From Pleurocapsa sp. MO_226.B13 (GTDB lineage: Bacteria > Cyanobacteriota > Cyanobacteriia > Cyanobacteriales > Xenococcaceae): a DNA stretch of 45,507 nt. Where the stretch lies: assembly GCA_030064795.1 (NCBI GenBank), contig JASJEI010000029.1, positions 1 to 45,507 of the forward strand, given 5' to 3'. Shown here piece after piece: positions 1 through 45,507 of the stretch (positions are counted from its first letter, which is position 1; each line of letters starts with the position of its first letter). Position numbers and translations under genes: made by a program. The notes beneath the pieces were generated by a model, which ran no database searches, was not told where the DNA came from, and worked only from the letters and a program-made list of their open reading frames with translations.

Positions 1-183
1 GTATCTTTGCGCCAAACAGATATAGATCGTCCTCTAACCGATTTGACGCCCAAAGTAGACTGTCCCCAACTTTGTGAGCTACTCCAAAAAGGATTAATCC
101 AAAAGCAGTCTATCAAAGTTGAAGTCAAGCTAAAGAACCAAGATACTTTCTTTTTGATGCAAATCAATAGACTTTATCGGTAA
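1..183 (+). CDS. C-terminal fragment, probable PAS region of a CheB/CheR-type hybrid chemotaxis protein
   Basis: The frame is open from the left edge and stops with TAA at 181-183. The 60 residues contain a stretch reading RPLTDLTPKVDCPQL followed by an alternating hydrophobic segment ending FFLMQINRLYR. This resembles the PAS-like region found after the CheR methyltransferase domain in CheB/CheR fusion proteins, where it normally reads on through a further 20 or more residues ('...LPYRT...'). The stop therefore falls in the middle of the domain and suggests truncation. Decayed transposase sequence begins within 60 bases downstream, which fits disruption by mobile DNA. The N-terminal part lies outside the window. 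The family call is from motif memory and is moderate. Confidence 0.45.
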   Translation, partial: VSLRQTDIDRPLTDLTPKVDCPQLCELLQKGLIQKQSIKVEVKLKNQDTFFLMQINRLYR

Positions 184-237
184 TAAGAGTAATGAATTAC
201 CAGCATGGTTTTCCTGTTTCTCCTTCGCGATCGCTAG

Positions 238-655
238 TTAGGCAACTGCCACCAAACGTTGACTTACTCGGAAATTATGCAACCCAGAAGCGGTTTCCAT
301 CACCAAGTCTACATAATCATCTTTTCGATTTCTAAAAGTCTGATGGACAATATTTGAGCGTTTCACGCTCCCAATATGGTGTTCGACCAGAATTCTTTGA
401 CTAGAAATCTCTCGATTGCGTTCTTTTTCTGCTGCCGTTAACTCTCCACCTCGGGGTTTGTTCTTGGGTTGAAAGGTAGTAACATTCTTGGGCTCATAAC
501 AAAAGAAAACCCGTATCCTTCCACAACTTACTTCCTGGGGGAAATTGATAGCCCTCTTCATCAGCTAGTTTCTTGTCGTGTTTCTTCCCCTCTACCGTCT
601 TACTCAGATACTTGACCTTACCTCCTCGTCGTCGTTCGGTAATGACATTATTTTT
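238..655 (-). pseudogene. IS5-like (DDE_Tnp_4) transposase remnant, frameshifted
   Basis: The C-terminal 107 codons carry signatures of cyanobacterial DDE_Tnp_4 transposases: RGGELTAAEKERNRE, RILVEHHIGSVKR and HQTFRNRKDDYVD, with the catalytic Glu expected in 'VEH'. Upstream, in another frame, the sequence continues as VITERRRGGKVKYLSKTVEG, then KKHDKKLADEEGYQFPPGSK and LWKDTGF, which is the preceding part of the same protein. The two frames are separated by a frameshift near 490-510. The N-terminal half is missing, and the remnant stops about 5 bases before the terminal repeat of the next element, so that insertion may have cut it. It is non-functional. Confidence 0.8.
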
Positions 656-659
656 CACA

Positions 660-683
660 AGAACTCTTGCAAAAGTTTTTTAT
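660..683 (+). repeat. Left terminal inverted repeat of the IS
   Basis: This 24-bp sequence is the perfect reverse complement of 1771-1794. It lies directly beside the decayed transposase at 238-655. Confidence 0.9.
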
Positions 684-909
684 CATACGATGAGAGGTTT
701 ATTTTTTGATTAACCAAGCATGAAATATTGGCAAGCTCGTAAACTTTCTTCAAGAGAATTTAAGCGACTTACTGGAGTTAAACGTCCAACTTTTCGGTTG
801 ATGGTGCGGTTAGTAAAAGCGCAACAAAAACTAAAGAAAAAACCTGGTCGTCCGAGCAATTTAATTGTTGAAGATCAAATATTAGTCACTCTACAATACT
901 GGCGGGAAT

Positions 910-933
910 CCTAAAGGATACCGCTCCGCATAT
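910..933 (+). repeat. 24-bp mini-repeat (SDR-like), copy 1
   Basis: The sequence is CCTAAAGGATACCGCT followed by CCGCATAT. Removing exactly these 24 bases restores the uninterrupted reading ...WRE-YRTYYHISKDW..., so it is a clean insertion into the transposase gene. It differs from copy 2 at one base. It resembles the small dispersed repeats described in other cyanobacteria. Confidence 0.8.
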
Positions 934-1102
934 ATCGAACTTATTATCATATATCAAAGGATTGGAAACTAGCTGAATCTACTGTATGTCGTCTAGTTAA
1001 AAAAGTGGAAAATATTTTAATTAAATCCCGAAAGTTTAGTCTACCAGGTAAGAAAAAATTATTAGATTCTTCTCTTGAAGATAATTTGATTGTGATGGAC
1101 GT

Positions 1103-1126
1103 CCTAAAGGATACCGCTTCGCATAT
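1103..1126 (+). repeat. 24-bp mini-repeat (SDR-like), copy 2
   Basis: The sequence is CCTAAAGGATACCGCT followed by TCGCATAT, 23 of 24 identical to copy 1. Removing it joins GT with GATGGAG and restores VMD-VMESP in frame, so it adds eight codons without a stop. Confidence 0.8.
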
Positions 1127-1770
1127 GATGGAGAGTCCAATTGAAAAACCTAAAAAACATCAAAAAGAATTTTATAGTGGAAAACAAGGAGAACATACAT
1201 TAAAGACACAAGTAGTGCTTGAGCAAAAAAGTGAGAAAATAATATGCTTAGGACATGGCCAAGGAAGAATTCATGATTTTCGACTATTTAAAACTAGTGG
1301 GGTCAAATTTGGCGAATTAGTTAAAGTTATAGCCGATAAAGGATATCAAGGAATCGCTAAAATTCATGGAAAAGCGTGAAACCCCAATCAAGAAACCCAA
1401 GGGAGAGAAATTAACCAAAGAGCAGAAGAAATATAATCGTCAATTGAACCGATTAAGGATTGTTGTTGAACATGTTAATCGTCGACTAAAAATCTTTAAA
1501 ATTTTATCTTATCGATATCGCAATCGTCACAAACGGTTTGGTTTAAGGTCGAATTTAATTGCGGGAATCTATAATTACGAATTAGCTTGATAAATTGAAT
1601 TAAAAAATAAAATAAATCAAATAACTTCAGTAATTAATTAATAGCTGAAACAATTTTTGCTGTCAATTTCTTGTTTGGCGATCGCCGTCTAATACTTAAG
1701 ATAAAAAATCGATCAATTATTACTATTTTAATTACAGAAAATTGAGATAATAATAACTCTTTAATATACC

Positions 1771-1794
1771 ATAAAAAACTTTTGCAAGAGTTCT
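1771..1794 (-). repeat. Right terminal inverted repeat of the IS
   Basis: Perfect reverse complement of 660-683; it marks the right end of the element. Confidence 0.9.
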
Positions 1795-1966
1795 ATTGAT
1801 TTTCGCTCCATTCAATCTCAAGATTCTTGGTTAATTGGCTAATTAATGTAGTGGGGTTTCATCATAACGAAATCTAAATCAAATAAATCTATGGCGCTCG
1901 CTTATTTTAGCGATCGCATCTGAAACTTAAAAGATCGCTTAATTTTGTATCAGTGCATTGGGGTTT

Positions 1967-2767
1967 TTATGCAGTACCTAAATCTGACTTTCTCAAAGCT
2001 CTGCGAATAGCACGTTCAATTGGTACATAAGAAGATATTTCCTTGCCTGCAAACTTAAAAGGTTTAATAGGATGAAGCGGTGGCTGCGCCATGAATCGAG
2101 GTTGAGAACCACAATTTATCTGGGCTGCATGAACCAGAAATGGGTGGCAAAGATAAACTGTCCCTGCTGCTCCAGTTGCAGTCACTTCGGTACATTGTGC
2201 CGTAGCACTTAAACTGGCACTCAAATCAGAAGACGCTAAACCTTCTTCCCCAAAGGGTGCGAGAATTCGTGCGACTTCCAGATGCGAACCAGATCGAATA
2301 CGGGTCGGTGCATCCTGCTCACCTACATCCGAAAACAGGAACAACATCAACAATGCTCGATCGCGAGAATAGATATTGATATGCCACGACAAAAAGTTGT
2401 TGGGGTCTGAATCTTTACCTGGAAAGCTAGCATCAATATGCCAACCCGTGTCCCCCGTGTCTTCGTCGGATGGAAAGCGCACCGGGAATTGACCTAAGCT
2501 AGATCTTGGTTTCCAGCACCCCTTGCCGACAAGCTGGTCGAAAGCGGTATGCAATTTCGGCGTGTTGGCGGATTGCACAAACGGTTCTAGATCGTAACCC
2601 CAAAGCCAGACCACAGGCTTTTTCCAGGTCGTTCGATCGGCGGGATCACAGTCAGTATCCGCCCAGAGAATCTCACGACATTTGTCTGCAAGCTGGCGAG
2701 GAAAAGCCTGCTCGATCGAAACGTATCCTTTGGTGATAAATTGTTCGATTTGTTCATTAGTTAGCAT
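1967..2767 (-). CDS. Phytanoyl-CoA dioxygenase (PhyH) family protein
   Basis: The 266-residue protein is a probable Fe(II)/2-oxoglutarate-dependent oxygenase. The HxD iron-binding motif is in GWHIDASFP (about residues 113-121). The distal His is in YLCHPFLVHAAQ (about 205-216), and the following Arg (QPRFMAQPP) would bind 2-oxoglutarate. The length is normal for the family. ATG at 2765-2767 is preceded by a good ribosome site, GAGGTGAGC. The substrate cannot be read from the sequence; related cyanobacterial proteins are mostly uncharacterised. It stands alone, with a decayed region upstream. Confidence 0.85.
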   Translation of the reverse strand: MLTNEQIEQFITKGYVSIEQAFPRQLADKCREILWADTDCDPADRTTWKKPVVWLWGYDLEPFVQSANTPKLHTAFDQLVGKGCWKPRSSLGQFPVRFPSDEDTGDTGWHIDASFPGKDSDPNNFLSWHINIYSRDRALLMLFLFSDVGEQDAPTRIRSGSHLEVARILAPFGEEGLASSDLSASLSATAQCTEVTATGAAGTVYLCHPFLVHAAQINCGSQPRFMAQPPLHPIKPFKFAGKEISSYVPIERAIRRALRKSDLGTA

Positions 2768-3127
2768 TAGCTCACCTCATAGTTCCCTGAACTATGCTGC
2801 ATAACTATTTATTATGCCACCATTGATTATGTACTGCGAGCAAAAACGAAATTGGCTGTTCGTGTATCAGACCATTTGGAGATCGTGAGCGACCGGGTTT
2901 GAATCGAGGTATGAGTTTTTTTTGAGTTAGTACTGATATATTTAGGTAGTTAGTTAACCTCAAGCGCGATCGCATCTTTCTCTGAGAGGGAGGAACTCGA
3001 TACATTAAATACGGATCGCGGTGGGCATCATCAAAATTATTGTTTGCTTTCGGTGGCACACATAACAATGCCCACCCTACGTTCTTTTTTATCTTTACTT
3101 CAATTACTCCAATATAGATAGGTAAAC

Positions 3128-3174
3128 AGCGATCGCCAATCTGAGTTGATGATTTTTGATTGATTATTACTGTA
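3128..3174 (+). repeat. 47-bp direct repeat, copy 1 (copy 2 at 3503-3549)
   Basis: Both copies begin AGCGATCGCYAATCTGAGTT and end TTACTGTA, with only a few differences over 47 bases. They include a HIP1 site and lie about 330 bases apart, the second overlapping the start of the PIN remnant. Confidence 0.75.
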
Positions 3175-3352
3175 TTAATTTCGGAGTGAAGCGCGATCGT
3201 GCTTCACAAAGAGAAATAAAATATCTGGCGTTGCTGACTCCTAAAAGTTCATAGGGTGTACAAAGAATTGGCAACTCGTATCCCAGATCGAGACTAATGT
3301 TCTGTCAATTAATTAATGAGGGGAAAGTCGTTTGAGTTTTACCCCCAACCCA

Positions 3353-3505
3353 TCAATTAAAAATTGACAGACTACTAATTGCTGCTAATTTTTTTTGAAT
3401 TTGAGCATTAGCAATGTGCTTTCAGTTCCATGTGAGCAGGTAATCCATACCATGAACCGTTGCTGCTGCGATATGAATAGCGTCAACATCAGCTTTTGCA
3501 GGAGC
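3353..3505 (-). pseudogene. PIN-domain (VapC-type) toxin remnant
   Basis: Reading leftwards from 3505 gives APAKADVDAIHIAAATVHG, MDYLLTWN, stop, KHIANAQIQKKLAAISSLS. This matches the C-terminal part of PIN-domain toxins, where the conserved text is 'DAIHIA...(V)HGMDYLLTWNCKHIAN'; the conserved Cys codon is now TGA. The N-terminal half with the first acidic active-site residues is absent. No matching antitoxin gene is seen beside it. Confidence 0.7.
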
Positions 3506-3606
3506 GATCGCTAATCTGAGTTGATAATTTTTGATCGATCGTTACTGTACTCAAGGTGGTTTAATTAAGTTTTTGAAACAGGAATATTACTCTTTAACCT
3601 CTCGCT

Positions 3607-3978
3607 CTACTTTAAGGCTTCGATCCTAACCATCCCATCTTCAACTGCCTCAATTTGAAGCTTAAATCCATACAGCAAACCCATTCCTACTAACGGCTCT
3701 GCATCAGAAGCCGCCACATCAATAATTTGGTTTTGACCGTCCCAAATTACAGAAGCCTTGTATATTTCAAAAACGACTTCGCTTCCGTCGCCTAGTGTTC
3801 CAACGTCACGATAGTGCCAAGGCAAGCCAAGATTTGTGATGACAGAAAGTGGCAAAGACAAAAAGCTGGTGAATCCTGTATCAATGACCGCATCAACAGT
3901 TATTTTGGATGAACCGATACGACCTACCGCAACTTTGATGATTGCTTCACAGTTACTATTGACCACACCGAACATCAT
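3607..3978 (-). CDS. Retropepsin-like (clan AA) aspartyl protease-like protein
   Basis: This 123-residue protein carries the aspartyl protease signature VDAVIDTGFTSFLSLP at about residues 28-43, with the DTG triad and the usual hydrophobic flank, and a second hydrophobic-G motif near PLVGMGLLYG (about 95-104). It has one DTG, so it would have to dimerise like retropepsins. Its ATG overlaps the TGA of the upstream gene by four bases (3975-3978), so the two are translationally coupled. Families of this size are common in cyanobacteria and their substrates are unknown. Confidence 0.75.
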   Translation of the reverse strand: MMFGVVNSNCEAIIKVAVGRIGSSKITVDAVIDTGFTSFLSLPLSVITNLGLPWHYRDVGTLGDGSEVVFEIYKASVIWDGQNQIIDVAASDAEPLVGMGLLYGFKLQIEAVEDGMVRIEALK

Positions 3979-4250
3979 ATGGTCTTTCTGAGACTACGGC
4001 TGCCAAAACGGAAGACTGCTCGATGTCCAATCCGAATCACCCAAGGTTGAGCATCGGGTTCGCGTTCGTAAAGACGATCGACTGCTTCCATCGGTGTATT
4101 AGCTACTTCAAAAGCCCCTGTTTCAATATCGATCGCTACTAACTTACCATGATTACCTTCTTCTACTTGTTGACGCACCTGAGATTCATAAATTTCATTA
4201 CCACGCCGAGCAAATTCTTCTTTGCTATATCGGGGTTGTCTTATTGTCAT
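3975..4250 (-). CDS. Conserved hypothetical protein paired with the aspartyl protease
   Basis: A 91-residue soluble protein, charged at the N-terminus (RYSKEEFARRGNEIYESQV), with a central KLVAIDIETGAFEVA segment and an Arg-rich end. I recognise no enzymatic motif. ATG at 4248-4250 has GAGG about 8 bases upstream. The four-base overlap with the protease-like gene shows a two-gene operon; small leading partners of this kind are often found with clan AA protease genes in cyanobacteria. An antitoxin- or adaptor-like role is only a guess. Confidence 0.7.
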   Translation of the reverse strand: MTIRQPRYSKEEFARRGNEIYESQVRQQVEEGNHGKLVAIDIETGAFEVANTPMEAVDRLYEREPDAQPWVIRIGHRAVFRFGSRSLRKTI

Positions 4251-4632
4251 AGGCTAGACCTCTTCTCAATAATTGCCTTTTCATTATAAGAATATTTATT
4301 CAAGTTAGTACTAATATATTTAACCGAGGGGTTGAACCTAAGAGCGATCGCATCTCAAATATGAATAGGTTATACCAGTTCTCAAAAGTCATTGGAGACT
4401 TAGTTTTAATTCAAAATTCAAAATTCAAAATTCAAAAACTAAACATAGTAAAGGTTTTAAGAATTTTAATTAATAAAAAATAATTTGCTATCTTTCTAGC
4501 TAGTTTCGAGAAATGGTATTAATAGCGATCGCATTGCATCTTATTTAAAAAAAGTAACGTTCCGGCTAAGCGGCTGCCAGTAACCTTTGCATCTCCACCG
4601 AGATCCCCCTTCAGCCCGCTCCAGCCGGGTTG
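4251..4632. other. Spacer with heptanucleotide tandem repeat
   Basis: No gene is supported. TTCAAAA is repeated four times in tandem at 4410-4437. HIP1 sites lie near 4343 and 4525. Nothing else is recognisable. Confidence 0.6.
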
Positions 4633-5247
4633 TTATGTCCCTAACCGTCGCCATACTGTACCGCGACGTTCGTACTCCATTTCTTTCTCTACCTCATGGG
4701 CAATTTGAGGACTCAAATAACGTTCTATTAACCACAGCGTTAAATCTAAACCAGAAGTTACACCTCCTGCTGTAACAATATCGCCATCGTCTACAACACG
4801 AGCGTTGATAATTTCTGCACCAACAGCTCTCAACTCTTCTATAGCAACATGATGTGTAATTGCTGGACGACCTTTTAGAAGACCTGCTTTTGCAACTAAC
4901 ATGGCACCTGTACAAACTGATGCTATTGTTGTGCCGCTTTGATGCAACCGAAAAATTGCTGCTGGTATCTCACCTCGTTGCGCTTCAGCCCATGCTCCTT
5001 GTGTAGCTCGATTTCCCCAACCTCCACCTGGCACAATCAAAATATCTAATTTCCGATCGATTTCAAGTTTGGCATCAGATTGAACTCGCAATCCGTGAGC
5101 TGCAACAACCTCCATAGAGCTATCTAGAGTGACGAATTCTGCTTGTACGTCAGCACCAATTTCCGTCGCACTCCGCAACACTTCAAACGGAGCGATTGCA
5201 TCAAGCTCGTCAAACCCATCAAAAATGATGATTTGTACTTTCACCAT
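4633..5247 (-). CDS. DJ-1/PfpI family protein (isonitrile hydratase-like class I glutamine amidotransferase fold)
   Basis: The 204-residue protein starts VQIIIFDGFDELD, with the acidic residues typical of the isonitrile hydratase/DJ-1 subgroup, has the PGGGWGNR loop (about 75-82), and the nucleophile elbow SVCTGAMLVAKAGLLKGRPA with the catalytic Cys near residue 112, followed by THHVAIEEL. The C-terminal part (GGVTSGLDLTLWLIER) is also characteristic. It lacks the AraC DNA-binding domain found in regulator fusions. The actual reaction is not predictable; glyoxalase, amidase and hydratase activities all occur in the family. Confidence 0.85.
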   Translation of the reverse strand: MVKVQIIIFDGFDELDAIAPFEVLRSATEIGADVQAEFVTLDSSMEVVAAHGLRVQSDAKLEIDRKLDILIVPGGGWGNRATQGAWAEAQRGEIPAAIFRLHQSGTTIASVCTGAMLVAKAGLLKGRPAITHHVAIEELRAVGAEIINARVVDDGDIVTAGGVTSGLDLTLWLIERYLSPQIAHEVEKEMEYERRGTVWRRLGT

Positions 5248-5592
5248 GTCTAGCGTTGTCGATTTTTGCTTACAATCCCGACTAGTTTACCAACAAAATT
5301 AGTCTAATGTCTTCACCAGAATTTTGCGGCGTAACTATTTATTAGCCCGCGCCTAACTATACCTAGAATGCTGTGGAGACGTAGTACATTTTCGTGTATT
5401 GTCTTCTGTTAGCGCAGCGAACATTTTGATCCGACTGCATGCGCTTGTTATGAGGCATGTTTGAAGTCTTCTTCATGCAACTCATTTCCAAAATAGTCCC
5501 GAAATTTATTTCTTATTTTCCTTTCAAGCACACAGCGATCGCCCTACCCCAAAAATCAATAAAGGGCGAATCGCGATTCGCCCCTACAATAT
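5248..5592. other. Spacer between the DJ-1 gene and pntB
   Basis: No gene is supported. A small repeat-like piece (TTAGCGCAGCGAAC) lies near 5410, and a 20-bp perfect palindrome at 5564-5583 sits ten bases beyond the pntB stop codon. Confidence 0.55.
5564..5583. repeat. Palindromic interspersed repeat, possible pnt operon terminator
   Basis: GGGCGAATCGCGATTCGCCC is a perfect 20-bp palindrome followed by CCTACA. The same design (GGGGCG...CGCCCCTAC) recurs at 17901-17928 and, interrupted, at 19247-19297. It lies just past the pntB stop and could form a hairpin there, but it has no U tract on the minus strand. Confidence 0.7.
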
Positions 5593-6996
5593 TTACAATT
5601 GTTTTACTTCTGATACCAACTGCGACACGACATCCTGTGCGCTACCAAAGAGCATAGTAGTTTTGTCTTTGTAGAATAGTTCGTTATCCACTCCTGCAAA
5701 ACCAGTCCGCATACTGCGCTTAATCACAATGGCGTGGTTTGCTTTATCTACATCTAGAATGGGCATTCCATAGATAGGGCTGTGATTGTCGTTACGGGCT
5801 GCGGGATTGACTACATCGTTAGCACCGATTACTAAAGCTACGTCAACGCGATCGAATTCAGTATTGATATCATCCATATCGTACAGGCGATCGTAGGGAA
5901 CGTTGGCTTCTGCTAGTAGTACGTTCATATGTCCAGGCATTCTTCCTGCAACGGGGTGAATGGCATATTTAACATCAACTCCCATTTTTTCTAGTTGGGA
6001 GGCTAATTCTCTAACACCGTGTTGCGCTTGAGCTACCGCCATACCGTAACCAGGAACGATTACCACAGAACGAGCGTAACCGAGCATCATTGCTCCTTCT
6101 TCACTGTCAATGGAACGGTAGGTTTTATCGATTTCTGAGCCACCTGCGCCACCGACGGCAACGCTATCACCACCAAAAGCACCAAATAGCACGTTGGTAA
6201 GGGGTCGATTCATAGCCTTACACATGATTTGGGTCAAAATTAACCCCGATGCGCCGACTAATGCTCCAGCCACGATTAGCATACTGTTGCCTAAAATAAA
6301 GCCGACAGCACCAGCAGCTAAACCCGAAAAAGAGTTTAACAGGGAAACAACTACAGGCATATCGCCACCACCGATAGGCAATACGAATAAAGCCCCAAAA
6401 AGTAAAGATATTGCGGTTATAGTGAGAAAAATTGCGGGATTTTCTGGTTTGATTAACAGATAAACGCTACCAGTTAAAAAGCTAGCGAGTAATAAAAAAT
6501 TAAAGGGTTGTTGAAAAGGAAAAGTTACGGGAGAACCTGTAACCAAGCCTTGTAGTTTAGCAAAAGCGAGTAAACTACCTGTGAGAGTTACACCACCAAT
6601 TAATACCCCTAAAATAGCAATAAACGTAGCATCAACAGGCACAGTACCAGTAGTGTTAAGTACTCGCCAGAATTCCCCGACGGCAACCAAAGCCGAAGCA
6701 GCACCACCAACACCATTAAAGATACCTACCATTTGAGGCATATCCGTCATGGCGACTTTCTTGGCTGCGATCGCGCCTATTAGAGAACCAGCAATAATAC
6801 CAACTAAAATCCACTCATAATTAAGAACAGATTGATTTAATAATGTGGCGACAATAGCAATTAACATTCCCACTGCTGCGAGGAAGTTACCCTTACGGGC
6901 GGTAGCTGGCGAACCTAATTTTTTTAAGCCCAAAATAAATAGTGCAGCAGCAGTTAAATAAGCAAGTTCGATTCCCGTATTTAAATATGTACTCAT
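5593..6996 (-). CDS. pntB: NAD(P) transhydrogenase subunit beta
   Basis: The 467-residue membrane protein is the beta subunit of the proton-translocating transhydrogenase, which drives hydride transfer between NADH and NADP+ with the proton gradient. The first about 270 residues form a bundle of hydrophobic helices. The C-terminal domain III binds NADP(H) and shows GYGMAVAQAQHGVREL, HPVAGRMPGHMNVLLAEA, VIGANDVVNPAA and KRSMRTGFAGVDN. The ATG overlaps the end of the preceding small subunit by four bases (6993-6996) and GGAGA lies just upstream, showing translational coupling. Confidence 0.97.
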   Translation of the reverse strand: MSTYLNTGIELAYLTAAALFILGLKKLGSPATARKGNFLAAVGMLIAIVATLLNQSVLNYEWILVGIIAGSLIGAIAAKKVAMTDMPQMVGIFNGVGGAASALVAVGEFWRVLNTTGTVPVDATFIAILGVLIGGVTLTGSLLAFAKLQGLVTGSPVTFPFQQPFNFLLLASFLTGSVYLLIKPENPAIFLTITAISLLFGALFVLPIGGGDMPVVVSLLNSFSGLAAGAVGFILGNSMLIVAGALVGASGLILTQIMCKAMNRPLTNVLFGAFGGDSVAVGGAGGSEIDKTYRSIDSEEGAMMLGYARSVVIVPGYGMAVAQAQHGVRELASQLEKMGVDVKYAIHPVAGRMPGHMNVLLAEANVPYDRLYDMDDINTEFDRVDVALVIGANDVVNPAARNDNHSPIYGMPILDVDKANHAIVIKRSMRTGFAGVDNELFYKDKTTMLFGSAQDVVSQLVSEVKQL

Positions 6997-7286
6997 GATG
7001 CTGTCTCCTTCTTCTTAAACATTTGCAGCATTCTGTCTGTGACCAAAAAACCACCCACAACGTTAACGGTGGCTAAGATGACGGCAATTAAGCCCAAGAT
7101 AGTAGTAACGTTCCATTCCCGTACTCCAGCGATCAGTAATGCACCTACTACGGCGATGCCAGAGATTGCATTAGCACCAGACATCAAGGGAGTGTGTAAG
7201 GTTGGAGGAACTTTATTGATTACCTCAAACCCTACAAATGATGCCAGCACGAAAACAACTAAACCTGTAAGTAATCCTGCTTCCAT
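6993..7286 (-). CDS. pntA2: NAD(P) transhydrogenase subunit alpha part 2 (membrane domain)
   Basis: This 97-residue protein has three hydrophobic segments, with the conserved VFVLASFVGFEVI, SGANAISGIAVVGAL and ILATVNVVGGFLVTDRML. It corresponds to the membrane part of the alpha subunit, which in cyanobacteria is split from the NAD-binding domain I. It sits between the genes for domain I and for beta, overlaps the latter by ATGA, and is separated from the former by a spacer holding a 28-bp palindrome. Confidence 0.95.
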   Translation of the reverse strand: MEAGLLTGLVVFVLASFVGFEVINKVPPTLHTPLMSGANAISGIAVVGALLIAGVREWNVTTILGLIAVILATVNVVGGFLVTDRMLQMFKKKETAS

Positions 7287-7325
7287 TTTTTTTAAATTGA
7301 TTAAATTTGCAAATTGATAATTCTT

Positions 7326-7353
7326 GTAGAGACGCGAAATTTCGCGTCTCTAC
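7326..7353. repeat. Perfect 28-bp palindrome inside the pnt operon
   Basis: GTAGAGACGCGAAA is followed directly by its reverse complement. The TAG stop codon of the alpha-1 gene (7350-7352) lies inside the right arm. A repeat of this type may have inserted at the gene end and donated the stop; as RNA it would form a strong hairpin between the first two cistrons. Confidence 0.8.
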
Positions 7354-8501
7354 TGACTAACCACTAACAACGCCTCTTTTACCCGTTGATTGCGAATTTC
7401 TCCAGCATGAGCAACACAAGCACCACTGGTAATATCATCGTCAAAATTAAGCTGTAGTTCTCCATCTTTAGCTAAATGTTTCACCAAGTTCAAGAGATTT
7501 TTGGCATACATTTGACTGGTATTAATGGGTACAGTGCCAGGAAGATTTATCGGACTGATAATAGTTACCCCTCGATCGCTAATAGTTTTTCCTGCTTCTG
7601 ACGAGGCACAGTTTCCGCCACTTTCGGCTGCGAGATCGACAATTACCGATCCTGGTTTCATTTGGGCTACTGTCTCTTCCCCAATCAATAGTGGTGCTGG
7701 CTTGCCTGGTACTTGGGCGGTAGTGATCACTACATCTGCCTTTGCCACATAGGAACTCAAACCCTGACGAATAAGTTCTTGGGTATCGTTGCCGACTTGT
7801 TTGGCGTAACCTCCTTCGGCTTCGGTGGCTTCTTCGAGGTTGATTTCAATAAAATTACCGCCGACACTTTGCACCTGTTCTTTTACGGTAGAACGAATAT
7901 CAAAGGCATCTACTACTGCACCCAATCTACGGGCTGTGGCGATCGCCTGTAATCCTGCTACCCCCGCACCTAAAACTAATACTTTAGCGGGAGGGATCGT
8001 TCCTGCTGCGGTAGTCATCATCGGGAAAATGCGCGGTAAACTAGCTGCTGCTAGCAATACCGATTTATAACCCGCAATATTGGCTTGGGAAGATAACGCA
8101 TCCATGCTTTGAGCGCGAGTAGTGCGGGGAATTAGCTCCATACTAAAGGCTGTAACCCGCTTCTGAGCGAGCTGTTGAGTGACTGTGGGATCGCCCAAAG
8201 GATTGAGGAAACTAATTAGGGTTGCACCTGGTTTGAGCCAATCAATTTCTGACCAATTATCTCGCGATCCTGGAGGATTAACTTTGAGCAGAATATCTGC
8301 TTCTCCCCAAAGTAAAGCGGGATCGGCAATTACCTTTGCTCCTGCTGCTTCGTAGTCAGAGTCTTGATAACCAGCACCCAAACCAGCACCAGCTTCTACC
8401 CAGACTTCAAAACCTTGTTTGACGAGACGGGATGCAGTATCAGGAACTTGAGCTACCCGAAACTCCCCTAGCTCGTTTTCTTTAGCAACGGCTATTTTCA
8501 T
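7350..8501 (-). CDS. pntA1: NAD(P) transhydrogenase subunit alpha part 1 (NAD-binding domain I)
   Basis: The 383-residue soluble protein matches domain I of transhydrogenase and alanine dehydrogenase relatives. It begins MKIAVAKENELGEFRVAQVP, has the catalytic-loop segment RTTRAQSMDALSSQANIAGY (about 128-147), and a Rossmann NAD site VLVLGAGVAGLQAIATARRLG (about 171-190) closed by the acidic DAFDIR. ATG at 8499-8501 is preceded by AGGAG seven bases upstream. It is the first gene of the operon pntA1-pntA2-pntB. Its C-terminus ends inside a 28-bp palindrome. Confidence 0.97.
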   Translation of the reverse strand: MKIAVAKENELGEFRVAQVPDTASRLVKQGFEVWVEAGAGLGAGYQDSDYEAAGAKVIADPALLWGEADILLKVNPPGSRDNWSEIDWLKPGATLISFLNPLGDPTVTQQLAQKRVTAFSMELIPRTTRAQSMDALSSQANIAGYKSVLLAAASLPRIFPMMTTAAGTIPPAKVLVLGAGVAGLQAIATARRLGAVVDAFDIRSTVKEQVQSVGGNFIEINLEEATEAEGGYAKQVGNDTQELIRQGLSSYVAKADVVITTAQVPGKPAPLLIGEETVAQMKPGSVIVDLAAESGGNCASSEAGKTISDRGVTIISPINLPGTVPINTSQMYAKNLLNLVKHLAKDGELQLNFDDDITSGACVAHAGEIRNQRVKEALLVVSQ

Positions 8502-9566
8502 ATAATTCTCCTAAATACTTGTTAGTCATAGTCATTAGTCATTGTTTTTTTGCCTGGTAACGAAGAACAAATGACGAAAGACAAAGGACTAAAGACTTAT
8601 AAGAACTTATACCAGTCAATTATTTGTAGGGAATAATTTTGAACTCAGATTAGATTGGTTAAGGTTGTACTTGCAGGGACAAAACCTATCTACAATAGGA
8701 TGAATAAATTTTTCTTGGGGTAGGCGACGAGTATTTTTACCCAGAAGGTCGGGTATTTTGAGTAGGTTGGTAGCAGATCATCTCCCCCATCTCCCTACCT
8801 CTAGTAACAAGATTTGGTCGCTCGATCGCGAAAACTGCTGTAACTAAACGTTAACATAGTTAAAAAAAGTAAAACGATCTAAAACCAAGAAAAAGCTGAA
8901 ACCTATGCTCAGAGAGTCATGAAAGGTTTCAGCTATAGAACGAAACATTTGTGTGTGTGGTTGAGGAGAAAAGATATAATATTTTCAATATTTTTCTTTT
9001 TGTTCTTAACAGGGCAAACATCAATCCAGACTAAACAGCCAGTAAAATCTTTTGAGGCTAACTGAAGGCGGAAGTTTTGTCCTTTAAAGTTTTATCCAGT
9101 GCTGCGATCGCAGAGCTTAAGGCATCGTTTTAAAGGTAGCTCTAACTCTAATAGTTCTGTCTCATAGGTTTTGCTGCCAATAGCATTATTGTTAGACTGA
9201 TTCAACTAGCCACTAATATTAGGTTCGGTTGAACAGTTAGTCTAAATCCTGTTCATAGAGGCTACTTAAAAGTTAGATGAGGCAGTCCCCAGAAGTAATT
9301 TAACCGCTTTACTACTAAGTTTAAAAGATACTTTTTCAATGCGGATTTAGAATCGAATATTAAAGTTTAGGGATTTGGGGAATAATTTTTAACTTTATTT
9401 AAAGTAATTATCCGTACCTGATGTGGCACTACGTCTAAACGTTAGGTCAATTTTTAAAACTTGCTACTGCGATGCGGTTGCGCAAGCAAGTCGTTAGACG
9501 AGCGCGAGTCCTTTAGGGCTACTTACAATCCGATAGCTATAGATGTCCTAATCTAACTTTGTCCGA
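8502..9566. other. 1-kb spacer upstream of the pnt operon, with decayed sequence and repeats
   Basis: No intact gene is supported. Visible items are an AGTCATTAGTCATT-type repeat near 8522-8545, a hairpin with arms AGCTGAAACCT and AGGTTTCAGCT at 8894-8934, a degenerate reading frame at 8933-9205, and a mini-repeat-like GTCCTTTAGGGCTAC near 9508-9522. Promoter elements for pntA1 could not be chosen confidently. Confidence 0.5.
8933..9205 (-). pseudogene. Degenerate reading frame of unknown family
   Basis: Reading leftwards gives a protein-like frame with one internal TAA: NAIGSKTYETELLELELPLK, RCLKLCDRSTG, stop, NFKGQNFRLQLASKDFTG, CLVWIDVCPVKNKKK. Codon pattern and composition look like decayed coding DNA, but there is no usable start codon and I do not recognise the family. 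It may be chance. Confidence 0.25.
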
Positions 9567-10232
9567 CTATATAACATCTTTATCCCAACAGTTTTGTAGT
9601 AATTCGACTAATTCTTGGGGTTGAGCTACAGATTGTTTGATGGTTCTATGGACAAGTACGGCAATATTGACGTTGCTAATTTCAACCCAGATATTACCAT
9701 CACGAGTCCGCCAACAGGGTATGGCTAATTCTTGCAGACGTTGATAAATTGCTGGTTTAGCATGACGGGGGACATCGACAATTGGTACGACGATAAAGTT
9801 GTTGAATGTAGAGCTACATTCGTTATCTCTTTTGCCAATGGTACGTTCGGGATAGATCTCCAGATTAGTAAATAACCACCAACAGAAAGCTAGTAAGCGG
9901 GGTAATAGAGGAATTTTTCTTTGTTCTAACCAATAAACAAAGTGAGAAAAAAGCAATCCACAATAGCCTGGTTCTTTTGTTAATCCTTCTAGCCAATTAC
10001 GCTTGGCTCTTCCGCGATCGCATTTTTGATATAACTTAGTGAGTGATGTTTGCCATTGATGGGCAATTGGATTAAATTTTGGGTTTTTCTGCTGAGGTGC
10101 AAGAAAAGTCGATTTCCCCAATCGCTGTAAGGAAAATTTTTGGTCGAAAGGCTGTTGCATGGCTCTGATTTGAAACAACTTCGATGTTATTCTGTTTATA
10201 CCAGAAGCCTTTTTGAGATTTTTTTTGCCCAA
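9567..10232 (-). CDS. Hypothetical protein, cyanobacterial
   Basis: A soluble, basic and aromatic-rich protein of up to 221 residues. The first Met is at 10230-10232; a second Met (residue 25, MQQPFDQKFSLQ) is equally possible, and neither has a strong ribosome site. Features are a Trp-rich middle (LLAFCWWLFTNLEIYPE) and a C-terminal half with alternating beta-like segments (NNFIVVPIVDVPRHAKPA, NIWVEISNVNIAVLVH). The latter half could be a small alpha/beta domain of unknown role. No signal peptide or catalytic motif is seen. It is transcribed alone, with repeat-rich DNA on both sides. Confidence 0.65.
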   Translation of the reverse strand: MGKKNLKKASGINRITSKLFQIRAMQQPFDQKFSLQRLGKSTFLAPQQKNPKFNPIAHQWQTSLTKLYQKCDRGRAKRNWLEGLTKEPGYCGLLFSHFVYWLEQRKIPLLPRLLAFCWWLFTNLEIYPERTIGKRDNECSSTFNNFIVVPIVDVPRHAKPAIYQRLQELAIPCWRTRDGNIWVEISNVNIAVLVHRTIKQSVAQPQELVELLQNCWDKDVI

Positions 10233-10427
10233 TTGAATCTAGATTGATTTAGATTTATTGAATCTATACTCAAGTGTTTAAAACTCATAGTGCAGAGGAG
10301 TTTTGTCTTTTTTACTGGGCTAGGGAAACTAGTATTTTTGAGTAAGCTACGAGTATTTTTAGGTAAGGAGATTAGCTTTCAGGTACTCAGGTTATCGATA
10401 AGATCAAAAAATTCCCAGGCGCGATCG

Positions 10428-10628
10428 CTAGGCTATATTTTGCGAACTATCACAGTCTTGGGTGCGAGCGGAGGAAAATGGGAGGACAGACATTTGACAA
10501 GCTTCTACATTTCCCTTGACATAGACATTGAGCAATTCACAATAGCCCCAACGATGTCCTTCCAGAGAAAAATGGCGACAAAAGCAACAGTTGTACTTAC
10601 TTTGATTCGGGGATTTTGCATTACTCAT
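10428..10628 (-). CDS. Small Cys-rich conserved cyanobacterial protein
   Basis: ATG at 10626-10628 starts a 66-residue protein with YNCCFCRHFSLEGHRWGYCELL at its core (split here as YNCCFCRHFSLEG and HRWGYCELL), followed by a fourth Cys in VEACQM. The spacing CCxxCRHF...GxC...C suggests a small metal-binding (zinc-like) fold. I recall similar short proteins in many cyanobacteria, always of unknown function. A longer open frame on the opposite strand (10290-10646) has none of these features and is taken as a shadow. Confidence 0.65.
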   Translation of the reverse strand: MSNAKSPNQSKYNCCFCRHFSLEGHRWGYCELLNVYVKGNVEACQMSVLPFSSARTQDCDSSQNIA

Positions 10629-10942
10629 AAAGGACAAATTATTTAAATACCGATTAAGTAAATCATCCTATGAAATCTAGATCGGACAGCTAAATGTAAT
10701 GAAAATACAACATTGTTGATTCGATAGTAACTATTAAGCCGATCCCACCCATAAATATAGCCCTTCTCACATTAGTGAGATACATTTCCGAACTCCAAAT
10801 TCCGAATTCCGAACTTGTCCCAACCAGGGTGTATCTCATTAATACGAGCAACGCTATAAACTGGGAGACAAGTGTCAGTTCGGGTTATTTTTAGTGAGTA
10901 ATAATTATTGCCAGCGATCCGATCGGTCTGCTAGGCGTGAGC
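10629..10942. other. Spacer with nested inverted repeat
   Basis: No gene is supported. TTAGTGAGATACA (10772-10784) and TGTATCTCATTAA (10830-10842) are perfect inverted arms. Between them lies a CCGAATTCCGAACT-type stretch that recurs elsewhere (20633-20650, 31138-31150, 40684-40712), as if one repeat had inserted into another. Confidence 0.6.
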
Positions 10943-12205
10943 CTAATCGCCTTTTAAGGTAGTAATTGCCACCACAATACCAATCGTTGCCAGTAACGCC
11001 ATCGGATAAAAAGCGTAGGTGTAAGAGCCAAAAAGATCGCGAATACGTCCCGCAGTTAAAGTTCCGAGCAATGCGCCGATTCCATAGGCAGTAAATACGA
11101 TGCCATAGTTGCGAGCATAATTCTCAGCGTCAAACAATTTCAATGTAGCTGTGGGCGCGAGTGCTAGCCATCCCCCCAAACAGAACCAGAAGATACAGAA
11201 TGCAATCAAATAGGTTATTATCTGTCCCGATTGGGCGTTCATCATTAAAATTGTGGCAATTAGAATCATAACGTAGGAAAAGACCGCAACATATCGGGGT
11301 TGGAAGCGATCGGTCAACCAGCCAAATATAGGGCGACTTAAGCCATTAAACAAGGCAAAGAGTGAAACACTAACAGCAGCCAGGGTTGAATCTAACTTAA
11401 TAATTTCCTCGGCTACTGGGCTAGAAATCCCAATCGCACTCAAGCCAACTAGTGTACCGATGGTATAGCAAACCCATAACCCATAAAAAGATTGTCTTTG
11501 CAGGAGATTTGAGCGAATAGGTTTAGAGTTTTGCGTATTGCTGGTAGCAACTTTCCAGCCCGTGGGTTTCCAGTCCTTCGGAGGGGGCTTGAGCGTGGTA
11601 GAAATCGAGAGAATAATTACCGTAAAAGTAATTCCCAAAATTAAGAGAGTTTGCTGCACTCCGTAGGTATCGATCGCTCTTTTGGCTAGGGGGGCGGTTA
11701 TTACTGGAGATAGCCCAAAACCAATGATAGTTAAACCTACGGCCAATCCTTGCTTATCGGGAAACCAGCGAGCAGCGATCGCCATGGGGATACCATAGGT
11801 TATCCCCACCCCCATTCCCACCAGTACGCCATAGGTAAAAATTAGGGTGGTGATGTTAGTGGCAAAGCTAGAGAGTATATAACCAATACCCACTATCGTC
11901 CCCCCAAGCACAGTAGCTCGACGAGTTCCCAGGCGATCGAGGTATAACCCCGTAATGGGCATTAGAGCCGAGTAAAACAGCAGTACAAAAGTGTAAGGTA
12001 ATATACTTTCTGTTGCCCCAACATCGAGTAAGGTTTCGATTGGTGTTCTAAAAATACTCCAAGAGTAAACTGTTCCCAAACAAAGTAAGACTAGCGTTCC
12101 CAGTAAAATTAACAACCATCGACCTTGTTCGGCGGGTAGCCCGAATAATTTTAGATTCTGGCTGTCATTGTTTGGATTTGTATTCGGTAAGTTCTTATTC
12201 AGCAC
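10943..12205 (-). CDS. MFS transporter, OxlT (oxalate/formate antiporter)-like
   Basis: The 420-residue protein has about 12 hydrophobic helices. Early signatures of the OxlT-type group are LGTVYSWSIFRTPIE (about 43-57) and the loop DRLGTRRA (about 90-97), which is the MFS motif between helices 2 and 3. A second such loop, GWLTDRFQPRY, lies at about 296-306. The start is GTG at 12203-12205. The group moves small organic anions such as oxalate, formate or lactate; the substrate here is not predictable. No partner gene lies beside it. Confidence 0.85.
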   Translation of the reverse strand: MLNKNLPNTNPNNDSQNLKLFGLPAEQGRWLLILLGTLVLLCLGTVYSWSIFRTPIETLLDVGATESILPYTFVLLFYSALMPITGLYLDRLGTRRATVLGGTIVGIGYILSSFATNITTLIFTYGVLVGMGVGITYGIPMAIAARWFPDKQGLAVGLTIIGFGLSPVITAPLAKRAIDTYGVQQTLLILGITFTVIILSISTTLKPPPKDWKPTGWKVATSNTQNSKPIRSNLLQRQSFYGLWVCYTIGTLVGLSAIGISSPVAEEIIKLDSTLAAVSVSLFALFNGLSRPIFGWLTDRFQPRYVAVFSYVMILIATILMMNAQSGQIITYLIAFCIFWFCLGGWLALAPTATLKLFDAENYARNYGIVFTAYGIGALLGTLTAGRIRDLFGSYTYAFYPMALLATIGIVVAITTLKGD

Positions 12206-12325
12206 GATTCAAATGAGGGCTTATCCGATTCTAATTTTCAATTCATTTTGACGAAAAAAACTAGTCCAAACCGTTCTAGCTGAACTTAAGATTAAAGCCT
12301 AAACTGCTGGATGAGGCGATCGCGA

Positions 12326-12727
12326 TTAATTTTCCCTGACTAAAGCTACTTTGCCATAGCGGGGATCTATTTCTAAAGCTTGTATTGACAAGATACGGTT
12401 AGGGGAAAGCTCATAAGTAACTGTTTGATTAGGTTGCAAAGGCAAACATCGAGCAAATATTTCTTGTCGATATTGTTGGGGAATAAATTTTTCTTCCCCC
12501 ATCTCCAGCACAATTTGATTAAAAAAAGAGAGTTCTCCAGTGTTGTTGATAATACCTGCGGGAGTCGAGAGATTATCGCACCATCTCAATGCCAAAAACC
12601 ATTTGGCATCGCTTAATCGGTGATAAATCTTCTCTGACTTTGGATGAGGAAAAACTTTATAGCCAGACTCAACAGCGACGATCGTTCCTCCCAAAAAACC
12701 AAACATAGTACCAAGGCGATCGCTCAT
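12326..12727 (-). CDS. Hypothetical protein
   Basis: ATG at 12725-12727 (MSDRLGTMFGFLGG) is preceded by GGGAG about ten bases upstream and is preferred to the in-frame Met 12 codons earlier. The 133-residue product is soluble, with a Trp/Leu-rich centre (KWFLALRWCDNL) and a beta-rich C-terminus (TVTYELSPNRILSIQALEID). I do not recognise a family. It lies downstream of the threonyl-tRNA synthetase gene on the same strand with a 130-base gap, so read-through from that gene is possible but unproven. Confidence 0.6.
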   Translation of the reverse strand: MSDRLGTMFGFLGGTIVAVESGYKVFPHPKSEKIYHRLSDAKWFLALRWCDNLSTPAGIINNTGELSFFNQIVLEMGEEKFIPQQYRQEIFARCLPLQPNQTVTYELSPNRILSIQALEIDPRYGKVALVREN

Positions 12728-12857
12728 CAAGACTTGCTCCCAAAAAATACAATTACCAACCATACAGCTTTAGTTTAAATAACAAAGCCGTAATTTTCCT
12801 AATTTTCTTAAGTGCGATCGCACATCTTCAACTTATGGGTATCAGAAAAGAAACTTG

Positions 12858-14084
12858 CTACGACATGGATAAATCTGCTAACTTATGTTCGAGTTCAGTT
12901 AGACTCATTTCTTGTTGTTTTGAAGCACCTAAACAGCGAAGATTTAGCTTTTGACTCATGGCTTCCCGCTCACCTACAATGGCAATCAAGGGAATTTTGC
13001 GTTTAGAGAGTTGGCGAATTTTCTTGCTAATTGTCTGGTCTTGGTTGTGAAGCTCTACTCTACCCCCCAGTTCCCTGAGTCGCCAGAAAATTGTTTCTGC
13101 CCAGGCAGATGCTTTATCAGAAATAGTGGCGACTGCGACTTGTGTAGGGGCAGACCAAATAGGAAGAGAACCACCATGATGCTCTAACAAAATACCAATC
13201 CAACGCTCGAACGAACCCAAAATTGCCTGGTGCAGCATAACAGGACGCTCCAATTCTCCCAATTCATTCACAAAAACTAGCTCAAACACTTGAGGGAGAT
13301 TAAAATCGACTTGAATTGTGCCACACTGCCACGAGCGTCCCAACCGATCTTGCAAACTAATTTCGAGCTTTGGCCCATAAAATGCCCCTTCATTCGGAGC
13401 TAATTTATAGCTTTGTCCCAGAGACTCAACCACCTCGATTAACAGGGATTCAGCCCGATCCCAGAGGCGATCTTCACCCAGTCGCTGCGAGGGTCTCAGA
13501 GAAATTTGCAGCGAAAATCCCTCGTAACCAAAAGCAGCATAAACCTGCTGTACCATGTTGAGGAAATTGCTAATTTCACTATGTACGTCAGATTCTCGGC
13601 AAAAAATATGGGCATCATCCTGTACAAATTGTCGCAGTCGCATACATCCCGATAAAGTGCCAGACAGTTCGTTGCGATGACAGATACCAAACTCCATCAA
13701 CCGCATCGGAATTTCTCGATAGCTGCGTTTGTGGGACTGATAAATGGCAATATGGGCGGGGCATGACATCGGCTTCAAGGCATAGTCTGGTTCGATGATA
13801 GATAAGGCTGATTCATCTATATCTGCATCTGCCTTGATGCTACCGACAACAAACATTCCCTGGCGAAATTTTTCCCAGTGTCTCGAACGTTCCCATAACG
13901 AGCGATTGAGGACAACAGGCGATCGCACTTCTTCAAATTCACGAGCTTGATAAACTTGTCGCATATAGTCTTCAATGCTGCGAAAAAGCCGTAGCCCCTG
14001 TGGGTGCCAAAAAACCATTCCTGGACTATGCTCCTCAAAGTGAAATAAGTCCATATCTCTTGCAAGTTCGCGATGATCTAACAT
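12858..14084 (-). CDS. thrS: Threonyl-tRNA synthetase, short form lacking the TGS and editing domains
   Basis: Charges tRNA-Thr with threonine. ATG at 14082-14084 (MLDHRELARDMDLF) is chosen because AGGAG lies seven bases upstream; the 18-codon upstream extension would begin inside a terminator. The 408-residue protein starts at the class II catalytic core, whereas bacterial ThrRS is about 640 residues with N-terminal TGS and editing domains. The three zinc/threonine ligands are present: Cys in KPMSCPAH, His in QDDAHIFC, His in VMLHQAILGSFERW. Motif 2 (FGICHRNELSG) and the C-terminal anticodon-binding domain are intact. Editing-deficient duplicated ThrRS (T2, thrS2) is known in Anabaena, where zinc limitation induces it. 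Here expression appears controlled by a tandem threonine attenuator. Confidence 0.95.
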   Translation of the reverse strand: MLDHRELARDMDLFHFEEHSPGMVFWHPQGLRLFRSIEDYMRQVYQAREFEEVRSPVVLNRSLWERSRHWEKFRQGMFVVGSIKADADIDESALSIIEPDYALKPMSCPAHIAIYQSHKRSYREIPMRLMEFGICHRNELSGTLSGCMRLRQFVQDDAHIFCRESDVHSEISNFLNMVQQVYAAFGYEGFSLQISLRPSQRLGEDRLWDRAESLLIEVVESLGQSYKLAPNEGAFYGPKLEISLQDRLGRSWQCGTIQVDFNLPQVFELVFVNELGELERPVMLHQAILGSFERWIGILLEHHGGSLPIWSAPTQVAVATISDKASAWAETIFWRLRELGGRVELHNQDQTISKKIRQLSKRKIPLIAIVGEREAMSQKLNLRCLGASKQQEMSLTELEHKLADLSMS

Positions 14085-14091
14085 TTTAGTT

Positions 14092-14097
14092 TCTCCT
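14092..14097 (-). promoter_or_regulatory. Ribosome binding site deciding the thrS start
   Basis: AGGAGA on the minus strand ends seven bases before ATG 14084. It lies just past the second terminator, so a transcript that reads through carries it. Confidence 0.85.
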
Positions 14098-14120
14098 AAT
14101 GTATAAGTAATAAAGCAATA

Positions 14121-14149
14121 AAAAACCCTCCAAGCCAAGTTTGGAGGGA
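14121..14149 (-). terminator. Attenuator 2: intrinsic terminator just upstream of thrS
   Basis: On the minus strand CCCTCCAA, a seven-base loop and TTGGAGGG are followed directly by six T. The hairpin has eight perfect pairs. Its 5' arm, extended as CGTCCCTCC, is complementary (8 of 9) to GGAGAGACG at the end of leader ORF 2 (14181-14189), the expected alternative antiterminator. Confidence 0.88.
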
Positions 14150-14177
14150 CGGAAAAATTACCGAGCGCGATCGAGCG

Positions 14178-14255
14178 TCACGTCTCTCCAGGCGTGATGG
14201 TTATGTTGGTGGTAGTGGTGTTGATTGTCAAAGGTATTGTTAGCAACATGGACAT
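14178..14255 (-). CDS. Threonine-rich leader peptide 2 (25 codons)
   Basis: ATG at 14253-14255 opens MSMLLTIPLTIN, TTTT, NITITPGET, stop (TGA 14178-14180). An in-frame Met two codons later is an alternative start. Nine of 25 codons are Thr, including the run ACC ACT ACC ACC, plus six Ile or Asn codons, which also use ANN triplets. The ORF follows attenuator 1 and precedes attenuator 2. A ribosome finishing it would cover GGAGAGACG and let the terminator form; one stalled at the Thr run would leave that segment free. No strong Shine-Dalgarno is seen. Confidence 0.85.
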   Translation of the reverse strand: MSMLLTIPLTINTTTTNITITPGET

Positions 14256-14284
14256 TCTTGGTGACTTTTTAGATATAGATAATG

Positions 14285-14321
14285 AAAAAACATTGCCCCC
14301 CAGGGTTTATCTGGAGGGCAA
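14285..14321 (-). terminator. Attenuator 1: intrinsic terminator between the two leader ORFs
   Basis: On the minus strand TTGCCCTCCAG, a seven-base loop and CTGGGGGGCAA pair over 11 positions (one G-U), followed by TG and six T. The CCCTCC in the 5' arm is complementary to GGAGGG at the end of leader ORF 1, giving the competing antiterminator. Confidence 0.88.
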
Positions 14322-14354
14322 CCAAAGTAATAAGACTAATTTCAGCGCAGTGCC

Positions 14355-14414
14355 TTATAACCCTCCCGTTTGGGTAGTTGTAATGGTGGTAGTAAGGACG
14401 AGTGCGGTTTTCAT
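14355..14414 (-). CDS. Threonine-rich leader peptide 1 (19 codons)
   Basis: ATG at 14412-14414 encodes MKTALVLTTTITTTQTGGL and stops with TAA at 14355-14357. Eight of 19 codons are Thr (ACC, ACT ACC ACC, ACA ACT ACC, ACG). It starts about 25 bases after the predicted transcription start. The last codons contain GGGAGGG, which can pair with the 5' arm of attenuator 1. The arrangement is like that of thrL of enterobacteria, but it sits in front of a tRNA synthetase gene. No strong Shine-Dalgarno is seen, which is common in cyanobacteria. Confidence 0.87.
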   Translation of the reverse strand: MKTALVLTTTITTTQTGGL

Positions 14415-14444
14415 TGTGAAAAAACTTAGCTTCAATATAACCTT

Positions 14445-14472
14445 AATATAGCAATTTTTTAATAGGTGTCAA
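14445..14472 (-). promoter_or_regulatory. Promoter of the thrS leader
   Basis: On the minus strand a perfect -35 TTGACA (14467-14472) and -10 TATATT (14445-14450) are separated by 16 bases. The start of transcription would be near 14438, about 25 bases before leader ORF 1. I see no zinc-repressor-like TGATAAT-N-ATTATCA palindrome next to it. Confidence 0.8.
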
Positions 14473-14671
14473 GTACCCGAGAACAGCCAATGACGATCGC
14501 TGCTTTTCCCTCGGATTCTTCTTAACTCGATTCGGAGTTTTAGAAGTTTTGGTATATTGCGATCGCGTAGTATCTAGCTTTGCAAGATCGCTAATTGAAT
14601 GAAAGTAAAATAGAACCTTTGTAAATTGTCTTGAATTACAAGAACTCCTTAAGCGGAATAGATGACAGGGA

Positions 14672-14881
14672 TTGTTAGATTTTAGCAAAATCAGAAAATT
14701 TAACGAGGACGCAGCGGCTGATTTGTTTGCTGAGATTGGCTATGAATCAGTCACAACGGATGAAATAGCAGCAAGAGCAGATACCTCAGTTGGCGGACTC
14801 TCAAATTTTTCCCCTGATCTTGCCAAAAATATTATATTTTATCTGGGTAGTTATTCCCCAAAGTATTCGAGTTTCAATTAG
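14672..14881 (+). pseudogene. TetR-family regulator remnant (helix-turn-helix only)
   Basis: The frame reads EDAAADLFAEIGYESVTTDE, then IAARADTSVGGLSNFSPD, the N-terminal DNA-binding part of TetR proteins, where the expected text is 'DAAADLFAEIGYE..TT..IAARA.TS.GSLYRFFPDK'. The conserved Tyr/Phe positions of the recognition helix are altered, there is no ATG in place and the ligand-binding domain is replaced by unrelated sequence. It is a decayed fragment. Confidence 0.7.
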
Positions 14882-15244
14882 CTTCAATTCTGAATAAATT
14901 AATCCCTGGCTCACCAGCCCTGGGCTGAATTTTCTGTGCCTATCTATTCTCATGAAGCACCCCTTCATGAGAATGAGGGGACTGAAACGATCGCCCTGGG
15001 CTAAATTTGCCCTCATTCTCCCTCTATCGAGTTGATACTCGTTCTTTTTCTTTATTCCATCTCTTTTTAATAACGATTTCCGATGTATTTCATCTGTGGG
15101 GCTAATGGATGTGGGTTTACAGATTCGACAAAGGCGTGGAATTTCGATCGTGTATGCTACTACATACATCTCATCTTCTTGAGGACACGGGGTCGTAGCT
15201 TCGCTACGACCCGTGAGATGTCCGTGTCGTTGCAACTTACTCAT
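14801..15244 (-). CDS. Doubtful hypothetical ORF
   Basis: ATG at 15242-15244 follows a fair ribosome site (AAAGGAA). The first about 60 codons look coding-like (EDEMYVVAYTIEIPRLCRIC), but the 3' part overlaps the TetR remnant and contains low-complexity spacer DNA. A hairpin repeat with arms GGTCGTAGC and GCTACGACC lies inside it (about 15185-15215), in frame. It could be the tail gene of the operon at 15370-16568, or chance. Confidence 0.3.
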   Translation of the reverse strand: MSKLQRHGHLTGRSEATTPCPQEDEMYVVAYTIEIPRLCRICKPTSISPTDEIHRKSLLKRDGIKKKNEYQLDRGRMRANLAQGDRFSPLILMKGCFMRIDRHRKFSPGLVSQGLIYSELKLIETRILWGITTQIKYNIFGKIRGKI

Positions 15245-15369
15245 TTCCTTTCTTAAAACGTTTTTCTCGGCTTTTTAACTCCAAAGATAGTAATAATATT
15301 AGTCAAAGAAATCAATTATTTTATGAGAAATGAGTAATAAGGGAGGCGATCGTTTATCCTTTAGGGCTT

Positions 15370-16350
15370 TTATACTCTAGGTCGATAAACTCCAGGTTTA
15401 ATTCGTGACCAATATTTACCCAAATAGCCTTTGCGACCTAAAACATTAGAAATAGAGGTACGAACTTTATTCCTCTGGACTTGATTCCAGTCCGATTGAA
15501 CTGGTTGAGGATAGAGATAATTGACTACATCGTCAATGGAAAAGCGTTTGGGACGATTCTTCCTAATGTATCCCTCGACTGTTTCATAGAGCGTGGGCTT
15601 TAATTTATCCGAGGGCGGTAAGCCATAAGGCTTGTTACGGGCGACACAAGGGTCGGAGGAAACCTCCGACCACGCGCCCTTACTTTTTCTCCCAGAGAGT
15701 CGCTGGGTGCTTGCTTTAGCTATATTTTCGTTTTGTTCGTCCAACCTGACAGGGGGTCGTTTATCCTCGAATGGGGACACCGCATTCGGTTTAGCTATAT
15801 AGCAGTTGTTGTTAAACTCATCTGGTTCTAGATAACCCCGTCTTGTTGCCTCTTCTAGATATAGCTCGACAAGCTCTACCGAGAGTTTTTGTTCTAACTC
15901 GCGATCGAGTAGATGGTGTAAGTAATTTTGATGTAGTGTCTTGCCCGAATCTAAATTGGACACCGATTCGATTACTGACATTGCTTTTGCCAAATCTAGC
16001 GTCCATCTTTTCATCTGTTCTAACGAAGCAGGGGCTTTCCTGTCTTCATCTATTACAGAGGAATCGGGTGAGAATGGCTCGGCTTGGGGTAATTCTTGAA
16101 TTACTCTTTCTGAATCTAAGCTTCGGTGTGAAGCAGCTCTTAACTTCTGTTGTCTGTCGATTGAATTGGATTCAACCAAGTTATCTGGGTAAGAAACATC
16201 TCTACCTAGATCGAGCAATAATAGTCCAACACGCTCCTTGTTTTCTTTAGCCTCGGTTGCCATCGCTAGATAATATTCGTATTTCGATTGATAGTAGCTC
16301 TCTAGGTGAGTCAAAGAGTCAATCATTGCTCCTGTTTCAATCCGTTCCAT
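15370..16350 (-). CDS. Hypothetical protein with C-terminal winged-helix-like domain
   Basis: A soluble 326-residue protein. The N-terminal about 60 residues are helical (LESYYQSKYEYYLAMATEAK). A mid segment has a charged helical stretch (LLDRELEQKLSVELVELYLE). The last about 70 residues (ETVEGYIRKNRPKRFSIDDV, VNYLYP, VRTSISNVLGRKGYLGKYW) look like a HARE/winged-helix fold used in DNA-associated proteins. A palindrome GGTCGGAGG-TTT-CCTCCGACC lies inside the gene (about 15646-15670) and encodes WSEVSSDPCVAR in frame, probably an inserted small repeat. Its start lies two bases after the stop of the 71-residue zinc-binding protein gene, so the two form an operon. Confidence 0.65.
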   Translation of the reverse strand: MERIETGAMIDSLTHLESYYQSKYEYYLAMATEAKENKERVGLLLLDLGRDVSYPDNLVESNSIDRQQKLRAASHRSLDSERVIQELPQAEPFSPDSSVIDEDRKAPASLEQMKRWTLDLAKAMSVIESVSNLDSGKTLHQNYLHHLLDRELEQKLSVELVELYLEEATRRGYLEPDEFNNNCYIAKPNAVSPFEDKRPPVRLDEQNENIAKASTQRLSGRKSKGAWSEVSSDPCVARNKPYGLPPSDKLKPTLYETVEGYIRKNRPKRFSIDDVVNYLYPQPVQSDWNQVQRNKVRTSISNVLGRKGYLGKYWSRIKPGVYRPRV

Positions 16351-16352
16351 TG

Positions 16353-16568
16353 CTATTTACCCCGACGACATACAGAAGTTTTTCCGTTACATTCATTGCC
16401 ATAGCTCGGACAGCACACGGCATAGCTTTTTCTTTCTACTACGCGATCGCATCCAATGCAGACGAATTTATATACTCTCTCATACATTTTTCTTTCATGT
16501 TCTCTAACTGTATATGAACGGTAGTGTTCGGTTTTAGTCGCGTCGAAGTCTGGTTTTTTTCGAGCCAT
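16353..16568 (-). CDS. Small zinc-binding-type hypothetical protein
   Basis: A 71-residue basic protein with MARKKPDFDATKTEHYRSYT at the N-terminus and a Cys-rich C-terminal half: FVCIGCDRVVERKSY, AVCCPSYGNECNGK and SVCRRGK. The CxxC...CC...C...C pattern suggests a zinc ribbon or knuckle, probably binding nucleic acid. It is the first gene of a two-gene unit with the 326-residue protein. Confidence 0.6.
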   Translation of the reverse strand: MARKKPDFDATKTEHYRSYTVREHERKMYERVYKFVCIGCDRVVERKSYAVCCPSYGNECNGKTSVCRRGK

Positions 16569-16774
16569 AACGAAAGTAGAAATTTAAAACGTTGATAACT
16601 TTATTTATTGTGAATAACTTTACGAATAAAGGCTCGTATTTTAGCCCAAGTAAAGAGTGAACAAGCGCGAAACTACGTAGAGCTACTTCGCGCAAATGCG
16701 ACCATCTCCAATATCTAATGTCACCTCAACAGTAATCAATTACTCGTTTTGTCCGAGCATCTTCAATCCTGTTA

Positions 16775-17005
16775 CTATTCAACCAACTGCAATAACTCTC
16801 GTAGAGACTCATCTTTCTCAATCTCAACCTCAACAATCTGTTCGGTCATGCGATCGCGCCGATTCTCCATACCCAATATCTGACTCGTACTACCCCTACC
16901 CATCCGATAGGCAATCCGCATTACTTCCCGTTGCTGTTCTAAAGTCTCCAGTTGAGATAGTAGTAGCTCGTGTTTACGCTCGGCAGCTTCATAATCTAGG
17001 AGCAA
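16775..17005 (-). CDS. Small coiled-coil hypothetical protein
   Basis: The frame gives a strongly helical, Glu/Arg/Leu-rich protein of about 76 residues (AAERKHELLLSQLETLEQQRE, TEQIVEVEIEKDESLRELLQ; both quoted only in part) with heptad-like spacing, thus probably a coiled coil. No ATG is present; TTG at 17003-17005 is a possible start and the frame stays open about 12 codons further upstream. A repeated TACCTGAA motif pair lies about 90 bases upstream (17096-17123). The opposite-strand frame (16696-17094) looks like a shadow. Confidence 0.5.
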   Translation of the reverse strand: MLLDYEAAERKHELLLSQLETLEQQREVMRIAYRMGRGSTSQILGMENRRDRMTEQIVEVEIEKDESLRELLQLVE

Positions 17006-17570
17006 GTTCAGTACTTCATCTTCAATCTTTAATAACAGGATTTAAGATATCTACTTATTATGTTTTTATTGTGTTTGTTTGTGCAAATCGGTAACAGAAG
17101 AAAAATTCAGGTATTTTCAGGTAGAGCTGCTAAATCTTAAGATCTTTTAGATTATTAATATTGATTCTTTTTAGTCACCAAAATACTACCGATACAGTTA
17201 GCAACTGGCGATCGCTTTCCATAACCTAGAGCGAACAATGGGCGATCGCCTCTTCTGGTGACACATTTCAAAAATGTCTGCTGAAGAGGCAAACTGCTTA
17301 AATGTCAGTCAGTAATACTCAACCCATGTACTTTGAGAGCGATTCGTGCCAGCTCAGTTAGACTATTTGTTTTCTGATTTGTGAGTCTACACATTGTCCA
17401 ATTTCCACTTTTGGTTATCGCTACCAGTCTTAGACCACTGAATGATACTAGCTCCATCCTCAGTATTGCTTTTAGGTTTGTGTTTAATTCTATTTGATAA
17501 TTGTTTCTAGATTAAATCTGTTTAATAAAAGGCGATCGCTATTAAATACAAGACAAAATCAAGCTAAAAA
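17006..17570. other. 565-base spacer upstream of the coiled-coil gene
   Basis: It holds the TACCTGAA motif pair at 17096-17123, HIP1 sites near 17209 and 17243, and an imperfect inverted repeat around 17248-17286 (GCCTCTTC...GAAGAGGC). No gene is supported. Confidence 0.5.
17096..17123 (-). promoter_or_regulatory. TACCTGAA motif pair, copy A (possible operator)
   Basis: On the minus strand TACCTGAA occurs twice with a ten-base period and is followed by TTTTTCTTCT. Copy B at 17835-17865 shares TACCTGAATTTTTC and CTCT/TTCT and a second TACCTGAA 12 bases away. Both copies lie roughly 80-90 bases upstream of minus-strand genes. Confidence 0.45.
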
Positions 17571-17753
17571 CTAAGAATTTTTGCAGTAAGCTATACCGCG
17601 ATAGATCCTGACATCTAATGGAGAACGATAAGTTTGAATCGGACGACGAAGATGATAAGTTTGTCCGCGAAAACGAGCAGTAAGATCTGATGGCACGGTT
17701 TCCACTCGAACATTATGAGTAGTATAAGCTTTACCTAAAAAACGTAGTTGCAT
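17571..17753 (-). CDS. DUF4278 family protein
   Basis: The 60-residue protein MQLRFLGKAYTTHN..., with TARFRGQTYHLRRP and DVRIYRGIAYCK, matches DUF4278, a small family confined to cyanobacteria with a predicted all-beta fold and unknown function. The length is typical. ATG 17751-17753 has AGGAG eight bases upstream. Motif pair B lies about 80 bases upstream and may be its control site. Confidence 0.88.
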   Translation of the reverse strand: MQLRFLGKAYTTHNVRVETVPSDLTARFRGQTYHLRRPIQTYRSPLDVRIYRGIAYCKNS

Positions 17754-17834
17754 TTTTGATTCTCCTATTTTGTAGCATTACTGTGAAAAAAAGTTTATTT
17801 ATCAGTATTGTGTAAGCCAATAATAGGAATTTAA

Positions 17835-17865
17835 AGAGGAAAAATTCAGGTATTAATTCAGGTAT
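17835..17865 (-). promoter_or_regulatory. TACCTGAA motif pair, copy B (possible operator of the DUF4278 gene)
   Basis: On the minus strand two TACCTGAAT units 12 bases apart are followed by TTTTCCTCT. This matches copy A at 17096-17123, which is likewise upstream of a minus-strand small gene. Confidence 0.45.
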
Positions 17866-17900
17866 ATCTAAAAGTAATCTAGATTATTTATTATTAGTTA

Positions 17901-17928
17901 GTAGGGGCGGTTCGCGAACCGCCCCTAC
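17901..17928. repeat. Perfect 28-bp palindromic interspersed repeat
   Basis: GTAGGGGCGGTTCG is followed directly by its reverse complement. It is of the same design as 5564-5583 and 7326-7353. Confidence 0.85.
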
Positions 17929-17951
17929 AGTTATTGGTCATTAATTCTTAA

Positions 17952-18116
17952 TGGTCTAAATTTATTTTTGGTGAAGGTGCATCTTTAAATCTTGGTAGCT
18001 CGTTTTTGGCTTCTACAGCCGAAAGTATTGTATTTAGCGACGATATCGAATTTTCTGCTACTGGCTACTTCTTGAACCATTATTTTAAAACTACGAGTTT
18101 CAACAACCTGGTTTAG
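17952..18116 (+). pseudogene. Filamentous haemagglutinin-type (TPS domain) secreted protein remnant
   Basis: The frame reads FGEGASLNLGSSFLASTAES followed by IVFSDDIEFSATGYFL, closely resembling the N-terminal TPS/haemagglutination domain of two-partner-secreted proteins ('...LNV.GSF.ASTA.SI.FADGTEFSA'). There is no start codon; stops bound it at 17949 and 18114. It is a short relic of a large surface protein gene. Confidence 0.55.
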
Positions 18117-18121
18117 CTTAA

Positions 18122-19084
18122 TCAGGCGAGACATTGTTTGACTAGCTTTTGCCACTCTGGAGAGGAAACCAAGCTGGCGATCTCTAATTCTGTGCCATAT
18201 TCTGCTGAGTAGTTTTTAAAAGATGCAATCCAATCTAGAATAGTCTCTGTCGGGTATTTTCGACTATAACCACAGGATTTACTAAGATATTGGCTCATTT
18301 CGGTGAGGTGTCCTGTTTGCTGTAGTCGCCAGGCACTCCAAATCAGGCTTTGATAACGAGAATCAGCTTCTAGGTTTTTGACTTCTGTCGGTAAATTGGA
18401 TTGAGCAAAAAATTGTTCTAAAATCCGATCTAATTCGTGAGCTTGCAAGAGAGTGTTTTTGGAAGCGTTAGCTTCGTGTTGACGATATTTTACTGTTGTC
18501 TGTTTTACCCATGCAGCATTACAACCCATCGCTGCTAAACGGAGGGTTAAATCTACATCTGGTGTTTGTTCGAGGCTCGTATCGAATCCTTCGGTACGCT
18601 CTAGCCACGATCGCCTAAAGAGCATTGCTCCTAAAAAAACAGGTTTCCAGACAATCAGATCGGCTAAATTGAGTTGAGGGATCTGCTTCCAAGGCTCTAC
18701 TGCTGCTTTGAGATTGCCATGGCGATCGACAATTTGCCAACCACTATTGACTATTCCCAAAGAGGGATTTTGCTCCAGTAACGCTACTTGAGAAGCTAAC
18801 TTGTGGGGCAAAAAAACATCATCCTGATCCAAAAAAGCGATATATTCTCCTTGAGCTTGGCTGAGTCCGAAATTACGGCTGGCTGCTACTCCTTGATTTG
18901 TCTGACTAAAATATCTAACCCGTTCTGCGTATTGTTGAATTACTCGATCAGTATTATCGGTCGAGCCATCGTCAACCACAATAATTTCATAATCACTATA
19001 GGTTTGGGCTAATACACTCTCGATCGCTTCTCCAATGTAGCGATCGCCATTGTAAGCAGGAATAATAACACTAACTTTAACCAT
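18122..19084 (-). CDS. Glycosyltransferase family 2
   Basis: ATG 19082-19084 (MVKVSVIIPAYNGDRYIGEA) fits the family start better than an in-frame Met nine codons upstream. The GT-A fold signatures are IIPAYNG, VVDDGSTDNTD and the DXD-like LDQDD (about 90-94). The segment ERTEGFDTSLEQTPDVDLTL (about 161-180) contains the acidic catalytic-base region. At 320 residues it is a soluble GT2 probably acting on surface polysaccharide or glycolipid. The neighbouring gene at 19304-20476 is a second glycosyltransferase, on the same strand but 190 bases away across repeats. Confidence 0.9.
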   Translation of the reverse strand: MVKVSVIIPAYNGDRYIGEAIESVLAQTYSDYEIIVVDDGSTDNTDRVIQQYAERVRYFSQTNQGVAASRNFGLSQAQGEYIAFLDQDDVFLPHKLASQVALLEQNPSLGIVNSGWQIVDRHGNLKAAVEPWKQIPQLNLADLIVWKPVFLGAMLFRRSWLERTEGFDTSLEQTPDVDLTLRLAAMGCNAAWVKQTTVKYRQHEANASKNTLLQAHELDRILEQFFAQSNLPTEVKNLEADSRYQSLIWSAWRLQQTGHLTEMSQYLSKSCGYSRKYPTETILDWIASFKNYSAEYGTELEIASLVSSPEWQKLVKQCLA

Positions 19085-19136
19085 GTTTAAGGAACGAGGA
19101 ACAAAGAACAAGGCAGGAGGAGTGGAGGTGCAGAGG

Positions 19137-19187
19137 AAGATCGGGAGATCGGGAAGATCGGGAGATCGGGAAGATCGGGAGATCGGG
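19137..19187 (+). repeat. Tandem repeat, 17-bp unit x 3
   Basis: AAGATCGGGAGATCGGG is repeated three times without mismatch; each unit is itself a near duplication of AGATCGGG. Confidence 0.85.
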
Positions 19188-19246
19188 AAGAAGTAACGAC
19201 TAAAAACTAAAAACTAAGAACTAACTACCGTACGGACGTAACTATT

Positions 19247-19297
19247 GTAAGGGCGAACGGCGACGCGAAGCTAATCCTTTAGGGCGTTCGCCCCTAC
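19247..19297. repeat. Palindromic repeat interrupted by a nested mini-repeat
   Basis: Arms GTAAGGGCGAACG (19247-19259) and CGTTCGCCCCTAC (19285-19297) belong to the palindrome family seen at 5564 and 17901. The 25 bases between them contain GCGAAGC and ATCCTTTAGG, the reverse complement of the core of the 24-bp mini-repeats at 910 and 1103. It appears to be one small element inserted in the centre of another. Confidence 0.7.
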
Positions 19298-19303
19298 GCC
19301 AAA

Positions 19304-20476
19304 TTACAAACGCCTAATTAACTGTTTATTTCTGGCTATTTCCAAATAAAGATGTTCTAGCTTAGTTATGTTCTGACGTAAAGTATAACGTTCCAATACT
19401 CTTTGTCGAGCTTTGTTACCCAGTAGGATAGTCATTTCAGGATGGTCGCGAAACAAAGGTAACAGAATTTTGAGTTGTGCGGTAACATCTTGGGTGTCTA
19501 GGACTACCCCCGCACCATCTTCTAAAACCTCGCCGTCTGCACCTGCATCGGTGGCTAAGCAAGCTACTCCACAAGACATAGCTTCCAGTAGCGATATAGA
19601 TAAACCTTCTACCAAAGAAGGCAAAATAAAGACATCTGCTGCTCTGAGGATATCAATTCGTTGTTGTTCGTCGGCAACAAAACCCAGCCAGATAATGTTA
19701 TGTTCTTTGCCATAATGAGGTTGAAGCGAACTTCTATTAGGGCCATCTCCCACCATTAATAATTGACAATCACCTCCTAAATTGGCTAGCTTCCAGGCTT
19801 TGAGGAGAGCTTCAATATTTTTTTCGGTAGCAATACGTCCCTGATAAACAAATAGTCTTTTAGTCCTTAGCTGATATTTGAGACTAGAATAACCAGGAGA
19901 ATACTTTTGCTCGTCCACACCATTGGGTATAACTATCACGCGATCGCCTGGTACTCCTAGTTTGATTAAGAGATCTCGCTGGATCTCGCTAAAGACTATT
20001 ACCCGATCGTAGCGGGCTAAAAAGGGCGCGTATAGCTGATAGGTCAAGTATTGGGTACTAGACTTAAGATTGCGGATTTTGCTGTCAAAAGGGGGATGAA
20101 AAGTGGCTACCAGGGGAATATTTAACTCTTCACAAATGTCTGGTAACAAAAAGTCTAGAGGAGATAATGTCAAAGAAGCATGAACTAAATCTGGCTTGAG
20201 CTTCCGTAGCGATCGCAATAAAACCTTACTTGATTTTAAGGTCGGTATGGTATATACCTGAGATTTGTAAATAAAAGGCAGGGGAATTTCTCTGCAATTC
20301 GACCAGCTATGGTGATTTTTGGCGTACTGAGCATGATTGGCGTAACTTTCCTGTGATTGAGAGAAATGCAAAAAACTAACCCGATAGTCTCTGTCTAACA
20401 GCGCGTTAGTAATTTCTCGACCATAGGTGACATTGCCACAAAAAGGTGATTTTTTTCCCAACCAAGCGATATGCAT
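19304..20476 (-). CDS. Glycosyltransferase family 4
   Basis: The 390-residue GT-B enzyme starts MHIAWLGKKSPFCGNVTYGR. The N-terminal half has LVHASLTLSPLDF and VATFHPPF; the C-terminal half has the family core VIVIPNGVDEQKYSPG, FVYQGRIATEKNIEALLKAW and the nucleotide-sugar-binding FILPSLVEGLSISLLEAMSC with the E-x7-E pattern. The start of the protein reminds me of the cyanobacterial digalactosyldiacylglycerol synthase DgdA, but I cannot confirm that, so the product is left general. Confidence 0.88.
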   Translation of the reverse strand: MHIAWLGKKSPFCGNVTYGREITNALLDRDYRVSFLHFSQSQESYANHAQYAKNHHSWSNCREIPLPFIYKSQVYTIPTLKSSKVLLRSLRKLKPDLVHASLTLSPLDFLLPDICEELNIPLVATFHPPFDSKIRNLKSSTQYLTYQLYAPFLARYDRVIVFSEIQRDLLIKLGVPGDRVIVIPNGVDEQKYSPGYSSLKYQLRTKRLFVYQGRIATEKNIEALLKAWKLANLGGDCQLLMVGDGPNRSSLQPHYGKEHNIIWLGFVADEQQRIDILRAADVFILPSLVEGLSISLLEAMSCGVACLATDAGADGEVLEDGAGVVLDTQDVTAQLKILLPLFRDHPEMTILLGNKARQRVLERYTLRQNITKLEHLYLEIARNKQLIRRL

Positions 20477-20717
20477 TCAAATGCTATTTCCTCTAGGCAA
20501 CTACAGCAGATAACGCAAGATATAGCTAGTAAGATCAATTGATGATTACTATTTATCAGCTTTAGTTAATTTACCAGATTGGGGGATATTCAGTTATCAA
20601 TTATCAATGACTCGTGAAAAGTTGATGATTTGGAGTTCGGAATTCGGAGTACTCGCTCTTCGAGAAGCTGAGTCTAACGACAAGCGAGCGCGAATGCAAA
20701 CGCTACGGAGTTAGTTT

Positions 20718-22073
20718 TTAGTTGCTACTTATTTTGCGCATCATATACCAAGTTAAAACGCCTCCACAAAGGGCGATCGCAGCTAAACCGAGTAGTACCA
20801 AGGGTAACCCAAAGCGAGTTTCAGCGGATGCTGCTAGTGCCAACGGTAGAGAAAGGGCAATATTCACCGCGTTGTTTTGCAAACCAAATACTTTTCCTCT
20901 TTTTTCAGTAGGTGTTTGAGACTGGATCGTCGTTTGCATTGGCACGCCGACTAAGGCAGCAAATGCTCCCAAAAATGCTGTCATGACTAATGCCAACCAC
21001 AGGTTTTGAGTAGCAAAAGATAATCCTACTAAAGAGGCTGAAACGCCAATTGAACCAATTAAACTCAAGCGCGCACGACTAATGTATTGTCCTTTACTAC
21101 CCAAAATAGCTGCACTTGCCCCCATCCCAATGCCTGCTGCTGCCAGCAAAATACCAAACTGTTCCGCTTCGATTTGAGGAATTCGATCTGCCAGACTAAC
21201 GGCTAATACTGCTAAGGCAGCAAAAATAGAAAATAAAATGACTAACTGAATTAAGGCATTGCGTACCCGATGATTTTCCCCTAAATATTTAATTCCATCT
21301 TGAATATCCTGCCAAGGATGAGGTTGTTCTTTTTCGGAATTAGTTAACTTTTCTCCTGTTTTTAGTGCCAGAAGAATAATTCCAGCGATCGCATAAGCAC
21401 CACCAACCAATATTTCTTTACCAAGATCGTCAGGTAAACCTACTTGTACGCCTAAATTATCAGCTATGGCTAATAATGGCTCGCCGATCGCAAAACCAAC
21501 GATCAGCAATGCCATCATGGTAGTGGTATAGAGGGAGTTGGCGGCCAGTAAGTCTTTATCTTTGACAATTAGAGGAATTACCGCTTGTTCTGCGGGAGCA
21601 AAAAACTGGGTAAAGGTCGATACTGCAAAAGTAATTGCCAACATCAAGCCAAATCCCAGAGGAATAGCCTGCAAAAAGGTCTTTCCTTGGGCAAATAACA
21701 GTATTGGAGGCAAAATTATCACCAAGATCCCCCTTAATAGATTGGAAACTACTAAGATTGACTTTTTTTGCCAGCGGTCTACATATACTCCCGCCAAAGA
21801 ACCAAACAGCACCGCAGGAATGGTAAAAGCGATCATAATTGGAGATACCCATTGACTAATTGGCTGGTCTGGTAATTGGAATCGATTGGCAATTATGGCG
21901 ATCATTAATACCAAATAGACTTTATCTGCCAACTGGGAAAATATTTGTCCACTCCATAAAATTAAAAAGCGGTTATTGTTTAAGACAGGGGCGAATCCTT
22001 GAGAATTGGGACGAGTGAATCTCGTGTCTCGTTTTACAAAATTTTCTGATGTTTCTGTTTCCGACAGTCGCAT
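20718..22073 (-). CDS. MFS transporter (EntS-like, MFS_3 group)
   Basis: The 451-residue protein has about 12 hydrophobic helices after a 35-residue polar N-terminus. ILWSGQIFSQLADKVYLV and GVYVDRWQKKSI (about 98-109, the loop 2-3 motif) are typical of the group that includes the enterobactin exporter EntS and macrolide pumps. The late QTTIQSQTPTEKRGKVFGL segment is also a hallmark. Substrate unknown. It is likely a single-gene unit; repeat DNA lies downstream. Confidence 0.88.
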   Translation of the reverse strand: MRLSETETSENFVKRDTRFTRPNSQGFAPVLNNNRFLILWSGQIFSQLADKVYLVLMIAIIANRFQLPDQPISQWVSPIMIAFTIPAVLFGSLAGVYVDRWQKKSILVVSNLLRGILVIILPPILLFAQGKTFLQAIPLGFGLMLAITFAVSTFTQFFAPAEQAVIPLIVKDKDLLAANSLYTTTMMALLIVGFAIGEPLLAIADNLGVQVGLPDDLGKEILVGGAYAIAGIILLALKTGEKLTNSEKEQPHPWQDIQDGIKYLGENHRVRNALIQLVILFSIFAALAVLAVSLADRIPQIEAEQFGILLAAAGIGMGASAAILGSKGQYISRARLSLIGSIGVSASLVGLSFATQNLWLALVMTAFLGAFAALVGVPMQTTIQSQTPTEKRGKVFGLQNNAVNIALSLPLALAASAETRFGLPLVLLGLAAIALCGGVLTWYMMRKISSN

Positions 22074-22120
22074 TATATTTTAATACTAAATTCAATCTTA
22101 TTTTCTATACCTAATATTTT

Positions 22121-22147
22121 CCAGGACGAATTGCGATTCGTCCCTGG
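22121..22147. repeat. Imperfect palindromic interspersed repeat
   Basis: CCAGGACGAAT and ATTCGTCCCTGG flank TGCG, with one unpaired base. It lies between the recO and MFS genes, about 45 bases beyond the recO stop, and could act as a terminator hairpin. Confidence 0.6.
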
Positions 22148-22189
22148 ATAGACTAATTTGCTGGGTTTTACATTAGGATTACTTCGATC

Positions 22190-23056
22190 CTAAAACTCAA
22201 CGTATAGGTTATCTACTAGATTAGCCGAACGAATCGTCTTACCTATATGATATTGGATATATTCTCGCAAAATTCTTTCTATTCTCATCCAAGCAATTTC
22301 TGAATTCGAGTCAGATGCTTCGCGATCGCTGAATAATTTTAAGGCTGGTAAAGAATGATGATTTAACTGTCGTAAAAGAGCTAATTCTAGAGCGTTAATG
22401 CGGTAATTAATCTGAGGAACGCGATTATGATACCGAGCCTCTAAATCCTCAGAGCGGTCGTCGCGATCGCCTTGTTGTGCTGCTTGAGATGCTTCTAGAT
22501 CGATAATTCCCCCCCCCTCAAAACTAAATCCCACCCGCCACTGAGCAACGCTTGAGTTGGGTGCAACAACCTTTTGAGTCAGACAACAGTTAAATACCTG
22601 GGGAGTTATCCCCGCGATCGCTGTTAAATGAAATACCGCTTGAGCTAAATAGGGATAGATCGACTCCTCTCGATCGCAGGCTTCTAAACGTCGTAAATGT
22701 TCGTTGAGTAATTGATACAATTCTGGTTGGGGTTGTTCGTCTACCGCTAAAAATAAAGACAACTCCGCTAAATATTGAGCAGCAGCCAACTTCCCCAGAT
22801 CCCGACTCAAACCAGGATAGGTATACAGAGTATCCGCTTGAATAATCTTATCCAGAGATTTTCCTCTAACAATTAATAGCTCATTAATGACAAATAATTG
22901 TGTCCTTCCCCGCAAACTCGATTTGTGCTTTTTTGCCCCTGGTGCAACCGCTCTAATTAAGCCATATTCTGGAGTTAACACCGCCACCAAGCGGTCATTC
23001 TCCTTAATCGAAGAGCCTTTTAAAATAATTCCTGTAGCTTTATATTTTTGACCCAT
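22190..23056 (-). CDS. recO: DNA repair protein RecO
   Basis: Recombination mediator that works with RecR to load RecA on gapped DNA. The 288-residue protein begins KYKATGIILKGSSIKENDRL, the N-terminal OB-fold, with EYGLIRAVAPGAKKHKSSL (about 29-47) and the later YLAELSLFLAVDEQPQPELY helical region. Length and order are typical of cyanobacterial RecO. The four-Cys zinc site of some RecO proteins is not evident. It stands 127 bases from deoC on the same strand. Confidence 0.93.
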   Translation of the reverse strand: MGQKYKATGIILKGSSIKENDRLVAVLTPEYGLIRAVAPGAKKHKSSLRGRTQLFVINELLIVRGKSLDKIIQADTLYTYPGLSRDLGKLAAAQYLAELSLFLAVDEQPQPELYQLLNEHLRRLEACDREESIYPYLAQAVFHLTAIAGITPQVFNCCLTQKVVAPNSSVAQWRVGFSFEGGGIIDLEASQAAQQGDRDDRSEDLEARYHNRVPQINYRINALELALLRQLNHHSLPALKLFSDREASDSNSEIAWMRIERILREYIQYHIGKTIRSANLVDNLYVEF

Positions 23057-23100
23057 TTTTTACAGGGAGTTAGTTTGCTTCGTTCAGATTAATCGGTTTT

Positions 23101-23126
23101 TAGCTATTAGCTATTAGCTATTAGCT
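23101..23126 (+). repeat. Short tandem repeat, 7-bp unit
   Basis: AGCTATT is repeated three times and followed by AGCTTC. A CGTTCCT duplication follows at about 23166-23180. Confidence 0.75.
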
Positions 23127-23183
23127 TCTTAATTTATAGTAAGCATCGAAGCTTAATCTAATTCCTCGTTCCTCGTTCCTTAT

Positions 23184-23858
23184 TTATTTTACCGATTCAT
23201 TTTGTTGACGTACCAGATCTAGACCGCGAGAAGTTCCCAGGCGATTTGCTCCCGCTTGGATTAAGGCGATCGCCTGTTGATAAGTACGAATTCCCCCCGA
23301 GGCTTTGATCCCAATTTGTCCTTTAGTGATTTCTTTGAGTATTTTGACATCTTCTACCGTTGCGCCACCAAACCATCCCGTACTGGTTTTGAGATATGCG
23401 ACTCCTGCATCGAGGCATATTTCTGCTGCCAGTCTTTTTTCTCGGTCAGTCAAAACAGTAGTTTCCAAAATTGCTTTAACTGTCTGACCAGTTTCGGAAC
23501 AGATTCGCGCTATTTCCTGATATATTTGGTCGGATTCTCCTGATTTTAGCCAACCTAAATTAATTACGACATCTAGCTCTGTAGCTCCATTTTCTACTGC
23601 TTCTTGAGCTTCATAGAGTTTGACGGCAGAAGTAACAGCACCAGTAGGAAAGCCAATTACCGTACAGATATTGGGATTTTTATCGTGTAACAATTCTCTT
23701 GCTTGTCTGACAGCAGTAGGATAGACGCACACTGCGGGAAAATTATATTGCCAGGCTTCTTGACACAACTGCTTGACTTCTTCGGGGATAGCACTGGGTT
23801 TGAGTAAAGTATGATCGATATAGGTGGCGATATCGATATCTAAATCGGTTGCGGACAT
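23184..23858 (-). CDS. deoC: Deoxyribose-phosphate aldolase
   Basis: Class I aldolase that cleaves 2-deoxyribose-5-phosphate to glyceraldehyde-3-phosphate and acetaldehyde. The 224-residue TIM-barrel protein contains [40 protein letters not shown], and the Schiff-base lysine in [18 protein letters not shown] (about 153-170), and the second lysine in [14 protein letters not shown]. All catalytic positions are present. Confidence 0.96.
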
Positions 23859-23971
23859 ATAATTTAGTTTTATCTAGCAAACTCTAATTTTAAGAAGCTT
23901 GACTCGATTAAAATATTAAATATTAATTGAATATTAAGTTTAACCTGTTTTGAGCGCGATCGCGCAACCAA

Positions 23972-25210
23972 TCAAAGACAGTTAGATAAAGCCTCAGATA
24001 ATTCTTTTGCCGTCTGATAACGATCTCTTGGTTCTGGTTGACAAGCAATTTTTAAAACTTTAGCCAAATTCGTCGGAATATTGGGGATACTCTCAATATC
24101 AAATTCAAACTTGTTGCTTTGATAGCGATAATATTGCATTGGTGCTTCAGCAGTCAGCAAAAAAATAATTGTCGTACCAATGCCATAAATATCTGATTGA
24201 GGACATGGCTTGCCACGATATTGTTCTGGCGCACTGTAACCTTCTACCCCAATCCGAGTTTCTAAAGCAGTACCCAGTTCTTTAACTGCACCAAAGTCGA
24301 GTAGCATCAGACGACTATCCAAGTTCCGCAACATCAGATTGGCTGGTTTAATGTCCCGATGTACCAAAGGCGGTTCTAAACTATGTAAGTAGTCTACAAT
24401 ATCGCAAACCTGAATCATCCAGCGGATGGTTCTTTCTGGATCGGTTGCACCCCGTTGATTGACAAATTGTTCCAGATTATGACCGTGAATTAACTCCATG
24501 ACAATATATTTGTGCTTATTTGCCACAAAAAAATCATAATATTTAGGAATACCTGGATGTTCTAGGGACTTCAAAATTCTGGCTTCTCGTTCAAATAACT
24601 CTCTGGCTTTGGCGATCCGAGCCATGTCTGCATTCATCTCTTTGAGAACCAAGAGCATGGGTGCATTTTTGACGGTGCGGTTGCGATCCCAAGCCAGATA
24701 GGTAGTTCCCATCCCCCCTCTACCGAGAGTCCGCAAAATTTGATAAGAGCCGATAAAATGTTCTTCTTTAACGATTGGTTTTCCGCAGTGTCGGCAAAAA
24801 ATACTGCCTTCTGGGTTGTCTGCATGGTCGCATTCAGAAGTTTCTAAAATATTTGTTTGCTCTAGCTCGACTTTATTTTTGGCTAAATGAGATTCTAGTT
24901 CAAACTTAAATACGGGGCCATTTTCTGCCAACCGAATCAGATCGTCGTGTTTTAAGATGGCTTCGCTAACGAAAATATTATTGAGCAAGGTTCCGTTAGT
25001 ACCCCGACTAATTAACTGCCATTTTTCTTGTTGCGGATCGCTTAAGGTTATCTCTAGATGTTGTCGAGAAACTTGAAAATAACCGTGGAGAACGATATCG
25101 TTGTTTTGAGCGCGACCGATACGAATTACTGATTTCTCAGAAAATTCCCACTGTTGCAGGGGTTGATTTGTCTGCGGTTCTAAAAGCGTAAAAATGACCA
25201 TATTGGACAA
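23972..25210 (-). CDS. FHA-domain Ser/Thr protein kinase
   Basis: Three parts in order: an FHA phosphothreonine-binding domain (about 1-105; IRIGRAQNNDIVL, QVSRQHLEI, GTNGTLLNN), a short zinc-ribbon-like CDHADNPEGSIFCRHCGK (about 126-143), and a Hanks-type kinase domain (about 152-412). The kinase has the P-loop LGRGGMGTTYLA, Lys in LVLKEMN, HRDIKPANL, and DFGAVKEL. No transmembrane segment is seen, so it is cytosolic. It lies 33 bases after a PP2C phosphatase gene on the same strand; kinase and phosphatase probably act on shared substrates. Confidence 0.94.
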   Translation of the reverse strand: MSNMVIFTLLEPQTNQPLQQWEFSEKSVIRIGRAQNNDIVLHGYFQVSRQHLEITLSDPQQEKWQLISRGTNGTLLNNIFVSEAILKHDDLIRLAENGPVFKFELESHLAKNKVELEQTNILETSECDHADNPEGSIFCRHCGKPIVKEEHFIGSYQILRTLGRGGMGTTYLAWDRNRTVKNAPMLLVLKEMNADMARIAKARELFEREARILKSLEHPGIPKYYDFFVANKHKYIVMELIHGHNLEQFVNQRGATDPERTIRWMIQVCDIVDYLHSLEPPLVHRDIKPANLMLRNLDSRLMLLDFGAVKELGTALETRIGVEGYSAPEQYRGKPCPQSDIYGIGTTIIFLLTAEAPMQYYRYQSNKFEFDIESIPNIPTNLAKVLKIACQPEPRDRYQTAKELSEALSNCL

Positions 25211-25243
25211 TTTATCGTTAAATAGGCAAGAGGACTATGGTCT

Positions 25244-27313
25244 TTAGAAATCAGGCTTTAACTTGATTCTAACTAGAATGGCAGTAATATTATCGTGACC
25301 ATTGTGTTGATTAGCAAAATTTACTAGTTTAAATATACCTTCTTGGAGGTCGCTGCTAGAACTAATTAAAGGTTCGAGATCTTGTTGCCAATTTTCTTCT
25401 AAGAAGTCGTTATCGCAAAGACCATCCGAACAAAGTAATAATAAGCAATCTTCGGTCACTTCCATAAATTGAATTTCGGGACGGACGTAGTTATTTTCTC
25501 GCGGTCCCAATGCCTGAGTTAGTTGATAGGCATCGGGTCTGCCATAGGCAATATCTGGCTCGACACCGCGATTGATTTCTCTTTGACCGACTTCGTGATC
25601 TAAGGTCAACTGTTCTAATCCTTGTTTGCGAGTGATGCGGTAGATACGACTATCTCCGACATGAGCGATCGCCAGTTTGGTATTTTGTAGCAATGCCATC
25701 ACCAAAGTCGTTCCCATCCTACCGCTACCAGAACGAGAATTGTCTATGTTGGTCTGATATAAAGCTTTATTTGCCAGTAGAATTGCTTTTTCGATCGTCT
25801 TGTGGTCTGGTAGCTCTTCCTGCCATTGAGTCTGAAAATATTTCTGGAGACTTTCTACTGCCATCGCACTGGCAACCTCTCCTGCTGCGTGTCCTCCCAT
25901 ACCATCACAAACTAAATATAAACCACGGACACTGATGTGGTTTTCGCTATTGTTTTCTGTTTGTTCGATTAAAGTTTTGACTCCAAAAAAATCTTCGTTA
26001 TGATCTCTTTGCGAGCCAATATCCGTACAGCTAGCACTTGTCACACTTCGTAACTGCATTGGCACGATCGCTGTTGCCTGTTCTTCAAATTCGCTACTGT
26101 ACATCATCTCTTCTTCGCTTTGGTCGAAGAAATTCGCTTGCTCAGTAGTCTCTGAGTCGTAGTTAGGTTGGAAGTTTTCGTCGGGTTGGGATTGAGGAAT
26201 GTTCACGTCAGAATAGTTTAAATGAATGTCAAAGGATTCAATTTCGTCTTCAGCAAGACCAAGATTATGAAGTTCTAGTCGTAACTGTTCTATTTCTATA
26301 ATCTCTCCTGAGATGACGCGATCGAGCAGTTGATTTAAATTGTTTAGTTGTTCTAGATTTGATTGTGCCAAACAAAGCTGCCAAGTTTTGGCTAAATCTT
26401 TTAAAGTTGGCGGAGTATCTAGTCTGTCCATGTATAGCTGCTGAAGACAAAAAGCCTGGTCTTCATCTACACGCAAGTTGTTGTTAACTAGCAAACTGCG
26501 AGCGCAGCCAATTTGAGATAAAGGCGACCAAAGTTTTGCCATTTCGTCTAAAAACCAGATAATCTGTAGCAACTGCAATTGTTGTTGCGACCACAACTCA
26601 GTCAGTAGTTGGCAGCCAGTACGGTCTTGAAGCAGGACAATTCCCCGTTCTTGTCGTTGCCAGGCATCATAAATCTTCGGAATCGCAGGAGTATATCTTT
26701 CTAAAATTAGATAAGGCAAAGCATGGGTCGGCAATCCAATCAAATTCCAGTATTGAGTTACCCTAAGATATAAATTATTGCTCAAATCTTGACCTAATTC
26801 TGTAAATATATCTTGCTGCTGTTGTTGCAGCCTGACCAGATAAGATTTTTGCCAAGGATGGCGATCGACCACTTTTGCCCGTACAAAGTCACTATCTACA
26901 CTGGAAAAATTTACCTGTGGATCGGACTGGGGAGTTAATATTTCTTTAATTACATAACGATTGGAATTATTTTGGTTGACGGACTGGACTGGCAAAGTGG
27001 ATACGAGCTGCTCTTTTTCTTGAGTAAATAAAGCTGATAAATTCTCAATTTCTAATTGTTTTTGGTCGTTATTAACCCTACTCAACGCTTGACCTACTTT
27101 TCCAGTCTCGTGCTTTTTAACTGCTTTTTTTTGAGAAATTATTGCCCACAGTAGAGTATAATTAGCTCCACCACAAAAGCTACAGATTTCTGCTTCCATA
27201 GGAATACTAGCCTGACATTGATAACATAGTTTGCGCGTCAAGGAGATTCCACAACTCTGGCAATATTTATGACCTTTTGGGTTTTCAAATTCACATTTAG
27301 GACAGGTAAGCAT
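25244..27313 (-). CDS. PP2C-type Ser/Thr phosphatase with zinc ribbons and a pseudokinase-like middle region
   Basis: The 689-residue protein opens with two zinc ribbons (CPKCEFENPKGHKYCQSC; CYQCQASIPMEAEICSFC; about 4-48). A middle region of about 300 residues has kinase-like order without catalytic motifs (LILERYTPAIPKIYDAWQ, GIVLLQDRTG, LLVNNNLRVDEDQ). The last about 260 residues are PP2C: DIGSQRDHNEDFF, VCDGMGGHAAGEVAS, GSGRMGTTLV, AHVGDSRIYRI, LLLCSDGLCDN, with the metal-binding Asp residues present. First gene of an operon with the FHA kinase. It would dephosphorylate that kinase or its targets. Confidence 0.92.
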   Translation of the reverse strand: MLTCPKCEFENPKGHKYCQSCGISLTRKLCYQCQASIPMEAEICSFCGGANYTLLWAIISQKKAVKKHETGKVGQALSRVNNDQKQLEIENLSALFTQEKEQLVSTLPVQSVNQNNSNRYVIKEILTPQSDPQVNFSSVDSDFVRAKVVDRHPWQKSYLVRLQQQQQDIFTELGQDLSNNLYLRVTQYWNLIGLPTHALPYLILERYTPAIPKIYDAWQRQERGIVLLQDRTGCQLLTELWSQQQLQLLQIIWFLDEMAKLWSPLSQIGCARSLLVNNNLRVDEDQAFCLQQLYMDRLDTPPTLKDLAKTWQLCLAQSNLEQLNNLNQLLDRVISGEIIEIEQLRLELHNLGLAEDEIESFDIHLNYSDVNIPQSQPDENFQPNYDSETTEQANFFDQSEEEMMYSSEFEEQATAIVPMQLRSVTSASCTDIGSQRDHNEDFFGVKTLIEQTENNSENHISVRGLYLVCDGMGGHAAGEVASAMAVESLQKYFQTQWQEELPDHKTIEKAILLANKALYQTNIDNSRSGSGRMGTTLVMALLQNTKLAIAHVGDSRIYRITRKQGLEQLTLDHEVGQREINRGVEPDIAYGRPDAYQLTQALGPRENNYVRPEIQFMEVTEDCLLLLCSDGLCDNDFLEENWQQDLEPLISSSSDLQEGIFKLVNFANQHNGHDNITAILVRIKLKPDF

Positions 27314-27726
27314 ACTGCATTTTCCTTGAAAGATAATTTCGCCTATATTGATTCAATTTTTGTTTAGTTGTTAAATAGTAAATATATTGGTTATCTTAAA
27401 ACCCGCATTTATCTTGCCAATTCTTAATATTTGGCTGCATCCAGAGCGAGCCTTAAAGTTGAATCTCAAGAGGAGTTAAAAATATAAAATTAATTTAGTT
27501 GACACCACCAGCCGACACTTAAAAAAATAATCTAAACTAAATATATCTGCAATCTTAGCTCATAGTCTTTTTTTGGCAATCCTTTTTAGCATTATCCAGG
27601 AGCGAAAATGTAGGGGAAAATCGAGGTACTGGACTATAGGCTAGCTGTAAAGACTAAATTGTAGAGAGTCAAGTCTTGTAGCTTGCAGCCTCTAGCTAAA
27701 AATTAAATTCGCCCTAGCGTATAATC
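27314..27726. other. Spacer between the lipoprotein and PP2C genes
   Basis: AT-rich; no gene and no clear element is recognised. It must contain the promoter of the PP2C-kinase operon, which I could not place. Confidence 0.5.
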
Positions 27727-28422
27727 TTAATTCGTGCAGTCATCCGCAGTACAAGCTACCTCGATCGCAGCAATTGCAGCATCTTCACGATATTTGTCAG
27801 TTGTATAAGATACCCCTGGATATTCGGGATAAATACCAGAAAATCCCAGACCATCTGAAATCAGTTTGAAGTACGAGGCTCTAAATCGAATATTCTCTGG
27901 GTTTTTGCGACCAAAAGTAATATATTCTCTCGATTCTCCCTCGGTATTGTATGCTAGAACCGCATTACCATATACTTTTTCTGCTTCTTTAATTGGCGTA
28001 CCAACCTTGACACCTTCTTTTGTTTGATAGTTCTGGTTGTCAGTCATTAAAACAGTGATTACATCATCATCTGTGGGAGTAACTCGATCTGGATGAGAAG
28101 TGCTACCCGCACCGTAGACTATGTAGTATTGAACTATACCTCGATCGGTAACAGCGATCGCACTAGTATCAACCATAAAAGGCGATATGACTTCAAAATT
28201 AGTATTGCGATCCGATATCTGCTTTAACTTCCCAATGGTCATGCCTAACTTGGCTTTGCCAATACCATTAGTTGAAATTAGAAATTTCTCAGCTACGGGT
28301 TTTGTAGCAATTGTTTCTGTTGTTTCGGAAGTAGTAATTTCATTGCTTGGGGATGGAGAGTTAATAGTTTTAGCTTGACAAGCCGAAATTATTAAGGTGG
28401 TCAATAAAATAAGTCTCTTCAT
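27727..28422 (-). CDS. Putative lipoprotein of unknown function
   Basis: MKRLILLTTLIISACQAK is a lipoprotein signal with lipobox ISAC, so the Cys near residue 15 would be lipidated. A Ser/Thr/Glu-rich linker follows, then a folded part of about 180 residues starting ISTNGIGKAKLGMTIGKLKQ, which resembles other exported proteins with a 'GIGKxKxGMT' motif. Late Cys residues (EVACTADDCTN) might form a disulfide. I do not recognise a function. Confidence 0.75.
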   Translation of the reverse strand: MKRLILLTTLIISACQAKTINSPSPSNEITTSETTETIATKPVAEKFLISTNGIGKAKLGMTIGKLKQISDRNTNFEVISPFMVDTSAIAVTDRGIVQYYIVYGAGSTSHPDRVTPTDDDVITVLMTDNQNYQTKEGVKVGTPIKEAEKVYGNAVLAYNTEGESREYITFGRKNPENIRFRASYFKLISDGLGFSGIYPEYPGVSYTTDKYREDAAIAAIEVACTADDCTN

Positions 28423-28836
28423 CGGAATAATTTTCTGCTTCGATTGTTATCTCTAGTCAATTGTAAAAGATCGGATTTTCGATCGACTACGCATACTACT
28501 TGTTAGTATTATCAAGGTAGCGTCTAAAAACCTCTAATCTTAAACCGACTAATTTAGATCCTCTGTATTTTACAGTCTCAAGAGCATTAATTTTTTTTAA
28601 GCTCATAATCAATAATATTTTTTGGTGTTTCCAAGCAGCGGTCGCCAATCAAATCTTTGAATCTAGTAGTTTTTAATTGAGAAGTTGAGCAAAAAATACT
28701 GAGTTCTGGTTGAGGTTGACTAGAAGAGGTAGTAACTCAAAGAAACATTTTGCCAGAGTGCGATCGATCTACAAAGTTATGGGCAATCTGTTTTTTGGTA
28801 ACAAATTTTACGTCTCTTTGTTCGAGTAAACATAAG

Positions 28837-28864
28837 TTGAATTTTTTGGCACAATATATATACT
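28837..28864 (+). promoter_or_regulatory. Promoter candidate upstream of rpaA
   Basis: TTGAAT (28837-28842) and TATACT (28859-28864) with a 16-base spacer fit a sigma-70 promoter. Transcription would start near 28871, 170 bases before rpaA. Confidence 0.5.
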
Positions 28865-28881
28865 ATGTTTAATCAAACTTT

Positions 28882-28929
28882 AAAAATGTCCAATACAAGT
28901 TAACTAACTTAAACATAATGGGCATTTTT
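28882..28929 (+). terminator. Hairpin in the rpaA leader (possible terminator or attenuator)
   Basis: AAAAATGTCC and GGGCATTTTT pair over ten positions (one G-U) around a 28-base loop. The A and T runs at the outer ends make it terminator-like in both directions. It lies just after the promoter candidate, so a very short RNA or a regulated leader is possible. Confidence 0.45.
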
Positions 28930-29037
28930 GCTTATAATCAGGACAGGAATTATTACATATCCTCAATTCTTTGTAACTAATCAAAAAGTTACACGAGCGC
29001 GGATTTTACTAATCATAATATCAACCGTATATTTAAT

Positions 29038-29778
29038 ATGCCCAGAATACTTGTAATTGATGACGATCCCGCAATTTCTGAACTAGTATCTATAAATTTA
29101 GAGATGGCTGGCTATGACGTTAATCAGGCAGAAGATGGGGTCAAGGGTCAGGCTCTAGCGGTTCAACTGCAACCAGACCTAATCATGCTCGATCTGATGT
29201 TGCCCAAGGTTGATGGCTTTACCGTATGCCAGAGATTGCGCCGAGACGAACGCACTTCTGATATTCCAGTTTTGATGTTAACTGCTTTGGGGCAAACCCA
29301 AGATAAAGTAGAAGGCTTTAATGCTGGTGCAGATGACTATTTAACCAAGCCTTTTGAAGTCGAAGAAATGTTGGCTAGAGTCAGAGCTTTGCTACGTCGT
29401 ACAGACCGCATTCCTCAAGCAGCTAAACACTCAGAAATTCTCAATTTTGGCCCTTTAACCTTGATTCCCGAACGGTTTGAAGCAATTTGGTTTGAAAAAA
29501 CCGTAAAATTAACTCATTTAGAGTTTGAATTACTTCATTGTTTGCTACAGCGTCACGGACAGACTGTTGCCCCTCCAGAAATTCTCAAAGAAGTTTGGGG
29601 TTACGATCCCGATGATGATATTGAAACCATTAGGGTGCATATTCGTCACCTACGGACAAAACTAGAACCCGATCCCCGTCATCCCAGCTACATTAAAACT
29701 GTTTATGGTGCGGGATATTGTTTGGAGCTACCTACTGCCGAACAAATACTTTCTGAAAAGGATAGAGCAACTGTATAA
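29038..29778 (+). CDS. rpaA: Response regulator RpaA (OmpR family)
   Basis: The 246-residue regulator has a receiver domain ([20 protein letters not shown]; phospho-Asp in [13 protein letters not shown] near residue 53; Lys in [12 protein letters not shown]) and an OmpR winged-helix DNA-binding domain ([48 protein letters not shown]). The linker [17 protein letters not shown] is characteristic of cyanobacterial RpaA, the output regulator of the KaiABC clock under SasA control. The related RpaB differs in the N-terminus. It stands alone on the plus strand. Confidence 0.93.
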
Positions 29779-30180
29779 CCACAAAAAGAGTCGGTCATAG
29801 ACGGAATTAATTATCAGAGTGACAATTAAACCGTTATGTATGGAAATATCGGCTCCTTTTTTTGCTTGGTTGTAGTAGACTGGCACAGCTAATTTGAGGC
29901 ATTAGATTTGTCTCTCGCCAAGACGCGAAGGCGCGAAGGGGAAACGGCGCAAAGATAGTTGTTCAGTTGAATCTATTGAACTATTTAAGGTGTGACATTC
30001 CAGTAGCCTGTGGAAAAACAGCAAATAAGCGATGAGAACAGCTTGATTGACTCAACTTGACAGCTTAATGTCTACTTAATTGACTCTAGTATTTGCCATA
30101 ATTGATAATAGCTTCGCCCAAGCTTTCAGGAACTAGATTTCTGGAGATTACGTCGATGTTTATGGAATTTACTAATAATC
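29779..30180. other. 402-base spacer after rpaA
   Basis: Contains a GCGAAGGCGCGAAGGGG-type repeat near 29921-29941. No gene and no clear terminator is recognised. Confidence 0.45.
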
Positions 30181-31134
30181 ATGCGAATAGGCAATATGAC
30201 TAAAAAAACTCAATTAAATAGGTTTAGAACCCAGTTTAAACAAATAGTTTGGACTATACCATTGAGTATCGCGATGATTATTAGTTTGAGCAATAATTCC
30301 GCTCTGGCAAAAGATCCGTTTCGCGAAGAAAACCCTAGAGATATCGGCAAACATACCGAAAAAGCATTTAAAACCATCTTTTTAGAAGGTGATTATAAAG
30401 CAGTTGCCGAGGACTTAGAGTTGGCAGAGTCTGAAGAAGCAGACGATCCTTTGGCTCATGCGATGCTTGCTTCTTTAGCATATACAGAAAACGATTGGGA
30501 CAGTATCAAAAAATATGCCTTAAAGACCCTGGAGTCGGCGCAAATATTGAGTGAAACCGATCCAGTGCGGGGAAATCTTTATTTAGCAGTGGGTCATTTT
30601 TTAGATGGTGCTTATATCTATGAAAAACAGGGTGCGTTAGATGCGATCGACAAGTTACAATTAGTCTTTAAATTTTTAGACCGTGCCGAAGATAGCGACC
30701 CTAGCGATCCTGAATTAAACTTGATTAAAGGGTATATGGATTTATTACTAGCAGTAAATTTACCCTTTTCCAAACCCGAACAAGCGATCGCTCGTTTTGA
30801 AACCTATGCTGCTCCTAATTATTTAGTCGAGCGCGGTTTGGCCGTAGCCTATCGGGATTTAAAACAATATAATCAAGCTTTAAAATATGCCGATAAGGCA
30901 TTAAAAACTGCCCCTGAAAATCCCGAACACTATTATTTAAAAGGGCAAATCTTAAGACAAATTGGTAAAAAGAAAAACGATATTAAAACTTTAGAACAAG
31001 CTCAAGAAAACTTCGCTTTAGCTTTAGAAAAATCAGCACAATTACCTGAGTTTGTTTTAGCAACATTAGAAAGAGAAAATCGTCTAACCCAAGAAAGAAT
31101 TGCGGAAATTAAGTCAGGAAAAGAACCTAATTAG
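30181..31134 (+). CDS. Exported TPR-repeat protein
   Basis: The 317-residue protein has a basic start and a hydrophobic stretch (IPLSIAMIISLSNNSALAK) that looks like a Sec signal peptide ending at ALA-K (about residue 41-42). The rest is helical with TPR-like units: DPLAHAMLASLAYTENDWD, RGLAVAYRDLKQYNQALKY and NPEHYYLKGQILRQIGKK. Start is ATG 30181 or the in-frame ATG 30196 (MTKKTQ), neither decided by a ribosome site. It resembles a periplasmic TPR protein widespread in cyanobacteria, of unknown role. Confidence 0.75.
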   Translation: MRIGNMTKKTQLNRFRTQFKQIVWTIPLSIAMIISLSNNSALAKDPFREENPRDIGKHTEKAFKTIFLEGDYKAVAEDLELAESEEADDPLAHAMLASLAYTENDWDSIKKYALKTLESAQILSETDPVRGNLYLAVGHFLDGAYIYEKQGALDAIDKLQLVFKFLDRAEDSDPSDPELNLIKGYMDLLLAVNLPFSKPEQAIARFETYAAPNYLVERGLAVAYRDLKQYNQALKYADKALKTAPENPEHYYLKGQILRQIGKKKNDIKTLEQAQENFALALEKSAQLPEFVLATLERENRLTQERIAEIKSGKEPN

Positions 31135-31696
31135 AAGTTCGAAATTCGGAGAGACAAGCCATGCCTGTCAGGCGTGTCCTCAAGGATTCGCTTCGCATCA
31201 CGCGTACATGCGGGTTTATGCCCGAATGGGTGCAAGCCCTTTGTTTGGCGGATTGAGCGTGAGGCACGCCGAACCTGCGTCGGCAAGTGCAATCACGCTC
31301 GTGAAAATCCGCAGGGGTGGATAGGGGGACTTATTTTAGTTGTCTTAATCTATTCAATAGTTAACTGTTCTTAGTTAAAAGTCCCCCATCCCCGCGCACC
31401 GCTTGTCTGTACAGGAGTTCGGAATTGTTCTTAAATGAGTTGGTGATCTAAGATTTATTAACTATCTCATACCAATCCTCTATAACAATGTATCATTGTT
31501 AAATTTAACCGTTGAATGGTACACCAACAACGATCCACAATCGAAATTCTAAGAAGGCGGATCTGACGCACTAAACACCAAAAATAAAAAAATCATGACA
31601 ACAACAACTCTATTATATAGAGATGAGTTTGGGCTAGGACAGATATATCAAATGCTCAGTCTGTCCTCGTCAACATAGTCAACAATTTTCTTAATC
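31135..31696. repeat. Nest of inverted repeats and mini-repeats
   Basis: Perfect arms are AGACAAGC (31152-31159) with GCTTGTCT (31401-31408), GAGCGTGA (31255-31262) with TCACGCTC (31293-31300), and GGGGGACTT (31324-31332) with AAGTCCCCC (31379-31387). A mini-repeat-like CTCAAGGATTCGCTTCGCAT lies at about 31178-31199. The outer GTTCGAAATTCGGAG and GAGTTCGGAATT pieces match other spacers. Short ORFs inside are taken as accidental. The last 250 bases before the P450 gene hold nothing recognisable. Confidence 0.6.
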
Positions 31697-33079
31697 ATGA
31701 AACTACCGAACACTATCTCCATGTCTCCTTTAAGACAATTAATCAACTGGATCGCTCGTCCCTATGATTTCTTGGATGACTGTGCTAAAAGCTATGGAGA
31801 TACCTTTACTATGAGACTCATGGGGTTCCCACCTCTGGTAATGTTAAGCGATCCTCAAGCGATCGGGGAGATTTTTGCCACAGATGCTAAACAGTTCGAT
31901 GTAGGAAAAAACAATGAAATTGGCAAACCCTTTTTAGGCAATAATTCTTTGCTACTAATGGATGGTAATCGCCACAAGCGGGAACGTAAAATGCTCATGC
32001 CACCCTTTCATGGAGAAAAGGTAGAATTCTATGGCGAGATTATTTGTCAACTTACCGAACAAGTAGTGAGTACCTGGCAGCCTCAACAGCCTTTTTTAGC
32101 CAGTAAAGCAATGCGGGACATTACCCTAGAAGTAATTCTCCATGCTGTTTTTGGAATAAGTGAAGGAGATCGCTATCAACAAATTAGAACCTTGTTGGCA
32201 AATCTATTAGATATGATTGGTTCTCCTCTCAGTGCTAGCCTAATCTTTTTTCCTATTTTACAGCAAGATTGGGGTGCTTGGAGTCCTTGGGGCAGATTAG
32301 TTCGCCAACGACAGCAAATTTATGACCTATTACAAGCAGAAATTGACCAGCGACGTAGCCAACCAGAAATAAAGGGTAATGATGTTCTTAGTTTAATGCT
32401 TTTGGCTAGAGATGAAAACGGACAGCCGATGACCGATATAGAGTTGCAAGACGAGTTGATGACAATGTTATTGCTTGGTCACGAAACTACTGCTACTGCT
32501 TTGACTTGGGCTTTGTACTGGATACACAAATTACCCGTAGTTAAAGACAAACTGCTACAAGAATTAGACAGCCAGGGAAATGATACCGAGCCTTTAGCGA
32601 TCGCCAGATTGCCCTATTTAACCGCAGTTTGCAATGAAACCCTCCGCATTTATCCAGTTTTGCCGATGACATTTATCCGCAGCTCTCGGATTTCAGTAGA
32701 GATCGCAGGACAGCAATTTCCGCCAGGAACATGTCTAGTTCCCTGTATTTATCTGGTTCATCGTCGAGAAGATTTTTACCCAGAAGCAAAACAGTTTAAA
32801 CCTGAACGATTTTTAGAGCGACAATTCTCCCCAGCTGAATTTATTCCTTTTGGGGGTGGTAATCGTCGATGTCTGGGATATGCTTTGGCAATGTTAAAGA
32901 TGAAGCTAGTTTTGGCAACTATTATGTCCAAATACGAACTAACTTTAGCCAATCAAAAACCAGAAAAACCCTCACGTCGCGGTGTAACTATGGCTCCTGC
33001 TAATGGGGTCAAAATGATAGTAACAGGAGAAAGATCTCGCGAACAAAAACAAGCTTTATTAGCAGTAGGTAATGAATAA
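31697..33079 (+). CDS. Cytochrome P450, CYP110-like
   Basis: The 460-residue haem monooxygenase has the oxygen-binding I-helix LLLGHETTATALTWALYW (about 257-274), the K-helix ExxR in ETLRIYP, and the haem loop FIPFGGGNRRCLGYALAM (about 391-408) with the axial Cys. There is no N-terminal membrane anchor. The sequence style (SMSPLRQLINWIARPYDFLD at the start) fits CYP110, a cyanobacterial family that hydroxylates fatty acids and alkanes. A truncated GST gene follows 97 bases downstream. Confidence 0.92.
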   Translation: MKLPNTISMSPLRQLINWIARPYDFLDDCAKSYGDTFTMRLMGFPPLVMLSDPQAIGEIFATDAKQFDVGKNNEIGKPFLGNNSLLLMDGNRHKRERKMLMPPFHGEKVEFYGEIICQLTEQVVSTWQPQQPFLASKAMRDITLEVILHAVFGISEGDRYQQIRTLLANLLDMIGSPLSASLIFFPILQQDWGAWSPWGRLVRQRQQIYDLLQAEIDQRRSQPEIKGNDVLSLMLLARDENGQPMTDIELQDELMTMLLLGHETTATALTWALYWIHKLPVVKDKLLQELDSQGNDTEPLAIARLPYLTAVCNETLRIYPVLPMTFIRSSRISVEIAGQQFPPGTCLVPCIYLVHRREDFYPEAKQFKPERFLERQFSPAEFIPFGGGNRRCLGYALAMLKMKLVLATIMSKYELTLANQKPEKPSRRGVTMAPANGVKMIVTGERSREQKQALLAVGNE

Positions 33080-33175
33080 AATGACTCTTTAGCACGTTTC
33101 TCGAATCAGTTAGGTAAAATTCCATCAACAATCAACAACAGTGCGCCTTCCTTCGCTTTAACACAATATAACTTA

Positions 33176-33649
33176 ATGGAAGAATTAACCCTTTACGATT
33201 TCCCATTATCTGGTAACTGTTATAAAGTCAGACTGCTGCTCAATCAATTGCAAATACCCTATAACAGGATAAATGTAGATTTACAACAACAACAGCAACG
33301 CAGTACTGAATTCCTAGACAAAAACCCCCAGGGGAAAGTGCCTGTATTAGCAACCGCAACAGGTCATTTTTTAAGGGAGTCTAATGCTATTTTGTGCTAT
33401 CTGAGTAAAAATACTAATTTCTTACCTATAGATCCCTGGGAACATGCTCAAGTTTTACAGTGGTTATTTTTTGAACAATGCAGTCATTTCCCCAATATTG
33501 CTAAGTCAAGATATATTATCCATTTCCTCGGTTCTCCTCCAGGATTTCAACCTACATTAGCAACCAAAAAACAAGAGGGTTATGCAGCTTTAGATGTGAT
33601 GGAAAATCACCTTAAAAAACAAGAATTTTTAGTAGAGCGCGGAAGTTAG
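33176..33649 (+). pseudogene. Glutathione S-transferase, C-terminally truncated by a deletion
   Basis: The N-terminal thioredoxin-like domain is intact: LTLYDFPLSGNCYKVRLLLN, NPQGKVPVLA and the glutathione-binding RESNAILCYLS. The C-terminal helical domain breaks off at KKQEFLVERGS, exactly where the family continues 'FLVGDRYSIADIALYAY...'. About 50 residues are missing against the usual 200-220. The next bases are the interior of a methyltransferase in another frame, so a deletion has fused two genes. It may still be translated, but stability is doubtful. Confidence 0.8.
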
Positions 33650-33651
33650 AT

Positions 33652-34065
33652 TCTGTCAGCAATTACTTTGAGGGTAATGTTTGTCATATTGAGCGTCCTG
33701 ATGCCACCTATGACTTAGTAATTACGGCTTTCACTTTTCGTAATTTTCCCGATAAACAGACATCGTTACAAGAAATGTTGCGGGTATTACGCCCAGGAGG
33801 ACGTTTATTAATTCTTGACCATTTCCAACCGCAAAATCCTGTTTTGTGGAAGCAGACTTACACTTTCTGGATGAGTCAAATCGTACCCCAAATTGTGCGT
33901 CCTTTTATTGAAGATAGCACTCCTTACCGCTACTTAGCCCAAAGTATTATTAATCAATTGAAAATGCCAGAATTTGTCGACTTAATTCATAGTTTTGGAG
34001 CAACAGTAACGAAAACCAATACCTATGGTGGAGGTGCTGCGGGAAGATTAATTGCTGTTCGTTAA
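33652..34065 (+). pseudogene. SAM-dependent methyltransferase, N-terminally deleted
   Basis: The reading frame continues in the order LDSVSNYFEGNVCHIERPDA, TYDLVITAFTFRNFPDK, EMLRVLRPGGRLLILDHFQP, ending TNTYGGGAAGRLIAVR. This is the second half of a UbiE-like class I methyltransferase (the 'EMLRVLRPGG' strand-helix is diagnostic). The SAM-binding GxGxG half is absent and there is no start before ATG 33775. It abuts the truncated GST and precedes isochorismate synthase, so it may once have served quinone or other aromatic metabolism; that is inference. Confidence 0.75.
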
Positions 34066-34113
34066 ACTCAAGATATTGGAAAGATTACTTTATTTACTCG
34101 TAAAAGTTTTTTG

Positions 34114-35514
34114 ATGCTTAATAAAAAGACGTACTTTGAAAGTCAAATTATGTGTTTACATAGAAAGATAGAAGATTTTTTTTTAGATGAACTTAAGAGA
34201 TTAATAGAGTTTCAACAGAACAAAATTATTCGTTTAGAAGTATCTATCGATCATGAGCTAGAACCATTGCAATGGTTAAGTCAACAAAAATCATTGTTTA
34301 AAACTTATTGGTCAGACCGACACAATAGGTTTACAATGGCTGGAATTGGAGCAGCAGATTTAGTATTTAGCCAGGAAAGAGTTAACACCAAATTTCTCTT
34401 TGAACGTTTGAGACAACATCTATCTTGTCAATATTCCCAAGTTCGTTATTATGGAGGAATTAGTTTTCAGCAAACTAAGGAGATTAATTCTCCCTGGCAA
34501 GATTTTGGTAACCATCTTTTTCTTGTCCCTAAGTTTGAAATTTATCGAGATGAATCTGGTACTTATTTCGCCTGTAATTTCCTGGTAAATTGTGACAATA
34601 ATTCTAACGAACAACTACAACAAACTCTACAGGAACTAGCATCAATTAATTTTAGCTTATCTCACCAACAACTAAATACGCCTCAAGTATCTAGGCGGGT
34701 AAATTCTCCTAATCAGTTAGAGTGGTATCGTAATGTTAACAAGGGGTTGACTTATATTAATCAAGAAAACTTAGAAAAAATTGTTTTAGCTAGAAAATCT
34801 GAATTTACAATCGTAAATCCTTGTAAACCAGAACATTTATTAAGTTTAATTCAAAAAGAGCAACACTGTTCTTTTGATTTTTGCTTTCAACCTAATAGAG
34901 ACAAAGGTTTTGTTGGTTGTACACCAGAACGCCTCTATTGGCGTCAATGCAATCAGATTCAAACTGAAGCAATTGCTGGAACTAGCCCCAGGGGTAATTC
35001 TTTCCAAGAAGATGAAAAATTAGCCCAAGAACTGTTATCTTCTCCCAAAGAAATAAGAGAACATCAAGTAGTAGTTAAAAGTCTCCAGGAATCTCTTGCC
35101 AATTTATGTAATCGGATTGATATTGGGAACAAACCAGGTTTGTTACGCCTCAATAAATTACAACATTTACACACTAATTGTTCTGGAATTCTACATCCAG
35201 GAATAGACGATGTGGAAATTATTAATCAACTCCATCCTACCCCAGCAGTAGGCGGTTATCCTCGACAACAAGCATTAGAATTAATCGCTAAACTAGAAAC
35301 TTTTGATCGGGGTTGGTATGGATCTCCTGTAGGATGGGTAGGCTTTGATAGTGCTGAATTTGCAGTAGCAATTCGTTCAGGTTTAATCCATAAAAATAAA
35401 ATCACTTTATTTGCTGGGGCAGGTATTGTTGCAGGTTCTCAACCAGAAACAGAATGGGAAGAATTGGAAAATAAAATTAGCAATTTTCTTCAGATTGTAG
35501 ACCTGGTTGACTGA
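34114..35514 (+). CDS. menF: Isochorismate synthase
   Basis: Converts chorismate to isochorismate, the entry to phylloquinone (vitamin K1) synthesis in cyanobacteria. ATG 34114 gives 466 residues (TTG 34111 directly precedes). The chorismate-binding C-terminal half carries the conserved sequence VLARKSEF, EAIAGTSPRG, EIREHQVVV, LHPTPAVGGYPRQ and GAGIVAGSQPETEWEE with the Mg-binding Glu residues. The lysine expected as general base lies in EKIVLARK. The N-terminal half is more variable. It is the only intact gene of its small cluster. Confidence 0.92.
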   Translation: MLNKKTYFESQIMCLHRKIEDFFLDELKRLIEFQQNKIIRLEVSIDHELEPLQWLSQQKSLFKTYWSDRHNRFTMAGIGAADLVFSQERVNTKFLFERLRQHLSCQYSQVRYYGGISFQQTKEINSPWQDFGNHLFLVPKFEIYRDESGTYFACNFLVNCDNNSNEQLQQTLQELASINFSLSHQQLNTPQVSRRVNSPNQLEWYRNVNKGLTYINQENLEKIVLARKSEFTIVNPCKPEHLLSLIQKEQHCSFDFCFQPNRDKGFVGCTPERLYWRQCNQIQTEAIAGTSPRGNSFQEDEKLAQELLSSPKEIREHQVVVKSLQESLANLCNRIDIGNKPGLLRLNKLQHLHTNCSGILHPGIDDVEIINQLHPTPAVGGYPRQQALELIAKLETFDRGWYGSPVGWVGFDSAEFAVAIRSGLIHKNKITLFAGAGIVAGSQPETEWEELENKISNFLQIVDLVD

Positions 35515-35577
35515 CAAAAGTTAAACAAGAAATGGTTAAGAAGTAGTCACCAATACCCTGTCACGGGGATCGGATAT

Positions 35578-36963
35578 TTACTGTACTAAATCTTCTATTT
35601 CTTCAACTTTAGTAGGTAACTCTGCCGTTAAAACTTCTCTCCCAGAATTAGTGACTAAAACATCATCTTCAATTCTGATCCCTCTCACATCTTTAAACTG
35701 TGCCAGACGCTCCCAGTTAACTACATCTTGATATTTGAGGCGAAAATCGGGATGATTCAAAATAGCAGGAACTTGATAGAAACCAGGCTCAATGGTAACG
35801 AGCATTCCAGACTGAAGCGGGCGATCTAATCTAAGATAACTCAAACCAAAGCGATCGCTCCTAGATCTTCCTGGTTCATAGCCTGCCACGTCACCTAAAT
35901 CTTCCATGTCGTGAACATCCAAACCTAATAAATGTCCGACACCGTGAGGAAAAAATAGGGCATGGGCATCCATCTCTACTAAATCTTCAGCATTACCCTT
36001 TAAAATGCCTAAATCTACCAAACCTTCGGCAATTATCCTTGCTGCCAACAAATGAATATCCCGATACTCGACTCCAGGCTGTACTTTGGCAATACAGTCA
36101 TCATGGGCTTGTAGAACTATCTCATAGATATCTTTTTGAGTGCTAGAAAATTTACCCGAAACTGCCCAAGTACGAGTAATATCTGCTGCCCAACCGTTAG
36201 GGGTTTCTGCCCCCACATCTGCCAGTAATAAATCTCCAGGTTGTAGTTGATTATGGTAGGTTTCGTTATGTAAAACTTCCCCGTGTACCGTTACAATGCT
36301 GTTGTAGGCGCAACTCATATTGTGAGCGATGATTACCCCTTCCATCGCCCCTCGTATCTCTGCCTCATTTTTAGCTGTCTGAGTGGCTTGCATCCCTGCT
36401 AAATGAGCTTCGATCGATACAGCAGCAGAGGCTCTTAATTCCTTTAATGCCAGACTATCATGGTGCGATCGCAATTTTACCAATGCTCTAGCCAATTCTA
36501 GATCGATCCCTGATGCCCGCTCAGATAAGGAGACGGGACGATTTAATAGTTGGCATTGCTGTTGATAAGTAATACTATCCTGCACGGCTATAGTTGCAGC
36601 CCCCTCGGTTTTCTGAGATAATTCCGCCAGAGGATAAACGGCATCTGCCCCAATTATCGCGCCAATTTCTGAGCTTTGTGGCGTTTCACCGTGCCAGAGA
36701 GTAGCAGCAGGAGGGGGATTATCCATATATAATTCTAATCTACCACCTTCTAAACGAATTGCAGCATTAGCTAGAGGTATTCCTGCAAAATATAAAAAAT
36801 GACTGCTAGCGCGAAAAGGATATTGATTTGCCGAGAAATTACGTCCCAGAGGACTGCTAGACCATAAAATAACTGGATGCTTAATTAACTGTGCCAGTTT
36901 GTCTCTTCTTTGCTTTAAACCAGTAGCCAGAGATAGATCGTTTTGAACGGGAAGCAACACCAT
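35578..36963 (-). CDS. pepP: Xaa-Pro aminopeptidase (M24 family)
   Basis: Removes an N-terminal residue in front of proline. ATG 36961-36963 gives 461 residues. The N-terminal domain (FSANQYPFRASSHFLYFAGI) is typical of aminopeptidase P. The pita-bread domain has the metal ligands: Asp in LLLADVGAE, Asp in GWAADITRTW, His in FFPHGVGHLLGLDVHD, Glu in TIEPGFY, and Glu in GIRIEDDVLV. It is divergent from, and almost touches, the next gene on the plus strand. Confidence 0.93.
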   Translation of the reverse strand: MVLLPVQNDLSLATGLKQRRDKLAQLIKHPVILWSSSPLGRNFSANQYPFRASSHFLYFAGIPLANAAIRLEGGRLELYMDNPPPAATLWHGETPQSSEIGAIIGADAVYPLAELSQKTEGAATIAVQDSITYQQQCQLLNRPVSLSERASGIDLELARALVKLRSHHDSLALKELRASAAVSIEAHLAGMQATQTAKNEAEIRGAMEGVIIAHNMSCAYNSIVTVHGEVLHNETYHNQLQPGDLLLADVGAETPNGWAADITRTWAVSGKFSSTQKDIYEIVLQAHDDCIAKVQPGVEYRDIHLLAARIIAEGLVDLGILKGNAEDLVEMDAHALFFPHGVGHLLGLDVHDMEDLGDVAGYEPGRSRSDRFGLSYLRLDRPLQSGMLVTIEPGFYQVPAILNHPDFRLKYQDVVNWERLAQFKDVRGIRIEDDVLVTNSGREVLTAELPTKVEEIEDLVQ

Positions 36964-37034
36964 CAATGATATTTTTGCTAGTCGATAAGATTAGTATAGA
37001 TAATTGTCCCTTGTTCGTTGTCAATTTTAAAACC

Positions 37035-37457
37035 ATGCAACCCAAATATTGGTCGATAGATCGCCTCCCAGGAATAATGCGATCGCAAGTTAAATTACTG
37101 GAGAAAAATCAGATTACCAATACTAAAAAACTACTAGAACTTACTAGTAGCCCAGAGTCGAAAATCTCTTTAGCTAGCAAACTACAGTTACATTTAAAAT
37201 ACATTAATAAGTGGGTAGCATTAGCAGATTTAGCTCGTCTACCCAGTGTCGGTACTCAATATTGTGGGCTATTACTACACGCTGGTATTATCTCTGTTGC
37301 TCAACTTGCTCAAACTTCTTTCGATCGCTTACAGCGACAGATAGTTCGTTTGCAGGTAGCAAACCTACAGAGAAAAGATTTGTCTCCTTCTGTAGAGCTA
37401 GTCAAAATTTGGGTACAAGAAGCCAAATTATTGCTAAATACTAGCCAGAAATCTTAA
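37035..37457 (+). CDS. DUF4332 domain protein
   Basis: ATG 37035 (MQPKYWSIDRLPGIMRSQVK) is preferred to an in-frame upstream ATG because homologues start with this 'W.I..LPG' segment. The 140-residue protein has two helix-hairpin-helix-like units: LPGIMRSQVKLLEKNQI near the start and LARLPSVGTQYCGLLLHAGI in the middle, the latter with the typical LxxLPxVGxxxAxLLxxAGI pattern. DUF4332 is predicted to bind DNA or serve as a scaffold; function unknown. It is divergent from pepP. Confidence 0.8.
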   Translation: MQPKYWSIDRLPGIMRSQVKLLEKNQITNTKKLLELTSSPESKISLASKLQLHLKYINKWVALADLARLPSVGTQYCGLLLHAGIISVAQLAQTSFDRLQRQIVRLQVANLQRKDLSPSVELVKIWVQEAKLLLNTSQKS

Positions 37458-37491
37458 AAATCCAGGTGAGCAATAGGCGATCGCTGGTATA

Positions 37492-37788
37492 CTAATAGTT
37501 GCGAGAAGAACTTTCAATGCGACGACGACCACCGCTACGGTTATTTTCCCTTGGTCTGGCTTTATTGACTCTCAGTTCTCTGCCCATCCACTCTGCACCA
37601 TCTAAGCTTTCAATTGCTTTAGATTCTTCAGCTTCGTTCTCCATTTCGACAAAACCGAAACCTCTGGGACGACCAGTTTCACGGTCTGAAGGTAGAGAAA
37701 CTCTCGATACTGTTCCGTATTCTTCAAAAACAGTCGTAAGATCTTCTTTAGTAACCTCATAAGATAGATTACCGACATAGATTGACAT
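37492..37788 (-). CDS. Short RRM-type RNA-binding protein
   Basis: A 98-residue protein made of one RNA recognition motif (about 1-80) with RNP-2 IYVGNL and RNP-1 RGFGFVEM, and a short basic tail (ENNRSGGRRRIESSSRNY) that lacks a long Gly-rich region. The Rbp family of cyanobacteria is often cold-induced and binds mRNA. ATG has AGGAG seven to eight bases upstream. The 300-base upstream spacer fits a long 5' leader, as in cold-regulated rbp genes, though nothing specific is seen. Confidence 0.94.
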   Translation of the reverse strand: MSIYVGNLSYEVTKEDLTTVFEEYGTVSRVSLPSDRETGRPRGFGFVEMENEAEESKAIESLDGAEWMGRELRVNKARPRENNRSGGRRRIESSSRNY

Positions 37789-38090
37789 TAGTTTGTCTCC
37801 TAATTAACAAATATTATGTTGAGATAAATATTTCGGAAGAAAGCTTGCCAATCTATTATGTAGCCTAGAGGTTATGACAAATTGAAACAAACACGCTCGC
37901 CGAATTGAAATCTCTATTTTTTAGTAGGTTAACACAGCTAGATTGAAAGGGTTCATTTCAAGATTGAAAACAATGTTAAAAAATACAAAAATGTATAGAA
38001 GTTAATACTTTTTGGCTTGAATAACTAAATTTGCTATGTCTTGAAAAACCGAGGCAAATAATAATAACTTTATCTTATTGGACGTGATGT
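37789..38090. other. Divergent spacer between the RRM gene and mgtE
   Basis: AT-rich, with no recognised element. Promoters for both genes must lie here, and a magnesium- or cold-responsive leader could be present but cannot be called. Confidence 0.45.
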
Positions 38091-39464
38091 ATGATACAAA
38101 ATGGAGTTAAACATAACGAGCTAAGACAGTTAGTTAGATCGCAATTAGAACTATTACTAGAGAGTGGCAATTTAGAAGGAGCAAAGTCACTATTAATTCC
38201 CGTACAGCCAGTAGATATAGCAGAAGCCATTGAGGGTTTACCAGAATCGAACCAGTTAATTGCTTTTCGTTTGCTGTCTAAGGCAGAAGCGATCGAAGTA
38301 TACGAGTATCTCAATAGTGATGTCCAACAGGCACTAATTCAAGAGTTTAAACGCCAAGAAGTATTAGATATTGTTGATAAAATGTCTCCTGACGATCGCG
38401 CTAAAATGTTCGACGAGCTTCCTGCTAAAGTAGTACGTCGTCTACTGTCACAGTTAAGTCCAGGAGAACGCCAAGCCACAGCTATTTTACTCGGTTACGA
38501 AGAGGATACGGCAGGGCGAATTATGACCCCTGAGTATATCTCTTTAAAAGAGAATTTAACTGTCAGCCAAGCTCTAGAAAGAATTAGAAGTTTAGCCAAT
38601 GCTTCGGAAGTTGTTTATTATCTTTATGTTACCGATACATCTCGACAACTTACAGGAATTGTCTCCTTGCGGGATCTAGTCCTGGCTGCACCCGATACCA
38701 CCCTGGCAGAAATTATGACTCGTGATGTGGTGTTTGTTCATACCGATACCGATCAAGAAGAAGTGGCTCGGACTATTCAACGTTACGATATTGTAGCCGT
38801 ACCCGTAGTCGATCGTGAAGAAAGATTAGTCGGGGTGGTTACTGTTGATGATGTTATCGATATTATCGAACGGGAAGCTACCGAAGATATTTATGCTTTG
38901 GGTGGGGTACAATCGGATCGCGATAATTATTTTCAAACTAACTTGTTAACGGTAGCTCGCCGTAGAGTAGTTTGGTTGTTTGTTTTATTACTTACTAATA
39001 CCGTTACTGGCGCGATCATTCGTTCTCAAGAATCACTCTTACAACAAGTAGTGATCTTAGCTGCTTTTATTCCCTTATTGACTGGTACGGGGGGAAATGT
39101 AGGCGCGCAGTCTTCTACAGTAGTGATTCGGGGTTTAAACACTGAAGAAATTCAAAACATGGGAGCAGGAAAAGTGATTTTTCGCGAAGCTGCTGCGGGA
39201 ATTCTACTAGGCTTAATTTTAGGCTCGATGGCAACAGTTTGGGCTTATTTTCTGCAAGGAAATTTAGCTGTAGCCACTTCTGTAGGAATTAGCTTAATTG
39301 CGATCGCTCTTTTAGCTTCTGTTGCTGGCTCGGCTCTACCCTTTTTGTTTCGTTCCCTCAGCTTAGATCCTGCTTTGATGTCTGCCCCCTTTATTACTAC
39401 CGCCGTTGATGTTTTAGGAGTCTTGATCTATTTCCAGATCGCTAGAGTCATTTTGGGTTTGTAG
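38091..39464 (+). CDS. mgtE: Magnesium transporter MgtE
   Basis: The 457-residue Mg2+ channel has an N-terminal MgtE domain (about 25-125; DIAEAIEGLPESNQL, MSPDDRAKMFDELPAK), two CBS domains (about 130-255; AGRIMTPEYISL, LAEIMTRDVVFV, VGVVTVDDVIDII), a connecting helix and five transmembrane segments. The pore helix reads PLLTGTGGNVGAQSSTVVIRG (split: PLLTGTGGNVGAQ and SSTVVIRG), with the conserved GNxGxQ. The final SAPFITTAVDVLGVLIYF holds the conserved Asp of the ion path. Confidence 0.96.
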   Translation: MIQNGVKHNELRQLVRSQLELLLESGNLEGAKSLLIPVQPVDIAEAIEGLPESNQLIAFRLLSKAEAIEVYEYLNSDVQQALIQEFKRQEVLDIVDKMSPDDRAKMFDELPAKVVRRLLSQLSPGERQATAILLGYEEDTAGRIMTPEYISLKENLTVSQALERIRSLANASEVVYYLYVTDTSRQLTGIVSLRDLVLAAPDTTLAEIMTRDVVFVHTDTDQEEVARTIQRYDIVAVPVVDREERLVGVVTVDDVIDIIEREATEDIYALGGVQSDRDNYFQTNLLTVARRRVVWLFVLLLTNTVTGAIIRSQESLLQQVVILAAFIPLLTGTGGNVGAQSSTVVIRGLNTEEIQNMGAGKVIFREAAAGILLGLILGSMATVWAYFLQGNLAVATSVGISLIAIALLASVAGSALPFLFRSLSLDPALMSAPFITTAVDVLGVLIYFQIARVILGL

Positions 39465-39499
39465 AGATTGATGTTTCAAGAGCTAATCGAGATCGAAGA

Positions 39500-40471
39500 T
39501 CAAGGGTGAATAGTACCATCTGGCATTACCGTCCCCTTCCAACTTGCCCCACTTAAAACACTATTTTTTAAGTTAGCTCCCCTCAGATTAGCTCCTCGCA
39601 AATAAATATCAATGAGGCTAGCGTTTTCTAGATTCGCTTTTTCTAAATTAGTTTTAAACAGCAAGGCAAATCGAAAATTAGCATTTTGCAGATTAACTCC
39701 CTGCAAATTAGCCGAGGTAAGATTAGCAGAACCAAAATCAATTCTATTGTCTGCTTTAAGATTACTCAGACTCAGTTGCGATATGGTAGCCAAACTCGTA
39801 TTTCCTCTGTTGGTATCTGTTAAAACTGCTCCTGCTAAGACAGCACTGCGTAAATTAGCCGAACGCAAATTAGCTCCCTGTAATATTGTTTGTTGTAGAT
39901 TGGATTGTCGTAAACTACTACCGCTCAAATCGGCTCGATTAAAGTTAGCATGGCTCAAGTCCGCACCAGTCAAATTAGCTTGACTAAAATCTGCCCGACT
40001 AAAATCTGCACCGCTTAAATCTACTCCTGTAAGATCCGCTCCTGAAAGATTAGCTCGGCTTAGGTTCGCTCCAGAGAGATTAGCCCTGGTAAGATTGGCA
40101 TTGCTAAGATCGGCATCGGCAAGATTGGCATCGCGAAAAAAAGATTGACTGAGATTGGCATTACTCAGATCGACTCTAACCAAACAAGCCTTTTCTAAAT
40201 TAGCCCAGCTAAGATCGGCATCGGCAAGATCGGCACATTTAAGATTTGCTCCCGCTAGGTTAGTTTTAATTAAACGAGCATTGGCTAAATTAGCTCGATT
40301 AAAATTAGCTCCAGTCAAATTTGTACCACTAAGATTTGCCCAGTCTAGTTCAGTTCTACTCAAGTCAATCTGCTCTAGTTGAGCCTGGATAATTTGGATC
40401 TGACTGAGATCGGCTCGGCTAAAGTCTCTATTACCCTGTTGATAGAGCGATAATAACTCTTCTCCATTCAT
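39500..40471 (-). CDS. Pentapeptide-repeat protein
   Basis: A 323-residue protein built almost wholly of A(D/N)LXX repeats ([20 protein letters not shown] and onward), predicted to fold as a right-handed quadrilateral beta-helix. A short helical cap [20 protein letters not shown] precedes the repeats. No signal peptide, kinase or other domain is attached. Cyanobacteria have many such proteins with mostly unknown roles. The long opposite-strand frames are artefacts of the repetitive codons. Confidence 0.95.
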
Positions 40472-40834
40472 TAATTTAGATTGCTATCTTAACAATTTGC
40501 CATAGGAATATAGATTTATCATTCCCGATCGCCACTCCAAAATAACGCTGCTTATCGAATTACAAAAGTAATCAATTAACAGTTTAAAGTCCAATCTTGG
40601 CAATTAATTTTCCACAGCCAGATCGCGATCGCAGTAGCCTCAAAAATTCTCAACTATAAAGAAAAAATTGTACTCAGTATTTAGTTCGGAGTTCGGAATT
40701 CGTAGTTCGGAGTACTTACGCTGGCGACTGGCTTAGCAACAGAGTTAGTAAGTTAAGACCTAGATTGAAACCGATTTTCTTTTTATTGATACAATAGTAC
40801 TAACTAATAATCATGAATAACCTAATTAACAACT
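40472..40834. other. Spacer before the DUF5895 gene
   Basis: Contains a GTTCGGAGTTCGGAATTC-type repeat near 40684-40712 and two HIP1-like sites. No gene is supported. The promoter of the next gene is not evident. Confidence 0.45.
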
Positions 40835-41677
40835 ATGAATAACTATCAAGATTTTGGCTTTAACAGTAATGAGTTTTTGGGTGAATTAACCACCGTTCCC
40901 TACTGTCAGTTTCTCAACGCCAGCAGCAAAAATTATGGCTTAGCAATTACTTGGGCAAATGCCGAACTAGCCAAATTTGAACCGAGCGATCGCTGGCAAC
41001 AGATAGAACACGAGTTTGCCGACGGAACTAACGAAACGCTGTGGGTAACGCAACAACCGAGATTGCTAATCTTAAACCGTTCTCAGCCTCTGATGAGTAA
41101 CGATACCCAGACCATTCCCTACAACAAAGCTCAGTTTGCCGAGGGAGGCTTCAAAGCTTTCTCTTATCTTGTAGTTTGGTTTTTAGACGATCGCAATCAG
41201 CCATTATCCCAACTACCTTTTCGCCTCAAATGTAGTGGATATGCAGGATTGACCACGATAAAAAATTATAGTTACTACAACAATCCCCATAGCTTTACTA
41301 AAAAGTTTCTTCAGGTATACAAAACTTTAACTGGCGATCGGGCAATTGATAAAAACGATGTCTTTTATGCTCATGCGGTTTATCAACCAGTTTTAACCAG
41401 ACAAAAAGCTACCTCAAGTATTAATGGTCAGTCTAGCTTCGCGGTGATGACCGATCGCTTTTTAGAACCCAACCCATCTAACTTTGCTTCTCTAATTATC
41501 AAAAATGGTTCGGAAGTCAGTAATAAGATTAAAGAATTAATCGAAACCACAAAACCTTGGTTAAAGACAGAATCAATGCAACCTGAAGACGAACATCCCG
41601 ATCCACAAGTAGAAATAGAAGTGTCAGAGCAAAATGGAGTAGAAGCTGGTTTGACTCCAGAACCAGTTGCTTTTTAA
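40835..41677 (+). CDS. DUF5895-like cyanobacterial protein
   Basis: A 280-residue soluble protein (NEFLGELTTVPYCQFLNASS; KFEPSDRWQQIEHEFADG; FKAFSYLVVWFLD; AGLTTIKNYSYYN) with an acidic, Pro/Glu-rich tail. The layout resembles DUF5895, a cyanobacterial family frequent in plasmids and accessory regions, somewhat like a single-strand-binding-associated or conjugative protein; no function is established. It lies at the edge of a mobile-DNA region. Confidence 0.65.
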   Translation: MNNYQDFGFNSNEFLGELTTVPYCQFLNASSKNYGLAITWANAELAKFEPSDRWQQIEHEFADGTNETLWVTQQPRLLILNRSQPLMSNDTQTIPYNKAQFAEGGFKAFSYLVVWFLDDRNQPLSQLPFRLKCSGYAGLTTIKNYSYYNNPHSFTKKFLQVYKTLTGDRAIDKNDVFYAHAVYQPVLTRQKATSSINGQSSFAVMTDRFLEPNPSNFASLIIKNGSEVSNKIKELIETTKPWLKTESMQPEDEHPDPQVEIEVSEQNGVEAGLTPEPVAF

Positions 41678-41711
41678 ACTTTTAAGAGAATTAAGTCACT
41701 GAACCAGGAAT

Positions 41712-41733
41712 CCCCGTCCTTCTAGGACGGCGG
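41712..41733 (+). repeat. Hairpin directly upstream of an intron 5' end
   Basis: CCGTCCT-TCT-AGGACGG forms a perfect seven-pair stem, three bases before the GTGCG at 41734. The CCCCGTCCTTCTAGGACGG text is a frequent end motif near IS200/IS605-type elements. Confidence 0.55.
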
Positions 41734-41804
41734 GTGCGATTCGTTCATACGAAATCCTCTTAGTAGGAGGGATGTATGGCTTCTGTTAAGTAACCTATAT
41801 GGTA
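41734..41804 (+). mobile_element. Group II intron 5'-end fragment
   Basis: GTGCGATTCGTTCAT and the following about 65 bases match the start of the intron at 42605 (shared GTGCGATTCGTTCAT, GGGATG, TTCT, AAGTAACC). The similarity ends near 41804, after which unrelated sequence and a decayed transposase follow. It is a 5' fragment of a related intron. Confidence 0.65.
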
Positions 41805-41933
41805 TTGGACTTTGGACAAAACCCCAAAGAATTCGCGAAATTCATTCGCGAACAGAGTCCAAGAAGAAGGGGCAAGAGAAATGAGAAGATCGATCGCAGT
41901 TTCGACAAACTGATTTCAATTGACTCATAAACA

Positions 41934-42600
41934 ATGCCCCAAAACAACTATAATCAAGAGCGACAAGATTTCAAGCAGTTTCGAGGGGCTCTTGATGGCT
42001 CCAATGAAAATTTGCCTTGGTCGAATCATTGGTCAGTATTGGTGGTCGATAGCGATTACTCCGCCAAAACTTTTCTGAGGGAGCAGTCACAACATCCCAA
42101 TCTGGTGGTAGTAACCAGAGTGAGAAGCGATCGCGTTTTCTATCAGTCTCCTGAACCCAGATCAAACCCTTCTAAAGGTCATCCGCAGTGGTACGGAGCC
42201 AAATTTGACGAGCGACCCCGCGTCGGCGAAAGACGCAAGGGAACGCGCTCGTCGTGACCTGAAAGATGAGGCTACTTGGCATGAACCAAAGGAAGTGGTT
42301 CAAACCAACTTCATCACTAAGAAAGGTCGATTACTGAATGTAAGGATTCAGAGCTGATCAGATATGTTGATGCGAGGTTCTCATGATTGTCCGATGCACT
42401 CGCTACCCTTTACTTTAATGCAGATACAAGTTACCACTGCCGAAGGAATTAGCATCTGGAAACCGATGTGGTTGATTATGATTGGTCAACGTCGGGCGGA
42501 ATTGACAATCACTGAAGGCGATCAGGCTTATCGACAACGATATGACATCGAACACCTACTCCGTTTTGAGCGTGAGGGACGGCGAGGTTTCCTCGCCATG
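41934..42600 (+). pseudogene. Transposase remnant, disrupted at least three times
   Basis: Pieces in order are SVLVVDSDYSAKTFL, VTRVRSDRVFYQSP and KGHPQWYGAKFDER; then, one frame over, DLKDEATWHEPKEVVQTNF, GRLLNVRIQS, stop, SDMLMRGSHDCPMHSLPFTL, WKPMWLIMIGQRR and QAYRQRYDIEHLLRF. This is a DDE transposase of the type whose core reads 'DSDYS...RGHPKWYG...YRQR.DIEH..RF' in cyanobacteria. Lesions are an insertion of about 40 bp at 42216-42255, a TGA in place of Trp near 42355, and loss of the C-terminus near 42570 before a group II intron end. Confidence 0.8.
42216..42255 (+). repeat. About 40-bp inserted small repeat in the transposase remnant
   Basis: Removing CCCCGCGTCGGCGAAAGACG and the following 20 bases rejoins DER with DLKDEATWHE in one frame. 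The insert is GC-rich and can fold (GCGTC...GACGC). Confidence 0.55.
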
Positions 42601-43450
42601 TCCAGTGCGATTCGTTCATCCGAAACCTAGATAATTAGGGGGATGGAGGCACTTCTAAAGTAACCCAAACTGGGTAGAGTTCGCACTTTTTAATCCTTTA
42701 GAAGTAGACAACTGAATATCCATGTAGGTGATGGAAAATAACCTAGAAATACTAGTCCTACCACCCTGATGCGGGGTTGAAAGCACAGAGCGTCCCTTTC
42801 GGTAACGAAGGAGTGAAGTTTCCCTTGCTAGTGGATTGACAACCCAGTAGTAAAAGCGGGACTGGAAGCAGAAACCTGTGGTAACACAGCCATAGACGAT
42901 AATAGCTATTATCGTCGGCTGTGAGCAGGAATCCGATAATCGACCTGGACTGAGATTATATCAAGGAAGAGAAAATCGTGGGGTAGAACAAACCAAGTGC
43001 TGATGAACCACCAACAGGCGAGAGCATGGGATATAAGCTAGTACTAAGCAATTAGTACCTTATGGGTCAGAAATATCTGACACGGGTAAAGGCTAACAGT
43101 GTTTGGACATCGAGTTAGCGCATCTCTTAAACCCCTGGTGGATAAGCACGCCCTAAAGGATTCAAACAATGGATGTTTGGAAGGAAGGAACTCTGTTTGC
43201 GCTCCTGATGTAAAGGTCGAATCATCAGGTAGTCAGTCAAGACGAAACATCTGGAGCAATCCAGGCAAAAACGGAGAAAGATGGTTTAAGAAGTTAATGC
43301 CAAACCCGAATTGACGGGTAATGCCTGAAAAGCGCACCGCCCACCCTGGGGTTTCCCCAGCATGTGGACGGAGCAAGCAGGGATGGCTTAATCGCCTGGA
43401 TACACTGACGTAAACCGCAATGTGTTAAAGCAAAAGAGGTACAAGTAGAA

Positions 43451-43673
43451 GTGAATAAGCCTAATACAGAGTCAAATAACTTGGCGACTGTGGGATGGGA
43501 GACTATCAACTGGCGTAAAGTCGAACGATATGTCTTTAAGCAACAAAAGCGCATCTATGCTGTTTCACGTCAAGGTGATAAACGTCGAGTGCGCCAACTT
43601 CAGAAAACACTGATGAATTCTTGGTCAAACAAGGTATTAGCGGTACGAAGGGTAACTCAAGACAATAGAGGAA
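43451..43673 (+). pseudogene. N-terminal piece of the outer intron's reverse transcriptase, split by a second intron
   Basis: MNKPNTESNNLATVGWETIN, WRKVERYVFKQQKRIYAV and SWSNKVLAVRRVTQDNRG form the N-terminal region before RT motif 0-1 of group II intron maturases, where it should continue 'GKKTAGVDG'. The exon ends GGA-A at 43673, inside the next codon, and intron sequence GTGCGACC begins. Splicing of the inner intron could restore the frame, so the label pseudogene is provisional. Confidence 0.75.
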
Positions 43674-44282
43674 GTGCGACCTGAAAGGTCAACTAAATTG
43701 AGACTCCGCAGTCTCTCTGGAATTTCTACTCCAGACCTCCATAGAGGATTCCGTAGAAAATACGGTACGTCACGGCTTAGTAGGTAACGAAACAGTCGGA
43801 GTGCAGACGCTAAAAGTAGCCAGAGCTGCCAGGGTCAGGCAGTGAGGAGCAAGGGGGAAGAATGTAGAAGGGTGAACAAAGACTAAGATATTGACTAAAT
43901 CACGTCACTTGTCAACGAGCCAAATGACTCCTGTTTAAGGCTCGAAACCAAAATGGTAAATAGGTGGTTGTCACGCTTTCCTTTCGTAACAACGTAGAAA
44001 CACAATTCCTATCGTGAAATAGATATCCGCCCTAGCTACATTAGAAACTTTAGTTGATACAACAGGACAAATCCTACAGAGTCTAGAAGAAAGTCGAATC
44101 TTTTAGTAAGCAAGCGAGTAATCAAAGCCGAATTCTCTGGAGGAAAAAGGATGAGTGAAAAAGCGAATGCCCCTTTCGTAATGAAGGGGATAGAGGTTCA
44201 AGATTTGCCTCTGACCGAAAGGAAAGCAGAAGTCACTTGGGTCATATACGGAAAGGAAAGTTTATCAAAGGAATGAACCCTC

Positions 44283-45131
44283 ATGACAAGTTGGATACAT
44301 CAAATTGATGTAAATGGACATAGGGAACAACTTTTAGACTGGAATCAAGTTAATTGTCAGAAAGTAAGAAAGATTGTTAATAACCTAAGAAAACGGATAT
44401 TTCGTGCCAGAAAACTTGGGCAATGGAAGCAGTTAAGAAGACTGCAGAAATTGCTATTAAAATCCTACGCAAATCTATTACTTGCAGTACGACAAATTAC
44501 TCAAATAAACCAAGGAAAGAAAACAGCAGGAGTTGATGAGGAGGTAATTAACACTCCTGAAGACAGAGTAAAACTTGTCAACAGTTGGAAAGAAATAACA
44601 GCCTCTCCTACAAGAAGAGTGTATATTCCTAAATCCAATGGCAAGAAGCGTCCCCTCGGTATTCCCACCATCAGGGATAGAGTCACGCAAGTAATAGTTA
44701 AAAACACCTTAGAACCTGAATGGGAATCGCAATTCGAGCCAAATTCTTACGGCTTTAGGATTGGTAGAAGCTGTCAAGATGCTATAGCGCAATGTTTCAA
44801 TAAGTTAGTAAACAATCCACGCGGAGCAAGACACACTTGGGTTCTAGACGCTGACATATCAGGATTTTTCGATAATATTGCACATGAATCCATCCTGAAC
44901 ATGATTGGTACTCATCCATCACGAGAACTAATTAAAGGATGGTTAAAAGCTGGATACGTCTATCAAGGAATCAAAACTCCTACAGATAAAGGTACACCTC
45001 AAGGCGGGGCGATAAGCCCACTTTTAGCAAACATAGGACTGCATGGTCTTGAAGAAGTGATTGAATCAATCAAACTACCCAAAGATAAATGGGGAAACAG
45101 ATTGAAGCTCGGTTTTGTCAGATACGCGGAT
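44283..45131 (+). CDS. Group II intron reverse transcriptase/maturase, interrupted at the YADD motif
   Basis: The 283 codons encode the N-terminal and palm part of an intron RT: GKKTAGVDEEVINTPEDR, TRRVYIPKSNGKKRPLGIPT, FEPNSYGFRIGRSCQDAI, WVLDADISGFFDNI (first catalytic Asp), KGTPQGGAISPLLANI, and finally LKLGFVRYAD. The second catalytic Asp pair 'YADD' is cut after the first Asp, where another intron begins; the annotated open frame reads eight codons into that intron. The thumb, X and endonuclease domains must lie beyond it. Frame restoration requires splicing. Confidence 0.85.
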
Positions 45132-45507
45132 GGCACGCCGATACAGGCGTAAGACTAATGGGGTGAAAGTCCCCTGACCCCAATTGTCTGTTCGGGGGTC
45201 TAGCAGGAGGACAAGTTAACAGAGTGATTTGTTGGCTCAAGTGTCCTTGAACGATAGATGCGGTCATAGCGGGCTGCAACAACAGTGAACCCAAATCAGC
45301 CTCGTAATACGTAGTTATGTGAGCCGACCGTATCGTCTGCGCGGGAAGGCTGTCAGAAAATGGGGATTAACAGACAGAAGAACCGTTTTCAAGCATCGGG
45401 GTATTGGGGGTGGCACGCTATGAAAGTCTTACGACCCTAGGTCGGGAGACCTCAAACGATACAGATGGCAACTGTAACAGCTCAGTATAAGGGAAACCGA
45501 AATCGGA
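45132..45507 (+). mobile_element. Third nested group II intron (5' part)
   Basis: Directly after TACGCGGAT the sequence turns into structured DNA: GCACGCCGATACAGGCGTAA, GGGGTGAAAGTCCCCTGACC and TTCGGGGGTC, then a GTAGTTATGTGAGCCGACCG stretch. The early GCGCC-type stem and 'GTGAAAGTCC' loop are typical of domain I of bacterial group II introns. The exact 5' base is uncertain (45132-45133), and it does not show the canonical GTGCG. It continues past the window edge. Confidence 0.65.

Follow-up and report, generated by a model that had tools for sequence, protein, structure and literature searches.

In Pleurocapsa sp. MO_226.B13, the gene thrS for a short threonyl-tRNA synthetase (ThrRS) is preceded by two leader ORFs in tandem, both rich in Thr codons and each with a predicted intrinsic terminator behind it. 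We propose, with a probability of about 0.85, that they constitute two ribosome-mediated transcription attenuators in series, which would turn thrS on when charged tRNA-Thr is scarce. The elements concerned, located on the minus strand of the 45,507-nt stretch of DNA that was analysed (the window), are as follows.

14467..14472, minus strand: predicted -35 hexamer TTGACA (11/12 consensus matches, jointly with the -10)
14445..14453, minus strand: predicted extended -10, TGCTATATT (9/9 bases the same in the window, pREC1 and pREC2)
14355..14414, minus strand: leader ORF1, MKTALVLTTTITTTQTGGL (19 codons, 8 Thr)
14361..14366, minus strand: antiterminator segment 1, GGAGGG, within the final codons of ORF1
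14330..14358, minus strand: inner helix of antiterminator 1 (14358-14352 with 14336-14330; 7 pairs, one of them G.U)
14293..14321, minus strand: predicted terminator 1 hairpin (11 pairs, 7-nt loop, then U6)
14178..14255, minus strand: leader ORF2, MSMLLTIPLTINTTTTNITITPGET (25 codons, 9 Thr, four consecutive)
14181..14189, minus strand: antiterminator segment 2, GGAGAGACG, at the end of ORF2
14126..14148, minus strand: predicted terminator 2 hairpin (8 pairs, 7-nt loop, then U6)
14093..14097, minus strand: AGGAG, the likely thrS ribosome binding site, outside both hairpins (5/5 bases the same in pREC1/2)
12858..14084, minus strand: thrS, short ThrRS (ATG at 14084-14082; 408 aa)

An earlier sequence-only reading had given this order of promoter-like hexamers, ORF1, terminator 1, ORF2, terminator 2, AGGAG and thrS ATG, and it proved right base for base; a recount of the Thr codons, including the four in a row in ORF2, gave the same figures. 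TATATT (14450-14445) is preceded by TG, forming an extended -10, and lies 16 nt from TTGACA (14472-14467). The arms of terminator 1 occupy 14321-14311 and 14303-14293, and those of terminator 2 occupy 14148-14141 and 14133-14126. In each ORF, the Thr run is followed, in the final codons, by a GGAG(G/A)G segment complementary to the next terminator's 5' arm. Specifically, the GGGAGGG at 14367-14361, which had been described as complementary to CCCTCC of terminator 1, pairs with it at 6/6 positions through its GGAGGG, and the pairing proposed between the end of ORF2 and terminator 2 was recovered as 8/9 pairs, with one A.C mismatch, between GGAGAGACG (14189-14181) and CGTCCCTCC (14151-14143). 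The short ORFs ahead of thrS are rich in the codons tied to its product (8/19 and 9/25), and two predicted U6 hairpins of the intrinsic type stand between leader ORF and gene. No clear Shine-Dalgarno sequence was seen for ORF1 or ORF2 in the window.

Folding with a stalled ribosome yielded the expected switch in both modules and in three copies of the leader, those of the window and of the Acaryochloris plasmids pREC1 and pREC2, at the stage before the 3' arm of the terminator is made. With the ribosome held at the Thr run, the segment was computed to be free and to pair with the 5' arm ahead of 3' arm synthesis, and with the ribosome past the run, the segment was covered and the terminator folded, so that at this stage a ribosome-dependent antiterminator excluding the terminator was found in both modules of all three copies. 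At equilibrium, terminator 1 beat antiterminator 1 (0.92-1.0) in all three copies at any ribosome position, and module 1 could therefore work only through kinetic trapping. For module 2 of the window, the equilibrium share of the antiterminator was 0.17-0.49 with ribosomes up to codon 15 and 0 from codon 16 on; in pREC1/2, antiterminator 2 won for most placements of the ribosome within the Thr run or ahead of it, falling in pREC1 to 0.01-0.12 at codons 14-16.

When Thr-tRNA is ample, the ribosome would reach the stop codon and RNA polymerase would halt at terminator 1, a polymerase slipping past it being halted at terminator 2; when Thr-tRNA is scarce, both terminators would be bypassed and thrS read. 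The attenuation interpretation put forward in the sequence-only reading is supported, and we infer, as that reading did, that uncharged tRNA would be the inducer and that attenuators in series would multiply the response. If the switch works as predicted, transcription-translation coupling in cyanobacteria would be so tight that the ribosome's position could steer RNA polymerase, and a tandem responding twice to the same signal would yield a steep, low-leak response.

We found the complete double leader on two Acaryochloris marina plasmids, pREC1 and pREC2, in each case ahead of a ThrRS 87-88% identical. ORF1 of both plasmids keeps 8 Thr, begins with GTG and is one codon longer, and ORF2 has 8 Thr in pREC1 and 11 in pREC2, eight of the latter being consecutive. 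In the three DNA copies, both ORFs retain their start, stop and frame, and most Thr positions remain Thr, with frequent synonymous changes and a mix of ACC, ACT, ACA and ACG codons; the two indels within ORFs are of 3 nt each, and the two internal ones outside ORFs are of 1 nt each. Among the pairing elements, segment 1 (GGAGGG) is the same in pREC1 and pREC2, the terminator 1 arms are identical at 22/22 bases (loop, only 3-4/7), and all 8 pairs of terminator 2 are the same in the three copies (loop, 3/7). Antiterminator 2, at the positions equivalent to 14189-14181 and 14151-14143, forms 9/9 pairs in pREC1/2, one of them G.U. The U tracts and the -10 are invariant, the linker joining the modules keeps 17-18/28 bases and spacer 2 keeps 15/25. 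The -35 hexamer is not conserved, having just 2-3/6 bases in common with the Acaryochloris copies, and no promoter-like site above threshold was found in pREC1, the plasmid copy scanned. Of the covarying terminator/antiterminator pairs anticipated from the window alone, a single instance was seen in these three sequences, two of which are close: the outermost pair of the antiterminator 1 inner helix, whose 7 pairs (one G.U) are possible in all three copies, is A-U in the window and G-C in pREC1/2, both sides having changed, and the remaining pairs are invariant or altered on one side. Upstream of the neighbouring cysS on pREC1, a three-frame translation inspected by eye contained no Cys leader.

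The double leader is also recorded, as antisense shadows, in 13 further protein clusters, where each Val marks a Thr codon. The Thr run of ORF2 is visible in 13/13 of them and that of ORF1 in 5/5 spanning it (P0122-P0126), run length differing between copies among both the DNA copies and the shadows. The Gly-Gly of segment 1 is kept in 5/6 shadows covering the segment in the decoded frame, P0126 being changed. The sequence-only reading had been staked on conservation of the Thr codons and alternative pairings in orthologous leaders, and such conservation was observed in the pREC1/2 DNA and the 13 shadows, the exceptions being P0126 and the A.C mismatch in antiterminator 2 of the window. In addition, terminator 2 is read through in N-extended ThrRSs from Moorena, Crocosphaera and one JGI entry, its coding shadow being recognizable by eye in P0015, P0027 and P0084; inspection of the N-extended P0054 (Crinalium) showed no terminator-2 pattern.

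It is very unlikely that the arrangement arose by chance, since ORF1 and ORF2 are the only 2 of the 802 short ORFs in the window (12-45 aa, both strands) with at least 8 Thr, and since 6 of the 8 modules consisting of a residue-rich ORF followed by a terminator in 769,064 bp are Thr leaders of thrS, the other two being Gln-rich and Arg-rich. All ORF starts were tried in the latter scan; the longest ORF2 frame is 47 aa in pREC1 and 48 aa in pREC2. When the leader was resampled 20,000 times under a first-order Markov model, two sense-strand ORFs with at least 8 Thr never appeared together, and at least one appeared in 1.1% of the resamplings. Given a local Thr frequency of 5.55%, the binomial tails for the Thr content of ORF1 and ORF2 are 4e-6 and 5e-6, respectively. 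Terminator-like sites (3, vs 1.0, sd 1.1, in shuffles of 13900-14900) and promoter-like sites (3, vs 2.3, sd 1.4) are not rare alone. The complementarity of antiterminator 2 was reached by 4 and 2 of 1000 shuffles, and that of antiterminator 1 by 31.

The product of thrS carries only PF00587 and PF03129, that is, the catalytic and anticodon domains, and aligns to residues 243-628 of the ThrRS 1qf6; with the TGS and editing domains absent and the match starting at 243, it is not a full-length bacterial ThrRS with an editing domain. Lengths of the 120 listed relatives range from 325 to 455 aa. The window enzyme has 7 Thr residues in 408 aa, and the family is Thr-poor, with 1.5% Thr vs 3.9%, the control being 80 proteobacterial cores and 10 window ORFs; the family set comprised 115 cyanobacterial proteins, 5 of the 120 having been dropped by a 395-460 aa filter, and it included N-extended entries, whose Thr counts are therefore raised. 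Plain Thr-to-Ser replacement is only part of the change, since at the 8 columns with Thr in at least half of the proteobacterial cores, the 920 cyanobacterial cells hold 232 Ser, 323 Val and 121 Thr. Such a short ThrRS may be an auxiliary enzyme made if the main ThrRS fails or the supply of Thr gives out, and its Thr-poor sequence would permit its translation under Thr-tRNA scarcity. Regulation and protein composition would thereby be united, the sensor codons and the product both appearing adapted to scarce Thr-tRNA. With moderate confidence, we suggest that cyanobacteria have leader-peptide attenuation, here in a double-locked form, with two Thr-specific attenuators in series before a starvation-proof emergency ThrRS that has lost the editing domain and most of its own Thr, is carried on chromosomes and conjugative plasmids, and would be made only when tRNA-Thr charging fails.

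Searches against known RNA families gave no support for a T-box riboswitch, no Rfam family reaching its gathering threshold in the window and no T-box appearing among the 2 leader matches at E<=10. Nor was the Rfam Thr_leader (RF00506) among the leader matches of the window, its cut-off of 55 bits not being reached; over module 2 of pREC2 it scored 17.2 bits (E 1.2), as one of 9 sub-threshold matches, mostly to unrelated families. In a scan of genome contigs for the ThrRS, the loci listed, at least 80 and 43-49% identical, had titles indicative of Proteobacteria or, once, of a plain 'bacterium', with no cyanobacterial chromosome among them. Viral contigs gave 58 loci at <=50% identity and 0 matches to the terminator-1 pattern. 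Among the genomes around G001, which are not informative on cyanobacteria, 59/60 matched at E<=0.001, the best places being 44-50% identical, and 0/399 matched at E<=1e-140.

Several other explanations of the leader were weighed. A single working attenuator, probably module 2, with the other terminator serving as a constitutive insulator next to a decayed or redundant leader ORF, would agree with the equilibrium folds, in which terminator 1 prevails in all three copies and antiterminator 2 wins at most upstream or in-run positions in pREC1/2, and with the shuffles, in which the complementarity of antiterminator 1 recurred in 31/1000 against 2-4/1000 for antiterminator 2. We nevertheless regard it as unlikely, given that ORF1 keeps 8 Thr in three DNA copies and its Thr run in the 5 covering shadows, that the segment, arms and U tract of module 1 are conserved as well as those of module 2, and that the sole both-sides change falls in the inner helix of antiterminator 1. 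We give hardly any credence to the view that no sensing is involved, with drifting ACY trinucleotide repeats making up the Thr runs and ordinary terminators, formed by the hairpins, insulating thrS. Run length does differ between copies, as in a slipping repeat, but the codons are a mix of all four Thr triplets, both ORFs keep start, stop and frame in three DNA copies, two such ORFs occur, each upstream of a ThrRS, and the ORF ends are complementary to terminator arms; moreover, terminators placed between the gene's own promoter and its start could only silence thrS.

Control might instead be translational, the hairpins governing how ribosomes reach thrS, as happens with the thrS operator of E. 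coli, and by eye the thrS AGGAG could pair with a free CTCC of the terminator 2 5' arm; however, U6 follows each of the hairpins, and AGGAG lies outside both. In E. coli, ThrRS binds its own leader, for which its N-terminal domains are needed, whereas the window enzyme, with PF00587 and PF03129 only and a 1qf6 match from residue 243, has no such domains, and we consider this operator type highly improbable here. Some peptidyl-transferase inhibitors stall ribosomes at Ala, Ser or Thr, and the leaders could conceivably sense such an inhibitor rather than Thr-tRNA charging. An antibiotic-sensing uORF has been described (PMC12121999), which also speaks for this idea. A Thr-poor product that charges tRNA-Thr suits a charging signal and would be unexpected for an antibiotic sensor, so we find inhibitor sensing scarcely probable.

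Attenuators of amino-acid operons combine a codon-rich short ORF with mutually exclusive antiterminator and terminator hairpins, ribosome position being the switch. Ribosome-mediated attenuation of this kind is described for E. coli trp (PMC3641672). The Pleurocapsa leader, read as tandem attenuators, resembles E. coli trp and thr in these three respects but differs in that two full modules serving one amino acid follow each other, in that the target gene encodes a tRNA synthetase and the host is a cyanobacterium, and in that the antiterminator segment is placed inside the ORF's final codons, where, to judge from the folding, the ribosome itself would hide it. Putzer 1992 reportedly described several attenuator units in series in the leader of Bacillus subtilis thrZ, a second ThrRS gene, but those are said to be T-boxes that bind tRNA directly, whereas no T-box match was obtained here. 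A Streptomyces auxiliary antibiotic-resistant TrpRS is likewise said (Vecchione and Sello 2010) to be under ribosome-mediated attenuation, a parallel as a second tRNA synthetase so controlled, although for a TrpRS and in an actinobacterium. Two short ORFs acting as tandem attenuators in one leader are also known from Salmonella mgtCBR, in which the signals differ (ATP and proline) and the hairpins are unlike intrinsic terminators, whereas both ORFs here are Thr-rich and both hairpins intrinsic-type (PMC3641672).

No cyanobacterial thrS leader or attenuator was found among the titles and abstract openings listed from the open-licence literature, a prior description in Lopatovskaya 2010 being possible, and a 2016 paper speaks of no reliable data for this type of control in cyanobacteria. 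The novelty here lies in the tandem arrangement, in the phylum and in the short, Thr-poor enzyme, and is limited to these because a Thr-containing leader peptide has already been predicted upstream of thrS in Streptomyces lividans (PMC8079986). That thrL-thrS has a single leader, containing two Thr, and lacks a clear Rho-independent terminator, whereas two leaders (8 and 9 Thr) and two terminators are predicted here. A duplicated cyanobacterial ThrRS whose second copy is conditional is already known from the T1/T2 pair of Anabaena; T2 is under the control of the Zur repressor and possesses an editing domain, whereas the window enzyme lacks that domain and is preceded by leader ORFs (PMC4787780).

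Inspection of the sequence confirmed each of the leader elements upstream of the threonyl-tRNA synthetase (ThrRS) gene, thrS, where the sequence-only reading had placed them:

14472-14084, minus strand: promoter-like pair, ORF1, hairpin 1, ORF2, hairpin 2, AGGAG and the thrS ATG, as read from the sequence
Minus strand: ORF1, 19 codons with 8 Thr, then an 11-pair hairpin with U6
Minus strand: ORF2, 25 codons with 9 Thr, then an 8-pair hairpin with U6
Minus strand, downstream of hairpin 2: AGGAG, then the ATG of the ThrRS gene

This double leader is real and conserved and, judging from its sequence, very probably functional. We found the whole of it on pREC1 and pREC2, two plasmids of a single strain, Acaryochloris marina MBIC10699, which are typed as conjugative and each carry one thrS, with products sharing 88% and 87% identity, respectively, with the ThrRS of the window. 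In pREC1, the short thrS adjoins a divergent cysS. ORF1 has a GTG start and encodes VKTALVLTSTTTTTTHIGGL in pREC1 and VKIALVLTSTTTTTTHTGGL in pREC2, and ORF2 encodes MPILLTMSLAMNTATATTTITPGGT (8 Thr) and MPILLTMSLAMNTTTTTTTTITPGGT (11 Thr, eight consecutive), respectively. Between the window and the plasmids, identity was complete in the arms of terminator 1 (22/22 bases), the pairs of terminator 2 (8/8), the U-tract stretches (9/9 and 7/7), the extended -10 (9/9) and AGGAG (5/5); it was 29/33 in spacer 1, which includes part of antiterminator 1, 51-52/60 in ORF1, 61-63/78 in ORF2, 17-18/28 in the inter-module linker, 15/25 in spacer 2, 14/21 in the stretch upstream of AGGAG, 3-4/7 in both terminator loops and 2-3/6 in the -35. 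Two indels within the ORFs were of 3 nt and two internal ones elsewhere of 1 nt. Since pREC1 and pREC2 are closely similar, the DNA conservation is mainly one comparison.

At least eight Thr were present in 2 of the 802 short ORFs of the window (12-45 aa, both strands), both being the leader ORFs, and first-order Markov resampling of the leader (n=20,000) gave at least one sense-strand ORF with at least eight Thr in 1.1% of cases and two in 0. We scanned 769,064 bp (the window, pREC1 and pREC2, with the plasmids cut into 20-kb pieces) for ORFs of 12-40 codons in which any one residue made up at least 30% with seven or more copies, followed by an intrinsic-type terminator. Eight such modules were found, with 79 terminator-like sites; six were Thr-rich, all in thrS leaders, and the remaining two were Gln-rich and Arg-rich. 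Promoter hexamers alone were nothing unusual, with 3 promoter-like sites at 13900-14900 of the window versus 2.3 (sd 1.4) in shuffles and 0 versus 1.4 in pREC1; for terminator-like sites, the counts were 3 versus 1.0 (sd 1.1) and 2 versus 0.5, respectively.

In the proposed switch, a ribosome stalled at the Thr codons would let an antiterminator form and thrS be read. Antiterminator 1 consists of GGAGGG (14366-14361) paired with CCCTCC (14318-14313) plus a 7-pair inner helix, the outermost pair of which, A-U in the window, is G-C in both plasmids, the sole change on both sides of a pair that we saw. In antiterminator 2, GGAG(A/G)GACG pairs with (C/T)GTCCCTCC, at 8/9 positions in the window (one A.C mismatch) and 9/9 in the plasmids (one G.U). 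Shuffled ORF ends and spacers reached the observed pairing of module 1 in 31/1000 cases for the window and pREC2 each, and that of module 2 in 4/1000 (window) and 2/1000 (pREC2). We then folded the free RNA with a ribosome moved along each ORF, covering 12 nt past the first A-site base. For ribosomes with their A site on the Thr run, at codons 8-13 (window) or 8-14 (plasmids) of ORF1 and 13-19 (window, pREC1) or 13-20 (pREC2) of ORF2, the computed probability that the antiterminator segment pairs with the terminator 5' arm, as long as the 3' arm is not yet made, was 0.68-1.0. From codon 14 or 15 of ORF1 and codon 21 or 22 of ORF2 onward, the segment was concealed (0-0.01) and the terminator folded, with computed values of 0.92-1.0 for terminator 1 and 0.68-0.75 for terminator 2, 0.75 being the maximum of the latter measure, with two scored arm bases outside the stem. 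Thus, the Thr run ends at about the required flip point. At equilibrium in the full transcript, terminator 1 prevailed in all three copies at every ribosome position, so that kinetic trapping would be needed for module 1 to work. For module 2, the equilibrium outcome in the window was mixed, with an antiterminator value of 0.17-0.49 through codon 15 and 0 from codon 16; antiterminator 2 was favoured through codon 13 and at 17, but not at 14-16, in pREC1, and through codon 19 in pREC2. The Rfam model Thr_leader (RF00506) spans module 2 of pREC2 (L144, 4846-4962) at full length with 17.2 bits (E 1.2); this match, one of nine below the 55-bit cut-off, is probably due to chance, or to convergence through the combination of Thr codons and a hairpin.

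A long open frame lies opposite the leader (14194-14451, plus strand of the window) and is mis-annotated as a protein by gene callers; in public gene sets, the antisense strand of the leader appears as a Val-rich protein. In the register of these shadow proteins, each Val codon (GTN) marks a Thr codon (ACN) in the leader frame, regardless of its neighbours. The shadows can be used to locate poly-Thr leaders on contigs known from proteins alone, as these contigs are. A search with the antisense frame gave five besides the window's own and a profile search eight more, making 13 clusters (P0122-P0134) on contigs differing in size from the window's, some of which may be of the same species (P0127 is the start of P0123). 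Thr runs in ORF2 were found in 13/13, with at least 6 or 7 consecutive Thr in P0122-P0128 and P0131-P0134, at least 4 in P0129 and, in P0130, at least 3 and 5 on either side of a single different codon, many shadows starting within the run; five (P0122-P0126) cover the ORF1 run, with 6-8 consecutive Thr. Frame-shifted leaders could hardly be found via shadows, so these in-frame run lengths are not independent evidence, which comes instead from the three DNA copies. The terminator-1 stretch reads LPPRVRLEGN in 10 of the 13 and LPSRQTLEGN in P0129, and is in a different frame in P0133 and P0134. Both P0129 and P0133 have Ser for Pro in the 3' arm; by hand deduction, a TCN codon here would change U.G to U-A, the A facing a 5'-arm U, which is fixed in P0129, by a Glu codon, though not in P0133. 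The Gly-Gly of antiterminator 1 is the same in P0122-P0125 and P0129, and is Gly-Val in P0126, and the residues of P0134, worked by hand, imply G-C at the outermost inner pair. Three shadows (P0128, P0132 and P0134) reach the end of ORF2, reading T-P-G-G-T or T-S-G-G-T and then a possible stop codon. P0134 and the ThrRS P0022 have the same source and contigs both 4140 long, suggesting that thrS lies downstream of this leader, and we infer the same for the remaining shadow contigs. By eye, spurious N-terminal extensions read through terminator 2 in the ThrRS entries P0015 (Moorena), P0027 (Crocosphaera) and P0084 (JGI), and the corresponding frame of pREC1 and pREC2 also reads across it. The extension of P0054 (Crinalium) showed no terminator-2 pattern by eye, and some family members may thus have a different leader or none.

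The window ThrRS has 408 residues and Pfam domains PF00587 and PF03129 only, and aligns with residues 243 to 628 of ThrRS 1qf6; it therefore has neither the N-terminal TGS nor the editing domain. It has the motifs aligning with KPMNCPGHI, DDGHVFC and MLHRAI of a solved ThrRS, which carry the zinc ligands Cys, His and His. The 119 relatives listed besides it share 61-95% identity with it, and all those bearing organism names are cyanobacteria, including Acaryochloris, Moorena, Crocosphaera, Nodosilinea, Leptolyngbya and Nostoc. One listed protein, P0118 (358 aa), has a ParA-like N-terminus fused to the C-terminal portion of the short ThrRS, possibly through a chimeric contig. By the reasoning of cognate bias, an enzyme needed when Thr-tRNA is scarce is expected to be Thr-poor, which would apply to the short ThrRS. 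Of the 408 codons of the window thrS, 7 encode Thr, versus 243 of 4,377 (5.55%) in ten other window ORFs. In 115 of the family's 120 listed proteins, which are one lineage and not independent cases, Thr made up 1.49%, versus 3.93% of the matching core of 80 ThrRSs, all proteobacterial (median 6 per protein, range 2-21, versus 15, range 8-23); among the 20 residues, depletion was strongest for Thr (ratio 0.38) and enrichment strongest for Ser (1.79). The 19 Thr codons of the three thrS genes are 14 ACA, 4 ACT, 1 ACG and 0 ACC, and ACC accounts for 72/243 in the ten window ORFs and 8/17 in the two leader ORFs, which weakly suggests that the leaders use a Thr codon that thrS avoids, the hint being weak because the thrS genes are homologous.

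The leader has the sequence-level features of the leader-peptide attenuator class and can be assigned to it as a putative member; the mechanism itself is classical. The Bacillus subtilis thrZ leader is among the known systems to compare it with. In the open-licence literature searched, we found no thrS leader described from cyanobacteria and no established leader-peptide attenuation for them; a double same-signal leader before a Thr-poor, editing-free ThrRS in this group is thus of interest. The main text of a 2010 screen of premature terminators (PMC2965389) contains no word starting with "cyanobacteri". Other papers describe a Thr leader predicted before thrS in Streptomyces lividans (PMC8079986), the ThrRS pair T1/T2 of Anabaena (PMC4787780), and tandem attenuators with two different signals (PMC3641672), whereas both modules of the window leader would answer to the same signal, Thr. 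The window also carries genes for transhydrogenase subunits (5593-8501, minus), a chorismate-binding enzyme (34111-35514, plus) and an MgtE transporter (38091-39464, plus), suggesting that its short thrS may be chromosomal, unlike the plasmid copies of pREC1 and pREC2.
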